Below are positions 1 to 64,000 of a stretch of DNA of 64,000 nucleotides, in pieces. The position numbers and the translations under genes were made by a program. Origin of the DNA: Trichomonas vaginalis G3 (lineage: Eukaryota > Parabasalia > Trichomonadida > Trichomonadidae). The DNA is taken from positions 9,796,001 to 9,860,000 of the forward strand of contig NC_067203.1 in the NCBI RefSeq assembly GCF_026262505.1. Direction: 5' to 3'. Under the pieces are notes generated by a model. It was not told the origin of the DNA. It did not search any database and worked only from the letters and a program-made list of their open reading frames with translations. The number at the start of each line of letters is the position of its first letter. Within the stretch, counting starts at the first letter, position 1.

Positions 1-1184
1 CTTAATTCATATGGACAGTTTGTTTTCTTTACAATGATTTGCTTAAATTGAGAAGAAGAACCCAGCATTGATTTTATTTTCCATTTTGCAGTGTTTAAAT
101 CACGAAGAATTAAATTTAAATCAAACTTTCCCGAATTAAAACCTATGATATTCACTTTATTGAATTCCTCATCTAGAAGTTCTTTAAATGCTTCCTTCTG
201 TTTTTCATTTAATGTATGGGACAAAGTCCCCGCCGTTTGGTCCGTTTGCGGCTTCATTAATTCTTCATATTGTTCAATATTTGATTTAGCAACTAATGAA
301 CAGGTTGAAAATAAAAATTCAATCCAATCAGAGATGAACGAATCACTTGATGTTAAGCAAAAATTCCTCGTAAATGTTTTATCACGGTCTACGACCTCGC
401 CGCTTCGGTCTGAAAGACCTTCAGGACTCAAAGAGTCCGTTTGCGGCTTTATTTTGACAGTTGATGATACCATAAATGGTTTTAAGTAAGCGTTCAAAGT
501 TGCACATTCAGAAAGTTGAAGTTCTTCTTTAGTCTCTAATGTTTCGAAGTCAAAAGTAATATAATATCTTGTTGGTTTATAATATTCCTGCAAATTGTGA
601 GCTAATAGCCATTGATATATCTTCTGTTTCGTGATATGTGGTGCATATGGTTGTTGTGTGTTTTGCAATTGAACGTCTTGAATTAATCTTCCATTATTTT
701 CTTTACATTTCTCACAATGTTTTAAAAATCTTCTTTGGTTTTTCCTTTCTGGGTCATCACGGATAGAATATACTTCTTCTTTGCAAAAGGGGCAAACTTT
801 ATATCCTGTGAGTGCTTCAACGTCTGTAATTCTGTCAGCGTGAAGTTTTCCACATGGACTCTGTGTTAATAAAATATTTACTGTTTCAAATTCTGGATCT
901 ATCATTATTGATTCCACTAATGGAAAGTCTACCTTATTTATGTCTACGTCTTCTGGTTGAGGGTCACAATAATAAAAATCAATATTAACGTTTAACATTC
1001 TTGCTAACCTCTCACTTTCTGATGAAATGTCAAATCCTTCATATGCATCTATGGCTTCATTTAAATAACTTCTACGAGTTTTAGGATTAACACCATCAGG
1101 AATGTTATAGAAGCGTTTAAATAACCTTCTACCTTCGGCTCTTATTTGATTATCATTCATTTTAGCTGTTCCGTTTTTGTTCAT
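1..1184 (-). CDS. Maverick/Polinton DNA polymerase B, N-terminal part (cut by window edge)
   Basis: An open frame of 394 codons runs from an ATG at 1184 to the window edge with no stop; I checked it line by line. It has a Cys pair 'CPFC' followed by 'HCEKC' near residues 132-165, which looks like a zinc finger. Next comes an exonuclease I motif 'TFDFETLE' near residue 210 and an exonuclease II-like motif 'IIGFNSGKFDLNLI' near residue 350. This order is that of the protein-primed family B polymerases (DNA_pol_B_2) carried by Mavericks, Polintons and related viruses; the palm and thumb would lie outside the window. The two minus-strand genes upstream fit one element. Two GC-rich segments (218-254 and 386-449) interrupt the AT-rich frame without breaking it. 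No host-type TCAYTW initiator is seen at the ATG. Confidence 0.85.
   Translation of the reverse strand, partial: MNKNGTAKMNDNQIRAEGRRLFKRFYNIPDGVNPKTRRSYLNEAIDAYEGFDISSESERLARMLNVNIDFYYCDPQPEDVDINKVDFPLVESIMIDPEFETVNILLTQSPCGKLHADRITDVEALTGYKVCPFCKEEVYSIRDDPERKNQRRFLKHCEKCKENNGRLIQDVQLQNTQQPYAPHITKQKIYQWLLAHNLQEYYKPTRYYITFDFETLETKEELQLSECATLNAYLKPFMVSSTVKIKPQTDSLSPEGLSDRSGEVVDRDKTFTRNFCLTSSDSFISDWIEFLFSTCSLVAKSNIEQYEELMKPQTDQTAGTLSHTLNEKQKEAFKELLDEEFNKVNIIGFNSGKFDLNLILRDLNTAKWKIKSMLGSSSQFKQIIVKKTNCPYEL
218..254 (-). repeat. GC-rich in-frame hairpin insert, short copy
   Basis: This segment contains the perfect hairpin GGGAC-aaa-GTCCC (218-230) and ends with the 15-mer gtccgtttgcggctt (240-254), which recurs at 435-449. 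It is far richer in GC than the surrounding coding sequence and encodes 'KPQTDQTAGTLSH' in the polymerase frame. Confidence 0.7.
386..449 (-). repeat. GC-rich in-frame hairpin insert, long copy
   Basis: Three short hairpins are stacked here: GGTC-tac-GACC (386-396), GGTCT-gaa-AGACC (407-419) and GGACTC-aaa-GAGTCC (424-438). They are followed by the same 15-mer gtccgtttgcggctt (435-449) as the copy at 240-254. It adds about 21 residues starting 'KPQTDSLSPEG' to the polymerase without breaking the frame. Confidence 0.75.
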
Positions 1185-1247
1185 TTATGTAAGAATAAAA
1201 AATTAAAAAATAAATAAAAATAAAGTTTATTTTTTTAAAGTCCAGGG

Positions 1248-2360
1248 CTAAAGTCCATAAAATGAATTAAGAACACATAAATTTTTATCATCTGCGACGT
1301 GACGAATACATTTTAATTTACTCAAGAATGCGTACCCTGATACATTAAATCTAATTCCTGTCTTATTTAATTTCACAACTTTGAAAAGGAATGTATGAAT
1401 AGCTATAAAATGATGAGATGATGTTTTATGGGTTGCTTCCATTTTTTCTGAAATAAATGAATAAATATAATGTTTATAAGTTTTCATATCTTTTATATTC
1501 TTAATAACGAATGGTATAGACCTTTCAACTTCGTCTTCCTTCGGTGCTGTTCTTTCATATGAAACATTATTAGTATCTTCAATAATGAAACCACAATCGC
1601 ATAAAATTTTATATGTACCAATTGTTTCTTTTGATATTTTATCTAACAAATCAAAAACTTTATCAACACCTGTACATTTATTTAAATAATAATTTGTGTA
1701 AATATCATGGTCTTCTTTCTTAATCGTATTTGTTGCATATGTTACATTTTTCAGTGCTTTTTTGAATTTTTCAGAATCAAGAGGAGGTGAAAGTAATATA
1801 CATGGATAATCTCCATCGTCAATAAATTGTAACTTATGTTTATGAATAAATTTTGTGCCTTCTTCTGAAAGTGTTTCATCTATTTCACCATCTAATAAAT
1901 TTTTAGTAGATTCCAAAAAGTAATTTTTATATCTTTCTTCATGAGATTTTTGAACTTCTGATTCTGAAGCTGGGATATTCATTAAACCCTCTACTTCATT
2001 CTCATTATATTTTTCAACTTCTCTTAATTCCTTAATTTTTTCATCTATTTCATCTCTTATTTTTTCCAGTCTTTCAATTTCATCATATTCATCATCTTTA
2101 ATCCGTTCTTCATAATATTCAGGGAAAACATCAGGTTCTTTAGGTTTTTCTTCTTCAGATGTGGGATATAAGAAATTTATAACATCATCTTTATTCATTT
2201 TTCCATCATAATCTAAATCATTTAATAACTCCGCGAATTTTTGACAATTTCTTAAATAATATTTATTAACTTCATAACTCGCCTCCTCTAATATATCCTT
2301 TATTTCCTCGTTTGTGAATCCCAATTTTTTAACGTCGTTAGTCTTGACACTCATTTTCAT
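1248..2360 (-). CDS. Unknown 370-residue Maverick-associated protein
   Basis: I do not recognise a family. The N-terminal 70 residues are helical with an EF-hand-like 'DLDYDGKMNKDDV' stretch near residue 50, then an acidic, probably coiled-coil section (about 70-130). The C-terminal half has mixed composition with a 'CDCGF' pair and several His residues. It starts 63 bp upstream of the polymerase gene on the same strand, so the two may belong to one element. An AT-only 17-mer (2367-2383) directly upstream recurs before the next gene at 3036-3052. Both ATGs at 2360 and 2354 are usable. Coding status rests on length and context. Confidence 0.7.
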   Translation of the reverse strand: MKMSVKTNDVKKLGFTNEEIKDILEEASYEVNKYYLRNCQKFAELLNDLDYDGKMNKDDVINFLYPTSEEEKPKEPDVFPEYYEERIKDDEYDEIERLEKIRDEIDEKIKELREVEKYNENEVEGLMNIPASESEVQKSHEERYKNYFLESTKNLLDGEIDETLSEEGTKFIHKHKLQFIDDGDYPCILLSPPLDSEKFKKALKNVTYATNTIKKEDHDIYTNYYLNKCTGVDKVFDLLDKISKETIGTYKILCDCGFIIEDTNNVSYERTAPKEDEVERSIPFVIKNIKDMKTYKHYIYSFISEKMEATHKTSSHHFIAIHTFLFKVVKLNKTGIRFNVSGYAFLSKLKCIRHVADDKNLCVLNSFYGL

Positions 2361-2366
2361 ACGAAT

Positions 2367-2383
2367 TAAAAAAATAAATTATT
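2367..2383 (-). promoter_or_regulatory. AT-only 17-mer upstream of the 1248-2360 gene
   Basis: The minus strand reads AATAATTTATTTTTTTA, ending 7 bases before the ATG. The identical 17-mer lies at 3036-3052 upstream of the next minus-strand gene. Low complexity makes chance possible; a promoter role is inference. Confidence 0.3.
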
Positions 2384-2424
2384 CAAAAAATGTAAGACAT
2401 GAATTTTTAAAGTTTATTTTTCAT

Positions 2425-3009
2425 TCATGAATGATAATTATATCTGATTTCTTTTACTCTCTCATACATACTAGATTTGAAGAATTCGGAACTTTTACCA
2501 TAATCTCCTAAATGTTTTCTTATCCCTAACGTGTGCCAGTTATTATATGAAACTGATAAACTTTATCTTTATCTTTACACCTTTCATCACTTCCAATATA
2601 TTTATATCTCAGTTTTGATTTAGCATTTTCATATTCATTAGCGTTTAATAATTCACAGTCTTCCTTTTTAAATATGTTTAAGATATTCAGGATTTAATAC
2701 TCTACGTTTATATGCTCCTAACTTAGTTCTAAAGGTTTTTCTACAAAATTTAGGAATTCCATCCTCTTGAATGTCATCAATGATTTCCATTTCATTATTT
2801 TCAATTTCTTCTTCTCGTTTATGAGGTCTTTGATTATGACTCCATTGATTCCATGAAATTAAATATTCTTTATCATTATATTTATACCTCATTAGCTTAT
2901 TTTGGCTTTCATATTCATTTAATAATTCACAATCTTCATTTTTAAATTGAAGTTTAACCCATTCAGGATTTAAACAATGTTTAATTAATCGCGGAATATC
3001 TGACATCAT
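2425..3009 (-). pseudogene. Frameshifted small gene with a duplicated domain, Maverick region
   Basis: The intact first part (2668-3009) encodes 113 residues with the string 'NPEWVKLQFKNEDCELL' followed by 'RYKYNDKEYLISWNQWSH'. Downstream the same pattern resumes in other frames: 'NPEYLKH', then 'FKKEDCELLN' with 'LRYKYIGS' after a one-base shift near 2668, then 'SYNNWHTLGIRKHLGD' after a second shift near 2545, ending at a TGA at 2425-2427. So the original gene probably held two copies of a W-rich domain and the second copy is broken by two indels. Family unknown. An alternative is that the 113-residue protein is functional and only the tail is dead. Confidence 0.6.
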
Positions 3010-3035
3010 CTATATATAGCTTCTTTTATAAAAGA

Positions 3036-3052
3036 TAAAAAAATAAATTATT
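3036..3052 (-). promoter_or_regulatory. AT-only 17-mer upstream of the 2425-3009 gene
   Basis: Same sequence as at 2367-2383, 26 bases before the ATG. A tatatatag motif (about 3011-3019) near this ATG also recurs around 3112-3120. Confidence 0.3.
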
Positions 3053-3326
3053 TTAAAATTAATGTTAATTTTTTTAATGTGTTTATAAATAAATATATTT
3101 TAATGCATCGTCTATATATAGATGTAACAAAAAAAGTCACACAACCCGCACTCATATACTACTTTTAAAATATCTAATAATTAATAAAGATTTTCTTAAT
3201 AAATAGATTGATTCTTATGAGTTCTTATATTGTATCGGTTAAAAACAAAAGTATTGAGAGAATAACGACTTTTTTCTGACAAAGAAAAAAAAAATTCCGA
3301 GAAAGATTTACATGTTAAAATATCCA

Positions 3327-3335
3327 TCATTTATT
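3327..3335 (+). promoter_or_regulatory. Initiator (Inr) TCATTTATT for the ubiquitin-like fusion gene
   Basis: TCATTTATT fits the trichomonad initiator TCAYTW and ends 5 bases before the ATG at 3341. The inverted paralogue has the same motif (15228-15236). The preceding 60 bases are also similar between the two genes, including 'aacgactttttt' and a poly-A stretch. Confidence 0.7.
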
Positions 3336-3340
3336 GAATC

Positions 3341-4123
3341 ATGATTTCAATCACTGTTGAGCTAAATCAATGCAAGAAAATAATTGCAATTGATCCTAAT
3401 ATAAGCTCAACAGAATTACTTAACAAGATTGCAGCAGAATTTAGAGTATGCAAAGATGATATCAAAGTAACATATGGTACAAAGCAAATTCATTGTGGTC
3501 GTCCTTTATCAGATTACAATATACAAGATGACTGTGTGATCAATATACGTCTGAGGTGCCTCGGAGGAAAACCTGTCATTTATTTATATCCAAAAGAAGA
3601 GATTGATGTGAAAGTAAATATTAAAGTCAATGATGGTGTTTTCTCTTTTGTTTATCCATCATTCGACGAAGGAAGTACATGGAACGTCAAAGCTTCACCA
3701 ACAGGCGAAATCAATCACAGAGGAAAGAAATTGAGATATCTCTTCTGGGAAACACTCTTTTACCCTAATCTTCAGATGGACAAGGGATTTGTGATCAAAG
3801 GAAAAGATAGTGTTGAGTTCTTCGAAGAGAAATTAAAGTTTATGAATCTCAACGATTCTGAGATATGTGACTTCGTCACTTATTGGTGTCCAAAACTCGC
3901 TGCTTACAACTACCTGAAAATATACTTCCAGTTAGAAAACTTTGATGAGATGTGTCCATTATGTGTCGATCCTAAACCCGATAATATAAATAGAGTTTTC
4001 TTCGCTGCTCTACCTCTACAAACTCCTTGTGATGTTGAACCACAAGATCTTCCAAGATTCAAACGTGATGGCTTTACAGTCATTGAATGGGGTGGAACAA
4101 TTGTTTCGCAATTAAATTCGTAA
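3341..4123 (+). CDS. Ubiquitin-like module fused to a KPVIYLYP domain
   Basis: Residues 1-76 align without gaps to ubiquitin: same length, the block 'GRPLSDYNIQ' matching ubiquitin positions 53-62, Lys48 kept, and a 'LRCLGG' end at 75-76. Ile44 is Thr, Lys63 is Asp and Lys11 is Cys, so the usual hydrophobic patch and Lys63 chain site are altered. From residue 77 a 184-residue domain begins 'KPVIYLYPKEEIDVKV', with a 'LFWET' motif near 130 and a 'WCPKL' stretch; I recall similar KPVIYLYP proteins in bacteria but cannot name the family. The Gly-Gly junction suggests cleavage by a deubiquitinase, as in ubiquitin-ribosomal fusions; this is inference. The KPVIYLYP part is virtually identical at DNA level to the inverted copy at 14070-14624. 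Confidence 0.85.
   Translation: MISITVELNQCKKIIAIDPNISSTELLNKIAAEFRVCKDDIKVTYGTKQIHCGRPLSDYNIQDDCVINIRLRCLGGKPVIYLYPKEEIDVKVNIKVNDGVFSFVYPSFDEGSTWNVKASPTGEINHRGKKLRYLFWETLFYPNLQMDKGFVIKGKDSVEFFEEKLKFMNLNDSEICDFVTYWCPKLAAYNYLKIYFQLENFDEMCPLCVDPKPDNINRVFFAALPLQTPCDVEPQDLPRFKRDGFTVIEWGGTIVSQLNS
3562..4116 (+). repeat. Near-identical 555-bp inverted repeat, arm 1
   Basis: This block runs from the Gly-Gly codons to just before the stop codon and matches the reverse complement of 14070-14624 with a single difference found by eye (ggggtgg against ggggcgg). Similarity falls sharply at both edges, upstream at the ubiquitin-like module and downstream in the 3' flank. Confidence 0.9.
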
Positions 4124-4560
4124 ATTCAATATGATATTTTATATTCACAAATGACAGACATTTTAAATCCACATCAATCATTGATTACTAAAATTAAATC
4201 TCTAAACATTCAAATTGAACTTTTTTTCATTTTTATACTGGATTTTCTTATATTCTACAGATGTGATATGAATTATACAGCTAAAAATCGAATGATTTAT
4301 TAAATTAATTAATAAATTCTTAATTTTGGTAAAAGAATTTCATATTTATGTGTTATCTTTGGTTGAACATTAAAATATTGTAAGTAATTAAGCGAATTTT
4401 AGAACATACGAATTTTTATTTATATTATTATAATGAATCAAAAATAATGACATAGGATAATGATGTTTTTGCGCAGATAGGCAGATGTAGGTTGAAAGAA
4501 CTATTGAAAACTAGTAAATTGAATATTCTGATAATTATTAACTAAATTTGTATTAAAAAG
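4124..4560. other. Intergenic, AT-rich
   Basis: The 3' ends of two convergent genes face each other here. I see no RNA gene or repeat. Confidence 0.6.
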
Positions 4561-5256
4561 TTACTCCATGGAGTCTGCAAGTTCTCTTAGACTGTTTTTA
4601 GCTTGGTTTTCATCTGCATCATCTTCTTCACTTAATTCCGGAAGTGCCTTTAATTCATCTTCTGGAATTCCAAGATTTTCTGATGTATTTTTGGCTTCTG
4701 TATCGTTGTTATCTGAAGGCTTTGATTCTTCTGGAGTTTCTGGAGTTGGATTCTGTTCTGTAGTTTCTTGTTTAGTTTCTTCTGATTTAGCGCCTTCCCC
4801 TTCTTTATTTTCTTCTTCAACATCTCCTTCTTCTTCGTTTTCGGACTCTTCGGCTTTATCTTGAGTTGTTTCAGTATTTGATTCTTTATTTTCTTCATCC
4901 TTCTCGTCTTCGTGGTAAGCAAAATCGAATTTTGGTGGAGGTGTTGCTATATATGAGTTTAATTGCTCTCTATACACTTCAAGTTGTGGTTTATAACTGA
5001 CCATAAATTGAACAAGTCTTGCTTGCTTTTCTTGATCTAAATCTGGTTGTTGGAATCCTTCTAGAATGAAGTTATCGATTTCAGTTACGTATTTCTCTGT
5101 ATCTTGATAAGTTTTTTTGGCTTTTTCTTCGTAATTATATGAACGGACTTCAATATCAACTATAGCTTTCTGAATGCTAACAAGAATATCTTGGAAATTC
5201 TTGGCAAACTCCTCCATTCTAGTCCAAATCGACATCAGAAAAATAAAAAGTGGCAT
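4561..5256 (-). CDS. Unknown helical protein with long acidic C-terminal tail
   Basis: The N-terminal half is amphipathic and probably coiled coil ('FAKNFQDILVSIQKAIVDIE' onward). After a 'TPPPKFDFAYHEDE' linker the C-terminal half is a low-complexity Glu/Asn/Thr tail with many acidic residues, ending 'NSLRELADSME'. I give the first ATG (5256); the internal ATG at 5217, giving 'MEEFAKNFQ', is a better start because the intervening residues are hydrophobic and unlike the rest. Acidic tails of this kind occur in chaperones and nucleosome-binding proteins, but no family is recognisable. Confidence 0.7.
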   Translation of the reverse strand: MPLFIFLMSIWTRMEEFAKNFQDILVSIQKAIVDIEVRSYNYEEKAKKTYQDTEKYVTEIDNFILEGFQQPDLDQEKQARLVQFMVSYKPQLEVYREQLNSYIATPPPKFDFAYHEDEKDEENKESNTETTQDKAEESENEEEGDVEEENKEGEGAKSEETKQETTEQNPTPETPEESKPSDNNDTEAKNTSENLGIPEDELKALPELSEEDDADENQAKNSLRELADSME

Positions 5257-5709
5257 ATGTGGTAAAATTACATAATATATTGCCAATGATGAAATCGAAA
5301 TAACATAAGTGAGAAACGCTGTTTGTTTGACTCAGAAGTCTTTTCGAAGGAAATTGAATGGGATGATATTGAAATTCGCTTTTGATTTGGTAAAAAGAAC
5401 GCGAAGATATATTCTCAAATACGAAAGCTACAAACAGAAGAATCTTTTATTTTAAATAGTAATTTTTTTTTGGAATTTTAACTTATCTCATCACTGAATA
5501 AAAGAATGAGATGATGCATTTGCAATGTAATTAAGTGATATGTGATATATTGACATCTGGTGATGATTAAAAGGATAATTATAAAATGATGAAAATATCT
5601 TATTGTTTCATGACTTTAAAAGCCTGAAATTAAAAGTGTCTTACAATGGTTGGTATTTTCTGCAAATTCTTAATAAGTTTTGCAATAATTTGATTTTGAT
5701 GTAAAATTC
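5257..5709. other. Intergenic
   Basis: It holds the upstream region of the 4561-5256 gene and the 3' flank of the 5710-7107 gene. A TCACTTA initiator-like site on the minus strand lies near 5306. No other structure seen. Confidence 0.5.
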
Positions 5710-7107
5710 TCACGCAGATTGTGGCTCAACTGGGAAATATGTTTCCATTATAACAGCTGCTTTATCTGAGATCTCTTCATTTCCTTCTTCTATTGACTTT
5801 TCCAAAAAATCAAAAATTTCATGGGAAACTACGTCAAGCATATTAATGGATTGATATTTTGAGAGTAGGTTGTCTAATAAATTAATGATAATCATATGGA
5901 GTTGCGGTGATGTATTAAAAGCAACGTCAAAACAAATTGAGAGAAGATCTGGCGATGCTATTGCACCAAATAATATGGGATCTATCTTCGACCATAACGA
6001 AACTTGGAGAAATGTTGCGGAAATTTTGGTTTTTAAATCACATTTTTCGTTTGCAAGTTCTAGGATCTCTGTAACTATAGTAGGATTGATTTCATCAGGA
6101 ACATTATCTAATATATATAGAATATTTCCACAAAGAGTCAGAATTTCACTTGGATTTTTATTTGAATTAATTTCCGCTTTTGCTTTCTCAAGAAACTCAT
6201 TAACATTTATGTTATTGCAAAATTCAAGGATATTTGGGATCAAATCCTTATTAATTTCTCCATACAAAGTAAATTCACTCAAAACATTGATTGCATTGAT
6301 ATCTTCATTCTGTATTGCTGCATCTACTAATAATTTAATAAGATTTGGCTCTACAAATAACTCACTTAAATTGATTTTTAATGTAAGTGCTCTAAATATT
6401 AATTCTGTAAGTCCTTCCTGTAAAAACTGATTCTCAACATCAATCCACTTCTTAATAAAGAGTATGAAGCCTTCATGTGATAGTGGATCTATCAAAATTT
6501 GTTCAAAACATATAAAAACAGCATTTGCTAAGCTTTCTAGATAAGTTACGCTTGCTTGATCAATAGTAATATTACTTAACTCTTCAAAAACGTTCTGTAA
6601 AGAATGAAATAGGCCTATTGAAATTAAATCTGTAGAAATAGAAGTGTTATGTATCATATTATTAGTAAATATCGTTATAATCTTCGTTTTGTTAATAAAT
6701 ATTGATGTGTTGTCTAAGCATTTTTGGGAATCTAAGTATTCTATCATAAATCGATCGATACCTATTTCTTCCATCATTTGAAAAGGAAATTCCATTAGTT
6801 TTGACAATGTTTCGAGTAAGTAGATGAGTGAATCAATCATTATGGAATCAGAAAATTTCATGAAAATTTTGAAGAAAGTTAATGGTATTTCATATCTTTG
6901 TATATCAATCTCTGTAATGATTTTGGCATGTTTTAATTGGATATTTAATTGAATGATTTGGTTTTCGATACATTTAAAGGTATCTTGATCAATTTCGTTA
7001 GCATCAATAGAACTTAGTAAAAAACTCATTGAATTTTCATTAAAGATTACTTGTTTTTCTGTTTCTCCTGTAGTTTCCTCTTTATGAATATTCTTGAAGG
7101 AATCCAT
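5710..7107 (-). CDS. Helical-repeat (ARM/HEAT-like) protein, function unknown
   Basis: 465 residues of continuous amphipathic helices with many Ile, Leu and Asn, such as 'LIYLLETLSKLMEF' and 'LANAVFICFEQILIDP', ending 'MLDVVSHEIFDFLEKSIEEG'. This is the pattern of armadillo/HEAT solenoids that are common in trichomonads. The frame is open 15 codons further upstream, but I place the start at the ATG at 7107 because an initiator TCATTAAA lies about 16 bases before it. No catalytic motif is visible. An importin or adaptor role would be a guess. Confidence 0.75.
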   Translation of the reverse strand: MDSFKNIHKEETTGETEKQVIFNENSMSFLLSSIDANEIDQDTFKCIENQIIQLNIQLKHAKIITEIDIQRYEIPLTFFKIFMKFSDSIMIDSLIYLLETLSKLMEFPFQMMEEIGIDRFMIEYLDSQKCLDNTSIFINKTKIITIFTNNMIHNTSISTDLISIGLFHSLQNVFEELSNITIDQASVTYLESLANAVFICFEQILIDPLSHEGFILFIKKWIDVENQFLQEGLTELIFRALTLKINLSELFVEPNLIKLLVDAAIQNEDINAINVLSEFTLYGEINKDLIPNILEFCNNINVNEFLEKAKAEINSNKNPSEILTLCGNILYILDNVPDEINPTIVTEILELANEKCDLKTKISATFLQVSLWSKIDPILFGAIASPDLLSICFDVAFNTSPQLHMIIINLLDNLLSKYQSINMLDVVSHEIFDFLEKSIEEGNEEISDKAAVIMETYFPVEPQSA

Positions 7108-8090
7108 TGATGAAACTACAAAATTTAATGAGCCAAAATGGAAACGTGTCATAAGACAAAGAATAAAAATTAAAGTTTGATCAGTAGCTATGCCTGGACT
7201 CGATAAATTTAAGACAAATTTAACAATGAATGATAAATTGATTAATTGACAACAAAATTGGGATGGAAATGTTATTTAGTTTAATAGATGCTTATTAAAA
7301 TTCCGAATCAAGCAAAATAAAATTCAAAGTTAGAAAAAAAGCAAGTTTTTTGGTTTTTTACAACTAAATATTATAGATTGTATAAAATAGAATAAAATAC
7401 ATTTTTCATTTTTTTCCAAATTTTTTTCAAAATCCTAAAAATGATTATTAATTTATATTTTTTCATAATATTTTTATAAAATTAAAAAAAATTTGGAATA
7501 TTTAAGTTGTTCAAATCAGAATCTTAAGGATTCATATGGAATTATCATTAGAGGAGAGCCATTAAAAACTAAAAATCAATATAATTTGCAAATTTTTAGA
7601 GTAAATTAGGCAGTATCCAAAAATTCATTATGGAAACATATCTCAAATCTTTACATGCTTACTAATTATTATATGCATGGTCCTTCAATCAAGAAATATT
7701 TCCATCATTTGACTTTAATTCATGGATTTATTCGAAGACTAACGGATATTTATTTTTACTTCAAAGAAAAATGTATACTATCAAGTTTTAATTGATCAAT
7801 TTCAAACAAAAGGGTTTTCCTATCGATTTATCATTGGAAAAGACATATGTTATCTTGCATCGAAAGATTACATACAATTGGGTAGGTATAACTGTTACTA
7901 GAAATTTGTTCAAATAGCATTGAAGTGTAAGATCAATTTTCGAGACACTTTAAAATTCAATTCCAAGCAATGATAACTACTATTTATTCTCGCAAACATA
8001 TTTCTCAATCATTTTGAGCAGCCGATATTTGATGAAAATCATAAAATCTGTTTTGGAATTGTAAACCACTTTACAATAATACGATAAAAA
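7108..8090. other. Divergent intergenic region
   Basis: It separates two divergent genes. The sequence is AT-rich with no long frame, tRNA or inverted repeat that I can see. A CCACTTTA close to the 8091 ATG is one base off the initiator consensus. Confidence 0.5.
7124..7131 (-). promoter_or_regulatory. Initiator TCATTAAA deciding the start at 7107
   Basis: The minus strand reads TCATTAAA, matching TCAYTW, 16 bases upstream of the ATG. It lies inside the upstream extension of the open frame, so the longer start would not be transcribed. Confidence 0.55.
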
Positions 8091-11000
8091 ATGGGAGAAG
8101 TAGCTCCTATCTTTGAATCGGTCTTATTAAATCTTTTGGATTCTTTTGTTCCGCATGTAGACTTCACATTCTCGAAGTTGGAGAGCGAATTTTCTTCAAA
8201 CTCGTACAATGATGCGGAAATGGATGATATTTTGCAAAAAACTGTTCTAACATTTCCAAAAATGATGGATGAGTATCAAAGAGTACTCAGCATCATTACA
8301 GAGTTTGCAACAGCTAATCCAAATCCAGATGATGCAAAGATGAAGCGAAAAACTGAAGAAAAAGTCACAACTATCTTACATCTCCTTTGCAGCAAATTCA
8401 AATCAGAAGCTAACAGATCAGCAGAAAAAGACTTTACATTAATTAGAATCTTATCTCCCGCGTTTCGTCCATCTAATTTTTATCACTTCCAATTTTTGCG
8501 TTCTTTGACATTAATCATTCTTTCCGATATTATTAAAGACATCTTCACACGCTCGCCTAACCAGCCGGCCATTGCAAAGCTTGTAAGCTGCGCATTCCAC
8601 AATTGCGTTGCTACACATAGATTAGGACGTGTACAGAGCAAGCTTGTCTCTACATGGGCAGATACTATTGGAGAAATCTCAAAAATCTCCTTATCTGAGA
8701 TCTCCATGTCTTTTGACCAATATATCGATGATGAAAACTCTCATTTGGTTCTAGAATTAATCGGAAAAATCAAGGCAAACGATTCATTTGTTGAATCAAT
8801 CCTTATGACAGTCCAACAACAGAAAAAGAGAAAAACTTTACAAGCCCAGACACTTTCTACTCTCGCTTCCTTACTTTCTGTTGCCAAATGCAAGACAGAC
8901 CTTCTCAAAGAGTTCTTTTCATTAGCATGGTCCGTCAGATCTCAAGATGGAATCAAAGATGGCGCCGTTGACCTTATTACGACTTTATTCAACAGATTAC
9001 CAGATGAGGCCAAGAAAGCATCATCATTCTACTCTACACGTGTCTTTAAACACATTGGAAACTCCGCAAAATTAAATCGTACTGCAAATGCCTTCCTTCG
9101 CTTAATACAAGGCGATATCAGCAAGATTAATTACGTTAGTGAGCTCGATGAGCTTAAATACATCTCTTCTGCCGGTCAACAATTCGATAAAGAGCCATTT
9201 GCAACAACTTTCATGAAAACGTTCTTCGTAAAGTCATCGTTCGACGGCTGTCCCGACATTTCCATACAAATCCTTGTACAACTCGCTGCTTGCGACTTCA
9301 AATTATTTAATTCTACAATTTTACCGCAATTTATGAAACTTAAATGCGACGATATCAGGTTTGCCGTCATCCTACATGCCTGCGCGTACATACAATCGAA
9401 GGAATTCGAGAAACACGCCGCATGCAAACCATCAAAGGATCAATACCAAGAAATGAACAGCCAAATTAGATCGGCCGTCCTCGGATCGATCAGTGGCCTC
9501 GAGGGATACATTCGTACCGAGAAATTCGTGGCCAGAATCGCTGATTCCGTATCAAATTATTTTGATGAGTCGGATATCATCGTTGCTGACTTTATTAACA
9601 AGAAGAAATACACGGCATTCGAATCAGAGCAACAAGACTTCGACAGCAAGCTTACTTACATTGATACAATCAATGTTGCAACAGCATTATTATCTGTTAT
9701 TCCAAATTCACTGAAATACTCCGATTTCAGTGACGAAAAAGTCCTCAAATGTATTCTACTTCTCTCTGCCTCCAATAATATTAAGATTTCGAAGCTCGCG
9801 ACGGGAGTATTGAATCAAATTTTCTCCCAACAGAAATCTTCTCAGTATGTGATCCAAGCGTGCATCAATTATGCCCAGATATTCGATCTCCCTGTCCTTA
9901 AGATGCATTGCCTCAACGTTTTGTACAATTTATTCTTGACATACAATTATGAACCGAATGACAAGAACATTCTTGAGATACAAGCACTGGGATTAGTGTT
10001 CTTATCATCCAACATCACCGTTGCGAGGTACTACGCCCTCAATCTGTTGAAATACATCGCATCAAAATCAGAAGATCAAATTTGGTCGTTGATTGAACTG
10101 AATAATGAGATGATTTGCGAGGCATGCAAACTAACAATCCTTGTAATGGACACGCCGCCGAAACCAGTCATCACGGCGCCGCCAAGAGGCAACATTTCAT
10201 GGGAAAACGTTTGCTGTTCAAGATACAACACTCTTTGGTATCTATTCTACGCGGAAATCATCAATATTCTCATCGAGTACCACATTGACTCCGTTTTCGA
10301 CCTAATTCGAGAAAAATTATATCCGAAATACAAATCTATCATACAAGGAAACATCGATGATACCTCCAAAGCATCGAACATCCTTGTCTTGTTCTTTAAC
10401 ACCTTCGCGCGTGACACAGATCTCGAACCAGTCTCATTTAGAAAACAAACCATTGATTACTACTTCAATGAGGCTCTGAAAGCACCAAAGAACGCAGCAC
10501 AGGTCGTAATCAGTGCAATGAAGCACTTTAACTGGCGCGTTCTCATTAATAATTTGGTTTACATCAGGAATTTCCCTCCGGAATTCATTACTTTGACCGC
10601 ATCGACCATGGCCTTCATTATCCAGATGCCGAACAACTTCTCCCATATCTTAACGGCCTGTTTCCGTCCCTTCATTGAATTTCTTGCGATGGTTCAAAGT
10701 TATTTCGCTTCAAATGGAGTAAACGGACCTCGCCAAATCATCTGGGATGAAGAGCACCTCAAGTTACTCGAGAAACATTCCGAAACCGCCGTAAATTATT
10801 GTATCATAATCGCTGCAGTCTTCAACAACATTCTTGACCAGATTCCAGAAGAAGAATGGCCAGTTGCGACCCGCCAGATCATTGTACAATTCCTCTACCA
10901 CTGGTGCCAGCTCGAAGACAAAGAAAACAAAGTGAGATGTTACGCAGTCAACGCATTAATTCCTATTATGAAAGCCGGAACCATTTTTACTGATGGTTTC

Positions 11001-13376
11001 GAGTTCGAGCTCCCCATGCTTGAGATCATAGCCGAATGCCAAAGTGCCGGATACGATGTTCTTAGTTCTGTTTTGTTATATCATTTTGATTTGATGTTTG
11101 ACATTTTTGTCAGACAAATATTTATCAGGCCGCGAAGGGAATCATCCTTATTCTTTGAAGCAGTACTAAGTTCATTTGACGTATGTGCAGAAGCACAGCA
11201 AATGCAGGCACACGTTGGTTCTCTTTTGTTACTAACACAGTTCTGGGGAAGAGACAATCCAGAACCAGCAAAACCGATATTAGTAACAATTGCTGATTTG
11301 TTCATCGACCAAGCAACGAATTCCGATGTACAAAAGATCATACAGAATGCGAAGAACTTGGATTTCGTTCCTGTAATGTTTTCTTTTGCAGCTGAACAAG
11401 TGATTGAAGCTGGTTTAGAAATCATGAAATCAACAAAATTAGTAACAACTGTTAAAAACATTGTTGCTATTTTAGTTACATGGTTTTCACAAATCAGAGT
11501 TCTTCCAACGAACAAACACATCATACAAGGCATTCCTTCTAAATTTAGAAGGTTTAATGTCATCTCATTCCTTAGAGCGATGTCCGATGTATCCAAATAC
11601 ATCAATGAAGAACAACACGAAGTATTCAGTCAACTGTGGTTTGAACTATTAAGATTTGCTGATAATTCCATTGTTGTTTTACTTTGTATCTTTGAATTCG
11701 ATGACACATCGATCAAAGAAAGAATTTTCACGCAGCAACTCGAAAGAAATCCACAGTTGATAACGAAATACCTCGCAAAGAGATGCTCATTCAGTTTCTG
11801 GTACTTCCTACAGACAGAACAGAACCAAAACATTAACTCCATCATGTGGATTCTCCCTGTTTTAACAAGAGCATTCACTGATTACGTAGAAACAGAAGAT
11901 TTGGTCGAATTACATTACACAACGGTTATTCACTTCACTTTGCTATTTATAGAGAAATCTTACAAGTTCTTTGAAGATTTGATCAGTGTTTTCGAACCAG
12001 AATTTGCTGATTCCGTTCTCCAACTAACACCTGATTTAGAAGGCGGTGCAATTAATGTTGGAGAAGTTGCTTCGAAGATTGCGGAAGGATTACACGAAAT
12101 AGCACCACAAGCGAATACTCAATGGGCACAAGAAGCGTTCAAATGGGGTGTCTGCTGCAATGACATCAAAGCGGGAACAAGATCATTAGTTGTTTTCAAT
12201 GCTTTGAGAGGCGAATTCCTTCCAAACTACGCTCCAATTCTCATTGACGCCGCTGCTTACCATATACAACATTCCAGCCAGGATGATTCAAGAGATTTGG
12301 CCGCTTTCATTGGCGAGTGCTTCTCCATTTTGTACAACAACATTGATAACCCAGAAGTGACATCAATCGCATTCCAGTTCGCTTCAGAATGTCTCCACTT
12401 CAAAGAGATTGGAGATCAGTTCTTGAAGAGAGCGATGCCGATCTTCAAATACTGCGCGTTCGATACAGCGATGGCTGCTTCTGCTAAAGAGTTATTGATT
12501 GACGCGTTTACACCTTTCGCGCCTGTTTTGGAATCAGAAGCAGAAGCCCAGGAATTACTCAAAGACATTGCTGATTTAAACAACGCTCCTGAAGCTCTTT
12601 TGATTGCAGCTCCTTTCATTAAACATGGTTTGCCTTTCGTTGATTTCGGAATAACATACGAAGAAATCATGGCAACTCCTTTCGATTCACTTCATTGCAC
12701 TGTTGTTATGAAGTTCTTCATCGAAATGCTGAGAAACGCCGGCCAACCATTAGTTGACGCAATCATTGATGTTTCTACAGAGTTGACAAGGAGATTTGGC
12801 GATTGCATTCCTGCAGCAATTCTCAACCAAATTTACGTTGTCGCGTTGACAAAAGTCAGCCAATTCAGGTCGGCAATTAATTTCATCATGTTGATCACTG
12901 CTACAGATCCATCCATTGCCACTGCAACACAGTCTGTTGAGAGCGAAAATCAGCATTCGTTTGCAGAACTCGCGAAGAAGATCTCTTCTTTGGTTGGAGA
13001 TAACAGAGATCAGTGCGCAATCACGAATTGCCAGTCAATTCCTCAGTTGAGAGGAATCATTTCTCAGGAGAATCCTCCAAAGATTACTCCTTTCTCAACA
13101 CAACACGAGATGTTCGTGGGATTAAAGAGAGCAGAGGATACTTCGGGATCGTCAAGAACAAGAATCAAGAGAATGTCTTCTTCTTGTTCAATTGCTCGTG
13201 GTTTGTTGTTCGCTAATTCAAAGACAACTGTGTTGAACATGATGCAACAAACACCAAATATCACTGTTAAACAGTTGCCAACACCAATTGTTAAACAGGA
13301 GCTCTTCCAGAAACAAGAAACTTCACCACAAGATTTCTTGTTATCAATAGAACAATTCGCTCAACTTGGAAATTAG
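8091..13376 (+). CDS. Giant HEAT-repeat protein, possibly Furry/Tao3/Mor2-like
   Basis: 1761 residues, all helical, without transmembrane segments. Solenoid-like stretches are seen throughout, for example 'KVRCYAVNALIPIMKAG' near residue 950 and 'GYDVLSSVLLYHFDLM' near 1000. The size and a central region of the type 'R-x-YALNLLKYIASKSEDQIW' are reminiscent of Furry/Tao3 cell-morphogenesis scaffolds that work with NDR kinases and Mob proteins, but this comes from memory and is not firm. The last 80 residues are Ser/Thr/Lys-rich and look disordered, with a possible phosphorylation cluster 'TSGSSRTRIKRMSSSCS'. GC content is somewhat higher than in neighbours. Other solenoid families (NF1-like, importin-like) are possible. 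Confidence 0.8.
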   Translation: MGEVAPIFESVLLNLLDSFVPHVDFTFSKLESEFSSNSYNDAEMDDILQKTVLTFPKMMDEYQRVLSIITEFATANPNPDDAKMKRKTEEKVTTILHLLCSKFKSEANRSAEKDFTLIRILSPAFRPSNFYHFQFLRSLTLIILSDIIKDIFTRSPNQPAIAKLVSCAFHNCVATHRLGRVQSKLVSTWADTIGEISKISLSEISMSFDQYIDDENSHLVLELIGKIKANDSFVESILMTVQQQKKRKTLQAQTLSTLASLLSVAKCKTDLLKEFFSLAWSVRSQDGIKDGAVDLITTLFNRLPDEAKKASSFYSTRVFKHIGNSAKLNRTANAFLRLIQGDISKINYVSELDELKYISSAGQQFDKEPFATTFMKTFFVKSSFDGCPDISIQILVQLAACDFKLFNSTILPQFMKLKCDDIRFAVILHACAYIQSKEFEKHAACKPSKDQYQEMNSQIRSAVLGSISGLEGYIRTEKFVARIADSVSNYFDESDIIVADFINKKKYTAFESEQQDFDSKLTYIDTINVATALLSVIPNSLKYSDFSDEKVLKCILLLSASNNIKISKLATGVLNQIFSQQKSSQYVIQACINYAQIFDLPVLKMHCLNVLYNLFLTYNYEPNDKNILEIQALGLVFLSSNITVARYYALNLLKYIASKSEDQIWSLIELNNEMICEACKLTILVMDTPPKPVITAPPRGNISWENVCCSRYNTLWYLFYAEIINILIEYHIDSVFDLIREKLYPKYKSIIQGNIDDTSKASNILVLFFNTFARDTDLEPVSFRKQTIDYYFNEALKAPKNAAQVVISAMKHFNWRVLINNLVYIRNFPPEFITLTASTMAFIIQMPNNFSHILTACFRPFIEFLAMVQSYFASNGVNGPRQIIWDEEHLKLLEKHSETAVNYCIIIAAVFNNILDQIPEEEWPVATRQIIVQFLYHWCQLEDKENKVRCYAVNALIPIMKAGTIFTDGFEFELPMLEIIAECQSAGYDVLSSVLLYHFDLMFDIFVRQIFIRPRRESSLFFEAVLSSFDVCAEAQQMQAHVGSLLLLTQFWGRDNPEPAKPILVTIADLFIDQATNSDVQKIIQNAKNLDFVPVMFSFAAEQVIEAGLEIMKSTKLVTTVKNIVAILVTWFSQIRVLPTNKHIIQGIPSKFRRFNVISFLRAMSDVSKYINEEQHEVFSQLWFELLRFADNSIVVLLCIFEFDDTSIKERIFTQQLERNPQLITKYLAKRCSFSFWYFLQTEQNQNINSIMWILPVLTRAFTDYVETEDLVELHYTTVIHFTLLFIEKSYKFFEDLISVFEPEFADSVLQLTPDLEGGAINVGEVASKIAEGLHEIAPQANTQWAQEAFKWGVCCNDIKAGTRSLVVFNALRGEFLPNYAPILIDAAAYHIQHSSQDDSRDLAAFIGECFSILYNNIDNPEVTSIAFQFASECLHFKEIGDQFLKRAMPIFKYCAFDTAMAASAKELLIDAFTPFAPVLESEAEAQELLKDIADLNNAPEALLIAAPFIKHGLPFVDFGITYEEIMATPFDSLHCTVVMKFFIEMLRNAGQPLVDAIIDVSTELTRRFGDCIPAAILNQIYVVALTKVSQFRSAINFIMLITATDPSIATATQSVESENQHSFAELAKKISSLVGDNRDQCAITNCQSIPQLRGIISQENPPKITPFSTQHEMFVGLKRAEDTSGSSRTRIKRMSSSCSIARGLLFANSKTTVLNMMQQTPNITVKQLPTPIVKQELFQKQETSPQDFLLSIEQFAQLGN

Positions 13377-14062
13377 AAATTTATTTTATTATTTTTATAT
13401 TTTTATGATATTTTTCTTGTAAAAAATATGGTTTATTATATTATTCGATTCAGTAGAATGAATATATTATTCAAGTTCTGAATGAATAGATTACGTTTCA
13501 ATTTCTATCATTGAAGACTTTTTTTCAGAAGATGAAGAAAAAACTCAATTAGAAAATGCTAAGGATGCACTTAAAACTTTTTGACACTCTCTCAAAAAGA
13601 GATATAGGGGTGTGAAGCTTCATAGATAATAAAACCTTAAACAGGAAATTTGAGAGTGTGTCAGAAAGTGGTAAGTGCACCCTTAATATAGTTATCTAAA
13701 CTTTGAATTCTTAACAAAGTTTTTTTTACTCGGATAATTCAGATTTTAACAGTTTACTCATATATATCTCATTCCATTATACATCTATATAAAAGGTTTT
13801 ATATGGGGTGCAAAAATGAACGAAAACGATTATTTAAATCCAACAATTTCACATGCAAAAAATATAAAAGAAAAAAATACATACATCTTTTGATTACATT
13901 ACGCGGATATATATTTAAATTGGCAAAAAATGAACAAATTGAATTTAAATTAATCGGTATTGAGCATTTTTGCACTTTTAGGAAAACCATATATAAAAGA
14001 GGAGAAATTTCTTTTTTAATTCTTTAAAATTCGGAATTATAATTATTATTAGTAATTTAAAA
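13377..14062. other. Intergenic with one MITE
   Basis: Apart from the 122-bp TA-flanked element at 13562-13683 the spacer is AT-rich. An AT-rich 74-codon frame (13803-14027) shows no protein-like features and was not called. Confidence 0.5.
13562..13683. mobile_element. 122-bp TA-flanked MITE (AGGRTGCACTTA termini)
   Basis: The ends are imperfect inverted repeats of about 34 bp: AGGATGCACTTAAAAC on the left and, reverse-complemented, AGGGTGCACTTACCAC on the right, both followed by a 'TGACACWCTCTCAAA' tract. A TA dinucleotide flanks both sides (13560-13561 and 13684-13685), as expected for Tc1/mariner-type insertion. No coding capacity. Confidence 0.75.
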
Positions 14063-15217
14063 TTAGAAGTTTAATTGCGAAACAATTGTTCCGCCCCATT
14101 CAATGACTGTAAAGCCATCACGTTTGAATCTTGGAAGATCTTGTGGTTCAACATCACAAGGAGTTTGTAGAGGTAGAGCAGCGAAGAAAACTCTATTTAT
14201 ATTATCGGGTTTAGGATCGACACATAATGGACACATCTCATCAAAGTTTTCTAACTGGAAGTATATTTTCAGGTAGTTGTAAGCAGCGAGTTTTGGACAC
14301 CAATAAGTGACGAAGTCACATATCTCAGAATCGTTGAGATTCATAAACTTTAATTTCTCTTCGAAGAACTCAACACTATCTTTTCCTTTGATCACAAATC
14401 CCTTGTCCATCTGAAGATTAGGGTAAAAGAGTGTTTCCCAGAAGAGATATCTCAATTTCTTTCCTCTGTGATTGATTTCGCCTGTTGGTGAAGCTTTGAC
14501 GTTCCATGTACTTCCTTCGTCGAATGATGGATAAACAAAAGAGAAAACACCATCATTGACTTTAATATTTACTTTCACATCAATCTCTTCTTTTGGATAT
14601 AAATAAATGACAGGTTTTCCTCCGCGGTTCCTCAGACATATATTGATCACACAGTGATCTTGTATATTGTAATCTGATAATGGATGATTAGGTATAATTT
14701 GCTTTGTACCACATCTTGCTCTGAATTTATCTATATCTATTCCAAATTCTGCTGCAATCATGTTAATTAATTCTGTTGAATTAATCTTATTATCAATTAC
14801 CAGGTTTCTCATCCTTCCTTCATAATTAAGGAAGATGCTAATATTTCCATTCCTAGAAGAATTAGAATAATTTTTGATTAGATGAACAGCTTTTTCATCA
14901 TGAGGAATGTTCTTGTAGAATGAAAATACTTTATTAAGAGAAGGAATTCCGAGAACTGAAGTGAAAGTTTCTTCAACTTCTTCGACTTCATCTTGAGTCT
15001 TGAAATCAACAGTGCGTGCACGACTAATCATCTTAAACATGTCATCTTTACCGTTATATTCTGCGAGGTTTTCAAACAAATTTGAGAATTGACAAGCTGT
15101 CAAAGTTGCGTAATTAAGAATTTTGCATATCTCTAATGGTTTCCTTTCAGATAAAAATTCATCATCATCAATATATTCTGATATGTTTTCTCCTATTTCC
15201 TTCCAATTTTGCTGCAT
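14063..15217 (-). CDS. Ubiquitin-like/KPVIYLYP fusion with a 124-residue N-terminal extension
   Basis: Paralogue of the gene at 3341. Residues 1-124 resemble the N-terminal segment of trichomonad ankyrin/BTB proteins ('EICKILNYATLTACQF', 'MFKMISRARTVDF'). Residues 125-200 are a ubiquitin-like module of exactly 76 residues ending 'LRNRGG', with 'PLSDYNIQ' and Lys48 kept and Ile44 replaced by Arg. From 201 on the KPVIYLYP domain is identical in protein to the other copy except the last residue. The start is supported by an initiator at 15228-15236. Because the ubiquitin-like module is internal here, cleavage after GG would release a 200-residue conjugatable protein with an N-terminal adaptor; that is inference. 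Confidence 0.85.
   Translation of the reverse strand: MQQNWKEIGENISEYIDDDEFLSERKPLEICKILNYATLTACQFSNLFENLAEYNGKDDMFKMISRARTVDFKTQDEVEEVEETFTSVLGIPSLNKVFSFYKNIPHDEKAVHLIKNYSNSSRNGNISIFLNYEGRMRNLVIDNKINSTELINMIAAEFGIDIDKFRARCGTKQIIPNHPLSDYNIQDHCVINICLRNRGGKPVIYLYPKEEIDVKVNIKVNDGVFSFVYPSFDEGSTWNVKASPTGEINHRGKKLRYLFWETLFYPNLQMDKGFVIKGKDSVEFFEEKLKFMNLNDSEICDFVTYWCPKLAAYNYLKIYFQLENFDEMCPLCVDPKPDNINRVFFAALPLQTPCDVEPQDLPRFKRDGFTVIEWGGTIVSQLNF
14070..14624 (-). repeat. Near-identical 555-bp inverted repeat, arm 2
   Basis: Partner of 3562-4116, in opposite orientation about 10 kb away. The similarity begins at the Gly-Gly codons. Confidence 0.9.
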
Positions 15218-15227
15218 TAATCAACAA

Positions 15228-15236
15228 AATAAATGA
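15228..15236 (-). promoter_or_regulatory. Initiator TCATTTATT of the 14063-15217 gene
   Basis: The minus strand reads TCATTTATT, 10 bases before the ATG. It is identical to the motif at 3327-3335 of the paralogue. Confidence 0.65.
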
Positions 15237-17457
15237 AAATTTTAAAATTGAAATATTCCTCTGAATTTTTTTTTCCACATCAGAAAAAAAAGTCGTTCTA
15301 TTACCACCTTTCCAAAAATTCAGCATCTATCATTCAATACAAAATCAAGTCTTTTCTTATTATTTCGATTTTATATTGAAAGTCGTAACAAATTAAATTA
15401 TACATATTTGCTATTTTATTTATGGACTTCATTAATGGCTCATCAATGCTGAAGAAATAGACTAACAAAGAAAATACATATACAATAAATGAACATATTA
15501 GATATTTCAAACCATAAAAATTAAATTCAGGTTGAGCCTCTTATAGTCTCTTTAAGTATAAGCGAACGCCTATTGTTAAACATGAAAACATGCATGCTGA
15601 CTTTAATTGCTAAATATTATAAGTTAATGTAGAATATATGAAGTGTATCAACTAATACATAAAACTTTGCTTTGTGCTATTTAATATTGCTGGCATAAAT
15701 TTTATGATAATCTATTAGAGTTTGTTTTCTACTCATCGAATTTTGCCCAATTCGAATTTTTGTGAAAAAGTTTACAAATCAGAACAATAGAAATTGAGAG
15801 CCTCCAGGTCCTCTGTCTTTGATCTTCATCTTTTGTCAAAGGTACATTCACTAGGCGATAACAGTAAAATGGGATGAAAATAGGATAAATAGTATCCCTA
15901 TATAGTGCCTAACAATATTTATACGGGCCAAAAAAAATTTGGCTAGAGATTTGGCGAGTTAGAAAACTTAGAAAATTGAGAGGAATTTTTATTTTCGAAT
16001 TTTTTTGGAAAGTTAAAATTGTGATTAAAAATCGATTTCCGGGAGAACTAAGCATCTCATCATATATTTAAATCGATAAAATTATTAAATAATAGTTGAA
16101 TAGTACAACAACATGAAATTGTGGCTGAATATACAAAAAAAATGAACATAATTGACATTTTTGAAAATTCATATAGTTAGATGGTGACAGACTCATAAAC
16201 TATACTTTAGCTAAGAATGATATATGATTTCAACAACACATGGTTAAAATCATAAAAATTTTTTAGATTTCAAACAGATATATGGTAATCTAATGGAACA
16301 GAGTCAGCAAATAGCATGTAAAATATGTTACAATTAACTTTTTATTATATTCAATAGTAAATATCGAATGGTATCCAGCTTTATGGTTAAATATTTTCTT
16401 ATCGAGCTTCTCTTGAACTGTTGTATTAAGGTTGTAAATTTTTGATGCTAGAAACTTTGGAATCTTCTTTGCTGCAGCATTTTTCTTGAGAGTTCTTGCA
16501 ATTTCGAATAGATCTGCGCATTGTATGAAGTGGGGGCTTTAAAATATCTTGAAAACAGAATAGGACTGCTTTTCCAAAGGAATGCTTACTTGTAAATCAG
16601 AGAGTTTCAAAAATGAGTACAAGATTATCATCATACATTTTGATTTTGCTGCGTAAAAGGAAGACAAGGTATTAACAGATCATTTACTGTTGTTCATCAA
16701 AAGAAGAAAACTTTGATAACAACTAATGATGATAAAATCAAGCAATCTTTTAATATTTTAAATTGATAAGACATTCAAAATATTTGAATGGTTTCAAATA
16801 TTTTCTTTTAATTTCTCTAATATATTATCATGACTATATAATCAAATTTAAATTTTTATTCAAAAAGGCAATATTTCAAATTTTTAATTTCAATTATCTT
16901 AATTCTGCAATAAATGTATTTAATTGTAGCAAATTTAATGATCTTTCGTCATGGTTAGCAATTTGGAACTCATAAATTAATGATTTCTTCAAGTAAAATT
17001 CTGCATTATTTCAAAAGTCAATAATTCTCTAGTAACTTTTTCCCAAACCCTAACCATTATATTATATGTGTAATAGAGAATAATTGCAAAAAAAGATGGC
17101 CGAATTTACTGGGTAGTTCTTGTGATGCGAAATAATTGGAATTTAACACCTAGTTTTAGCAGCATCATTCTCTTTTTGCTCTCATTTAAATGCTTTTGCA
17201 CACTTTAATTTTGAAATATAAGAGTTTTAGAAATTATCAAATTTATCTGCTCAAATACTATAGATCTTCATAAGTGTTAATAGAATCACCAGCCTTACAT
17301 ATAGTGTTTAATATAATGATGCACATCATACTGGGATTTATTCCTTATTCATCTAGTTATTATAAGATTTACAACCCCATGAAAATTTAAAATTTTGTCA
17401 AAAATAGTGAATGTACCTTTCTTTTGTCAAATGTTCCAATTTGAAAGGGAGAAAAAG
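15237..17457. other. 2.2-kb gene-poor spacer
   Basis: No complete gene. A minus-strand stretch at 16290-16538 is open for 83 codons and has a protein-like composition, but lacks a start. A second open stretch of about 64 codons on the minus strand near 15720-15910 is bounded by stops. Both may be gene relics. Confidence 0.5.
16290..16538 (-). pseudogene. Possible gene relic, 83 open codons without a start
   Basis: The minus strand reads 'HFIQCADLFEIARTLKKNAA' and continues to a TAG at 16290-16292. The local composition is less AT-rich than the surroundings. A stop lies directly upstream. No family recognised. Confidence 0.25.
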
Positions 17458-17466
17458 TCACTTTTA
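17458..17466 (+). promoter_or_regulatory. Initiator TCACTTTTA
   Basis: Clear TCAYTW match 18 bases before the ATG at 17485. Confidence 0.7.
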
Positions 17467-17484
17467 TAAAAGTAACAAACATTG

Positions 17485-18183
17485 ATGAATGCATTGTTGA
17501 GGAAAAAATCATTACAGATAATGGAGCACCTTATGACAAAGCCATGCTCTTCTATCTTTAATAATGCACAAAGGATGAAGCTTCATAAGAATGATAAGGT
17601 TGCGCAACCAGCAGAAAACCAACTTTGCCTAAATTTAATTAAACAGAAAATATTAGAAAACAAATACCAGCGCATACAGAACTGGTTTGACGATATTGAG
17701 CAACTTTGGACTGAAATAGAAATACAACCATCAATTGAACCAGAAATTCTTTGCTGTGTTTCGGAAAGCAGAAAATTGTTCAATAAGGAACGCAGGTCTA
17801 TTGATATTCTTTCAACTTCTAGTTGGCCAGATGAACTTGCACGCGTTAAAACAAAATTATTAGTTGCAATGTCTTTCCCACCACCAAAGATCAAACAAGT
17901 TGCATGCAACTTAAATAATTCGCTTATACCAAAACCAGAGGTCCCGGCTATTGACGAGAAAGAACTTCGCGCCTTTGTAAAAGCATCAGATATGATGGAA
18001 ACAGAGGAAGAGAACAATGAGATCAACAGAATATTACTGGAAATGCAACCAGAAATTAATATCCCGGAGAATTCAAGCGCTCTTGTTGATGTTACGGCTT
18101 TATCAGTACAAACCATCCAAGCACTCAAAGCATACATGAAATCTCGCTTAGAAGAGAGAGGTTTACAATACCCTACATCATAA
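17485..18183 (+). CDS. Bromodomain-like protein
   Basis: 232 residues. The first 60 fit the start of a bromodomain in the divergent trichomonad style: 'LQIMEHLMTKPCSSIFN' (helix Z), then 'LNLIKQKILENKYQRIQNWFDDIEQLW' (helices A-B), where usual bromodomains have 'L..IK.KL....Y....F..D'. The conserved Asn of the acetyl-lysine pocket is not evident, since the region after 'LWTEIE' diverges, so binding activity is uncertain. The rest is helical and acidic ('METEEENNEINRILLEMQPEI') with a C-terminal helix that may mediate interactions. A well-placed initiator supports the ATG at 17485. Likely nuclear if the bromodomain reading is right. Confidence 0.6.
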   Translation: MNALLRKKSLQIMEHLMTKPCSSIFNNAQRMKLHKNDKVAQPAENQLCLNLIKQKILENKYQRIQNWFDDIEQLWTEIEIQPSIEPEILCCVSESRKLFNKERRSIDILSTSSWPDELARVKTKLLVAMSFPPPKIKQVACNLNNSLIPKPEVPAIDEKELRAFVKASDMMETEEENNEINRILLEMQPEINIPENSSALVDVTALSVQTIQALKAYMKSRLEERGLQYPTS

Positions 18184-18355
18184 ATTTGTATAAATCATTT
18201 TGTTTTTTATGTGATTTATTAAAATATGTTTTTTTGATAATTCTATTGATAATTATCAGTATTTTCGGTAAAAATTCGATTGCATTTGATTCGAATTCTA
18301 AATAAAATATTGATTTTAGTTAAATATATTTTTTTGCAAAAAAAGGGGTGTTCAT

Positions 18356-18679
18356 TTAGAAATCGAACATGTCACCAAGGTCGAGTGGGGCGGCTGGTTC
18401 TTCTTCCTTAGCCTCTTCCTTTGGAGCCTCTTCAGCAGCAGCGCCAGCAGCACCGGCAGCTGGAGCAGCAGCAACAGCGGCGCCTGTTGAGATCATCTTC
18501 TTAGCACCCTCTTCGATGAGTTCTTCGATGTTCTTGCCCTCGAATTTGGCAATAACATGATTGAGTTTCTGTTCATCGACGGCAGCGCCAACGGATTCAA
18601 GGATAGCCTTGACATCTGCAGCAGATGGAGTAGCATTTCCACCAGCAATTGCAAGAAGGTATGCAGCGACGTATTTCAT
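18356..18679 (-). CDS. RPP2: 60S acidic ribosomal protein P2
   Basis: 107 residues starting 'MKYVAAYLLAIAGGNATPSA', the hallmark P2 N-terminus, followed by the helical dimerisation domain, an Ala-rich hinge ('AAAPAAGAAGAAAEEAP') and a charged tail. P2 pairs with P1 on P0 to form the ribosomal stalk that recruits GTPase factors. The length is normal. The C-terminus is unusual: it ends 'APLDLGDMFDF' rather than the common eukaryotic 'SDDDMGFGLFD'. The true start is the ATG at 18679; the frame is open further upstream without an ATG. A CCTTT motif lies 9 bases before the ATG. Confidence 0.95.
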   Translation of the reverse strand: MKYVAAYLLAIAGGNATPSAADVKAILESVGAAVDEQKLNHVIAKFEGKNIEELIEEGAKKMISTGAAVAAAPAAGAAGAAAEEAPKEEAKEEEPAAPLDLGDMFDF

Positions 18680-18688
18680 CTGTAAAAG

Positions 18689-18693
18689 AAAGG
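18689..18693 (-). promoter_or_regulatory. CCTTT motif upstream of P2
   Basis: The minus strand reads GGCCTTTC, 9 bases from the ATG. CCTTT is a described core-promoter element of Trichomonas that can replace the initiator. Confidence 0.45.
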
Positions 18694-19461
18694 CCAAACC
18701 ACCGTCACTTTTTTACACTCATACGGCATAATTTCTTGCCAGATACAAAAATTTACTTAGATTTAAAATGTCAATCTTATTCTACACATATTATCAAAGT
18801 TTCAAGCTCTTTACCGAAAATAATCAAATTTTCTAAAAGATCTATTCACCATTTATTACTAAATATTCATGCCAATCATAAAGTTATTCATTTTCTATAG
18901 AGCAAAGCCTAAAAACCTAATTATCTTTTTGAAAAATATTGAATATCGACAATTATGTGCATCATCTTTCTTAATGCTTCTATCATCAGAATTTCTAATC
19001 ATATGCTTTCCATGAAGTTTTAGATGAGAAAATTATTCAAATTTGGGAAATTTAGTTGCTTATGATTAATGAAAATATGTATCTAAATATGAATTCTAGT
19101 GACTTATCTACAACACATAGAAATATAAAAGGATTACTTGACATTGAGCAATTTGTTGAATTTGAAATCATTTTTACAAGCCCCTACCTCAAATTCTGTT
19201 TCTTTCAGTGTGAAACTCTCAATATTCTGCGAGAGTGTCAACTATATTAAGTTTTGAACAATTAAAATGAGCTCAAGTGCGTTTTTCTTGGTTTTTTTTC
19301 ATTATTATTTACTCTGAGTTTCCTTGATTATATACTTTAATTTGGTTATTTGATGAGAAGATTAATCAAATTTCATAAAATAAGTTGAATATGTTTAAAA
19401 AAATAAGCATTTAAATATAAATTCTAAAGCTTTATTTATAATATATAGAAATATAAAAAGA
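18694..19461. other. Intergenic with a duplicated gene end
   Basis: Contains the upstream region of P2 and the duplicated 3' end at 19020-19185. Nothing else recognised. Confidence 0.5.
19020..19185 (-). pseudogene. Duplicated 3' end of the 19462-21735 gene
   Basis: The minus strand encodes 'FKFNKLLNVK' followed by TAA, matching the C-terminus 'LKFNKLFNVK' of the adjacent gene. The similarity continues into the 3' flank: the tract around 19020-19100 resembles 19355-19440, including 'gatgagaa.attattcaaat'. It is a partial tandem duplication, with about 10 codons retained. Confidence 0.65.
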
Positions 19462-21735
19462 TTATTTGACATTGAACAATTTGTTGAATTTAAGTGTGTT
19501 CTTCTTGTTTTTACCCAATGAATTCCTTATTGCCTTGAGTGTTTCAGGGTTAGAAATTTCATTCTGAATCAAATTCTTCAGCTCGTTGTATGATTCAGTT
19601 GAAATTTCGTTCTTTTTCAGTTCACTTTGTGACATCAGAGCGATTTGGACCATGGAAACAACAACATTCTGCGGGATCTTGATGTTTCTTGCAGGCAACT
19701 TTATGACATTCACGAAAATCTCTTCGATTACTATGTAATCTTTGATAATCTTGGAGAATTCTTCGGAAATTTCCTTGTTGCAAACGGAAAGTGCCAAAGA
19801 AATCAAGTGGACGAACTGTTCTTCAGCTTGCCCATATGAATCTGATCCGGCAAATGATACAATCGATGTTTCGAGAGATTCAAAAATATTTTCTTGTTTT
19901 AAGTAGTCCTTGTCCGCAATTAATGCTTCTATAACATTATTGATGGCAAGAGCACCAAATTCTCCTGTTGTATATAACGGGAAGACCAATTCCAAAAGTG
20001 AATTTTGGTCTTTTTCGGAAAATGCAGCGGAATCAAGGACTTTTGTCTTCAAACAAGTGTAGAAGATCTCAAGGAAGTCTGGAACTGCATCAAGGGATAT
20101 TGAAAACAGAACGGAAAAGACTTTTTGGGCGAGATTTAGAGATTTCGCAATTTCTGGGAATTTTTCAACATGTTGAGCGACCAAGTGGAACAAGATTGAG
20201 TTGCCATCACCGAATGCTTCCAAAGGAAGGCCTCCAAAGATATGTAATTTGCCTTCAAGAAAATCTTCGAAAAATTTCTTGACAAAATCAGCTTGGATGC
20301 TATTGTTAAGCTCTAGGATCACTTGGATGACTTCACAGATTGCGTTTACCTTAACGTTATCTGTCTGTTTCTCTAACAAAGAAATCAAAATTTGATATAA
20401 CTGATTTATATCATTAGAATCCTCCAACTTCTTGGTAATCTCAACAGCAGCGGACATTACGTAGAAGAACTCTGAATTTCCGGCGTTTTGGAGGTTATCA
20501 ACAACAAATTTGTAAATTAATTTGATGTTTTCTTTATTTTGGCTCATTGTTGCCAATTGAGTGGCCAATTCTATTCTCTCTTTGTTTGTCATTTGAACGT
20601 CATTGGAAACAAACGATTTCTGCAATGTTTCAAGGAATTCTTCTCCTGATTTCGTAATTGCGAAGAAAGAAGCGATTCTGCATGCAGCGTGGCCAGAGAA
20701 ATCAGATGAAAGGAGTCTGTTGCACTGGTTTGTGACCTTGTCTGATACTTCCAACACGGAAATTGGGTCAATTTGGCCAATTGCAGCGAGTAAATAGATT
20801 GATTCAGCAGAAATGACTGGGGATTGGTCAGAAAGATGGTTCTTGGCGAACTGGTAGATCTGATTGATGAGATTTATCGTTGCTTTATTGGTATTTTCTA
20901 ATAATGTCTGTAAAACCTTGAAAAATGACTGAACTGTATCAGGTGTATACTTATCAAAGGATTTAATGAATTTCTGAGCGATATATTCGTTGTTTTCGTT
21001 CGCTTCATCAGTAATAATCGCTCTAAGAGCTTTATGAGCTGCATTTGAGATATTCTGCTCAGTAGAGTATGCTAATTCGACAAGGTAATCGAGTAATCTC
21101 CTTTCTTTGTAAAAAACTGATGGATTTGTGGCCAAAATGAAACATCCGGAAATTTTACACAATTCATTGGATGTAAGTAACTTAATGATCTTGTCTTTGA
21201 TAGGTAAGCTTTCGTCATTAACAAATAATGCAAATGCTGTTGATATTGCTGGATTTAATTCATTTTCTAGGAAAGTGTCATCAAATTTCTTAAGAAAGAT
21301 CTTGTAAATGGATGGCTGAACGTCTACATGGCATTTCTTTGTAAAATCGACTAAGAATTTTGGGACTTTTGGTAAATTTTTGTATTCTGATTCTATATAT
21401 GATACCAATTGATCAAATATGGTAATAGAATTATCAACATCGATGAATGAGATCAATAAAAGTAATTTGACAAATTGTTTTTCTTTATCTTCTTTATTTG
21501 TAGCGTCTTGGAGTAATTTTACTTGTGAATCAACAATTGGTGATTCGTCAGCAAAAGAAAGACGTGTTAGTAATTGAATGAATTGTGGAATTATGTGTGG
21601 AGATGTTTCTGCGATTTTGAAAAGAGATTCCCAGATTTGAGATGGATCAATTTGTAGTGAGGAGTCTTCTAATTCTTCATTTGCTTTGTTGTTGATGGCT
21701 TCTATGAGCTTCTGATATAATTCATAACTATTCAT
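19462..21735 (-). CDS. Helical-repeat (HEAT/importin-like) protein
   Basis: 757 residues from the ATG at 21735, almost entirely amphipathic helices of 15-20 residues, such as 'IIPQFIQLLTRLSFADE' and 'SAESIYLLAAIGQIDP'. Length and pattern fit a karyopherin-type or other HEAT solenoid, but no diagnostic motif is seen. The C-terminal 30 residues are basic ('GKNKKNTLKFNKLFNVK'). A partial copy of the gene's 3' end lies downstream at 19020-19185. Function unknown. Confidence 0.75.
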   Translation of the reverse strand: MNSYELYQKLIEAINNKANEELEDSSLQIDPSQIWESLFKIAETSPHIIPQFIQLLTRLSFADESPIVDSQVKLLQDATNKEDKEKQFVKLLLLISFIDVDNSITIFDQLVSYIESEYKNLPKVPKFLVDFTKKCHVDVQPSIYKIFLKKFDDTFLENELNPAISTAFALFVNDESLPIKDKIIKLLTSNELCKISGCFILATNPSVFYKERRLLDYLVELAYSTEQNISNAAHKALRAIITDEANENNEYIAQKFIKSFDKYTPDTVQSFFKVLQTLLENTNKATINLINQIYQFAKNHLSDQSPVISAESIYLLAAIGQIDPISVLEVSDKVTNQCNRLLSSDFSGHAACRIASFFAITKSGEEFLETLQKSFVSNDVQMTNKERIELATQLATMSQNKENIKLIYKFVVDNLQNAGNSEFFYVMSAAVEITKKLEDSNDINQLYQILISLLEKQTDNVKVNAICEVIQVILELNNSIQADFVKKFFEDFLEGKLHIFGGLPLEAFGDGNSILFHLVAQHVEKFPEIAKSLNLAQKVFSVLFSISLDAVPDFLEIFYTCLKTKVLDSAAFSEKDQNSLLELVFPLYTTGEFGALAINNVIEALIADKDYLKQENIFESLETSIVSFAGSDSYGQAEEQFVHLISLALSVCNKEISEEFSKIIKDYIVIEEIFVNVIKLPARNIKIPQNVVVSMVQIALMSQSELKKNEISTESYNELKNLIQNEISNPETLKAIRNSLGKNKKNTLKFNKLFNVK

Positions 21736-22161
21736 AATCAAGGACTAAGATTCTGAAGTTTACAAAATTTTGTCCAAAATCATGAGGACATCAAGGATAA
21801 AATCGATTGTTTCCTTTTACAGATAGACTAGAAACAAATAATTAGAAATATTTCTCCTATAAATATATACAATATCAGCCGATTTTTGAATAAAAATTTA
21901 TCAAACTATTAGTAAATAGAATTCTTTTATTAAATTTATATTCATAAACTAGTAAATGTCGTAATTTTACATGTAGTGATCAATAAATTACGAAATTACT
22001 TTTCCAAATATCGATATGAAAGAAGCAGCCAAATATATATTAGTTCAGTTTGAGGTAATGAACTAAATATATCAGTAGATGTGAAACCAAAAAATAAGCG
22101 ATTATTATTTAGTTTAATATAACGGAAATTTTAGTCATCAAAGCATCGAATATATGTAAGT
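21736..22161. other. Intergenic
   Basis: AT-rich upstream region of the minus-strand gene at 19462. No repeat or RNA recognised. Confidence 0.5.
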
Positions 22162-22704
22162 TTATTGTCTAGAGGAGGAGCGATGATGTCTGTGGGATCC
22201 ACGGCTACCGCCTGTTGATGGGCTTTCTTGAACTGAATCTCTTGCACGGCGGCCTTCACGTGTTGGGCGCTTATTCTGTTCTAATCCTGCTTCTTCAGCA
22301 AATAAGTCTACATTCTTCTCGAATGTACGAGATTTCATATCTGCTACAGCTACGGCAATTTTATCGAAGAAAGCTTCAATATCCTTAGACTTTGAGAATC
22401 CAGTCTTAGATGGGAGTCCCTTTTCCTCTGGGAACTCGAGTTTCATTGTCTCGCGTGTTTCATCTAAGTGGTAGCGCTTGATAAAAGCAAGAGCGACGCA
22501 CATAGCCCGACGCCATGCTGGGTCGTTCATGTCTACATCAATATCTGGTTGGAGACGAGCAAGGATAGCATCATTAGCTCCAATTGCTGATTTAGCAAAG
22601 TTGTGAATATAATTTGCATTTAAGTAATTGATACCACCATTTTCTGCAATGATAGCTGTTGTCTTGGCATCGATTTCAGCCTGCTTAACGTCGTCAGCGC
22701 TCAT
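22162..22704 (-). CDS. Small LisH-like protein with Arg/Ser-rich tail
   Basis: 180 residues. A helical N-terminal part contains 'ALAFIKRYHLDETRETMKLE' (about 71-90), which matches the LisH pattern (L..I..YL.....T...L..E), a dimerisation motif of centrosomal, ciliary and other complexes. The tail from about 140 is basic and Ser/Gly/His-rich ('SRGSHRHHRSSSRQ') and probably disordered, possibly RNA-binding or phosphorylated. The start at 22704 is supported by an initiator TCATTA 4 bases upstream. FOP-like or TBCC-like families are possible but unproven. Confidence 0.65.
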   Translation of the reverse strand: MSADDVKQAEIDAKTTAIIAENGGINYLNANYIHNFAKSAIGANDAILARLQPDIDVDMNDPAWRRAMCVALAFIKRYHLDETRETMKLEFPEEKGLPSKTGFSKSKDIEAFFDKIAVAVADMKSRTFEKNVDLFAEEAGLEQNKRPTREGRRARDSVQESPSTGGSRGSHRHHRSSSRQ

Positions 22705-22708
22705 TGTG

Positions 22709-22714
22709 TAATGA
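22709..22714 (-). promoter_or_regulatory. Initiator TCATTA
   Basis: The minus strand reads TTCATTACACAATG, so the 5' UTR would be under 10 bases, typical for trichomonads. Confidence 0.6.
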
Positions 22715-23335
22715 ATAACTTGAAACGGTTAATTCAAGCGTTAAAAAACTTTTAGTGTATCCCCCTCAAATAAATATAAAGCTTTTCTGTTACATGAAAA
22801 AGAAAAGATTACACAATTATAATCACAATTAAGTCGCTTACCTTATTTATATAAGAAATTTGAAAAACATCTCAATCTTTAATCTGAATTTCCTTATTTT
22901 GAAGCATAGAAGGCATATATGCATATACTAACTTTAAATAGTTTATACATAGATGTTTTCGCATCAATTAATCATTCAAAACCAAGGGCTCTTGGAAATA
23001 TCTGTACAAATCAATTCTCGTTATGACTTCAGCAGTCATATCTAATAATAATGATATAAAAATGACATAATATAAAGATTCAAAACTCGAATGGTCAAAA
23101 ATCAAAAAGAAGGCTGTCATATTAGAATTTTCTGATGCACAAAGAATATTGAAATACTAATACTATCCAGTACAAATGCGCTAACTAAAAACAAAAGATA
23201 CCTACTTTAATTCATGCCTCGCAGCAAAGTTAATTTTCGATATCAAAACAATAAAAATTTGAGAAAAATTCAACTTTATTTATTAATCTTACCAGAATTT
23301 TTCGTTTGAAAGCAAATCATCTTGATTTGAGATCT
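22715..23335. other. Intergenic
   Basis: No frame or RNA gene recognised in this 620-bp spacer. Confidence 0.5.
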
Positions 23336-23980
23336 TTACCATTTGCCATAGTGCACCTTTTGTTCGGCTGTGAATTGGATTTGCTCAATCTTTGGTCTGT
23401 CTTCCAAAGGATATCCAATTCCCAAATAGCATGGCAAGAGGTAGTCATCTGGTGCGCCAATAGCCTTTGCGACATTTGGTCCTTCTTCTCCAACAGGGAT
23501 TCTCATAGAGCAGGCCAAACCTTCAGCAGTTGCAGCAAGGAAAATGTTCTCAATTACACACCAAATAGAGGAAATTGGGTTTAATGAACTGACGCATGTT
23601 GGATGCATGAGATCTGGTGTGGATTTGAAGAATGGAAAAACAATATATGATGCATTATAAAGCATGGAATATTGTCTTGGCATAGCAATTGAATACATCT
23701 TCTCCTGTGCTGAGCCTTTAGATAATGTTTCTTCCAAAATCTTGAGCTGAGCAGGTGTTGATTGCTCAATGAATTGAAGAGCATGCTTCTTGTCCTTAGG
23801 ATCTTTCACTATGATAAATTCCCAGTTTCTGAGGTGATCATATGTTGGAGCCTTTAAACCTGCATCAATAATTCTTTTCAAGACAGCTTCTGGAACTTCT
23901 TTATCTTGGAAGTCACAGACCATTCTTCTCTTTTCAACTGCTTCATAGAAGCTCATATGTGAGGCTTGTTCACTCGACAT
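23336..23980 (-). CDS. Nitroreductase-family flavoprotein
   Basis: 214 residues. The N-terminus 'MSFYEAVEKRRMVCDFQDKEV' and the following 'LKRIIDAGLKAPTYDHLRNWEFIIVKD' are the standard FMN-binding start of the nitroreductase family (usually 'RRSVR.F...VP' and 'A..APS..N.QPW.F'). 'GLACSMRIPVGEE' and 'LLPCYLGIGYPLED' match the second half of the fold. Such enzymes reduce nitro compounds or quinones with NAD(P)H as FMN-bound dimers; in trichomonads this family is of bacterial origin and is discussed for nitroimidazole activation. I start at the ATG at 23980 because TCATTTTT lies 14 bases upstream; a longer ATG frame would add a basic 14-residue leader. Neighbour genes give no pathway hint. Confidence 0.88.
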   Translation of the reverse strand: MSSEQASHMSFYEAVEKRRMVCDFQDKEVPEAVLKRIIDAGLKAPTYDHLRNWEFIIVKDPKDKKHALQFIEQSTPAQLKILEETLSKGSAQEKMYSIAMPRQYSMLYNASYIVFPFFKSTPDLMHPTCVSSLNPISSIWCVIENIFLAATAEGLACSMRIPVGEEGPNVAKAIGAPDDYLLPCYLGIGYPLEDRPKIEQIQFTAEQKVHYGKW

Positions 23981-23994
23981 TGTTTTCTTTTTAG

Positions 23995-24002
23995 AAAAAT
24001 GA
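23995..24002 (-). promoter_or_regulatory. Initiator TCATTTTT before the nitroreductase start
   Basis: The minus strand reads TCACTTCATTTTTC; the second TCA fits the initiator and argues against the upstream ATG, which it overlaps. Confidence 0.55.
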
Positions 24003-25261
24003 AGTGATTTGAGAAAGTTCATCAACTTTTTTGCACATTCAAATTAAAAAATATCTATTGTATTAAGCATGGTATTTTTCATGTATTTTTTTAAAGGAGT
24101 TCAGAAATTGAATTCAATTTATTGAGTTAATTCAAATTTGTCAATATTCAGAATTTTCTGGTGATATCATAAAATAAAATTCTTGTAGAAAAACTATTAA
24201 CTCAATAGCTATACAAAGTTTAAAACAATTGATATCAGAAAAATTTGAGGGAAAAATACCAAAAATTTGACACGAACCTCCATTCAATTGAAATTTTGAA
24301 TGATGTTCATAAACGATAAAAAGTAAAAAATTCCCTTATAAGATCGGAAACTATATGCTCAAATATTATTGATTTCCTAATATTCTGAAAGACAATCTAG
24401 AGTTGAAAGGAATTACGTTAAGGTCGACTTTTTTGCTATCAAAACATATCATTTATGAATTTAAAATGCATCTCAATGATTTTTATGTATTTTTGTTTCT
24501 TCAAATTCTGACAATTTTGAAAATAATATTTGATATGATTATTTATATCATATATTTCAAAATAATGATATATTATTCAAATAGAAATGATTTATATAAC
24601 TAACAATATCATTGTAAATATATTTTCGAAATTTTGAATTTAAAACGAAAGATGATCAGTATAAAACTATAAAATAATATTTGTCAATATTCACATTGAA
24701 TTTTCATATAGATCTTCATGGGAAAATGAATTTGCAAATTTATTTTATATCGAATTTTTCTTGTATTTATGAAATCTTCGAATAAAATCCTACAAGTATT
24801 ATTACTGTTATCATTCCTCGATGTTTTCATGCTTTAGAATTAGTTGATTAAAATCCAATTATTTAAGCAATTGGTAACATGATTGTTATTGAATGTCTAT
24901 ACTTTAATAATGATAAAGCAATGACGTTTTAATATTTCAAACACCTTGAAAATGCCCTATCCATTGATAATATTTGTAGTTTGAAAACCCCGCCAAATTT
25001 AAATGAAATAACCGTTTTCATTGAATTATTTGATGCTGAATCAACTTATTATATACCTTAACAAGTTGATTTGGTTGTAAGTACAACTTACATATCTAAA
25101 ACCAAAACAGCTCTTATGCTTGATTTTTTCAAATTCACATATCTTTAAATGTTATTGCTACTTATAGAGCTTTGCCTGATACTAAGCTTAATAAATAAAA
25201 AAGAGATAGTAGTTTATTAAAGTAGTTATACAAACATTATTTACAAAAAAAAACAAAATTA
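24003..25261. other. 1.26-kb spacer
   Basis: Very AT-rich. A 66-codon AT-driven frame at 24403-24603 was not called. No repeats or RNA genes seen. Confidence 0.5.
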
Positions 25262-28200
25262 TTATCCACCAATAATTGAACCCATATTAATATTTGCTCT
25301 TGAAATGAGAGCCTTCATTGATTCATCGAGTTTAGCAGCTTCTTCTAATATTGGAACAACAATTGAATCTCGTTCGAATTCCAAGTGGATTTTCATCAAT
25401 TCGACCAAATCTTCTTTTTCAGATGGATCCAAAACTTCATCCATTTTTAGTTTCGCCCATCTCTCAGCGACATCTCTTTCTCTAAGGAAGATACTTTGCC
25501 TTGCCAATGCACACAAGACAATAGAAGGAGATGCTCCAACGAAACATTCCATTTGTCCAGTAGAATCCAAAGCATCGATTGTTCTCCACAATTGTGCTTT
25601 TTGTTCAGCACCCATTGTTTGGAGAAGAGACATATCAGTCCACGAGAAAGCAGTGAACAAACTGGACACTGTTGAGAACAAACCACTTGTTTCCAAAGTG
25701 AATGATATTGTTTGGTCAACGGATGGTTCTCCTTCCATTGCGATAGGGTCTGAATAAAGTGTCAAAAGGAAAAGCAAAATTGAAACCATTTCAACTTCAC
25801 TCAACAATTTGACGAAACCTGTTGACAAAAGAAGGAAAGTTGCGTACTGGAAGTGATCAACAGCCAATCTCCATGAATGGAAAGGTAAAGGAGGATGCAA
25901 AGCTCTTATCTGCAAAACAACTTCCATAGCTGTTTCTTCTTCGCATCCGAAAAATTGGAGAACACCAAGATCACGGAAAGTTTGCATGATTCCTTTCAAC
26001 ATGTCATCTTCATCCATAATCATGAAATCCAAGGCAGTTGTCGAAAGAAATTCGCCATTAGAACCACTCTCATCATTAATAATTGGCATTGAACTTTGTG
26101 ATTTCGGTTTCGGAACTCCTTTGTTCGATGAACTAAATCCTCTTGCATCTAAACCATTCAGACTTGACAAAGCTTTCAAAAGATTAATTGTTCGCTCAGT
26201 CAAATCCGCCGTATTTGCAAAAACAATGTCCGGAATGTGGGCGCAAGTAATATCAACCATTGATGTTGGTAAAGGTTTAAAGTCATCAATGAGTATTTGC
26301 ACTTCTTGCCATACTTTAAAGGAAGCATCGAATTGGTTCTCGAATAAAGCGATATTTATAAAATCAATCAATTTCTTCTTCCTGTTGTAATAAATGTCTT
26401 TCAAAGCTCCTTCGAGAACTGATCCACAAATTCTTTGCCACATCTTCACCATCTTTAGAACAGATCCTTGTGAAACTTCTTCGTTGTTCGTGTTATTGTT
26501 GTTGTCCGCATTCGTCCAACTCAATAAACGACCACTAGAAATAGAAGTTCTAAACGTGTTCAAAATAGAAAGTGATGATGCTTGAGGAGGAATAAATTTA
26601 CGTCTTTCTTCATTATTTGAATGGCTTTGCAAAGGTTTTGATGGTAATATCTGTGCAGTCTTTTCTTCTCCACCAAATTTAAGTACACCAATAACAGAAT
26701 AATTAGTATTCAACACTGGGAAATACAAAGTTTTCGTGTTGTCAACGTTATCTTCAACTTCAACAACAGAACCTGTTTTACAGCATTTAGAAGCAGGATG
26801 ATCAGCACTCAAAGAGATGACATCGATTTCTTCACTGTATTTATCAAATAATTCGTTTCTAAACCTGTCAACAGTATATAAACAAACAGAAGTGAAGTGA
26901 GTGTTTTCTCTGAAAAACTTGTTCATTCTTTGTATCATTGTCATTAGATCTGTAGGGGATTTAAGACTAGCAATAACATCAGTTAATGCTTCAGCTTGTC
27001 CCACTTGTTGCTTTGATTCTGCGATTGTCTTCTTTAATTTCTTATTCTTCCAAGCTGATTGAAGAATTGGCAACATATGGGCGCAAATCGTTGTCAAAGC
27101 TTCTTCATCCAAAGCCGTAAAAGAAGGCAATTCCTTCTTGTTATACAATACAACGGCCCAATATACTTTCGATGAATCTAAAATAGGAGACACCAAAAGT
27201 GAAGAAGAAAAAGAATTTTCATCATAACAATCAATAACAGAATCATAATGCTCAGAGAATTGTGGCTTTGTGGAATTAATTGTCTGCCTGTATGTAATGG
27301 CTGTTCCAACAATGCCTGTGATGGGAATAGGATCTTCTAAAGTTTCAAATTTCGTCAATTCTCTGACGACACTTTTTTCAACAGAAACTTTGAATAATTT
27401 CACTGATTCGCAATTGAAGAAATCCGTGAAAGAAGTAAAGATATGGTCAACAATAGAAGACATTTCGCTGGCAGTACACAATGAAACATAGTTGTAAACA
27501 GCTTGTTGGAATGCTTGCGTTCTTTTTCTAGATAATTCCGATTTTTCCAGGCCGGGAATCATCAAAGCAATTGATCTTGCAAGCATGGATGTAGTCAGGT
27601 AATCGCGATCTTTGATTCCGCCAACTTTATCGAACAAACACAAGATTCCTTCAACTTGGTATTGAGAAACAACGGAAAGAACGGGCATAATGAAAATTTT
27701 CTTGTTTTCTTGGATGATAGGGGTATCAGATTGGCTGACTTCTGGGTCGTCTGAATTGGATTCGATTGGATTTTGTGAAACAATGGCTCGCTGGAAGATT
27801 CCTTGCTTCAGAGGAAATCTTAGTTGAATCTTTTCCTTAAGGAAGACTAATTCGTCGGTAGACTGCTCGTATTTTAGGAAAAATGCACGTGGACAATTGT
27901 AGAATATGGGTACTCGAGTCTCAATAAGAGATGTCATTTCGCATATCGTAGGAACGTTGTACATGTCGGTAATAAGCTGCTGAAATGCGGCAAGATGACG
28001 GCAGTCTGCAATGAATGCTTGGCAAAACTGCTGCCTGACAGGAATTTCCCATCCTTCAATAATTGTTGGAAGTCCTGAGAATCTTTGATTATCATCAACG
28101 AATAAAGTGCAGTATGACATTAAGGCGAGTGGATACTTTTCGAAAAATTGCTGAAAGTTTTGAGTTTCTTGTAAATCTTGTAAAATTAAATCGATTGGAG

Positions 28201-28669
28201 ATTTATTATAATAATTTTGCCTTGATTGGGCAAACGCGTGTGATGGATGCGTGTTTGCGTTAGGATTTGCCATGTCTCCTGCTGGTTGATGTGCTAATTG
28301 AGTATCAAATTCTGCGAATAAGTTTGATGCGGAATCACTAGGATAAATGTTTCTATCTTTCGTTAATTTCTCATTTCTGTCACGCGCACTTCTTGATTGA
28401 GTATATAACGAATCATATGTTTGAGTTCCTGAAATAATTGGAATATCACCAAAAGATTCTGAAGAAGCACCAACAGAAGCTCCAAATATAGTAATTAAAT
28501 CTTTTTGTTCTGCGAGAATAGCTTGTAATTCCTTTTCTTCTTGTTTCAGCTTCGCCAATTGTCTTTCTTTCGCATCATGGAATGTGTGAAGTTCCATGAG
28601 ACGTTCAGCTTCAAATGTATGCTCGCGTAGAAGTTCACTGGCACTGCTAAAATGCACACGATCTCCCAT
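25262..28669 (-). CDS. GAF-domain protein with a degenerate phosphodiesterase domain
   Basis: 1135 residues. A coiled-coil N-terminus ('ERQLAKLKQEEKELQAIL') is followed by probably three GAF-like domains (about 230-400, 420-580 and 600-710) and a Ser/Asn-rich linker. The C-terminal 270 residues align with class I cyclic-nucleotide phosphodiesterases: 'PFHSWRLAVDHFQYATFLL' corresponds to 'PYHNWRHAVDVMQFVAYQI' of the intact enzyme at 60239. The metal-binding His is Leu935, and the 'CHD' motif at the same spacing reads 'TLY' (970-972), so both early metal ligands are lost. It is probably a regulatory or scaffolding pseudoenzyme. The start is supported by an initiator 11 bases upstream, and the promoter region is shared with the divergent FG nucleoporin gene. 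Confidence 0.8.
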   Translation of the reverse strand: MGDRVHFSSASELLREHTFEAERLMELHTFHDAKERQLAKLKQEEKELQAILAEQKDLITIFGASVGASSESFGDIPIISGTQTYDSLYTQSRSARDRNEKLTKDRNIYPSDSASNLFAEFDTQLAHQPAGDMANPNANTHPSHAFAQSRQNYYNKSPIDLILQDLQETQNFQQFFEKYPLALMSYCTLFVDDNQRFSGLPTIIEGWEIPVRQQFCQAFIADCRHLAAFQQLITDMYNVPTICEMTSLIETRVPIFYNCPRAFFLKYEQSTDELVFLKEKIQLRFPLKQGIFQRAIVSQNPIESNSDDPEVSQSDTPIIQENKKIFIMPVLSVVSQYQVEGILCLFDKVGGIKDRDYLTTSMLARSIALMIPGLEKSELSRKRTQAFQQAVYNYVSLCTASEMSSIVDHIFTSFTDFFNCESVKLFKVSVEKSVVRELTKFETLEDPIPITGIVGTAITYRQTINSTKPQFSEHYDSVIDCYDENSFSSSLLVSPILDSSKVYWAVVLYNKKELPSFTALDEEALTTICAHMLPILQSAWKNKKLKKTIAESKQQVGQAEALTDVIASLKSPTDLMTMIQRMNKFFRENTHFTSVCLYTVDRFRNELFDKYSEEIDVISLSADHPASKCCKTGSVVEVEDNVDNTKTLYFPVLNTNYSVIGVLKFGGEEKTAQILPSKPLQSHSNNEERRKFIPPQASSLSILNTFRTSISSGRLLSWTNADNNNNTNNEEVSQGSVLKMVKMWQRICGSVLEGALKDIYYNRKKKLIDFINIALFENQFDASFKVWQEVQILIDDFKPLPTSMVDITCAHIPDIVFANTADLTERTINLLKALSSLNGLDARGFSSSNKGVPKPKSQSSMPIINDESGSNGEFLSTTALDFMIMDEDDMLKGIMQTFRDLGVLQFFGCEEETAMEVVLQIRALHPPLPFHSWRLAVDHFQYATFLLLSTGFVKLLSEVEMVSILLFLLTLYSDPIAMEGEPSVDQTISFTLETSGLFSTVSSLFTAFSWTDMSLLQTMGAEQKAQLWRTIDALDSTGQMECFVGASPSIVLCALARQSIFLRERDVAERWAKLKMDEVLDPSEKEDLVELMKIHLEFERDSIVVPILEEAAKLDESMKALISRANINMGSIIGG

Positions 28670-28680
28670 TCAAACGAGCA

Positions 28681-28689
28681 AAAAAGTGA
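28681..28689 (-). promoter_or_regulatory. Initiator TCACTTTTT of the GAF/PDE-like gene
   Basis: The minus strand reads TCACTTTTTTGC, 11 bases from the ATG at 28669. Confidence 0.7.
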
Positions 28690-28779
28690 CAGATTTTAAA
28701 ATCTTTATTCCAAATATTTACGGGTGTGTTTGCAGTTAAAAATTATAAAATTTGCATTATCTAATGTATCTATGACGTT

Positions 28780-28787
28780 TCATTTTA
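28780..28787 (+). promoter_or_regulatory. Initiator-like TCATTTTA upstream of the FG nucleoporin gene
   Basis: It lies 53 bases before the main ATG at 28841. A 15-codon upstream frame (28794-28841) begins 6 bases after it and its TGA overlaps the main ATG. Confidence 0.45.
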
Positions 28788-28840
28788 TTGCTAATGAAAT
28801 TTGAATTTAAAATAATCGTTCAGCAAATAATTTGTGTCTG

Positions 28841-30373
28841 ATGTTGAGTTTTGAAGAATTCCAATTACAAGAGCTAAGTAACAATAATGTTAATAACGAG
28901 CAGACCACAAAGAAACTTCCCTGGCATCCTTATACTATGAGTAGAAGTACATCCTGGGGTAATAAAAAGCAAGGAGAAATTCCAAAATCTACATCAGCAG
29001 ATATGCTTACGAATGAAGGAGATTTCTTACAAACGATGTATAACGAACGTATTATTTCATATTTTCCTTCACCAAAATCAGATTTAAACAATAAATTCGT
29101 GAATAATTCTCAACCATCGAACAATAATAAACAAACAAAGGCTTCAGGTATTTCTACCCAAAAGCCATCATTCTCAAGCGGAATTGGTTCGAAACAGCCA
29201 ACTGCCGGACTTTCTGGAATTGGCGCCAACAAACCACCAGGATTTTCACACGATAAAGGAGCTACTGGTAACAAACCATCATTAGGTGGCATCAGTAGTT
29301 CTACAATCAAGGTAGGCCCAGCAGCTCCATCATTAGGCGGACTTTCAAAATCTTCAGGCTCTACTTCATTATCTGCTACAGCGCAAGATAAGCCAGAAGC
29401 TAAACCAGCTCTTTCAGGTGGAATTTCTAGCATCGCTAAACCAGCCGGAGCTCCTGCGATCGGCGGTCCTGCTAAACCTGCATTTAGGCCAACAGGAACA
29501 CCACTTGGCGGAAATACAGGTCTTAAGTCACAAACTCCTTCAATTGGTGGAAATACAGGACTTAAATCAACTCCACTTAGCGGAACTACAGGTTTTAAAC
29601 CACCAACTTCGCTTGGTACAGGTACTGGAATTAAGCCAACAACTCCACTTGGTGGAAGTACAGGTCTTAAACCAGCAGAAAATTCAACTTTAGCGAAACC
29701 AGGTGGATTTTCATTTGGAAAGAAAGCAGAAACTACAGAAAAAACTCCATCAAATACAGATACAGCAGCAGCCACAGATAAAACACCTTCAAATACAGAA
29801 AAAGTGCCATCTAACGCCGAGGGAACTTCCTCAACCGCCGAAGCCGATAAAAAGGTCAATTTTACAGCCAAGCCCCCATCCATTACACCCACCGCAGGAG
29901 CATCACCATTCAACGCCGGCGCATCCAAGACATCAGTATTTGCATCACCAGCTAAACCAGCAAGCTCTGCAACATCTACACCAGCTGCAGGAGCAACAGC
30001 AGGAGCAGCTTCATCGTTTAGTTCCCAGAACAAGACCAAGAGTGGCCCGAAGAACAAAGGAAGCGGTGAATGGTTTGGCTTCGAATCAGTTACAACACCA
30101 ATTACTACTACAAATAAGTCAGTATTTGGTACCACAACAGCATCAAAGTTCGGTGCTAAATCTGCTACATCTACTACCACAGGAACAACAACAGCTGCAA
30201 GTACCGCTAATAAACCTTGGGCTGGTAGTGGCGGAAGTGTTTTCGGAAACAGAACTAATACAGCAGGATCATCTACTCTATTTGGTGCCAGACCTGCTGG
30301 AGGCGGCGCTTTCGCATCTAACCCATTTAGTGGCGCTGGTGCAACGAATAATCCTTTTGGTCCAAAAAAGTAA
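28841..30373 (+). CDS. FG-repeat nucleoporin
   Basis: 510 residues from the ATG at 28841. The body is low-complexity Gly/Ser/Thr/Ala/Pro with few hydrophobics. A block of five 15-18-residue repeats of the type 'GGNTGLKSQTPS' lies about residues 215-290. FG motifs follow: 'FSFGKK', 'SVFGTT', 'SKFGAK', 'SVFGNR', 'TLFGAR' and a final 'NPFGPKK'. This composition is diagnostic of the FG nucleoporins that line the nuclear pore and bind karyopherins, though which Nup it represents cannot be told. The first 60 residues are not repetitive ('PWHPYTMSRSTSWGNKK') and may anchor it. A long antisense frame here is a by-product of the repeats. Confidence 0.8.
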   Translation: MLSFEEFQLQELSNNNVNNEQTTKKLPWHPYTMSRSTSWGNKKQGEIPKSTSADMLTNEGDFLQTMYNERIISYFPSPKSDLNNKFVNNSQPSNNNKQTKASGISTQKPSFSSGIGSKQPTAGLSGIGANKPPGFSHDKGATGNKPSLGGISSSTIKVGPAAPSLGGLSKSSGSTSLSATAQDKPEAKPALSGGISSIAKPAGAPAIGGPAKPAFRPTGTPLGGNTGLKSQTPSIGGNTGLKSTPLSGTTGFKPPTSLGTGTGIKPTTPLGGSTGLKPAENSTLAKPGGFSFGKKAETTEKTPSNTDTAAATDKTPSNTEKVPSNAEGTSSTAEADKKVNFTAKPPSITPTAGASPFNAGASKTSVFASPAKPASSATSTPAAGATAGAASSFSSQNKTKSGPKNKGSGEWFGFESVTTPITTTNKSVFGTTTASKFGAKSATSTTTGTTTAASTANKPWAGSGGSVFGNRTNTAGSSTLFGARPAGGGAFASNPFSGAGATNNPFGPKK

Positions 30374-30453
30374 TTTTATTTTTTGTTAAATTGTATAAAG
30401 TAATAAATCATAAAGAATATTTAAATTCCTCTTTCTTAATCGTCTTTTTATTT

Positions 30454-31167
30454 TAAGAGTGCATTACCACTTACTGACATTCTCTCATTTTTTTTGACAT
30501 CTCTCACCTTATGTCTCAAATGATTAAGGGATCACCGCTTTAGTTTACAACTATTCAATTTTCGACACTTCGAGGTCTATTTTCTCTTGATAGAATAGAT
30601 ATCATTCTGCATAAGCATGACCATAACATGTCCATACCATTATCTACCTATTTGTCGTTTCAGATATCAAAAAGAAGAGATTTGATCAAAACCTTAAACA
30701 TTGGAGTTTTCCCTGAGAGCCCGCTGATCAAGATTTCTCAAAATTGGTCCATCCGATGTTCATTTTTTATTGAAATAATATGTTTAAATATGATTAAGAG
30801 TCTATATCTTCATTATTGAAAAAAGTCAACAACCCAAATCTAGAGGTCTTTCTGCGCTTCACCACATTAGATATTTGAATACTTTTTTCGAAAATTTGCA
30901 CATAAGATAGTATTGTATCATTGATTATATATTTCATAATATTGGTTGCCAATTCTTTGTTGTTATACCATTTTTAAAGCAAATGTTAAAAATTGAATAG
31001 TTGTAAACTAAGGCAGTGATCCCTTAAGGTGAATGGCTGATATTTTCTGTCTGTAAAAAGTATTGAAAAACTACCATGTTGTACCGAATGTGGTTAATAT
31101 AATATTTACAATTAAAACAGGATTTGTTGATTTTGTGAGAACTTGTCAGAAAATTGTAAGTGCTCCA
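30454..31167. mobile_element. Old TA-type element interrupted by a second element
   Basis: The left end 'AGAGTGCATTACCACTTACT' (about 30454) and the right end, reverse-complemented 'GGAGCACTTACAATTTTCTG' (about 31165), resemble the termini of the 13562 MITE (GTGCACTTACCAC, then TGACA...CTCTCA). The element at 30527-31024 sits between them. Divergence suggests an old copy; the limits are approximate. Confidence 0.45.
30527..31024. mobile_element. 498-bp TA-flanked element (AGGGATCAC termini)
   Basis: Inverted termini of about 37 bp: AGGGATCACCGCTTTAGTTT on the left and, reverse-complemented, AGGGATCACTGCCTTAGTTT on the right, both continuing 'ACAACTATTCAATTTT'. TA flanks both ends (30525-30526 and 31025-31026). 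No transposase frame, so non-autonomous. Confidence 0.75.
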
Positions 31168-31545
31168 TTAAATTTTATCAAAATACAATTTCGTTTAAAT
31201 GCAATTAATTACTATTCTGTAAAAGCTCATCAGAAGATACTTTTTTTAAAATCTTACTGAAATTATCAATTACAGTTATATACTATATAAATGTTCACGA
31301 ATATCTTAGATTCATCATCCAGACCCTAATATTCATTTTGTATTGTATTGTCCAATAAGAAAATATTATACAAGCAGTAAAACCTTTACTTCAATTTCAA
31401 TATTTTTTTTACTACATAGAGTTTGATATATAAGTGAAGAAAAATCACCCGCCTTAGGGCTAATTAATGAAGATTTCTTAATGATAATCAATCAGCATTC
31501 ATATAATGCAAAACCTGTTGTCGTTATTGTTTAAATTTTTTTATT
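31025..31545. other. Intergenic upstream of the giant repeat protein
   Basis: Outside the mobile elements I see only AT-rich sequence. The TCATATAA near 31498 is a weak initiator candidate. Confidence 0.4.
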
Positions 31546-34500
31546 ATGAATTCCGCCCTTTTTCGCCCTCCTAAAGCGGAGAGTCGAAAGCAGGGGAAGA
31601 AGGTGTCGGAAACAGAGAAACGGAAGAAGTTACATCAAATTATCGAGGATTTAAAGAATGAGAATGAAGAATACCAAAATTATTCAACTCATCTCTCTCA
31701 AACAGAAGAATCAGTCAAAAACGATAACGAGAAGTTACTTGAAGCAATCAAAAAACATCAAGAAATGTATCGAAATCTACGCAATACACTCAAGAAATAT
31801 CCTGCGATAATGAAAAATTCTTTCAGAGCTCATCATGAAGCAAAACACAGATATAATAAGTATCACATACAGGTACAAGGTCAGAAAGATGGAAGTTGCA
31901 ATGAAAATATGCAAAAGGAAATAAGAAACGTACTTTATGATCTTCATAATATCAAAAACGATTTCAATGACACAAATCAGACCAAGCAGAAATACGAAGC
32001 TATGGTAAGGCAAATCGGCCAGCTTCAAGAGATTCAAAATGGATTATCAAAAACAAACGCCGATTTAACTGAACAATTAAACAAATATCGCGGTGAACCA
32101 AGTTTAAAGGATGTGATTCAAAGAATTGACAAAAAGGCCGAAAAGACTAAGCAATTACAAGCAGAATTAGAAAAAAAGTGCTTAGATCAAGCCGTCACTC
32201 CAGCTGAGACATGTGATCGTGTAGGTAACATGCTTGGCGAAATTGATCCGTTTGTCAATCATTTGAATGACATTCTTTCTCCAAATAATTTATCAAATAC
32301 ATCGAAATCATTGCAACTTTCAACACAAAAGAGTACAATGTTATCAAATATTGTCTCAGGACTTTATCAATCCGACGGCCAAACATCATTAACTCTCGGA
32401 AATACTCTTGAGAATATTAATAATTCGAAATTCCAGTCCGAATCCATTCAAAGACCAGCAGAAATCGAACCATCACCTGTTAAGAGTGCCCGCAACACAA
32501 ATCTTTCCAGTTCAATGAGAAATCTCCGACTCTCTACTCTTTCCAAGAACAAAGGAAAGATTTCATCAGTTGACTTTTTCATTCCTTTCTCTCAGAAGCC
32601 AATTACGAAACACGCTTACACAAAGAGCCAAGGTGCCTTCTTACCCCCGACACTTGACGAAATGAATACAAGCGCACAAGTGTCAGAAGCTCTCAGCGAA
32701 GCAGAAAGAAGGCATAAAAAGTTTGGTGATGTCGGATCGAGCGAATTTCCATCAGATTTCTTAGGATTAAGTGGCATGGAAAGTGATTCACATCAAGCAC
32801 ATACTCCTACTGAAGTTGACAGCATAAATATGAGAACATCACATAATAATTCTGATGAATCAGAACCAAGTCAAGAATTTTTATCTGATGGACCTCTCAA
32901 AATGGTCAAAGATTCCGATGGACGTCTTGTGTTCGATAACGCACCTCTAATAGACAATTTCCTCGATCCAGATGGAAAATTGATCTCTAAAAAAGGTGAC
33001 GATTATTTCAATACAGACGATGAAAAAATTGATGTCAAGAAAGATCAAGACGGATATTTCTACATCGATAAAGATGGAGAAAGGATAGAGCTAACTCCTA
33101 TCAAAGAAGAAGATTTAACAGAAAGTACACCAGAAGATGACATGAATCAAAGAAGAACGGAACATTCATCATCAACAAAACCAATTAAATCAAAGACAAT
33201 CAAAGCTCATTACGCTGACAGTGAAAACCAAGATTCAAATGCTGCTGCAAATGCTAACGAAGAAGAGGAAGAACACAAAGAAAACTCAAGCAGCGGAACT
33301 TGGGATTCCGAAGCTAACAAAAACAACAAACCAAACGAAGAAGAAGAAATTAATGAAGACAAAGACAAAAACATTGAAGAAAAAGACCTCGAAAATAAAG
33401 AAGATGATCAGAAAGAAGCTGATAAAGATGCTAATGAAGAGAAGAAAGAAACCGATGAAAACAATATGTCTTTGAAGACAATGGTTATTGAGAAAATTAC
33501 AGGAATCAAGAAAGTTGTTAAAGATGGAAAGCCATTGATAAGAAAGAGAAAAGAAAAGAAAGAAAAAGATGATGATTCTGATTATGAATATTTGACAGAT
33601 GATGAAGCATTGCATACAAAGAAATATGATAAAGATGGAAAGCCAATTGTCAGAAGACGTAAATTTGGTCATTACAAAGAAGAAGATCCAGAAAATCCAG
33701 TTGAATATGAAGAATTCACAGATGATGAAGCATTGCACACCAAAAAGAAAGTTGATGATTCCAAAAAGAAACCAATTATCCGACGTCGCAAATTCGGTCA
33801 TTACAAAGACAACGATCCCGAAAATCCAGTTGAATACGAAGAATTTACAGATGACGAAAGACTTCATGCAACAAAAGTCAAGAAAAACGGAAAACCAATG
33901 ATAAGACTTCGTAAAAACTTAGATAAGAACGATAAAGGTGAATACGACTACGAATATCTTAGTGATGATGAAGCTATGCATAAGACTCAAGTTGAGAAAG
34001 AAGGCAAACCATTAATCAGATACACGAAAGGAGATAAGAATGAAAATAATGAATATGAGTATGAATATTCAACTGATGATGAAGCATTGCATACAACACA
34101 TAATGTTGATGAAGAGAAGAAGAAACCATATGTAAGAAGACGCAAATTTGGTCATTACAAAGATGGAAGAGATGACATTGAATACGAGGAATTCACAGAT
34201 GACGAAAGACTTCACGCAAAGAAAGTGAAGAAAGATGGAAAACCAATGATCAGGAGAAGAAAGAACTTGAATAAGAACGACAACGGCGAATACGACTACG
34301 AATATTTGAGTGATGATGAAGCCATGCACAAAACGCATGTTGAGAAAGATGGCAAACCATTCATCAGATACACTAAAGGTGATAAAAATAGTGAAGGCGA
34401 ATATGAATACGAATATTCAACTGATGATGAAGCATTACACACTACACACATTGATCAAGATGGTAAACCAATTATTCGTCGTCGTCCCATTTCATCATAC

Positions 34501-37500
34501 AAAGATTCCGACTGTGACTATGAATATTTGACAGATGATGAAGCATTGCATACAAAGAAATATGATAAAGATGGAAAGCCAATTGTCAGAAGACGTAAAT
34601 TCAGTCATTACAAAGACAACGATCCCGAAAATCCAGTTGAATACGAAGAATTTACAGATGATGAAGCTCTCCATACCAAAGAATTCATTAAAGATGGAAA
34701 GCCAATGATCAGAAGAAGAAAGAACTTGGAAAAGAACGACAAAGGCGAATACGACTACGAAGAATTTACAGATGACGAAAAACTTCATGCAACAAAAGTC
34801 AAGAAAAACGGAAAACCAATGATAAGACTTCGTAAAAACTTAGATAAGAATGATAAAGGTGAATACGACTACGAATATCTTAGTGATGATGAAGCTATGC
34901 ACAAGACTAAAGTTGAGAAAGAAGGCAAACCATTAATCAGATACACGAAAGGAAATAAAAACAGTGATGGTGAGTATGAATATGAGTATTCAACCGATGA
35001 TGAAGCATTACACACAATTCAGAAGATGGAAGAAGCCAAAATGAAACCAATGATCAGAAGAAGAAAATTCGGACATTATAAAGATGGAAGAGATGATATC
35101 GAATACGAAGAATTTACAGATAATGAAGAACTTCGTGCCACAAAATTTGTTAGAGACGACAAGCCAATGATCAGGAGACGCAAGAATTTAGAACAAAATG
35201 ATGAAGGTGAATTCGATTATGAAGAATTTACTGATAACGAAGAACTCCATGCAACAAAAGTAACTAAAGATGGAATGCCTTACATCAGAAGAAGAAAGAA
35301 TTTAAAGAAGAACAGTGATGATGAATACGACTACGAATATCTTACAGATGACGAAAGACTTCACGCAAAGAAAGTGAAGAAAGATGGAAAACCAATGATC
35401 AGGAGAAGAAAGAACTTGAATAAGAACGACAACGGCGAATACGACTACGAATATTTGAGTGATGATGAAGCCATGCACAAAACGCATGTTGAGAAAGATG
35501 GCAAACCATTCATCAGATACACTAAAGGTGATAAAAATAGTGAAGGCGAATATGAATACGAATATTCAACTGATGATGAAGCATTACACACTACACACAT
35601 TGATCAAGATGGTAAACCAATTATTCGTCGTCGTCCTATTTCATCATACAAAGATTCCGACTGTGACTATGAATATTTGACAGATGATGAAGCATTGCAT
35701 ACAAAGAAGATCAGCAAGGATAACAAGCCAAAGATAAGAAGGCATAAATTTGGTCATTACAAGAGTGATGATCCAGAAAACGAAGTTGAATACGAAGAAT
35801 TTACAGACAACGAAGGGTTGCATGCAACAAAAGTCATGAAAGATGGAAAACCAATGATCAGGAGAAGGACCGGAAAGAAGGATGATTATTCTGATTATGA
35901 ATATGATTATTTCACTGATCCAGATAATCAATTTGTTGCATACAAGAGGACAGAAGTATCTGATTTCGATGCAATCAGACGTAAAAAGGAACAAGAAGAA
36001 AAAGAACAGTACACTTATGTTTATGAGGAAGAAGAAGATGACGTCTATTATTCAGATAAATTCTATTCAGATGATGAAGAAGAGAAACCTGTTTCCAAAC
36101 CAAGCTCTAGAAGATCATCATTCAGAGATGACAACGAAAACAAGAAAGAAGAAGAAGAGAAACACGAAGAAGAAGAGGAAGTTGACTACAAGCACAAAGC
36201 TTTTGCAATTCCTGTTGTCGTAACAGCAAGAAAGAAACAACAGAACCCATTCTCATCAATCAGAAAACGAAGGAAACGTCATCCAAGTGATGAAAATCTT
36301 TCTCTTCTTGAAAACGACAGAAAACGAAAATCTCTTATTGATAGCGATCCAGAGCCAAAAGAAGACCCATCGCTGACAATTACTAAGCTTGCTCAAGACA
36401 GATACGGAATAGAAGTTGCTGCAGGAACACCGGCTGAATATGTTACAGGAAACGCTGATTCCAGATGGACAAGGAATTTGATACAAAACGCTATCACAAC
36501 ACAATTAGACAGAACAAGATTGCAAGTAGAGATTGCAGACAAATCTTTGCAATTATCAGCAATTGTTGATTCCATTATCAAAGCAAAGATGGAATTGAAG
36601 CAATTGCAATCATCACTTAACAAAGGAGCTCCTCAACTAGATTTGGATGTTTTCTCGATGTCTGCAAATGACAGTCCTGATAGAAATGTTCCTAAGGAGT
36701 CAATCGAAATCCAAACAGACTTTGGAATGTCGAATCTCGAAGCACAAGATGCTGAAATCAAGAACAACATTCAGATATTATCACATGTATTTATCAATGA
36801 GCAACAAAAGAAGGTATATCAATTCCATTTCCCTCATTTACAGGAGACTTTAAGAAATGCACAACAAAAGAGCACAAGATTGAGATTGATGCAGGAAGAC
36901 TTGGAAAGAAGAATGCTTATTGTTTGCCCAGATACAGGAATGAGTGCAGCTTCAGCGGCAACACGAGAAAGGATAAGATACGAAAAGAGCATTGACCAGA
37001 GAAAATCAATGTTAGAAACAATCGAACAACAAACAGACGAATGTCATGAGCAAATTAAGAAATTGAAAGCCAAAATCAAAGATCAAAAATGTATCCAAGA
37101 TATGTTAAAGAGAAAGACAGTTGAAGGTGGTCATGTTCCTCCTCCAAACGTCAAAGCTCTCTGCAGACAACTCGATGACAACAGGGAGAAAGCAGCGAAC
37201 CTCAGTGAAAAGATTGAACTGCTTAAACACGAAGAAAGATTTACCGACGAAGGATTTGAGAAAGTTGAGAAGTTAGTTTCAGAAACAACAGTGAGAGATT
37301 TAGAAGAAATCAATAACAGATTGCTTATGAGAATAACGCAACGCAAAGTTAAATTTGATGCCATGAGAAGAACAGATCACACAACAAGAACAATTCCATT
37401 AACATTTAGTGATGATATTTCAGCCATTGAAACTCGATACAGAGACATTCAGAACGAAATGGTCATGATTCAGAGCAAGGAGAATGCTTTGATGACTAAA

Positions 37501-37578
37501 ATCAAGAAGAAGATAGCTAAGATTAAGAAGATGGGTATCCAGTTGATGGAAACATCTCTTGTTCCACCAGAAATTTAA
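31546..37578 (+). CDS. Giant coiled-coil protein with about 21 tandem acidic/basic repeats
   Basis: 2010 residues. The N-terminal 220 are coiled coil ('KLHQIIEDLKNENEEYQNYS'). Residues 220-480 are Ser-rich and disordered, followed by Asp-x-Asp-Gly stretches ('DKDGERIEL') and an extreme Glu/Lys/Asn segment (about 550-640). Residues about 675-1470 are tandem repeats of 36-41 residues with core '[DE]YEY.[ST]DDEALHTKK' then 'DGKPIIRRRK'. After another acidic part the C-terminal 380 residues are again coiled coil. No catalytic domain is seen. The architecture suggests a structural protein, perhaps of the trichomonad cytoskeleton, but this is inference. DxDG motifs could bind calcium. The repeats show signs of recent homogenisation. 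Confidence 0.85.
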   Translation: MNSALFRPPKAESRKQGKKVSETEKRKKLHQIIEDLKNENEEYQNYSTHLSQTEESVKNDNEKLLEAIKKHQEMYRNLRNTLKKYPAIMKNSFRAHHEAKHRYNKYHIQVQGQKDGSCNENMQKEIRNVLYDLHNIKNDFNDTNQTKQKYEAMVRQIGQLQEIQNGLSKTNADLTEQLNKYRGEPSLKDVIQRIDKKAEKTKQLQAELEKKCLDQAVTPAETCDRVGNMLGEIDPFVNHLNDILSPNNLSNTSKSLQLSTQKSTMLSNIVSGLYQSDGQTSLTLGNTLENINNSKFQSESIQRPAEIEPSPVKSARNTNLSSSMRNLRLSTLSKNKGKISSVDFFIPFSQKPITKHAYTKSQGAFLPPTLDEMNTSAQVSEALSEAERRHKKFGDVGSSEFPSDFLGLSGMESDSHQAHTPTEVDSINMRTSHNNSDESEPSQEFLSDGPLKMVKDSDGRLVFDNAPLIDNFLDPDGKLISKKGDDYFNTDDEKIDVKKDQDGYFYIDKDGERIELTPIKEEDLTESTPEDDMNQRRTEHSSSTKPIKSKTIKAHYADSENQDSNAAANANEEEEEHKENSSSGTWDSEANKNNKPNEEEEINEDKDKNIEEKDLENKEDDQKEADKDANEEKKETDENNMSLKTMVIEKITGIKKVVKDGKPLIRKRKEKKEKDDDSDYEYLTDDEALHTKKYDKDGKPIVRRRKFGHYKEEDPENPVEYEEFTDDEALHTKKKVDDSKKKPIIRRRKFGHYKDNDPENPVEYEEFTDDERLHATKVKKNGKPMIRLRKNLDKNDKGEYDYEYLSDDEAMHKTQVEKEGKPLIRYTKGDKNENNEYEYEYSTDDEALHTTHNVDEEKKKPYVRRRKFGHYKDGRDDIEYEEFTDDERLHAKKVKKDGKPMIRRRKNLNKNDNGEYDYEYLSDDEAMHKTHVEKDGKPFIRYTKGDKNSEGEYEYEYSTDDEALHTTHIDQDGKPIIRRRPISSYKDSDCDYEYLTDDEALHTKKYDKDGKPIVRRRKFSHYKDNDPENPVEYEEFTDDEALHTKEFIKDGKPMIRRRKNLEKNDKGEYDYEEFTDDEKLHATKVKKNGKPMIRLRKNLDKNDKGEYDYEYLSDDEAMHKTKVEKEGKPLIRYTKGNKNSDGEYEYEYSTDDEALHTIQKMEEAKMKPMIRRRKFGHYKDGRDDIEYEEFTDNEELRATKFVRDDKPMIRRRKNLEQNDEGEFDYEEFTDNEELHATKVTKDGMPYIRRRKNLKKNSDDEYDYEYLTDDERLHAKKVKKDGKPMIRRRKNLNKNDNGEYDYEYLSDDEAMHKTHVEKDGKPFIRYTKGDKNSEGEYEYEYSTDDEALHTTHIDQDGKPIIRRRPISSYKDSDCDYEYLTDDEALHTKKISKDNKPKIRRHKFGHYKSDDPENEVEYEEFTDNEGLHATKVMKDGKPMIRRRTGKKDDYSDYEYDYFTDPDNQFVAYKRTEVSDFDAIRRKKEQEEKEQYTYVYEEEEDDVYYSDKFYSDDEEEKPVSKPSSRRSSFRDDNENKKEEEEKHEEEEEVDYKHKAFAIPVVVTARKKQQNPFSSIRKRRKRHPSDENLSLLENDRKRKSLIDSDPEPKEDPSLTITKLAQDRYGIEVAAGTPAEYVTGNADSRWTRNLIQNAITTQLDRTRLQVEIADKSLQLSAIVDSIIKAKMELKQLQSSLNKGAPQLDLDVFSMSANDSPDRNVPKESIEIQTDFGMSNLEAQDAEIKNNIQILSHVFINEQQKKVYQFHFPHLQETLRNAQQKSTRLRLMQEDLERRMLIVCPDTGMSAASAATRERIRYEKSIDQRKSMLETIEQQTDECHEQIKKLKAKIKDQKCIQDMLKRKTVEGGHVPPPNVKALCRQLDDNREKAANLSEKIELLKHEERFTDEGFEKVEKLVSETTVRDLEEINNRLLMRITQRKVKFDAMRRTDHTTRTIPLTFSDDISAIETRYRDIQNEMVMIQSKENALMTKIKKKIAKIKKMGIQLMETSLVPPEI
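33565..35930 (+). repeat. Tandem coding repeats, about 21 units of 110-125 bp
   Basis: I count 20 good units plus one degenerate unit. Units fall into types ending 'KFGHYKDNDPENPV', 'KNLDKNDKGEY', 'YTKGDKNSEGEY' and 'PISSYKDSDC' that recur in order, which indicates higher-order duplication. Two 365-bp blocks (34195-34559 and 35344-35708) are identical apart from one synonymous base that I found. Confidence 0.9.
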
Positions 37579-37705
37579 GATTTTATATTTTATTTTTTTA
37601 TTTATTGTTCATTTATTTTGTAAATATAATTTTCATTTCAATATACTGCTTATGCTTTATTTTTCAACATTCTTGTTATCCTGATTAGAAATAGAAAAGT
37701 GACAA

Positions 37706-38257
37706 ATGACAAACAGCTTCAAAAGTGTATCTGAAATCCCAGTTCCTGACAATTTATCTGATCTCGAGCGGATTGAATTTAATGCTTATAAGCAAGCACT
37801 AGTCGAATTAGAGCAAGAATGGCTTCAACTCAAGAATGGAGAAAATCCTGATCAAAAAGCTTGCCAAACTTATATAAATGACATAAAAACCAAGAGAATA
37901 CAACAAGCACAAGATAGGTTAAACCTTAGAAAGGAAATAATCGAAAAACAAGCAGCAAAAGAAAAAGAAAGAATCTTACAACAGCAAGAAGATTACAAGA
38001 AGCTTCTTTTCGAAAGAATTATTAAGTCGTACCACCAGTCTTATAATACAGTTACCTCTCAACTCAAAGAATTAATGGATAAAGATTACGGACAGTTCAT
38101 AGCCCAAAACGGAATTACTTTTCCGGATATCCATAACGAACAACAGGTCCGCACACGTATGTCACAGCCAGAAGAACCAAAAATTCGCTTATCTTCAGCT
38201 GAAAGTGAACAAGACGTCCGCTTAATACAGCAAATACTACAAAATGCAGGACAATAA
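37706..38257 (+). CDS. Sds3/BRMS1-like protein
   Basis: 183 residues. The section 'ELEQEWLQLKNGENPDQKACQTYINDIKTKR' and the long charged helix that follows match the Sds3-like pattern: a Glu-rich helix, then 'L..G.HP', then a basic helix leading to 'EREY/KE' repeats. Sds3/BRMS1 proteins dimerise through this coiled coil inside Sin3 histone-deacetylase complexes. The C-terminal part is helical with a final 'RLIQQILQNAGQ'. The match is by eye and other coiled-coil families could mimic it. It lies 127 bp downstream of the giant repeat gene on the same strand. Confidence 0.55.
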   Translation: MTNSFKSVSEIPVPDNLSDLERIEFNAYKQALVELEQEWLQLKNGENPDQKACQTYINDIKTKRIQQAQDRLNLRKEIIEKQAAKEKERILQQQEDYKKLLFERIIKSYHQSYNTVTSQLKELMDKDYGQFIAQNGITFPDIHNEQQVRTRMSQPEEPKIRLSSAESEQDVRLIQQILQNAGQ

Positions 38258-38563
38258 CTCCTCAAAATGTTTTATATCATACTTGTTTTTTAATAAAAAT
38301 TTTTTTTTCTATCAGCATCTTATCGAGTCCACCTTTTTTACATTATGAATCTGTAATGAAACGAATTGTTCAAACTTTCTTCTCCTAAATTATCTTTTGA
38401 GATAACCCTTTTCAACGGAAAACATTTAGCTTTTTTTTCCAAATCCCATGGCGTTTTGTAATGTTTTACAATAGATATCTACAAATATTTAATTATCATA
38501 TTCATAAAAGAATAAAACTCATGATGTTTAAAATTGTCACGTTTTTTGCGCATTTGGAAGTTT

Positions 38564-40507
38564 ATGAGTCATCAAGATCAGAAGTACCAGAACTTCCAAA
38601 TGAATCAATTAAAGATGTATCAGAACCAGCAACAACAATACAGACAAATGCAAAATCAGCCAATGCAAAATATGAATTTTCAGCAAATGTACCAGAATCA
38701 ATTAAAAAATTACCAGATGGCGTTCATGAATGCATACGGTTTCCCACCAAATCAGCAAAATCAAATGAACCAAATGTCAATGAAAACGCAAAATATGATG
38801 CAACCTCACCAAAACCAACAAAACCAGATGAATCAGATGCAGATGATGCCAGGAAAGATGGTTTCTCAAAATCCAGAAAATTCTCCAGCACAACCGCAAC
38901 AATCACAAACTTTTGATGCTTCTACAATGAGCAGGAGTGCATCAAATACGTCTCTGTCATCTATGGCAGGTCCTGACATGGCACAACAGAACCAACAAAT
39001 GATGAATGCTTCGAATTTTATGCAATCTCAATTTAGCATGCAAATGCCACAAAACAACCAATACCAATATCAAATGCAAATGCAGAACTCATTACAGAAC
39101 CAAATGCAAAGCCAAGTTCAAAATACTTCCACACATAATCTTTTATCACAGATGCAACAGCAACAACAACAGCAACAGCAGCAACCACAGCCATCAGCAC
39201 CTCAACAAGCTCAGCAGCAACCTCCTAAACCGCCTCAAATGCCCACACAAAAGAAGCAAAAATCAAATCAAATGAACCAAAACAAGAGGAAACCAAAGAA
39301 ACACGCAGCTCCATCAGACATCGCAGAATCACCACTTCCTCCTGCTCCAGAACAGATACAACCCCCTATCCAGCCGCAAATTCAAAATCAAATCGGAATG
39401 AACACGAATGAGATCAGCGAACTGACCAGAGTCATCACAGGAATGGGCGAAAAGAGCAAACTATACTACAGAGTATTCGGATACAACGTAAAACGCTGCG
39501 AAATCAAATCATTTCTCGAATACTTTGCAAACAACGTCTACAAATCAATTCCCAATGCAGTAAAGTACGCCATGTACATCGCCGAGCAATTCCGACAGGG
39601 CGAAGACGGTAAATTCTACAGACTTTTCGCAAATCCTTCTTGTCCGACGGTTTTTGCGCCCGTAAAAAACATCAAGCCCCAATTTCAGATTCTACAATGT
39701 GCAGCCAACAAATCTAAAGGTGTCGAGTTCAATCTTGTTCCTCCCTCTAAGCGTGGCGATGCATTTCCATACGGAGTTTTCATTCCTCAGATGCAAGATT
39801 CAAATGTTCCAATAATCATCGACGACACGACTGAAGTACTTCCCAGTTCATTCGGAGACAAGTACATGTTCTATATTATCCCACAATCTTCTAAATCTAA
39901 AATTTCTATCCGACCAGTTTTCCAAAAACCGCCCTCCACGCCCATAACTTGGTTTTCATTATGTTATGCTCAAAGCAAAGATCCTCTCGAAGTATTGTAT
40001 CAGTTGCTTGACAAGCAGCACATCAAGAGGGAGTTGTTTGACCAGACATTTGCTTTGACTCCGAAATGTACATCATGTACAAATGATCCTTTGAAACTGA
40101 TCACGCAATGCATGAAAGGAAACGCGGCATGCATCGAATGTGGAGCCCCTGTGATACTGAATGAGTTGATAATAAAAGTAAAGCCATGCGCGGAACAGAA
40201 GATAGAGAATGCTGCTGCTGCTTCTGCTCAGGAAGACGCTGTTGCAAAAACACTCCAAATTTCTCAGGTAAATATAATGCCACAGCCTCTGCCGCCTGAA
40301 CCAGAGAACCCTGAAGAGGAGAGGATAGCAATGGCACTCGGTGAATCAATATTCCAGTGCATAAGACCAAAACAAGAAGCAAGTGGTTGGATAAAGACAA
40401 AAGATGGCGAACTCTTCACGCCTGTAGAAGAAAGTAATAAATTTTATGCAAGTTCATTGTCTGAAATGGAAAAGATGCTTAGCGATTTACATGATGATTT
40501 CTTCTAA
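38564..40507 (+). CDS. Q/N/M-rich protein with a C-terminal zinc knuckle
   Basis: 647 residues from the ATG at 38564. The first 230 residues are Gln/Asn/Met-rich low complexity (a pure Gln run near 39150-39186), like activation or coactivator regions. A basic 'QKKQKSNQMNQNKRKPKKHA' segment may be a nuclear signal. The C-terminal 370 residues are ordered: 'LYYRVFGYNVKRCEIKSFLE', an aromatic-rich middle and a CxxC...CxxC pair ('CTSC' and 'CIEC', about residues 505-530) that probably binds zinc. It ends with an acidic helix. I do not recognise the family; a nuclear transcription-related role is inference. Confidence 0.7.
   Translation: MSHQDQKYQNFQMNQLKMYQNQQQQYRQMQNQPMQNMNFQQMYQNQLKNYQMAFMNAYGFPPNQQNQMNQMSMKTQNMMQPHQNQQNQMNQMQMMPGKMVSQNPENSPAQPQQSQTFDASTMSRSASNTSLSSMAGPDMAQQNQQMMNASNFMQSQFSMQMPQNNQYQYQMQMQNSLQNQMQSQVQNTSTHNLLSQMQQQQQQQQQQPQPSAPQQAQQQPPKPPQMPTQKKQKSNQMNQNKRKPKKHAAPSDIAESPLPPAPEQIQPPIQPQIQNQIGMNTNEISELTRVITGMGEKSKLYYRVFGYNVKRCEIKSFLEYFANNVYKSIPNAVKYAMYIAEQFRQGEDGKFYRLFANPSCPTVFAPVKNIKPQFQILQCAANKSKGVEFNLVPPSKRGDAFPYGVFIPQMQDSNVPIIIDDTTEVLPSSFGDKYMFYIIPQSSKSKISIRPVFQKPPSTPITWFSLCYAQSKDPLEVLYQLLDKQHIKRELFDQTFALTPKCTSCTNDPLKLITQCMKGNAACIECGAPVILNELIIKVKPCAEQKIENAAAASAQEDAVAKTLQISQVNIMPQPLPPEPENPEEERIAMALGESIFQCIRPKQEASGWIKTKDGELFTPVEESNKFYASSLSEMEKMLSDLHDDFF
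39152..39186 (+). repeat. CAG/CAA microsatellite encoding poly-Gln
   Basis: Mixed CAA and CAG triplets inside the Q-rich protein. Confidence 0.85.
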
Positions 40508-40910
40508 TATTTGTATTATGTATTTTTATTTGTTCTTTTTTATATATATATAAAATATAATGCATTAAGGGATTGAAAGGAAATTGTATTATTTTTTTAT
40601 GGTTGAAAATGAATCTTCGTTCTGTAGCTAATATTAATATCAACGTGTGCTTTATGTTCGTATTCTTTATATAATAATAGTATAGAAGTAGCTAAACTTC
40701 TTATTTCCCATGGTGCAGATATCAACGAAAAAAATAATTACGGATATACAGCTCTTCATTATGCAGTTCAAAATAATAGTAAAGAAGTAGCTGGATTTCT
40801 TATTTCACATGGTGCAAATTTCAATTAAAAAAACTCACATGAAAACACCGCTCTTCAATCATCAGCAGAAAATAGAAATAAAGAAATAAGAGAACTTCTT
40901 CTTTCACATA

Positions 40911-42176
40911 CCCAGATTTTCCTTACTTTTACCACTCCCCATGTAATTTCTGGGGAAAACGATAATTCATTTTTTTTATGGATGAATAGATCGTTTTCCT
41001 AGAAAGGACCTCATATCTCTGGCTAACAAGAGTGTCAGATCCTAAATAGATTATTTATCTAGTGTACAAATCCAATAAAAAGCCTATTTTTTTGGCTTTT
41101 TTGGTGCTCATTTTTTCGAAGATCTACATGAATATGGGGAAACCATCGGATTTTTTTGGTTAACCCACATCTTCATGTAGTCTGGACTATCTTTCCTCGA
41201 AGGACCTCTTTACGGGTGTAAAAACTCATAAAGTTCTCAAAAGATTCATTCTCGATCTCCATGCTGAAAGAATTTACAATAAAAAAGAGATCTACGCATC
41301 AAACTACAGCCATAAATGAACTGAACCCCTAAAGCTCAGCTCTTAGTTTATCAAAAACGTCGAAATCCTTCTCATTGCAATCAAATTTTCTCAATAACTC
41401 ATAAGAAAAATCGAATTTTGATTAAGCCGATGTTATAGGTATCACAAATACTACAAACTTGAGCAATATCGAAATTGCCAGCAAAAGTTTGAAATTGCAT
41501 TGCTCATATTTGTTTTGTAAACTAAAAATCTGCTTATATTATTCATTAATTTTTTATATATTATTCATATACTTTAATAAAAACAATACTATTTCACCTT
41601 AAAAATGAATTTCATAAGTCAATATTATTTTTTTGAAAATGTATCAATTTTCGATTAAAACAACATGAGAATAAAATTTACGCAAAATTATTTTAAAAAA
41701 TGGTTTTAAAAATTTACAATTGATGAAGAATAAGATTGCAAGAAGTTTTGAAGTTTAATTTTAAGAAAAAAAATTCGGATATTATTCATGGATCTAAGTA
41801 ATCTGATATTTGAGTATCGGCACTATGCATAAAACATATATTTATAGTTTTTTTGGATTTTTATGATTTTAAATATATTCAAATTTGGCAATCCAATAGA
41901 TTTTTAAAAAATAGGTAAATAAAAATAGATTACATATGCAGCAGATTTAGAACATGAAACAAATCTTATAGTGACCCAAAAAAAAATTCATGATCCAAAA
42001 AAGAAAAAAAATGGCTAAATGGGAATCAAACCTTGGCATAATGAATCATTATGTCGGATGTTTCCACTACACCGGCAGTTCGAAAAATACCCTTGGTGGT
42101 TCTATTTAATAGCTACTCCCAACGATAGGCGGTGTTCCCAGCTTTAGAGGGGTGGTAAAAGTAAGGAAAATCTGGG
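40911..42176. mobile_element. 1266-bp Tc1/mariner-type element, decayed or non-autonomous
   Basis: The termini are perfect 25-bp inverted repeats beginning CCCAGATTTTCCTTACTTTT (40911-40935 and 42152-42176), flanked by TA duplications (40909-40910 and 42177-42178). The insertion site is proven by the ankyrin frame on both sides. The size is close to that of mariner elements, and T. vaginalis is known to carry a mariner family (Tvmar1), but I see no intact transposase frame. The interior holds a tRNA-like stretch near the right end (42011-42078) and a broken minus-strand frame at 41329-41500. Confidence 0.85.
42011..42078 (-). other. tRNA-like (Pol III promoter-like) segment inside the transposon
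   Basis: The minus strand has an A-box-like GGTGTAGTGGAA (42062-42073) and a B-box-like GGTTTGATTCC (42022-42032) at tRNA spacing, then a long T run. Acceptor and T stems do not pair well and the middle is an 8-bp palindrome (CATAATGA/TCATTATG), so it is not an intact tRNA. Confidence 0.4.
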
Positions 42177-42482
42177 TAGTATAATTTTCAATGAAAAAGA
42201 TACTGAAGGAGAAATTGCTCTTCATCAAGCAGCAAAAAATAATAGTATAGAAGTAGATGAACTTCTTCTCTTAAATGAAGCAAATGTGAGCCTTGGATCA
42301 TAAGAATCAAAGGTAGAAATAACAGTTCCCTCATATGTGTGAGATTTTTGAGGTATGATTTGTAATGTATTTTTTTGAAATGCAGTTGATCTCTAAACGA
42401 GATCCTGAATATAAATAGTTATTGGCCAAATAAATCAAAACAAAGAAAAGATTTTATGATTTTATTAAATTCAACAAGTAAA

Positions 42483-44435
42483 TTATATCTTTATTGTTCC
42501 TTCAAGATTCGCAGATAAAATATTGACTATTTCTTTGAAATCAGCTTGCACCGCAAGTGCCAATGGTGTCAAACCTGCAGAATTCTTCAAAATCTTTGCA
42601 CCGTGGTCGACCAACCATTTAACTGCTGATGGCTGGTTGCCCTTTACAGCGAAGTGGAGGGCCGTTCCGCCGCTGATTTCGTCTCTTTGGTTCATATCCA
42701 TTCCCTCTGAAACAAGGAAGTCCATTAAACTGACCATTCCTACTTCAGCGGCTCCCATGAGTGCTGTAAAGCCAACTCCGAAGGTTGGATTGTCGATGCG
42801 TCCTGTCATTGTATAATATTCGAAGTAAACATCGACCAAAAGGTTCGTAATTAAATCGTATGGTGTGAATGCAATCATTTGTTCGAGTTCCGACATCATT
42901 CCGCGATAGCCGTAATATGCAATATCGTCTCCCCAATAAGAATGCAAATCTCCTGCCTCGCAATCGAGTATATGGCTAACAATCTTTATTTTGTTGCTGC
43001 AGCAGGCACTTTGCAAGATTCCTTCGTGTGGGAAACAATATTCTCTTAAAAAGAAGAAGATTTTAGTGGCTCCGTACCTAGCGGCCTTATCCATAAGGTC
43101 GTAATTGTCCATTTCGTTGTCTACTTCATCATCTTCTTCGAAATCATATGGATCATATTCGATATCTTCGTCAGAATCTGTTTGTTCATCAACTTTACGG
43201 ATCATCCAAGAATCTTCATCGTATTCTTCTTCATCGTCATCGTATTCTTGCCTTCTATGATGACGTCTTCTTCTTTGTCCGTTTTGTTGCTGATGTTCTT
43301 GAGCAATCATTTGGATTATGTTGCGGAACTGTTCTGGATCAATGCTGAACATGTTTGCGCCTGCTTCGATGTCAATTTGAGAAAGATCTAATGGATTATT
43401 GTCATCTTCATCAAAATCTTCTTCTTCCTCGTAATCATCATCGTCGTCATCATCGTCGTCATCATCGTCATCATCATCTTGATGGTTTGGGAGCATTCCG
43501 AAAAGCTTTAAAGCTTCTTTATCGCGTCTAATAAATTCAACTGCTTCTTTTCTCGTTGGATAAAACCTGTAGCCGGTTTCTTTTGTTCCAAGACGGAATA
43601 TCTTTCCCTCTGGATCTCTTTTGATGTATTTCTTCTCATCTTCTGGGCTGATATAAAGTTCGGGATCTAAATCTTCTGGAGATGGCTCCTTAGGAGCTGG
43701 TGGAGGAGCATTTTCCCCTCCTTCTTGTTTGGCCTTTCTTTTGGCCAGTATTTCGGCGTTGTGTTGCTTGATATCTTCAACCATTGAAATTGCCAGCTCT
43801 TCGCTTGGATAAAATATGAATCCGGACTTGTTATTACCTGCTCTGATAATTTTGCCGTTTTCGTCTCTCTCAATTATTGGTTCTTCCGGTTCAATTTCAT
43901 CTGGATTTTTGGCTTGTTGGAAGTAAAGAGTTTTGAACTCGTCAATATCATCCCAAAGTATAGCATGATCGAGTGTGCCCTTCTTAAAGCCTGATTCGAT
44001 TTCGGTTTCGATTTCTTCTTTATGTTTTTCAATATACTTCAAAAGCTTGTCTGGCAGCTTAACGTCATCTTTGATGACATAGCCGATGACAGGGTGTAAA
44101 TTGTTATAAACAACGCCATCATGCAGAAGAATTATCTTTTTTGCAATTTCGCAAATCTTTTTAGTATAGCGTGGTCTAACATCGATCAATCTATTTAATT
44201 GAGCAAAGATTACTTGATAAGGATAAACGTTGAAAGAAATGGCCTTATTTGCTCTTTCGACGTATTCATCAACTGTTTGATGTTCAATATTCCAGATATA
44301 GTAACTGTATTTGGATAATAATTTCATTGGCTCTGGAAGAGAATACATAGAATACTTGCCTTTGCATTTGACCCACATGTGAAATTTAAAAATAAGGTTA
44401 TTAGATTTGACGGTGATATTTGGATGAAAAGTCAT
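42483..44435 (-). CDS. Ankyrin-repeat protein with poly-Asp tract
   Basis: 650 residues. The N-terminal part ('MKLLSKYSYYIWNIEHQTVDEY') resembles the leader of trichomonad ankyrin proteins. Two copies of a 35-residue module follow, 'ERDENGKIIRAGNNKSGFIF' and 'KRDPEGKIFRLGTKETGYRF', each ending in a 'YPS/YPT..A' helix. Then comes a run of about 15 Asp and further acidic and basic low-complexity sequence. The C-terminal 190 residues are ankyrin repeats ('GGTALHFAVKGNQPSAVKWL', 'AGLTPLALAVQADFKEIVNI'). The ATG at 44435 is chosen because TCATTTTAT abuts it; an upstream ATG at 44492 has no initiator. Function unknown; ankyrin parts mediate binding. Confidence 0.8.
   Translation of the reverse strand: MTFHPNITVKSNNLIFKFHMWVKCKGKYSMYSLPEPMKLLSKYSYYIWNIEHQTVDEYVERANKAISFNVYPYQVIFAQLNRLIDVRPRYTKKICEIAKKIILLHDGVVYNNLHPVIGYVIKDDVKLPDKLLKYIEKHKEEIETEIESGFKKGTLDHAILWDDIDEFKTLYFQQAKNPDEIEPEEPIIERDENGKIIRAGNNKSGFIFYPSEELAISMVEDIKQHNAEILAKRKAKQEGGENAPPPAPKEPSPEDLDPELYISPEDEKKYIKRDPEGKIFRLGTKETGYRFYPTRKEAVEFIRRDKEALKLFGMLPNHQDDDDDDDDDDDDDDDYEEEEDFDEDDNNPLDLSQIDIEAGANMFSIDPEQFRNIIQMIAQEHQQQNGQRRRRHHRRQEYDDDEEEYDEDSWMIRKVDEQTDSDEDIEYDPYDFEEDDEVDNEMDNYDLMDKAARYGATKIFFFLREYCFPHEGILQSACCSNKIKIVSHILDCEAGDLHSYWGDDIAYYGYRGMMSELEQMIAFTPYDLITNLLVDVYFEYYTMTGRIDNPTFGVGFTALMGAAEVGMVSLMDFLVSEGMDMNQRDEISGGTALHFAVKGNQPSAVKWLVDHGAKILKNSAGLTPLALAVQADFKEIVNILSANLEGTIKI
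43437..43481 (-). repeat. GAT/GAC microsatellite encoding poly-Asp
   Basis: About 15 consecutive Asp codons in the ankyrin protein. Confidence 0.85.
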
Positions 44436-44444
44436 ATAAAATGA
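44436..44444 (-). promoter_or_regulatory. Initiator TCATTTTAT
   Basis: Directly precedes the ATG at 44435, giving a 5' UTR of about 7 bases. Confidence 0.6.
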
Positions 44445-44621
44445 AAAATATGCTGGATTAATATTAGAATCAAAAATTTTATGATGATGCATGGTTGATA
44501 ATAAAGGAACATTAATAAAAGGAATAATCTTATTGCATTATCAATGAGGGATGGCACATTAGATGATAGTCTATATATTCAAGTGGATCTAATAGCTAAA
44601 ATAAAAATCATAATAAAATTT

Positions 44622-45845
44622 TTATATTTTAATTAGTTCACCCTTGAAATCAAAAACTGGAATATCTATACAATATTGATTCTTTTCTGTTTGAATGAGT
44701 TTGAATGCAACAAAATAGTCGTTTGTTTGGAGTGGAAATTCTTTGGTTTCATTATTCTTAAACGCATAATCTTTATTATCTAATACAACTGTAGATCCAT
44801 CAGATTTTATACCTTCTAACCTCCAATATCTCAAAAGATGATGATGATAACTATCTGTGCAATTCGATGACAAAATATAAGAACTTGGCTTCAATTTATG
44901 TCCTTTTAGATCAAGTCTAATCCATGAAATATCAATTGATTCTGAATATTCCGTTTTGATTTCTTTCGAAATTTCTTTGAATCTATATTCATATACATTA
45001 ATTGGATTATTCGAAATTTCAAACTTTTGTTTAGTGATGGGTTTTTCGAATGATGAAATAGAGTTATTTGAGAGTTTGATTCTATTTCGTATATGTGAAT
45101 GATGATGTTTCAGTGTGTCTTTATAAATAGTTAGAAGAGTTGATTCGAATGAGTTTTCAACTGAAAAATTATAAATTTCTTCAAAGATATGAGGAGTACA
45201 ATATTCTAATGAAATATGTCTAAATAAATCAAAGAATTTATTGTCACGTTTACAAATATTGAGGAGTAAATTGCATAGTTTATCTTCGTTTTCGATTTTT
45301 ATTGATTTTGATGTCAAAACTTTTTCAAAAAAGTCATTTCCGAATTCAACAGTGTTTTCGATAATATCACTCTCATTAAGGCAATATAAGTGTGATGATA
45401 TGTATTCAATGCATCGATCTTGTGTTGTGAAATCGTTTTCAATAAAAGAAATTTCATACTTACGAAAGACGTTTTCATTTGTAATAGAACTTTCTGATTT
45501 GACATGTTTGATATACATTTGTATAAGAAGTTGGTTCATAAATACTTTACCAAATTCAAATATATCATGGTAATGATTTTCATCTTCTTCAAATTCGAGG
45601 ATTCCGCTATCTATGAACTTTTTGAGTATGTTGATTGAATCACTGCACTTGATATTTAGATTTATTTCAATATATGAAATTAATTTATTAAAAATGCATT
45701 TTTCTTTGATGAAACTTGAAAAACAAACTGCGGATGACTTCAATGTTTCGATGATTTGTCCATTTATATTAATCTTAAATTTACCGCATTCTCTAAGAAT
45801 ACTCACACGTTCTATTTCATTACACAATGCTGTAACTGGAACCAT
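44622..45845 (-). CDS. BTB/BACK-like protein with a C-terminal discoidin-like (F5/8C) domain
   Basis: 407 residues. The N-terminal 110 follow the trichomonad BTB-like pattern ('GKFKININGQIIETLKSSAV', 'FIKEKCIF', 'LKKFIDSGILEF'). The central 150 are helical and BACK-like. The C-terminal 130 contain 'SWIRLDLKGHKLKPSSYILSS' and 'LLRYWRLEGIKSDGSTVVLD', which match the F5/8 type C-like domain found in BTBD9-like proteins of this lineage. Such proteins usually act as substrate adaptors, perhaps for Cul3-type ubiquitin ligases; this is by analogy. Start at the ATG at 45845; no clear initiator. Confidence 0.7.
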   Translation of the reverse strand: MVPVTALCNEIERVSILRECGKFKININGQIIETLKSSAVCFSSFIKEKCIFNKLISYIEINLNIKCSDSINILKKFIDSGILEFEEDENHYHDIFEFGKVFMNQLLIQMYIKHVKSESSITNENVFRKYEISFIENDFTTQDRCIEYISSHLYCLNESDIIENTVEFGNDFFEKVLTSKSIKIENEDKLCNLLLNICKRDNKFFDLFRHISLEYCTPHIFEEIYNFSVENSFESTLLTIYKDTLKHHHSHIRNRIKLSNNSISSFEKPITKQKFEISNNPINVYEYRFKEISKEIKTEYSESIDISWIRLDLKGHKLKPSSYILSSNCTDSYHHHLLRYWRLEGIKSDGSTVVLDNKDYAFKNNETKEFPLQTNDYFVAFKLIQTEKNQYCIDIPVFDFKGELIKI

Positions 45846-46090
45846 TGAAAAATTATAAATTTTCCAACTTATTTTTTCCTTTTCTTTCTTTATTGAAAAA
45901 AAAATTAAAAATTTGCCACCAGGTTTTTTCCTCTATATCATATTTTGTTATTTCATGTATATATTTAAATTCATCATACAATATGAGTTTGAAACCATAA
46001 TATGATTGAGTTTGTATTGAATGATAACATGATCTTTGCTGGAGGATTTTCAACAAATACTTTGATTTTGGCAAATAAATTTTGTCAGAA

Positions 46091-47017
46091 ATGGGGGAAA
46101 AATGTCTACGTCATACCCGTAGGAAAAATTATTGCCGTTATACAAATTTACAATATCTTTCAATAGAAACCGTTGCTATTGAAATTTTTCCCTCAATTTT
46201 TAAAAATAAAAAAATGTTTTTTGCGATCCCAACATTTTGGGTGATAATCATTTGTGCTTTGACTGTAGTTGATTCAATAGTGATTTGGAGATTTGCACAC
46301 AGGTGTGAATTAGAGCAGCAAAGGAAAAAGGGTCCTTATGAATGTATTAATTATCGAAAATTTTGTAAAAAACCTCGTGAAGATTCGCAATATAGAGGAC
46401 ATGTTCATATACAACAAATAATTAATGGAGAAAATCAAAAAGATCCATCAAATGTTCCAAACACTTTTAAATTTCATCCATTAGTTGGAGCTACTCTAAA
46501 AATAACATTTCCATCATTCGTTATTGACTTCTTAGAAATAATAAAGATTCCAAATATTACCGAATACAAAGGTGTTGAACTCGAATTTATGCATCAATTT
46601 TTACCATTTACAAAAGGAATTGAACTTAATGATAAAGAATTTGATATTATTGCTCGGCGCGCTCTTTTCGCGGTTTTAAAAGAATATGAAAGGTATGGAA
46701 ATATATATAGAGGTTTTGATGCATGTCAACTAGGTTTCATCATCGATAAACTTATTTTGAAATTACTCAAGAATCCAAAATTTCATACTCCTAATGAAGT
46801 CATTGATTGTTTAACTGAGTGTGCGAAATTGACAACATTTTCAGAAAATTTCACATTCCTCTTCCAATATCGACATCGAACTGTAGATAGAATGCCATTC
46901 ATATATAATTACTGGGAACTTGATGAGAAGAATCCAGCCAAAATGTCATTCGATCACTTTGAAGATATTTCAGATCCGATTGCTTATCAAAAATATCAAT
47001 ATCCTATGCTCTCATGA
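46091..47017 (+). CDS. Single-span membrane protein, unknown
   Basis: 308 residues. One hydrophobic segment 'IPTFWVIIICALTVVDSIVI' sits near residue 50, followed by a basic stretch, suggesting a signal anchor. The rest is soluble, helical and aromatic-rich ('FKFHPLVGATLKITFPSFVI', 'RALFAVLKEYERYGNIYRGF') with no known motif. The ATG at 46214 directly before the hydrophobic segment is an equally good start. The gene is divergent from the BTB-like gene, with about 245 bp between them. Confidence 0.65.
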   Translation: MGEKCLRHTRRKNYCRYTNLQYLSIETVAIEIFPSIFKNKKMFFAIPTFWVIIICALTVVDSIVIWRFAHRCELEQQRKKGPYECINYRKFCKKPREDSQYRGHVHIQQIINGENQKDPSNVPNTFKFHPLVGATLKITFPSFVIDFLEIIKIPNITEYKGVELEFMHQFLPFTKGIELNDKEFDIIARRALFAVLKEYERYGNIYRGFDACQLGFIIDKLILKLLKNPKFHTPNEVIDCLTECAKLTTFSENFTFLFQYRHRTVDRMPFIYNYWELDEKNPAKMSFDHFEDISDPIAYQKYQYPMLS

Positions 47018-47564
47018 ATTTTGGGCACTTTTTGGTATCTTCTAAAAAAGAAACAATACTAAAATCAAAATCGAGCTTATTGAAATTGTTTATTAGCTCT
47101 CTTATTCAATTTTGTGCGAACATCGAAAATTATCAGAATTAATTTTACAAGTTTTCGCTCTGTAGTGCACTTAAGTCTATTTGACTTTAATTCAAATTTA
47201 TGTTAATGGTACACTTACGCCCCTATGGCAGGCATTCAATTCAGATGTTTAAGGTTAAATTTCAATGATGCTTCACGCCAGTTGTCAAACATTTGAATTA
47301 AAGTCAGATTGGCGTAAGTGCGGCCTTAAGTGCATGAAACATCGTTGAAAATTAACATTAAGCAACAGAATTGAAGGCGACGTCATATATGTGGGAATTC
47401 ATCAAAATTGCCTTCATATGATGGGAAATTTATTTATTTTATTATATTTTCAGAAAAAAATTTTAAATAAAAAAACTTATTTCTGTATAAAAACTTATGT
47501 TCAACAAAAATAATAATAAAAAATAAACATTATTTAAAAATCATTCCGCGTAAACTTCACAAAA
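47018..47564. other. Intergenic between convergent genes, with MITE
   Basis: Only the inverted repeat at 47167-47333 stands out. Confidence 0.5.
47167..47333. mobile_element. MITE-like inverted repeat (CACTTACGCC core)
   Basis: Outer arms (47167-47207 and 47289-47333) share GCACTTAAG and 'TTGACTTTAATTCAAAT' types of sequence. Inner ends read GGTACACTTACGCC and, reverse-complemented, GGCCGCACTTACGCC. It shares the YRCACTTA core with the MITEs at 13562 and 30454. A nested or rearranged insertion is likely; the limits are approximate. Confidence 0.6.
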
Positions 47565-50450
47565 TTAATCAAACAAAGGAAATTCATCTACGGGTTTAGA
47601 AACAAGCTGAGAAACAATTTTTGTTCTCACAGCGACTGTATCTATTGCATTTGTGCTATTAAAGCTGCTTACTCTCCTTTCCACGAACATAGTTAGTGCT
47701 TGAGAGAAAGATTTCGCTGTCATGAGCTGCATCGGGGCGAAACATTGGTCCTTCAACCCTGTTTCGACCAAGTAACAGCCTCTTTGCAATGGTTTGATCA
47801 TAAAATGTGGTTCGTTCTTCAATTCACCAAATTTAGAATCTGCCTCGTCAAAAATGATCCTAACTTTGGTGGCATCGTATAAATCCTTCACTTTCTTCGC
47901 ATCTTCATCGGTTTCTGTTATTTCTGGGCAAATAAAACCTAATGAATTTGCCACACTTGGAATCAACGGAAAACCTTGTTTAAACTTGATGTTCAGTAAT
48001 GATTGGCCGTGGTCTTTGTTTATGGTGAATATTGGAGCAATTCCGTTCAAAAACGCCTTCAAATTCGCAGTTGTTTTTTGTCGGCTGCAATTTAGCTCTG
48101 TTTCACCGGGAATCATGTGAAGAATTGGGACAAACAGAACAGGATTGGACTCTGTCTTCTGGAACATGTCAATTGCCTTGGAAGCTGCTGATTTGTCAGT
48201 AATATATCTGATATTAAATAAATTATGAGAGGTAAGGAGGCCGCATTTAACTAAAAACTCGTATATTGATGTATCGTGGCTCTGTTTAACCTGTCTGATT
48301 GGCTTCTTAAGCCATGTCAAATCATCAATAATCTTTTGTTGTGGTTTTGGAAGATTCTTGAACTCATCAACTTCATATTGTGTTCCATACAAATCCTTTT
48401 GGTTGAGAGTGATCCTTTCTTCTGGCAATGTATTAAATTTCGGAATAATTTTTCCGAAATTATCATCAGTTGCTGTGAAAGATGTTTTTCCAAATGGCCC
48501 TCTTGCAATGATTTCAATCTCTTTTTCATTCTTCTTGTTGAATGATAACAAAATCGTATCTCCGACAACGACGAACTCGGACTTTTCGACGTCCTCCTTC
48601 TTGATGGATGATGCGAAGATCTCGCACGACATGTCTGGAGATACTTCATTGAATGATGATCGCCATATAATGAGTTTGGCCAGAGATTTCGCGTACTTCA
48701 CCGGGGAAGTTTCGTTTTGAATCTGCAAAGTATAGTCCAAAAGGGCATTTAGCTTCGGGAAAGAAGGCATGCCCCAATTAATGGACTCTAAGCATGATAA
48801 TAAGATGACTGCCAGGCAATCTCCGTCCAAATGGTGCTGTAATGCGAAATCTACAACGTATTCAAGAGCCTGAGAGTTAGATCTGCAGTCATGGACGTTT
48901 TCTCTGACTGACATGGAATAAGCCAATGCAAGCCAAAGTGACATCTCAAGAAGCTCGAGATTATCAGTTGTCAGCGCTTTTTGAGTTATTGAGCCAATAT
49001 TGATATCGTAGTTAAAGGATTGTGATATCAATTGCAAACGGCTCTGGAAACGCTTCGAATTGTCCCATAATCTCATGAAATGAACGGTTTGATATTTCTT
49101 AGTTGCATTACAAGCACTTAAGAACAAAGGAACAATAAATTCTTCATTGTTTACATCAGGAACTTGCAATGAATCGATTGTTGCAAGCGAAGTTGCTCCT
49201 AATGAAACAAATACAGCTTCTGGAAGAGGTCTAGACATTGCCTGGATCATTCCTCGTACGAGTTGGATGCTTTTCTGATACTGGCTGTTGATTATATCAA
49301 CTAAAGCTTGTATTTCCTTTTCGCATCCGGTGAAATCAAAATTAGATATGATCCAAAGTATTGCTTTGTTGATAACGTCGATGAATTCGAGTGTCTTGAT
49401 CGAATATCCGTAGATTATCTTGCCAAAAAGATGGAGAAATGGCTTTAAAGGGAATCTAAGAGCTCCTTTTCCTTTGGAGTTGTCGATAGCGAGCTGGAAT
49501 GACGCTGCAGCTGCTTGTGCGGCAACATTGACTAAAGCAATGCTTACTTTATCATCTTTTTTCGCTATATCATAATCAACTGCATTTAATAAGAATTGTA
49601 ATGCAGAAGGAAGCCTGGACCATTCGATATTCATGATGATCTGATGGATTTCTGATTTGGATAAGTATTCTAAGCGAGAACTATTGAAATTTTTATGTAA
49701 AATTAATTCGTAAGCTGGAACAATCCAATTTCCCCATGCATTGATATAGCTGCTGACTGAAGACCACGTAACTGAGAATTTCAGGAAGACATCGAAGTAA
49801 GAATTGTCTTGTGGTGTTGAAAACAAAAGATAGAAGCAAATGTAAAGGGCTTTTGTTTGTAATTTCGTAATGTGATCTGATGTAACCGATTTCGATTCCT
49901 TTGCGGAATTTAGTTGGTCGCAAATTGCTAAAATTGTCATAATTAAAGTTTTCCATGATTCATTTTCTAAGATTTTGCCATGTGTTTGAACTAATGTTCT
50001 GTAAGTATCCAAGATGTTAATCAAGACATTGTAAAATTTGATTCCATCTGAAGAAAAATTCACATTTTGGAATGGAATTGAAAGATGTTTGATGATTAAT
50101 CGAATGTATTTGTTCTGTTTTTCTGTGTTACCAAGGAAACTTGGGTCAATAATCCATCTTTGGTAAAGATTAACGACCCATTGCATATATTCGGCATATT
50201 CTGGATCTAATGTTAGCGTAATGGCGTAAATTTCCATAAAAACATCAACTCTCTTTGAAGTTTTGTAATTCCATTGAGTGCAAGAATTAATCATATTTTT
50301 CATCAATAAAGCAACGCTTTCACAGATGTAATTCTTCGGCAATGTGTTTAAAATGTAATGCTCACTATCATCTGTAAGTAATCCTTTATCTCTAATTTTC
50401 GGAAGCATCAAAAGAAATGTTGACATCTTGAAAATTGATTTCAAGTTCAT
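47565..50450 (-). CDS. Large helical protein with a divergent Rap/RalGAP-like C-terminus
   Basis: 961 residues. The first 600 are helical repeats ('LLMKNMINSCTQWNYKTSKR', 'KPFLHLFGKIIYGYSIKTLE'). A beta-rich section follows ('EFVVVGDTILLSFNKKNEKE', 'ARGPFGKTSFTATDDNFGKI'). The last 220 residues have the order of Rap/RalGAP domains in tuberin and RalGAP-alpha: 'SIYEFLVKCGLLTSHNLFNI', 'VRIIFDEADSKFGELKNE' and 'MIKPLQRGCYLVETGLKD'. Key GAP residues are not obvious, so activity is doubtful. If correct it would act on a Ras/Rap/Rheb-type GTPase. ATGs at 50450 and 50426 are both possible. Confidence 0.6.
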   Translation of the reverse strand: MNLKSIFKMSTFLLMLPKIRDKGLLTDDSEHYILNTLPKNYICESVALLMKNMINSCTQWNYKTSKRVDVFMEIYAITLTLDPEYAEYMQWVVNLYQRWIIDPSFLGNTEKQNKYIRLIIKHLSIPFQNVNFSSDGIKFYNVLINILDTYRTLVQTHGKILENESWKTLIMTILAICDQLNSAKESKSVTSDHITKLQTKALYICFYLLFSTPQDNSYFDVFLKFSVTWSSVSSYINAWGNWIVPAYELILHKNFNSSRLEYLSKSEIHQIIMNIEWSRLPSALQFLLNAVDYDIAKKDDKVSIALVNVAAQAAAASFQLAIDNSKGKGALRFPLKPFLHLFGKIIYGYSIKTLEFIDVINKAILWIISNFDFTGCEKEIQALVDIINSQYQKSIQLVRGMIQAMSRPLPEAVFVSLGATSLATIDSLQVPDVNNEEFIVPLFLSACNATKKYQTVHFMRLWDNSKRFQSRLQLISQSFNYDINIGSITQKALTTDNLELLEMSLWLALAYSMSVRENVHDCRSNSQALEYVVDFALQHHLDGDCLAVILLSCLESINWGMPSFPKLNALLDYTLQIQNETSPVKYAKSLAKLIIWRSSFNEVSPDMSCEIFASSIKKEDVEKSEFVVVGDTILLSFNKKNEKEIEIIARGPFGKTSFTATDDNFGKIIPKFNTLPEERITLNQKDLYGTQYEVDEFKNLPKPQQKIIDDLTWLKKPIRQVKQSHDTSIYEFLVKCGLLTSHNLFNIRYITDKSAASKAIDMFQKTESNPVLFVPILHMIPGETELNCSRQKTTANLKAFLNGIAPIFTINKDHGQSLLNIKFKQGFPLIPSVANSLGFICPEITETDEDAKKVKDLYDATKVRIIFDEADSKFGELKNEPHFMIKPLQRGCYLVETGLKDQCFAPMQLMTAKSFSQALTMFVERRVSSFNSTNAIDTVAVRTKIVSQLVSKPVDEFPLFD

Positions 50451-50651
50451 TGGAGCAAGAAAAAACTAAATATAATACAATATATTTTCTGATTTTGATT
50501 TGAAATGTTCCTATATTCTATGAAAGAAATTTCAAAATTCTTTTACATTTATGTAATCGAATTTTTAATTAAATAAATATGATTTTTTATTAATGGACAT
50601 TAATAATTAAATGTCAAAAATTCAATTTGTTATTATTTTTTGTTTGGATAT

Positions 50652-50656
50652 CCTTT
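50652..50656 (+). promoter_or_regulatory. CCTTT motif before the 50660 gene
   Basis: CCTTTTGAATG places the motif 3 bases from the ATG. Confidence 0.35.
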
Positions 50657-50659
50657 TGA

Positions 50660-52708
50660 ATGCATTCAGATGATACATCTCATGATTTGGATGCCATAAC
50701 AAAAGATAAAGTTGACGTTATTGCAGATCCTTCAATAAATCTACAAAATAATGAGAAACAAGACAATTCAAATTTAAGTTCGCCTGAAAGTATGAATTTA
50801 AATATTCAATTTCAAAGTGATGATATCAGCGAATCTCTTTCGACTTCTTTTTCAGTAGAAACAATCATTCCAAAAACAGAATTAAAGACAAAAAGCAATA
50901 ATTCATTATCTCCAGGGACAGATGCAGCACAAATATCATTAAATAGCAATAATTCGAGAAAAACTGGGATAGAGTATATACACCACAATGAAATCACAGA
51001 AGGTTTGATATATCCTTTATTATCTAAGCCATTTATTATCACAAGCAGCGAAAAAGGACCTGGAGAAGGCGAATACAAACTTTTAGATTCATGTACGAAA
51101 AATTCCTTCTTCGTTTTACAGACAACAAAAAAATCTCAAATTATCTGGGAATATTCAACAGAATGCAAAGAGATAAAGAAGTTCAAAGAGTTCCCTGTAC
51201 ATCCCTACATCATTTCAGGTACCGTATCTTGCAACAAAGAGTTCCTAATCATCACTTTTAATTCGATTCATAATGGATTTAAGAAAAATTCGCTTTTCTA
51301 CTCATTTTGCTACTCTCTTAATGGAGAAATAGAGCATCCCGTATGCAGGCCATCAACTATTTGCCCTTCCATACATTTCGGGGACACTCCGAACAAGTTT
51401 TATTTCCTTTGTTCATCTTTTTTGGAAACATGGGAAATAAAAGTGACAAACGATGATTTTCAATTGAGAAAAATTTTGACATCCAATCAAATAATTAATT
51501 GGTTTGGTACTACATCGGATAACAAACTAGAATATATTTATTTCAACGAAAATAAAACAAAGGCGTTTTTAGAAGTTGAAAATTATGTCACTTTTTGTTT
51601 TGATTTACAAAAGGTCGGATTAATTTCATCGTACAAACATTTAAGAGGGCACAAGAACCAAGATGTAATACTGTATACTAGTGGTCCTAATATCGAATGC
51701 ATCTTTCCCAGAGCAAATAAAAAACTGATTTGCAATGGAACCGAAATTCAACATAAAGAAAACGGCGAGAAGATATCAGAAGAAGATCTTTGGAGGTTCT
51801 ATACCTTCGAGAATGATATGACCTTCATTTTGACCAGTATTTCCCAAGATAATAATATTTTATATTGTATTTTAGTAGATAGATACGGATTACCACGAAC
51901 AATGTTCACTGTGTTGCTTCCTAAGAACAATTCTGAGCAATACATCCTCCATTACTCCGATTATTCCATAAATGGTTTTGATATCTACGATGGAACCCTC
52001 AAAACCTTGGATTTCGACTATGAATACTCTATTAAGCTTCTCCCAACAACATTCCAACCATTGCTACACTTCAGTACCCTAAGAGACCGAAGTTCCACGC
52101 AAATCTTCAAATTTGTTACAAATGAAGTATTGCAACTTCACTGGGCGCGGCCAATATTCGATGAATACTACATATCTATGCTTAATAGAGATGACTGTTC
52201 CACTTTCTGCTCATTATCTCGTGCTTTATCTTCGACATTAACTAAATGTCCATGTTCCGGTGTCCAAAAGTGTCCTTTAACGAAATTCAACAATCTCGGA
52301 CAGTACTTGAGAGGAAGATCCATCCCAGAGATCTCAGAAATCACTCCTCCTTATAATGATGTCCCTTCCGAATTTCGTTTCTTCTCTTTGTTGCAGTTTT
52401 TCACAGAAAAACTTTGGATTTCTGACAATTCGAAAATTCCTGTTGAATTTCTTGATGACGTCTATCCAAAACTATCTCTTCCTGTAGCTGTTTCGTGGGT
52501 TGACAAGCAACTCGCTCCTTTCGAATTAGTTGTAGACAAAGATGACCAAAGTTGGTGGAGTTGGAGGTCTTCAATGAGAAAACTTTTGTTCGAAAAAACA
52601 AATGAACAACGAGATATCGATATTTTGGAGTGTGTTTGCGATTTCGCTACAGATAGGAATGGAGATTTATGTGATGACATTATTAACTTTTATTCAAAAT
52701 CTTGTTAA
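50660..52708 (+). CDS. Unknown 682-residue protein, possibly beta-propeller
   Basis: Residues 1-105 are Asn/Ser/Asp-rich and disordered. From about 120 the sequence is beta-rich with repeating short strands and aromatic residues ('SFFVLQTTKKSQIIWEYS', 'FYFLCSSFLETWEIKV', 'FCFDLQKVGLISSYKHLRG'), as expected for a WD-like or other propeller without canonical WD motifs. A Cys cluster 'KCPCSGVQKCP' lies near 545. The C-terminal 120 are helical. A faint resemblance to the gamma-secretase-activating protein/Pigeon layout was noted but is not supported by a firm motif. Function unknown. Confidence 0.7.
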   Translation: MHSDDTSHDLDAITKDKVDVIADPSINLQNNEKQDNSNLSSPESMNLNIQFQSDDISESLSTSFSVETIIPKTELKTKSNNSLSPGTDAAQISLNSNNSRKTGIEYIHHNEITEGLIYPLLSKPFIITSSEKGPGEGEYKLLDSCTKNSFFVLQTTKKSQIIWEYSTECKEIKKFKEFPVHPYIISGTVSCNKEFLIITFNSIHNGFKKNSLFYSFCYSLNGEIEHPVCRPSTICPSIHFGDTPNKFYFLCSSFLETWEIKVTNDDFQLRKILTSNQIINWFGTTSDNKLEYIYFNENKTKAFLEVENYVTFCFDLQKVGLISSYKHLRGHKNQDVILYTSGPNIECIFPRANKKLICNGTEIQHKENGEKISEEDLWRFYTFENDMTFILTSISQDNNILYCILVDRYGLPRTMFTVLLPKNNSEQYILHYSDYSINGFDIYDGTLKTLDFDYEYSIKLLPTTFQPLLHFSTLRDRSSTQIFKFVTNEVLQLHWARPIFDEYYISMLNRDDCSTFCSLSRALSSTLTKCPCSGVQKCPLTKFNNLGQYLRGRSIPEISEITPPYNDVPSEFRFFSLLQFFTEKLWISDNSKIPVEFLDDVYPKLSLPVAVSWVDKQLAPFELVVDKDDQSWWSWRSSMRKLLFEKTNEQRDIDILECVCDFATDRNGDLCDDIINFYSKSC

Positions 52709-53429
52709 TTATTTTTGTTTTATATTGTTTTGTTTGTTTTATATAAATATCTTATATTAATTCATATTTTATTATGTCTTCTATTTATAACATTTTGAAT
52801 TTATTAATAAAAGATATTGATGGAGTAACGGCTCTTTATTGTGTAGCATAATTTTTTTTTAATCAGCATTAAGACTTTATTATTGCATACATAATGTTCG
52901 CAGCTCATATCATTAAAACACATATTCATGTTTAAGACTCGTCTTGATATTGACTTTAGATGTTTCCACAAGAAAAGGGTGAAGTTTAAATAAAAACATC
53001 ATAAGCAATCCAGCACACTGATAAATATTTCTTAAAAAAGTATATAATAAAAATGTTTAATCCTGGATATGGTATTGTTCAATATGACATGCAAACCTTG
53101 ATATTTTTAGACTTAGGTATATATGGAAAAAGATTCTGGTATTTATATTAGTTTTAAAATATGTTTTATACATTTCGGGTGAGACAAATCAAGTTTTAAG
53201 GTAGTACCAATTCACTAATCATCATTTACATGTATTGCCTAAAAAATAAGTATAATCTGTTCAAATTTTGCTAAAAATGAAATTAGAAATTTAATGAAAA
53301 CTGAAGATTTGAATTATTTTAACACATAATTATGTTACACTATCTTTTGAAACATTAATAAGTATAAGGATGAACATCTTTAAAAACAAAAAAAATAATA
53401 AAATAATTAAAATGTCAATATAAAATATT
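52709..53429. other. Intergenic, with an ankyrin scrap
   Basis: Around 52808-52850 the plus strand reads 'IKDIDGVTALYCVA' before a TAA, which looks like a scrap of an ankyrin repeat. The rest shows nothing recognisable. Confidence 0.35.
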
Positions 53430-54245
53430 TCATGGTAAAGGAATGTAACTACTTGTGTCTTCTCTTGGGGATGGAGAATTCCAGAAGTAGGAAACAACGC
53501 AAGCGACAAAAACAAAAACGGCAAAGCCGGCAGATCCAATTGAGATGTACATAAGGATCTTGGTAAAGCTGTTTATATTGGAAAGGTATATATCAATATA
53601 TTTGGAAGTTTTTTGATGATAAATCCAAAATTGTTTTTGGCCAATTTCTTTTTCGTATTGAAATATCTCTGAAATTCTTGATTCAACTAAATTAATCTGT
53701 GTTGAATTGCCGTAGAAGAATGTTTGCAGGTATTTTGGAATTTCATCTTCATTAAGTTTTTGAAAAGCAATAATCGGAATATTCACTGGTGTTTTCTTGA
53801 ATGTTGTAACAAATTCTGTCATTGGTCGATAATAATATGAATTATTGAGAAATTCAACTGTAAGGTTTGAAAAAATACCTGAAATATTGCCATAAGTGCC
53901 ATTAATCAGAGAAATATATGTAGATGATGATGTATTAAGCACCATTATATCCTCATCAAGTATTAAAACTGAATTATTACAGTTGTCAGAATTTTTTATT
54001 GTTAAACTTTCTATGATTTGTGAATTATTTGCACTAGAGGCTAAAGTTACGTTGGATTGTTCGAGGATTATTGAAAAATCCTTTGTATTTATGTTTGATA
54101 TGTCTAATTTGAAGGATGAATTATAAACTAAAAGCTTTGAGATATCGCTCTGATTAGCCCAAGTTTCATATTCTGCGGGGCATTGTTGGATTTCAGATGG
54201 TACACAAACTTTGATGGCAGAAGCATAATAAAGAAATAAAAACAT
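53430..54245 (-). CDS. Type I membrane glycoprotein, trichomonad-specific
   Basis: 271 residues. It has a short hydrophobic N-terminus ('MFLFLYYASAIKVCVP'), probably a signal peptide, and an ectodomain of about 200 residues rich in Asn and Ser with at least ten N-glycosylation sequons (such as NQS, NSS, NVT, NTS, NGT, NIS, NLT, NST). One transmembrane helix 'ILMYISIGSAGFAVFVFVAC' follows, then a 24-residue cytoplasmic tail ending 'DTSSYIPLP'. The tail contains a tyrosine that could act as a sorting signal. The layout fits a surface or endolysosomal protein. No family recognised. Confidence 0.75.
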   Translation of the reverse strand: MFLFLYYASAIKVCVPSEIQQCPAEYETWANQSDISKLLVYNSSFKLDISNINTKDFSIILEQSNVTLASSANNSQIIESLTIKNSDNCNNSVLILDEDIMVLNTSSSTYISLINGTYGNISGIFSNLTVEFLNNSYYYRPMTEFVTTFKKTPVNIPIIAFQKLNEDEIPKYLQTFFYGNSTQINLVESRISEIFQYEKEIGQKQFWIYHQKTSKYIDIYLSNINSFTKILMYISIGSAGFAVFVFVACVVSYFWNSPSPREDTSSYIPLP

Positions 54246-55417
54246 TGGCAGAAAAAACGATAGTGTAAAAAATTGAGAAAAAATTGAAACAATAATTCAA
54301 TCCTTATTATCTTTAGAAAGAAAGAGAATCAATAAAATATAAGAGGAATAGAAAGTAGCAGAGACAATTATCTATTACAATATTAACTACAAATGATTTG
54401 TTTAAAACTTTCTACTTATATTCATTTTAGAATTTATAAAAAGAAGAAATTGAGCCAACAAACTCTGCAGATTAGCAAGAAAGAAGATTTGCTTGCTGAA
54501 ACTATTCCTATGATTTAATTTTTTACCTAAAATTTGCTTTAAAGACTCAAATTAATCTTAAATATATGCATTATATAATATACTGTTGTAAACAGAAATT
54601 CATCAAAAGTGACACCTCAGAAAAGCTAAAATATTGAATTTTTGGAACTTTTGATAGAGCACGTTTTTAAATATTAATTAAAGTAAATGTATATTTTGTA
54701 AAGATTCTTTTTAATAAAAAAATAAAATTTTGAAGAAGAACACAAAATCTTCTGAAAAATAATATCACATAAACTCATATTATTTTCTAATATATAACTA
54801 TTTTATATAAAATCAAATTCAATGATCTTAAAAGCGAAGGATAAACCTCAAAATTTACGAATATAATGAGTGGGAATATAATGCTTATCTATCATAAAAC
54901 CATATGAAATATCAATTTTTGCTTTACGCCTAATTTTTGACGACAATTAGCAAAAAATGTTAAATGTTAACACTCAGTCCATTTGAATATGAAAAATAAA
55001 ATTGATATTTCATATGGTTTTATGATAGATAAGCATTATATTCCCACTCATTATATTCGTAAATTTTGAGGTTTATCCTTCGCTTTTAAGATCATTGAAT
55101 TTGATTTTTATATAAAATAGTTATATATTAGAAAATAATATGAGTTTATGTGATATTATTTTTCAGAAGATTTCATTCTATATGCCTATGAAAAGTACTC
55201 TCAAAACTAACTTTTTCCTAATTATAATTAAATCTAGAATATTGTATTATGCTTAGTATTATTTCATTTTTCTCATTCAATTTAGAATTTACAAATGTCA
55301 AAAAATTGAGAGCTGTCACTTTTGATGAATTTCTGTTTATTACAATACTACTGGACTTTGCAAAATTCTTTCAACTAAACTGAAATAAAGAAAATATTCA
55401 AAATATAAAACAATTTT
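54246..55417. other. Spacer holding a large fold-back repeat
   Basis: Dominated by the inverted-repeat structure at 54591-55337. No open frame of note. Confidence 0.6.
54591..55337. repeat. Fold-back element: 175-bp hairpin nested in outer inverted repeats
   Basis: The inner arms 54745-54919 and 54998-55173 are reverse complements with a single one-base indel seen by eye, around a 78-base loop. Outer 24-bp perfect arms lie at 54591-54614 and 55314-55337 (aacagaaattcatcaaaagt onward), with weaker similarity outside them. The sequences between inner and outer arms do not match each other. This could be a fold-back transposon or a dsRNA-forming locus. Confidence 0.9.
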
Positions 55418-56932
55418 TCAAGAATTAATATTTGCACCAAGAGATAGAAGAAGTTTTCTGGTTTCTTTACTATTATTTTCTTCCGCGTAATCAAGAGCAG
55501 TTTTTCCTCTATAATTTTTTTCTTTGATATATGCACCGTTTGAAAGAAGAATCTCTGCTATTTCTTTAAAATCACGTGCTGCTGCAAAATGAAGAGCAGT
55601 ATCTCCAGTTTTATCTTTTTCGTTGATATTTGGTCTGTGTGAAAGAAGTAACTCAACCATTTCTTTATTTTTAGTCATTGTTGCGTTATGAAGAGCTGTT
55701 AATCCATGACATTCTTTTTCATTGATATTTGCTCCGTGTGAAAGAAGGAGTTCAATTGTTTCTTTACAATTATTATATACTGCCCTGTGAAGAACTGTTT
55801 CTCCGTATCCATATTTTTCATTGATATTTGCGCCATGTGAAAGGAGAAGTTCAACTATTTCTTTACTATTCTTACGTGTTGCAATATTAAGAACTGTTTC
55901 TCCATACATATCTTTGACATTTACATTTGCACCATGTGAAAGAAGTAGTTCAACTATTTCTTTGTTATTTTTTAATCCAGCAAAATGAAGAGCTGTTTTT
56001 TCTGTATCAACTTTGTCATTAATATTTGCACCAAGGAAAATAAAATATTTGCAAAGAGATGGAATATTAAACATTGCAGAATAAACAAAACATTTGTGAA
56101 TATCATTTGTTTGATCCAAATATATTAAAAATGATTCAAGATTATTATATAATCCGCAATAATATAAACTGATATCTAAATTATACTCATTCATCAAGAA
56201 TGTAACAAAATCAATGTTGTGTGAAATAATTGCATACTTCATGCATTCATGATCTGGTTTTTGATATTTCAAACATTCACTAATGATCTCTTGATTTCTT
56301 CCTAAAAATGAAAATTGTAAACATGCTTGAGTTATTTCTGAATCAAATTTTGTTCTTAATAACTTGAAACAATGAACTGCTCCGTGGTAGCAACATAATT
56401 CTAGTAACGAAAAAGTGATAGGATCTAGATATATTTCACTTTCAAGTTTTTGATCTTCATCAAATTCATCTCTTTCAATAAATGAAATGAAACCTTCTTT
56501 ATCATCGTGCATAATTGCTCTGTAAATTGTATTTTCATCATGAATATCTGTATTTTTTAAATCCAAAATTTCAAAATCATCAGTTATATCTAATTTAATT
56601 CCATATTCTTTATAAAAAATGTAGTTGGAAATAATTTTAATACCTCTAACCTCTTTTACATGATATTCATCAGAAATGAGTTTTGCAAGTTTCAAATATG
56701 ACTTTGAATAGAGGTAATTATATGGAACTATATTTAAAATATCTCCTATAATATTTTGAGGATCATATTTCTTTGAATTAATCAAGTTTGATTTGATCAT
56801 ATTGTAAAAAAGGTTCAATTCTTCTTCATTTTCGGTTTTTAACTGATATAATGCATTATATAAATCTATATAATTTGCATAAATACTTCTGAATTCTAGG
56901 TATCCATGCTGTTTGATGATTGGATCATACAT
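55418..56932 (-). CDS. Ankyrin-repeat protein (trichomonad DUF3447 type)
   Basis: 504 residues. The N-terminal 200 are the leader common to this expanded family ('YANYIDLYNALYQLKTENEE', 'YLYSKSYLKLAKLISDEYHV'). The middle is DUF3447-like ('ECMKYAIISHNIDFVTFLMN', 'YYCGLYNNLESFLIYL'). The C-terminal 190 hold about six canonical 33-residue ankyrin repeats with the consensus 'GETVLHRAVYNNCKETIELL' and 'LSHGANINEK'. Intact from ATG to stop. It probably mediates protein binding; the paralogue relic at 40673 shares the repeat. No clear initiator found. Confidence 0.85.
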   Translation of the reverse strand: MYDPIIKQHGYLEFRSIYANYIDLYNALYQLKTENEEELNLFYNMIKSNLINSKKYDPQNIIGDILNIVPYNYLYSKSYLKLAKLISDEYHVKEVRGIKIISNYIFYKEYGIKLDITDDFEILDLKNTDIHDENTIYRAIMHDDKEGFISFIERDEFDEDQKLESEIYLDPITFSLLELCCYHGAVHCFKLLRTKFDSEITQACLQFSFLGRNQEIISECLKYQKPDHECMKYAIISHNIDFVTFLMNEYNLDISLYYCGLYNNLESFLIYLDQTNDIHKCFVYSAMFNIPSLCKYFIFLGANINDKVDTEKTALHFAGLKNNKEIVELLLSHGANVNVKDMYGETVLNIATRKNSKEIVELLLSHGANINEKYGYGETVLHRAVYNNCKETIELLLSHGANINEKECHGLTALHNATMTKNKEMVELLLSHRPNINEKDKTGDTALHFAAARDFKEIAEILLSNGAYIKEKNYRGKTALDYAEENNSKETRKLLLSLGANINS

Positions 56933-57108
56933 TAAAAAATATAAAAGTCGAAAATTTGGATTTGAAATTTATTAGTTAGAAAAAACTTTTTATGCATAGA
57001 GAAAAGAATTTCCTCAAAAAAAAACAATTGATAAGGATTTATGGCAAATCAAAACTATCACATTTTAATTTCTATTTTATAGTATAAAAATTTTCAATTA
57101 GTGTGTTA

Positions 57109-57180
57109 GGGTGAGTAGTCTAGTGGTATGATTCCTGTTTTGGGTACAGGAGGTCCCGGGTTCAATTCCCGGCTCGCCCC
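57109..57180 (+). tRNA. tRNA-Pro (anticodon TGG)
   Basis: 72 nt. The acceptor stem GGGTGAG pairs with CTCGCCC (one G-T pair). The anticodon stem CCTGT/ACAGG encloses loop TTTGGGT, so the anticodon is TGG, and the T arm is CCGGG-TTCAATT-CCCGG. A box TAGTCTAGTGG and B box GGTTCAATTCC are intact. A Pol III terminator T-run starts at 57182. There is no intron and no encoded CCA. The gene ends 71 bp before the ATG of the next protein gene. Confidence 0.97.
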
Positions 57181-57181
57181 A

Positions 57182-57187
57182 TTTTTT
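57182..57187 (+). terminator. Pol III terminator of tRNA-Pro
   Basis: TTTTTT directly after the tRNA, followed by a further T-rich tract. Confidence 0.85.
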
Positions 57188-57206
57188 CTTTTTTCTTTTT
57201 TATATG

Positions 57207-57215
57207 TCACTTTTT
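57207..57215 (+). promoter_or_regulatory. Initiator TCACTTTTT
   Basis: TCAYTW match 36 bases before the ATG at 57252 and 27 bases after the tRNA, so Pol II initiation begins right behind the Pol III unit. Confidence 0.65.
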
Positions 57216-57251
57216 GAAATAATAAAAAATTGAGGACTAAACGTACAAATA

Positions 57252-57992
57252 ATGTTGAGTGAAGGTGATCAGCACGTACAAGCTGCCATACAACAACTTC
57301 AACAAGCATTTGAGTATTCAAAGAAGCAGAAATCCGAAGAATTAAAAACATGGCAAAAACGTATCGAAGATTTAGAACAGCAATTATCATACATGCAACA
57401 AAATCTTCAACGCTCTGAAGAAGGCAAAGCTAAGGCTGAAGCAGAACTTAATAATGCACTTGCAATGAATGAAAATCTCAAAGCACAAAATCAAGCTTTA
57501 ATGCAAGCTTTACAAGATAAAGAAGAAGAAATTAACAGATTCCTCTCTCTTAACCAATCTCTTAAGAACATTGTTGATCAAATTCCTTACGTTAAATCTG
57601 ATACAACCTCAAAGCAAAATTTCATTCCACAATTTTCCCAAGAACCAAAGACTTCTCTTCAAAATTCTTCCCCACAGAAGATAGAAGCCAAGCCTCAGTC
57701 ATATATACCATCCCAAACACAGTCACAACAAGTTTCTACTCGTAACATTTCTCCAATTGCTAAATCTCCACCTAAATCTACAACTCGTACTGCATCAAAG
57801 AGCTCTCAGTTTATTAAAGCAGCTAAGGAAGAATTAAGTCCAGCAGACTTTAACCATATGATTTCAGAAATTAATTTGTATAATAAACGCAATCAAACTA
57901 GGGAAGAAACTATAGCAAATGTAAAGAGGTTGCTTGGAGCAGCTCATAGTAACTTATTTGATCAGTTCTTGCCTATGGTCAGCGGAAAGTAA
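57252..57992 (+). CDS. Coiled-coil protein of the plant At4g15545-like family
   Basis: 246 residues. Residues 1-115 form a continuous coiled coil ('QQLQQAFEYSKKQKSEELKT' to 'EINRFLSLNQSLKNIVDQI'), followed by a Ser/Pro/Gln-rich linker. The C-terminal 60 residues are a compact helical domain ('ELSPADFNHMISEINLYNKR', then 'QTREETIANVKRLLG' and 'LFDQFLPMV'). This matches my memory of the C-terminal domain of the conserved At4g15545-type proteins, which have 'FS.FL..IKELN..KQTREETL' in the same place; their function is poorly known. The start is supported by an initiator. Confidence 0.7.
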   Translation: MLSEGDQHVQAAIQQLQQAFEYSKKQKSEELKTWQKRIEDLEQQLSYMQQNLQRSEEGKAKAEAELNNALAMNENLKAQNQALMQALQDKEEEINRFLSLNQSLKNIVDQIPYVKSDTTSKQNFIPQFSQEPKTSLQNSSPQKIEAKPQSYIPSQTQSQQVSTRNISPIAKSPPKSTTRTASKSSQFIKAAKEELSPADFNHMISEINLYNKRNQTREETIANVKRLLGAAHSNLFDQFLPMVSGK

Positions 57993-58147
57993 TTATATAA
58001 TGCTTAATTCAAGTATCTGATATGTTTATTATTATCTAAAGGTTATTGAATATGAATATTTAAATACTTTTTTCTTATTTTTTCAATATATCATCCCTAT
58101 TACCCTGGAAACGAATCAAAAAAATATTGAATCTTTTTTTATCGTTT

Positions 58148-58152
58148 CCTTT
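58148..58152 (+). promoter_or_regulatory. CCTTT motif before the SPRY gene
   Basis: tttCCTTTC lies 11 bases upstream of the ATG at 58164; no TCAYTW is close. Confidence 0.45.
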
Positions 58153-58163
58153 CTTTGTAAATT

Positions 58164-59078
58164 ATGGAAACTCCAACAACCATTGAGATTCCACATCCTC
58201 CAGAAGAGCAACTCCCACCACCACAACAGCCACCAAAGAAAAAGAAAATTCATTATCCTCGTATAGGTAAAAAAGTCGGATTATCAGATGATGAACCAGA
58301 TATCCTCAATGACAATTCATTAAAATTTGATGAATTGATTGTTAGGAGACGTGCAGCACTTGGACTTTTACCAAATGTTCAAGATCCTGAATCAAAACAA
58401 AATTTTAGACTTTCTGATTTAAAGAGTTCTAGATTTTACGAATTTGGAGATGGTTTCAAGACTGCTTTTAATTCAGGAGGCTACCGTTTGTGTCGTTCAA
58501 ATCGAGGCTTTATATCAGAAGGAAAATATTACTGGGAAATGATAATTATAAGCGCAAACCCAGACTCTCACTGTAGATTTGGAATAACAACATTACGTGC
58601 AGGGTTGGATGTTCCTGTTGGATATGATGATAGAGGATACTGCGTATGTGATAAAGGAGGGGCTTATCATAATAGAATTCTTACTCCAAATACACCTCAA
58701 TTTGGAATGGGCGATAAAATTGGAATTGGCCTTTCTATTTCTAAAAATAGCGAAGATAAACTTGTTGGAGAGATGAATTTATATATTAATCGCAAATTTG
58801 AAATGACTGTATTTACGGATATTGATTTTACGAAAAGATGGTTCCCTTCCTTATCAATTTACAAAGGTGCCACCGTTTTGGCAGAATTCTCACCACATTG
58901 GAGGCCAGAAGGATATATGAACGCTTCTACTTACGAATTCAACACTCCTGAATTACCAATCAGCGTCAATATGCTTCTTGCTGCAATGAGATCGTTTTCT
59001 TCAAGTAACTTACCACCTCAAGATATATACGATGCAATTATGGTTGCCTTAACTCCTATTTATGCTATGCCATATTAA
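58164..59078 (+). CDS. Ash2/Bre2-like SPRY-domain protein (COMPASS subunit)
   Basis: 304 residues. A Pro-rich N-terminus leads to a basic 'KKKKIHYPRIGKK'. The SPRY domain spans about residues 90-260: 'YRLCRSNRGFISEGKYYWEM', 'CRFGITTLRAGLDVPVGYDD', 'QFGMGDKIGIGLSI', 'NLYINRKFEMTVFTDI' and 'WFPSLSIYKGATVLAEFSPH'. The 'LDVPVGYD...Y' and 'P..SLYK' features match Ash2L/Bre2 better than TRIM-type SPRY domains. A C-terminal helical part (265-300) is where the Dpy30-binding motif sits in Ash2. Ash2 activates the SET/MLL histone H3K4 methyltransferase with RbBP5, WDR5 and Dpy30. The PHD/winged-helix part of animal Ash2 is absent, as in many protists. Confidence 0.75.
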   Translation: METPTTIEIPHPPEEQLPPPQQPPKKKKIHYPRIGKKVGLSDDEPDILNDNSLKFDELIVRRRAALGLLPNVQDPESKQNFRLSDLKSSRFYEFGDGFKTAFNSGGYRLCRSNRGFISEGKYYWEMIIISANPDSHCRFGITTLRAGLDVPVGYDDRGYCVCDKGGAYHNRILTPNTPQFGMGDKIGIGLSISKNSEDKLVGEMNLYINRKFEMTVFTDIDFTKRWFPSLSIYKGATVLAEFSPHWRPEGYMNASTYEFNTPELPISVNMLLAAMRSFSSSNLPPQDIYDAIMVALTPIYAMPY

Positions 59079-60238
59079 TTTGTTGTATTATTAATAAACT
59101 TATAGAATTATCTGGAAATTTATTAAATCAACCTAAATAAAGTATTACCATCAACATTGTATGTGTTAAGCCCTTCTATGGTTTTTGAATAATTCTAAAT
59201 TACAAAATAAATTTTTTCAAAATGGAATATTTTTGTTTATTTATAGTAAATTTATAATATTCTTATAAAATAAAAATGCATTGTCGTTACCAAATTTTGA
59301 TTTAATCATTAATTAGTCTTAAAAAATTATTTGGATTACATTTTTACCTTCAATTTTCCAAATTTTTTATGAATTTTCATTTTTCAAATGAAATTTCTAG
59401 AATCTGAACTTGAAATTCGTGATTTCAAAAAAAATTTGGAATTCCAAACGGTACTTCAAGAACATGTATAGATACCAAGCAACATAATCATCTTAGAAAA
59501 CTCGCAATTCTCTTGTTTTTGAAAATCTATTACAATAATACTTATTTAAATCTATTAAAACATGCACATCATTACGTTCTACTATGTCAGTTGATCTGTG
59601 TTACTTTATTAGCCAGAAGTATTTCTCGATTTGCTCAAAATTTTACGTTATACCTCAAAACTCGTAGGTAATTCACTTTAGAACACAATATCATACATTG
59701 GTAATACGCTTTCATTAACTTATTATCATAATTATTGATATTATTTAAAAATTTATTGTTAAATCTGCACTTCTAAGATTTATATTTGTGTAGATGAAAC
59801 TCTTAGTAATAAATTAACTACATTGCTTATAATACTTTTCAAAATTACTCCACACATTTTGATATTGTTTTGAATTTGTATATATACGATATAAATGCTC
59901 CTCAAGTAATTAATTTTTTCTAACTTTATACAATAATAAATACAAGGTAAATCATACTTGAGAATTATAAACTCATTAAGTTTAATTCAACATATCTCTA
60001 TTCTATCTCAAAAATATAGACTGGTCTATATTGTAATTGTCATATACAATGGATGATAGATATATGGTTGACGTATAAATGCTTATCATTCCTTTTTTCG
60101 ATGTATCGATATTTTTTTGATGTGATTATATAGCTTTTTCTTCAAGTATTTTTCAATTTCATTGTTACCAAAACCTGAATTACATTGCCAAATCAAAAAA
60201 TTTTCATACGCGTGTAAATTTTTCTCGTTTTTTTTACA
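59079..60238. other. 1.16-kb spacer upstream of the phosphodiesterase gene
   Basis: AT-rich without repeats or RNA genes that I can see. TCATA about 34 bases before the 60239 ATG is a weak initiator. Confidence 0.5.
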
Positions 60239-63200
60239 ATGACTTTGAGGCGTTCTACGATCTTGGCGATCGAGCCTCGCCTGAAAGACATTATCAAAAA
60301 CTTAGACAGTAGGAACAATATTAAGTCTAAGAAGAATATAGGACGGCAGATTGTAGCTCCAATGAAGCAAGTGAAAAGTCCTAATCAACAAAAAATTCCT
60401 CATCAAGGAAAAATTAACTTCAGTATTTCACAAGTTTATCAACACATCGATGAGCCTTTACCATCGCTATCATTTGACGAGATGTTTGACGAAATTGCTC
60501 AATCACTTCTCGAGCAACCTGATAATATTGCTCTTGAATCTGGTTTTAGAAGGCTTTTCAAAACAAAAATAGCAATTGTTTGGAAATATGAAACCGAAAA
60601 GAACATATTTTACGCTCCATCTTACAGAAAAAGTGTAATTGCAGGGACAGGAATTATGGGCGAAGTTTTTCGAGTTGGCTCATATATCACAGCTCCTGTC
60701 CAATGTGAACATGAAAAATTTAATAGTGCAAATGATGGAGCACTTGTCAGTCCACAAAATAACATATTGGTTTTTCCTATTGACGGCGACAATGGTACGA
60801 TTGCATATGTAGCACAAATATCACTTGGATTGAATTCCCAGAGTCCATTTACTGACTATGAATTCAAAACAGCAACAAAATTAATCGAAAAATTCAAAAT
60901 TTACGGTTCAACTTTATTTAACAGATTTAACACGCAAAATATATCAGATTCACTTAAAATATCACAACGATCTGCAGAAGTTGTCTGTGAAACTTTTGCA
61001 AAATATTTTCAATGCGGATATGTGTTTTTCATTGTTTACAGACCGAAAACCCAGCAATACTTACGCATTACAAAAGATTCCGATGCCGAAAACAAGGATT
61101 TCCTTCAAGAAGGGAAACTTGGATTTTCATCCGATTCTTTTGTGTACCTTACGGCAATAAATGTACCAGATGTAACACAAGCAGCGAACTACTTACCAGA
61201 AATAGATGGTGTCGACCAAGTTGCAGCCCTTTCGATGCCATTTGTCGATGAAAATGAATGTACTTGGGTCTGCATTTTGAAATCTCCAAAGGGAAAGCCC
61301 ACATTTTCAGCACTCGATGAAAATAAGCTCCAAGTAACGATACCGTTCGCATGTAGAGCTCTTTCATTCCTTTTCTTGCCGAAATCATTGGATGAAGAAA
61401 TAGATCAATTTGAGACAAGACTGAAAAGTTTACTCGAAGTTGCCGAAATTCTGTCAGGAGTTCTCGATATCGATACCCTTCTCCCGACAATTATGAACCA
61501 CGCGACAAAATTATTGTCATGTGAGCGTTGTTCTCTTTTCCTGGTCGATGCCGCACATAACGAGCTCGTCACCAGGTTCCACGGTGGCCTTTCCAACGCA
61601 ATTCGTGTGAAAATTGGCCGTGGTATCGTAGGAAGCTGCGCTCAATCAGGAGATATCGTAAATATTAAGGACGCTTATGCAGATTCAAGGTTCGATAGGA
61701 GTGTAGATCTTGCCACAGGCTTTACTACGCGTTCACTTCTCTGTATTCCCATTGAAAATAACAGAGGTGAAATTACGGGTGTTACAGAAATGATTAACAA
61801 GCTTAATGATGGCTTATTCGACGACGATGATATCAAAATGTTACTTGCTTTCAACGTTTTCTGTGGAATTTCTATTGATAATGCAAGATTGTACAAAGCA
61901 AGTCTTGATTTAACAAGACAGCTTCGATCGTTCATCGAAATGACTGCTTCTCTCAATACTACTGCAAACTCTCTCAACAAAATCCTTGAAGAAATTCTTC
62001 AAAACATCAAGGAAATTGTAAATGCTTCGAGAGTGACACTTTTTTTGATCGACGAAGTAGACAATTCACTGAAAGAAGAAATGAATATTGGCGAACAACA
62101 GAAATACGGAACAATGTTCGCTAATGAAACTATTCAGAACCGTAAATTTATGTTATTTGATCATAAAGAAGTTTTAGGTCATACACAGACACAACAACTA
62201 AACGCAGCTATTGAAAAGATCCTTGCTGCAGGTTTAGATGCTGATCTGCTTGTATTTGGTGAAGATGAAGGAGAATATGCTGAAGAAGAAGAATTTTACG
62301 CTGAAGATGAAATGGCAAACAATATAAGTATAGACCAAAACTTGCAAATGAACCTTCATGGAATGACTCCTCATGAACAGTATCAATTTGCACAAAATAA
62401 TCCGGATATAAATGATGGCGGTTTTCATCCATTTGGTGGAATAGGAGTACCAAAATCCGAATCAGGCCACTTTAACTTCAGTCCAAACGCGCTTCTCAAG
62501 GCGGATGATGAAGAAGAGGAACAAAATCAAAAAGATGATCAGCAGAATCAACAAGAAAATGTACCAGTCAACCAATTCGGCGTTCCTTACATCCAAAGTA
62601 CACATTCTAACCTCGGTTTGATTGATCAAAACGCACTTGGAAACCAAATGATGTTAGTTACAAGCGATGATGAAGAATCAAGTCAAGAACAAGAGCAACC
62701 ACCAAGAAAAGATTCACCACGCCATGTTGCCTTCCCAGATAACCCTCCAGAAGGCGAAGTTCCATTTGCTCATGGTTCTCCATTCGCCGAAAAAAGTGAC
62801 AATGGGAATTCCCCGGACGATAAAAAATCTCCTCCACCAGGAAGTCCTGCTCCAAAGGCAAATCCACAGTTCAATGGACCAGAACCATTCAGTGATGGAC
62901 AAAGTCCATTCAGCAATGCTCTCGACAATGGCGCAAACTCTTTCAATGATGACAAGAGCTCATTTAGCGATGAAAAGAATGAGAACAAAGAGTCCCAAGG
63001 CGGCGTTGTTGAAGATGACGAAGAAGAAGACAAAGAAGGCTCCAACGAAGTTATTTGTTGTTTACCACTTATGTCCAGTGAAGCAGCAACTCTTGGTGTC
63101 ATCGAAATCTCCTGCAATTGGAAGATTCTTTCCGAAGATGTCAAATTACTCGAGTGTTTCTCAGTTTTCGCATCAGTTTCCATCGAAATATTCCGCATGA

Positions 63201-64000
63201 AAGAAGTTGCAACTCTCGGAGAAGCAGCCAGTGAAATGAAGTCTTGGATTGCGGACAACGAGCTCCAATTAACATCCAAGATCCCCAACAAACTTACCAT
63301 CAACATGTCTAAGTTATCCAGCGTTTTGATGGTCAAGTTCAACGCTCCTGATTGGGATGGAATTGGTTTAATCAAAGTTGTCTATGCAATTTTCGACATT
63401 TTTGACATCAACCAAACTTTCGGAGTAACTAACGAAAGACTATTTAGATTCCTTTCCGAGATACGCGATAACTACAAGAAAGTTCCTTACCACAATTGGA
63501 GACACGCCGTTGATGTCATGCAGTTTGTTGCTTATCAGATTTTGGTTTCTGGATGCAACACAATTTTGTCGAAATTTGAGATTTTCGCGATTTTAGTCGC
63601 GTGTTTGTGCCATGATGTTGGACATGATGGCTTCACGAATGCCTTCAATGAGAAAGCAGAGACTCCTTTAGGTTTGTTGTTCAAGAACCAGTCTGTCATG
63701 GAAACACATCATTGCTCAGTTTCGATTGGAATTTTGTCGAAAGAAGAATGCAACATTTTCTCGAAATTGCAGCCGAATGAATACAAAAACATGTGGATAC
63801 TTATCATCAGATTGATATTGGCTACAGATATGGCGAAACACTTCGACATTCTTAAGGATATCAATCAGAGAGTTGACAACGGAGAATTCGATCTCCAAAA
63901 GAATGAAAATGATAGATATTCGTTCTTGGAAATTCTCATCAAATGTGGTGATGTATCAAATGTTTCTAGACCATTCGAGTTGGCCAATAAATGGTGTGAT
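60239..64000 (+). CDS. GAF-domain cyclic-nucleotide phosphodiesterase (3' end outside window)
   Basis: Open for 1254 codons from the ATG at 60239 to the window end. Two weak GAF-like regions (about 60-230 and 240-395) precede a classical GAF (about 405-555) with 'CSLFLVDAAHNELVTRF', 'GIVGSCAQSGDIVNIKDAY' and an NKFDE-like 'EMINKLNDGLFDDDD', which suggests cyclic-nucleotide binding. Another GAF (about 580-970) is split by some 300 low-complexity residues. The catalytic domain has 'PYHNWRHAVDVMQF' (catalytic His1085, metal His1089) and 'CHDVGHDGFTNAFN' (His1125/Asp1126), and 'DMAKHFDIL' further on, so the enzyme appears active. It should hydrolyse cAMP and/or cGMP. Compare the degenerate relative at 25262-28669. 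Confidence 0.92.
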   Translation, partial: MTLRRSTILAIEPRLKDIIKNLDSRNNIKSKKNIGRQIVAPMKQVKSPNQQKIPHQGKINFSISQVYQHIDEPLPSLSFDEMFDEIAQSLLEQPDNIALESGFRRLFKTKIAIVWKYETEKNIFYAPSYRKSVIAGTGIMGEVFRVGSYITAPVQCEHEKFNSANDGALVSPQNNILVFPIDGDNGTIAYVAQISLGLNSQSPFTDYEFKTATKLIEKFKIYGSTLFNRFNTQNISDSLKISQRSAEVVCETFAKYFQCGYVFFIVYRPKTQQYLRITKDSDAENKDFLQEGKLGFSSDSFVYLTAINVPDVTQAANYLPEIDGVDQVAALSMPFVDENECTWVCILKSPKGKPTFSALDENKLQVTIPFACRALSFLFLPKSLDEEIDQFETRLKSLLEVAEILSGVLDIDTLLPTIMNHATKLLSCERCSLFLVDAAHNELVTRFHGGLSNAIRVKIGRGIVGSCAQSGDIVNIKDAYADSRFDRSVDLATGFTTRSLLCIPIENNRGEITGVTEMINKLNDGLFDDDDIKMLLAFNVFCGISIDNARLYKASLDLTRQLRSFIEMTASLNTTANSLNKILEEILQNIKEIVNASRVTLFLIDEVDNSLKEEMNIGEQQKYGTMFANETIQNRKFMLFDHKEVLGHTQTQQLNAAIEKILAAGLDADLLVFGEDEGEYAEEEEFYAEDEMANNISIDQNLQMNLHGMTPHEQYQFAQNNPDINDGGFHPFGGIGVPKSESGHFNFSPNALLKADDEEEEQNQKDDQQNQQENVPVNQFGVPYIQSTHSNLGLIDQNALGNQMMLVTSDDEESSQEQEQPPRKDSPRHVAFPDNPPEGEVPFAHGSPFAEKSDNGNSPDDKKSPPPGSPAPKANPQFNGPEPFSDGQSPFSNALDNGANSFNDDKSSFSDEKNENKESQGGVVEDDEEEDKEGSNEVICCLPLMSSEAATLGVIEISCNWKILSEDVKLLECFSVFASVSIEIFRMKEVATLGEAASEMKSWIADNELQLTSKIPNKLTINMSKLSSVLMVKFNAPDWDGIGLIKVVYAIFDIFDINQTFGVTNERLFRFLSEIRDNYKKVPYHNWRHAVDVMQFVAYQILVSGCNTILSKFEIFAILVACLCHDVGHDGFTNAFNEKAETPLGLLFKNQSVMETHHCSVSIGILSKEECNIFSKLQPNEYKNMWILIIRLILATDMAKHFDILKDINQRVDNGEFDLQKNENDRYSFLEILIKCGDVSNVSRPFELANKWCD

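Follow-up and report, generated by a model that had tools for sequence, protein, structure and literature searches.

The open reading frame at 3341..4123 of the window (the whole stretch of 64,000 nucleotides of Trichomonas vaginalis G3 DNA that was analysed) encodes a 260-aa protein in which a 76-residue ubiquitin fold with a terminal Gly-Gly is followed directly by a 184-residue domain, here called the KPV domain after its opening residues KPVIYLYP. We put at roughly 55% the reading that this is a permanent two-domain protein, whose ubiquitin-like module (Ubl) would be a fast-evolving adaptor that is not normally cut off and that presents the KPV domain. The two halves are probably one permanent unit because in relatives from other microbes the joint is missing the tail at which ubiquitin is cut; the variation seen at this junction likewise favours a Ubl that stays part of the mature protein. 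The features of the window that bear on this reading are as follows.

3327..3331, plus strand: TCATT, 14 nt 5' of the ATG, a putative Inr-like start element.
3341..4123, plus strand, stop included: open reading frame of 260 aa, Ubl plus KPV domain.
3341..3568, plus strand: Ubl module, 76 residues, ending in Gly75-Gly76; T44, N68 and R70 replace the Ile44 patch and K48 is retained.
3569..4120, plus strand: KPV domain, 184 aa, K77 to S260, without a match in Pfam, NCBIfam or PDB sequences.
14063..15217, minus strand: paralogue of 384 aa, an N-terminal helical adaptor, a 76-residue Ubl and a KPV domain.
14846..15217, minus strand: N-terminal adaptor (residues 1-124) in the paralogue, of which T. 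vaginalis ankyrin-repeat proteins have a less similar version.
14618..14845, minus strand: Ubl of the paralogue, residues 125-200, with a GG end.
14066..14617, minus strand: KPV domain of the paralogue, codons 81-240 of which are identical in DNA to the copy at 3341.

The window Ubl scores above the Pfam cut-off with the PF00240 profile and its predicted model has the beta-grasp fold of the ubiquitin family, with the Ubl of Dsk2 among its nearest folds. It is identical to the ubiquitin of T. vaginalis itself at 19 of 76 positions. The junction of the window protein reads ...CLGGKPVIYLYPK, so that the Ubl tail is ...CLGG, and its Gly75-Gly76 terminus is that of a conjugatable modifier; as Gly76 is present, the window copy does not have the substituted or missing Gly76 that marks UFD-type fusions. 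The Ile44 hydrophobic patch is lost (T44, N68, R70). The original prediction, made from the letters of the DNA, of a 76-residue ubiquitin-like module with Lys48 and Thr44, joined through Gly-Gly to an undescribed KPVIYLYP domain, and of a paralogue at 14063 with a second such module behind an N-terminal adaptor-like region, is borne out. Structure prediction, which it had proposed, agrees with it for the Ubl and gives for the KPV domain a model with no significant match in a Foldseek search of the PDB.

The KPV domain itself has zero matches among Pfam families, NCBIfam families and PDB sequences. A 40-sequence alignment headed by the window protein contains 29 invariant columns, including KPV.Y.Y towards its beginning, L.WE, F...W.P and a terminal R.G....EWGG. 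Where NCBI names for members were seen, they read 'hypothetical protein' or 'Ubiquitin family protein'. KPVIYLYP does not occur in the literature searched, which covered papers outside subscription journals and without their supplementary files, and within the same scope no paper mentions either of two member locus tags. A giant-virus protein from Terrestrivirus (BFVD A0A3G4ZNZ8, 406 aa) has the KPV fold (Foldseek E 3.7e-15, TMq 0.73).

In the T. vaginalis genome (180.85 Mb in 86 contigs), 33 KPV matches were found, several of which are pieces of one gene; 29 of the 33 have no internal stop. In 21 loci a Ubl runs directly into the KPV domain. Five further loci (L024-L028) begin the domain with KPAIYLYPT and have no Ubl; an N-terminal hydrophobic stretch was recognized by eye in four of them (L024, L026, L027 and L028), while just five residues could be read ahead of the domain in L025. 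In L021 the KPV domain follows a divergent N-terminal region that lacks GG, the frame of L008 begins with Met at the KPV domain itself, and the remaining matches are fragments and broken copies. Several loci have more than one PF00240 match, with three in tandem in L006 and L013 and two each in L014, L015, L018, L019, L020 and L022; L017 has a stop inside the Ubl region that cuts its frame short. Three of the Ubl-KPV loci (L020, L022 and L023) lie together with fragments within about 10 kb (C2:25744455-25754479). A Ubl-less KPV gene (L133, C1:8859900-8863600) is interrupted by a stretch that contains a 424-aa ORF, transposase-like by eye.

Many of the 21 loci open with a helical stretch some 105-110 residues long, and a less similar version of it recurs in other T. 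vaginalis proteins. Of eight other loci with this region that were inspected, six have ankyrin-like repeats (repeats judged by eye), one has a coiled coil and one, L142, joins the adaptor to a Ubl without KPV. The last of these (C2:14830700-14833200) encodes about 200 aa and lacks a GG end as well. No remnant of the adaptor domain was detected 5' of the gene at 3341 by tblastn over positions 1001-3400 of the window.

Among the 21 Ubl-KPV loci the junction reads GG-KPV in 14 and GA-KPV in seven (L012, L014, L015, L016, L020, L022 and L023). Gly75 is present in all 21 and is encoded by GGA, GGC, GGT and GGG; its invariance despite the use of all four codons suggests that selection keeps it. Codon 76 is exclusively GGA or GCA, that is, Gly or Ala, and Arg72 is found in 18 of the 20 readable modules. 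An invariant Gly75, a Gly or Ala at 76 and Arg72 together match the demands of a deubiquitinase cleft, and a tight hinge would explain them too. The GG members could be precursors, which a deubiquitinase would cut after Gly76 into a Ubl (or adaptor-Ubl) fit for conjugation and a KPV protein starting with Lys, the GA members being cut slowly or not at all. This is the main rival to a permanent fusion, kept alive as a possibility by Gly75, and we rate it as rather unlikely. The cell does possess polyubiquitin (L131), a protein that is as a rule cut at GG, and GG stands at two thirds of the T. vaginalis junctions; the seven GA loci and the lost Ile44 patch of the window copy speak against it.

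Gene conversion was also considered as the source of the constant GG; it accounts for codon 76 and fits Gly75, with its four codons, less well. On the KPV tree described below, the GA junctions require five changes, of which the starred branches force at least three (four and four on the quick tree), although these figures should not be read as numbers of mutations, since gene conversion between paralogues could move KPV domains under Ubls.

Three protein searches for relatives elsewhere returned 1135, 6521 and 2237 matches at E<=1e-3, the best 120 of each being listed; the matches of the second include ubiquitin proteins without KPV (e.g. P0122) because its query also held ubiquitin. From the matches listed, 27 junctions of metagenomic relatives outside T. 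vaginalis were picked by hand, as a selection and not as a full survey: seven, including the fragment P0141, have GG, one has GE and 19 have neither. In 15 of these 19 a near-perfect or related ubiquitin lacks LRGG and ends at residue 72; among the others, the fragment P0028 also ends at residue 72, P0257 ends after LR, and the junctions of P0014 and P0015 have a different form. Gly76 is thus substituted or absent at 20 of the 27 junctions. Given the seven GA loci in T. vaginalis and the 15 of 27 junctions elsewhere at which ubiquitin stops at residue 72, a cleavable GG is not conserved across the family; the absent LRGG counts against processing, to which the seven GG junctions elsewhere lend some support. 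In P0257 the Ubl that ends in LR is preceded by an E2-type domain (PF00179).

These relatives include 11 clusters (P0128-P0137 and P0139; 68 member sequences), in which ubiquitin residues 1-72 are followed directly by KPV without LRGG. Their ubiquitin is identical at 61-64 of 72 positions to a unit of P0244 and at 53-56 of 72 to T. vaginalis ubiquitin. P0244 is itself a polyubiquitin, in which four units end LRGG/M and the fifth, identical to the first at 63 of 72 positions, ends VLR/KPII; its last junction lacks what a deubiquitinase requires because GG is missing there. P0125 similarly has one GG unit and then one unit cut at the junction. Two others with the 72-residue junction, P0140 and P0044, match T. 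vaginalis ubiquitin at 68 and 64 of 72 positions. Judged by their sequences, two kinds of ubiquitin bear the 72-residue junction, which may represent a trichomonad-like line and a second line, perhaps of ciliates.

Alternatively, the ubiquitin part could be an in-built tag that marks the protein for degradation or sorting, as in the engineered, uncleavable Ub-G76V fusions; other ligases would extend chains on it, so that the fusion is short-lived or sorted. K48 and K63 are retained in all 11 of the P0128-type clusters, as are H68 and V70, with I, V or L at position 44, and the window Ubl has kept K48; Ub-G76V fusions are standard UFD substrates (PMC12552062). The readable T. vaginalis modules (L022 left out) point the other way, with K48 in 13 of 20, K63 in one, and H68 and V70 in eight each, and the window copy has no patch. 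A tag is therefore plausible for the relatives with near-perfect ubiquitin and less so for the window copy, and as an account of the latter we think it improbable.

The two domains of the preferred permanent fusion differ in how they evolve. Substitutions were counted by the Nei-Gojobori method in pairs with a KPV dS below 0.5, which gave 20 non-independent pairs covering 19 of the 21 loci (L019 and L023 fell out). The dN/dS of the KPV domain is 0-0.29 in all 20 pairs, while that of the last Ubl is 0.45-1.96 and exceeds 1 in nine; the adaptor, scored in five pairs, lies at 0.18-0.73. Nonsynonymous and synonymous differences are distributed unequally between Ubl and KPV in 16 of 20 pairs (Fisher p<0.05), a comparison that is confounded by swapping or conversion because the silent-site divergence of the Ubl is higher in most pairs. 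In no pair is dN significantly greater than dS; p<0.05 was reached in three of 20, all with dN/dS below 1. That the Ubl is far more diverged at silent sites in many pairs indicates conversion of the KPV domain or swapping of the Ubl, and the two genes of the window are the extreme case of a Ubl outstripping its KPV domain in this respect.

The four best-matched pairs, in which dS differs less than 1.5-fold between Ubl and KPV, show the same contrast: dN/dS for Ubl and KPV is 1.14 and 0.12 in L004-L010, 1.53 and 0.06 in L011-L012, 1.57 and 0.18 in L016-L017, and 1.59 and 0.14 in L009-L017, the last two over 56 codons since the Ubl frame of L017 is cut short. A near-neutral or faster rate in these pairs is unlike that of a conjugated ubiquitin and is a further point against processing. 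With Ubl dN/dS of about 1.1-1.6, the GA junctions, the tail-less relatives and the substituted patch, the processed, conjugatable ubiquitin relative that had been predicted is weakened and finds no support as a rule for the family. The alternative offered alongside it, an intact fusion in which GG is only inherited, fits better as regards intactness and is incomplete as regards inheritance, given the signs of selection on Gly75.

A dN/dS near 1 for the last Ubl in many pairs would also be expected if the Ubl were a decaying relic of chance fusions to polyubiquitin, drifting while the KPV domain alone matters. L008, which starts at KPV, and L017, with its stop in the Ubl region, would fit such decay. 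We consider this quite improbable, since the core of the fold is retained in the T. vaginalis modules (Leu56 in 18 of 19, Tyr59 in 19 of 19, Leu or Ile67 in 19 of 19), as is Gly75; moreover, 29 of the 33 KPV matches are free of internal stops and the triple PF00240 units persist in L006 and L013.

The survey of bacteria that accompanied the original prediction as a suggestion found the KPV domain, which is elsewhere characteristic of gut bacteria, to be abundant in Clostridia. Scanning one genome per species, we found at least 571 KPV-encoding stretches in bacteria; by their record titles, the best 80 of these loci are nearly all from Clostridia, with one from Synergistaceae and three candidate-phylum records. 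In 86 ORFs from those loci, chosen for their EWGG end, the domain is C-terminal or nearly so, fewer than 30 residues coming after it, and many of the N-termini look by eye like lipoprotein, membrane-anchor or longer export-type sequences. Some database relatives among the matches listed have choline-binding, SH3 or dockerin modules. From this spread we infer that the eukaryotic copies are of bacterial origin, the direction of transfer resting on distribution as the tree is unrooted. By analogy with its bacterial and probably surface-exposed relatives, our guess is that the KPV domain may bind bacteria or their glycans.

The KPV tree has 100 rows, of which 31 are bacterial and the rest were picked by hand, including 18 of the 21 Ubl-KPV loci. 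It leaves out P0126, in which no complete domain was found, L017, L019 and L023, whose motif varies or whose domain is incomplete, and also L008. The bacterial group has a support of 97/87. All 11 P0128-type rows fall into a single clade (100/99) nested in relatives without ubiquitin. AU tests reject a single clade both for the 42 rows with a ubiquitin, Ubl or Ubl-like N-terminus (L021, P0014, P0015 and P0018 included; p-AU 0.002) and for the 14 rows with an LRGG-less junction (p-AU 0.0019). A single ancient ubiquitin fusion is rejected by the former, the groups being based on architecture but set after the trees had been seen. Because these single-clade constraints are rejected, several fusions, or repeated loss or exchange of domains, must be assumed.

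The favoured permanent fusion could have arisen and work as follows. A bacterial-type C-terminal domain, exported in Clostridia and here without a signal peptide, would have come to lie behind an N-terminal ubiquitin fold that serves as an integral and normally uncut adaptor. T. vaginalis would then have amplified the family. Purifying selection together with gene conversion would have kept the KPV domain constant, and the Ubl, in many copies preceded by the adaptor domain that the parasite's ankyrin proteins also carry, would have diversified. The Ubl may thus be a variable docking surface that chooses partners, and the KPV domain the conserved working or binding part, the effector.

Ubiquitin is not the only eukaryotic protein that the KPV domain follows. 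Among the matches listed, it comes after alpha-tubulin in clusters P0198, P0201 and P0202 (11 members) and ends proteins with a Ras-type Pfam match in P0206, P0207, P0215, P0216, P0220 and P0223 (43 members); these fusions lie on short metagenomic contigs, yet each occurs in several clusters. The alignment of P0198 to an alpha-tubulin of solved structure covers residues 1-435 of 451, where P0198 switches to KPV, so that the C-terminal tail of the tubulin is replaced. Many KPV relatives among the matches listed also have C1-type zinc modules. A tentative and broader reading is that anaerobic protists use the bacterial-type domain as a C-terminal cap in place of the LRGG of ubiquitin, the alpha-tubulin tail or the end of Ras-like GTPases, creating locked look-alikes without a usable tail; T. 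vaginalis would have diversified the ubiquitin version, perhaps into cytosolic detectors or binders of engulfed bacteria.

Both integral Ubl proteins and fusions of ubiquitin are known kinds of protein; what is new is the KPV partner and the natural fusion of ubiquitin without its tail. Ubiquitin precursor fusions carry the cell's own ubiquitin and get cut. With polyubiquitin and the Ub-eL40 and Ub-eS31 precursors the window protein shares an N-terminal ubiquitin fold, GG at 75-76 and a partner directly after it, but its module has just 19 of 76 residues in common with that ubiquitin, and its relatives have GA, GE or no LRGG. Rad23 and Dsk2 are integral Ubl-domain proteins, with the Ubl fixed in a larger protein, as would be the case here; unlike them, the KPV fusions have a bacterial-type partner, which the Ubl abuts with a tail of ubiquitin's length, and a Ubl that diversifies across some 20 paralogues. 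Ciliate BUBL loci, which combine ubiquitin-like and bacterial intein-like domains, also place a bacterial-type domain after a ubiquitin-type module in microbial eukaryotes; none of the present searches linked KPV to inteins.

Engineered Ub-G76V (PMC12552062) resembles seven of the 21 T. vaginalis loci and the tail-less relatives in being fused in frame without GG. The KPV fusions differ in being natural and repeated and in lacking residues 73-76 in some lines, and the window copy has GG. Algal ubiquitin fusions such as Ubiq-NiSOD likewise join ubiquitin to new partners with a patchy distribution (PMC6332867), whereas the KPV junction is often without LRGG and its partner is uncharacterised and common to Clostridia. 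If our reading is right, nature has repeatedly joined ubiquitin to a partner without leaving a cut site between them, as is done in laboratory tools, and the partner domain is in neither family library searched, Pfam or NCBIfam. Solving the KPV domain would inform bacterial surface biology as well as parasite biology, and the layout of P0244, four GG units and then one without, provides a direct control within the cell.

Elsewhere in the window, the 8 kb at positions 32001-40000 differ from the rest in having a strong AT skew that keeps the same sign throughout, with values of 0.19 to 0.36.
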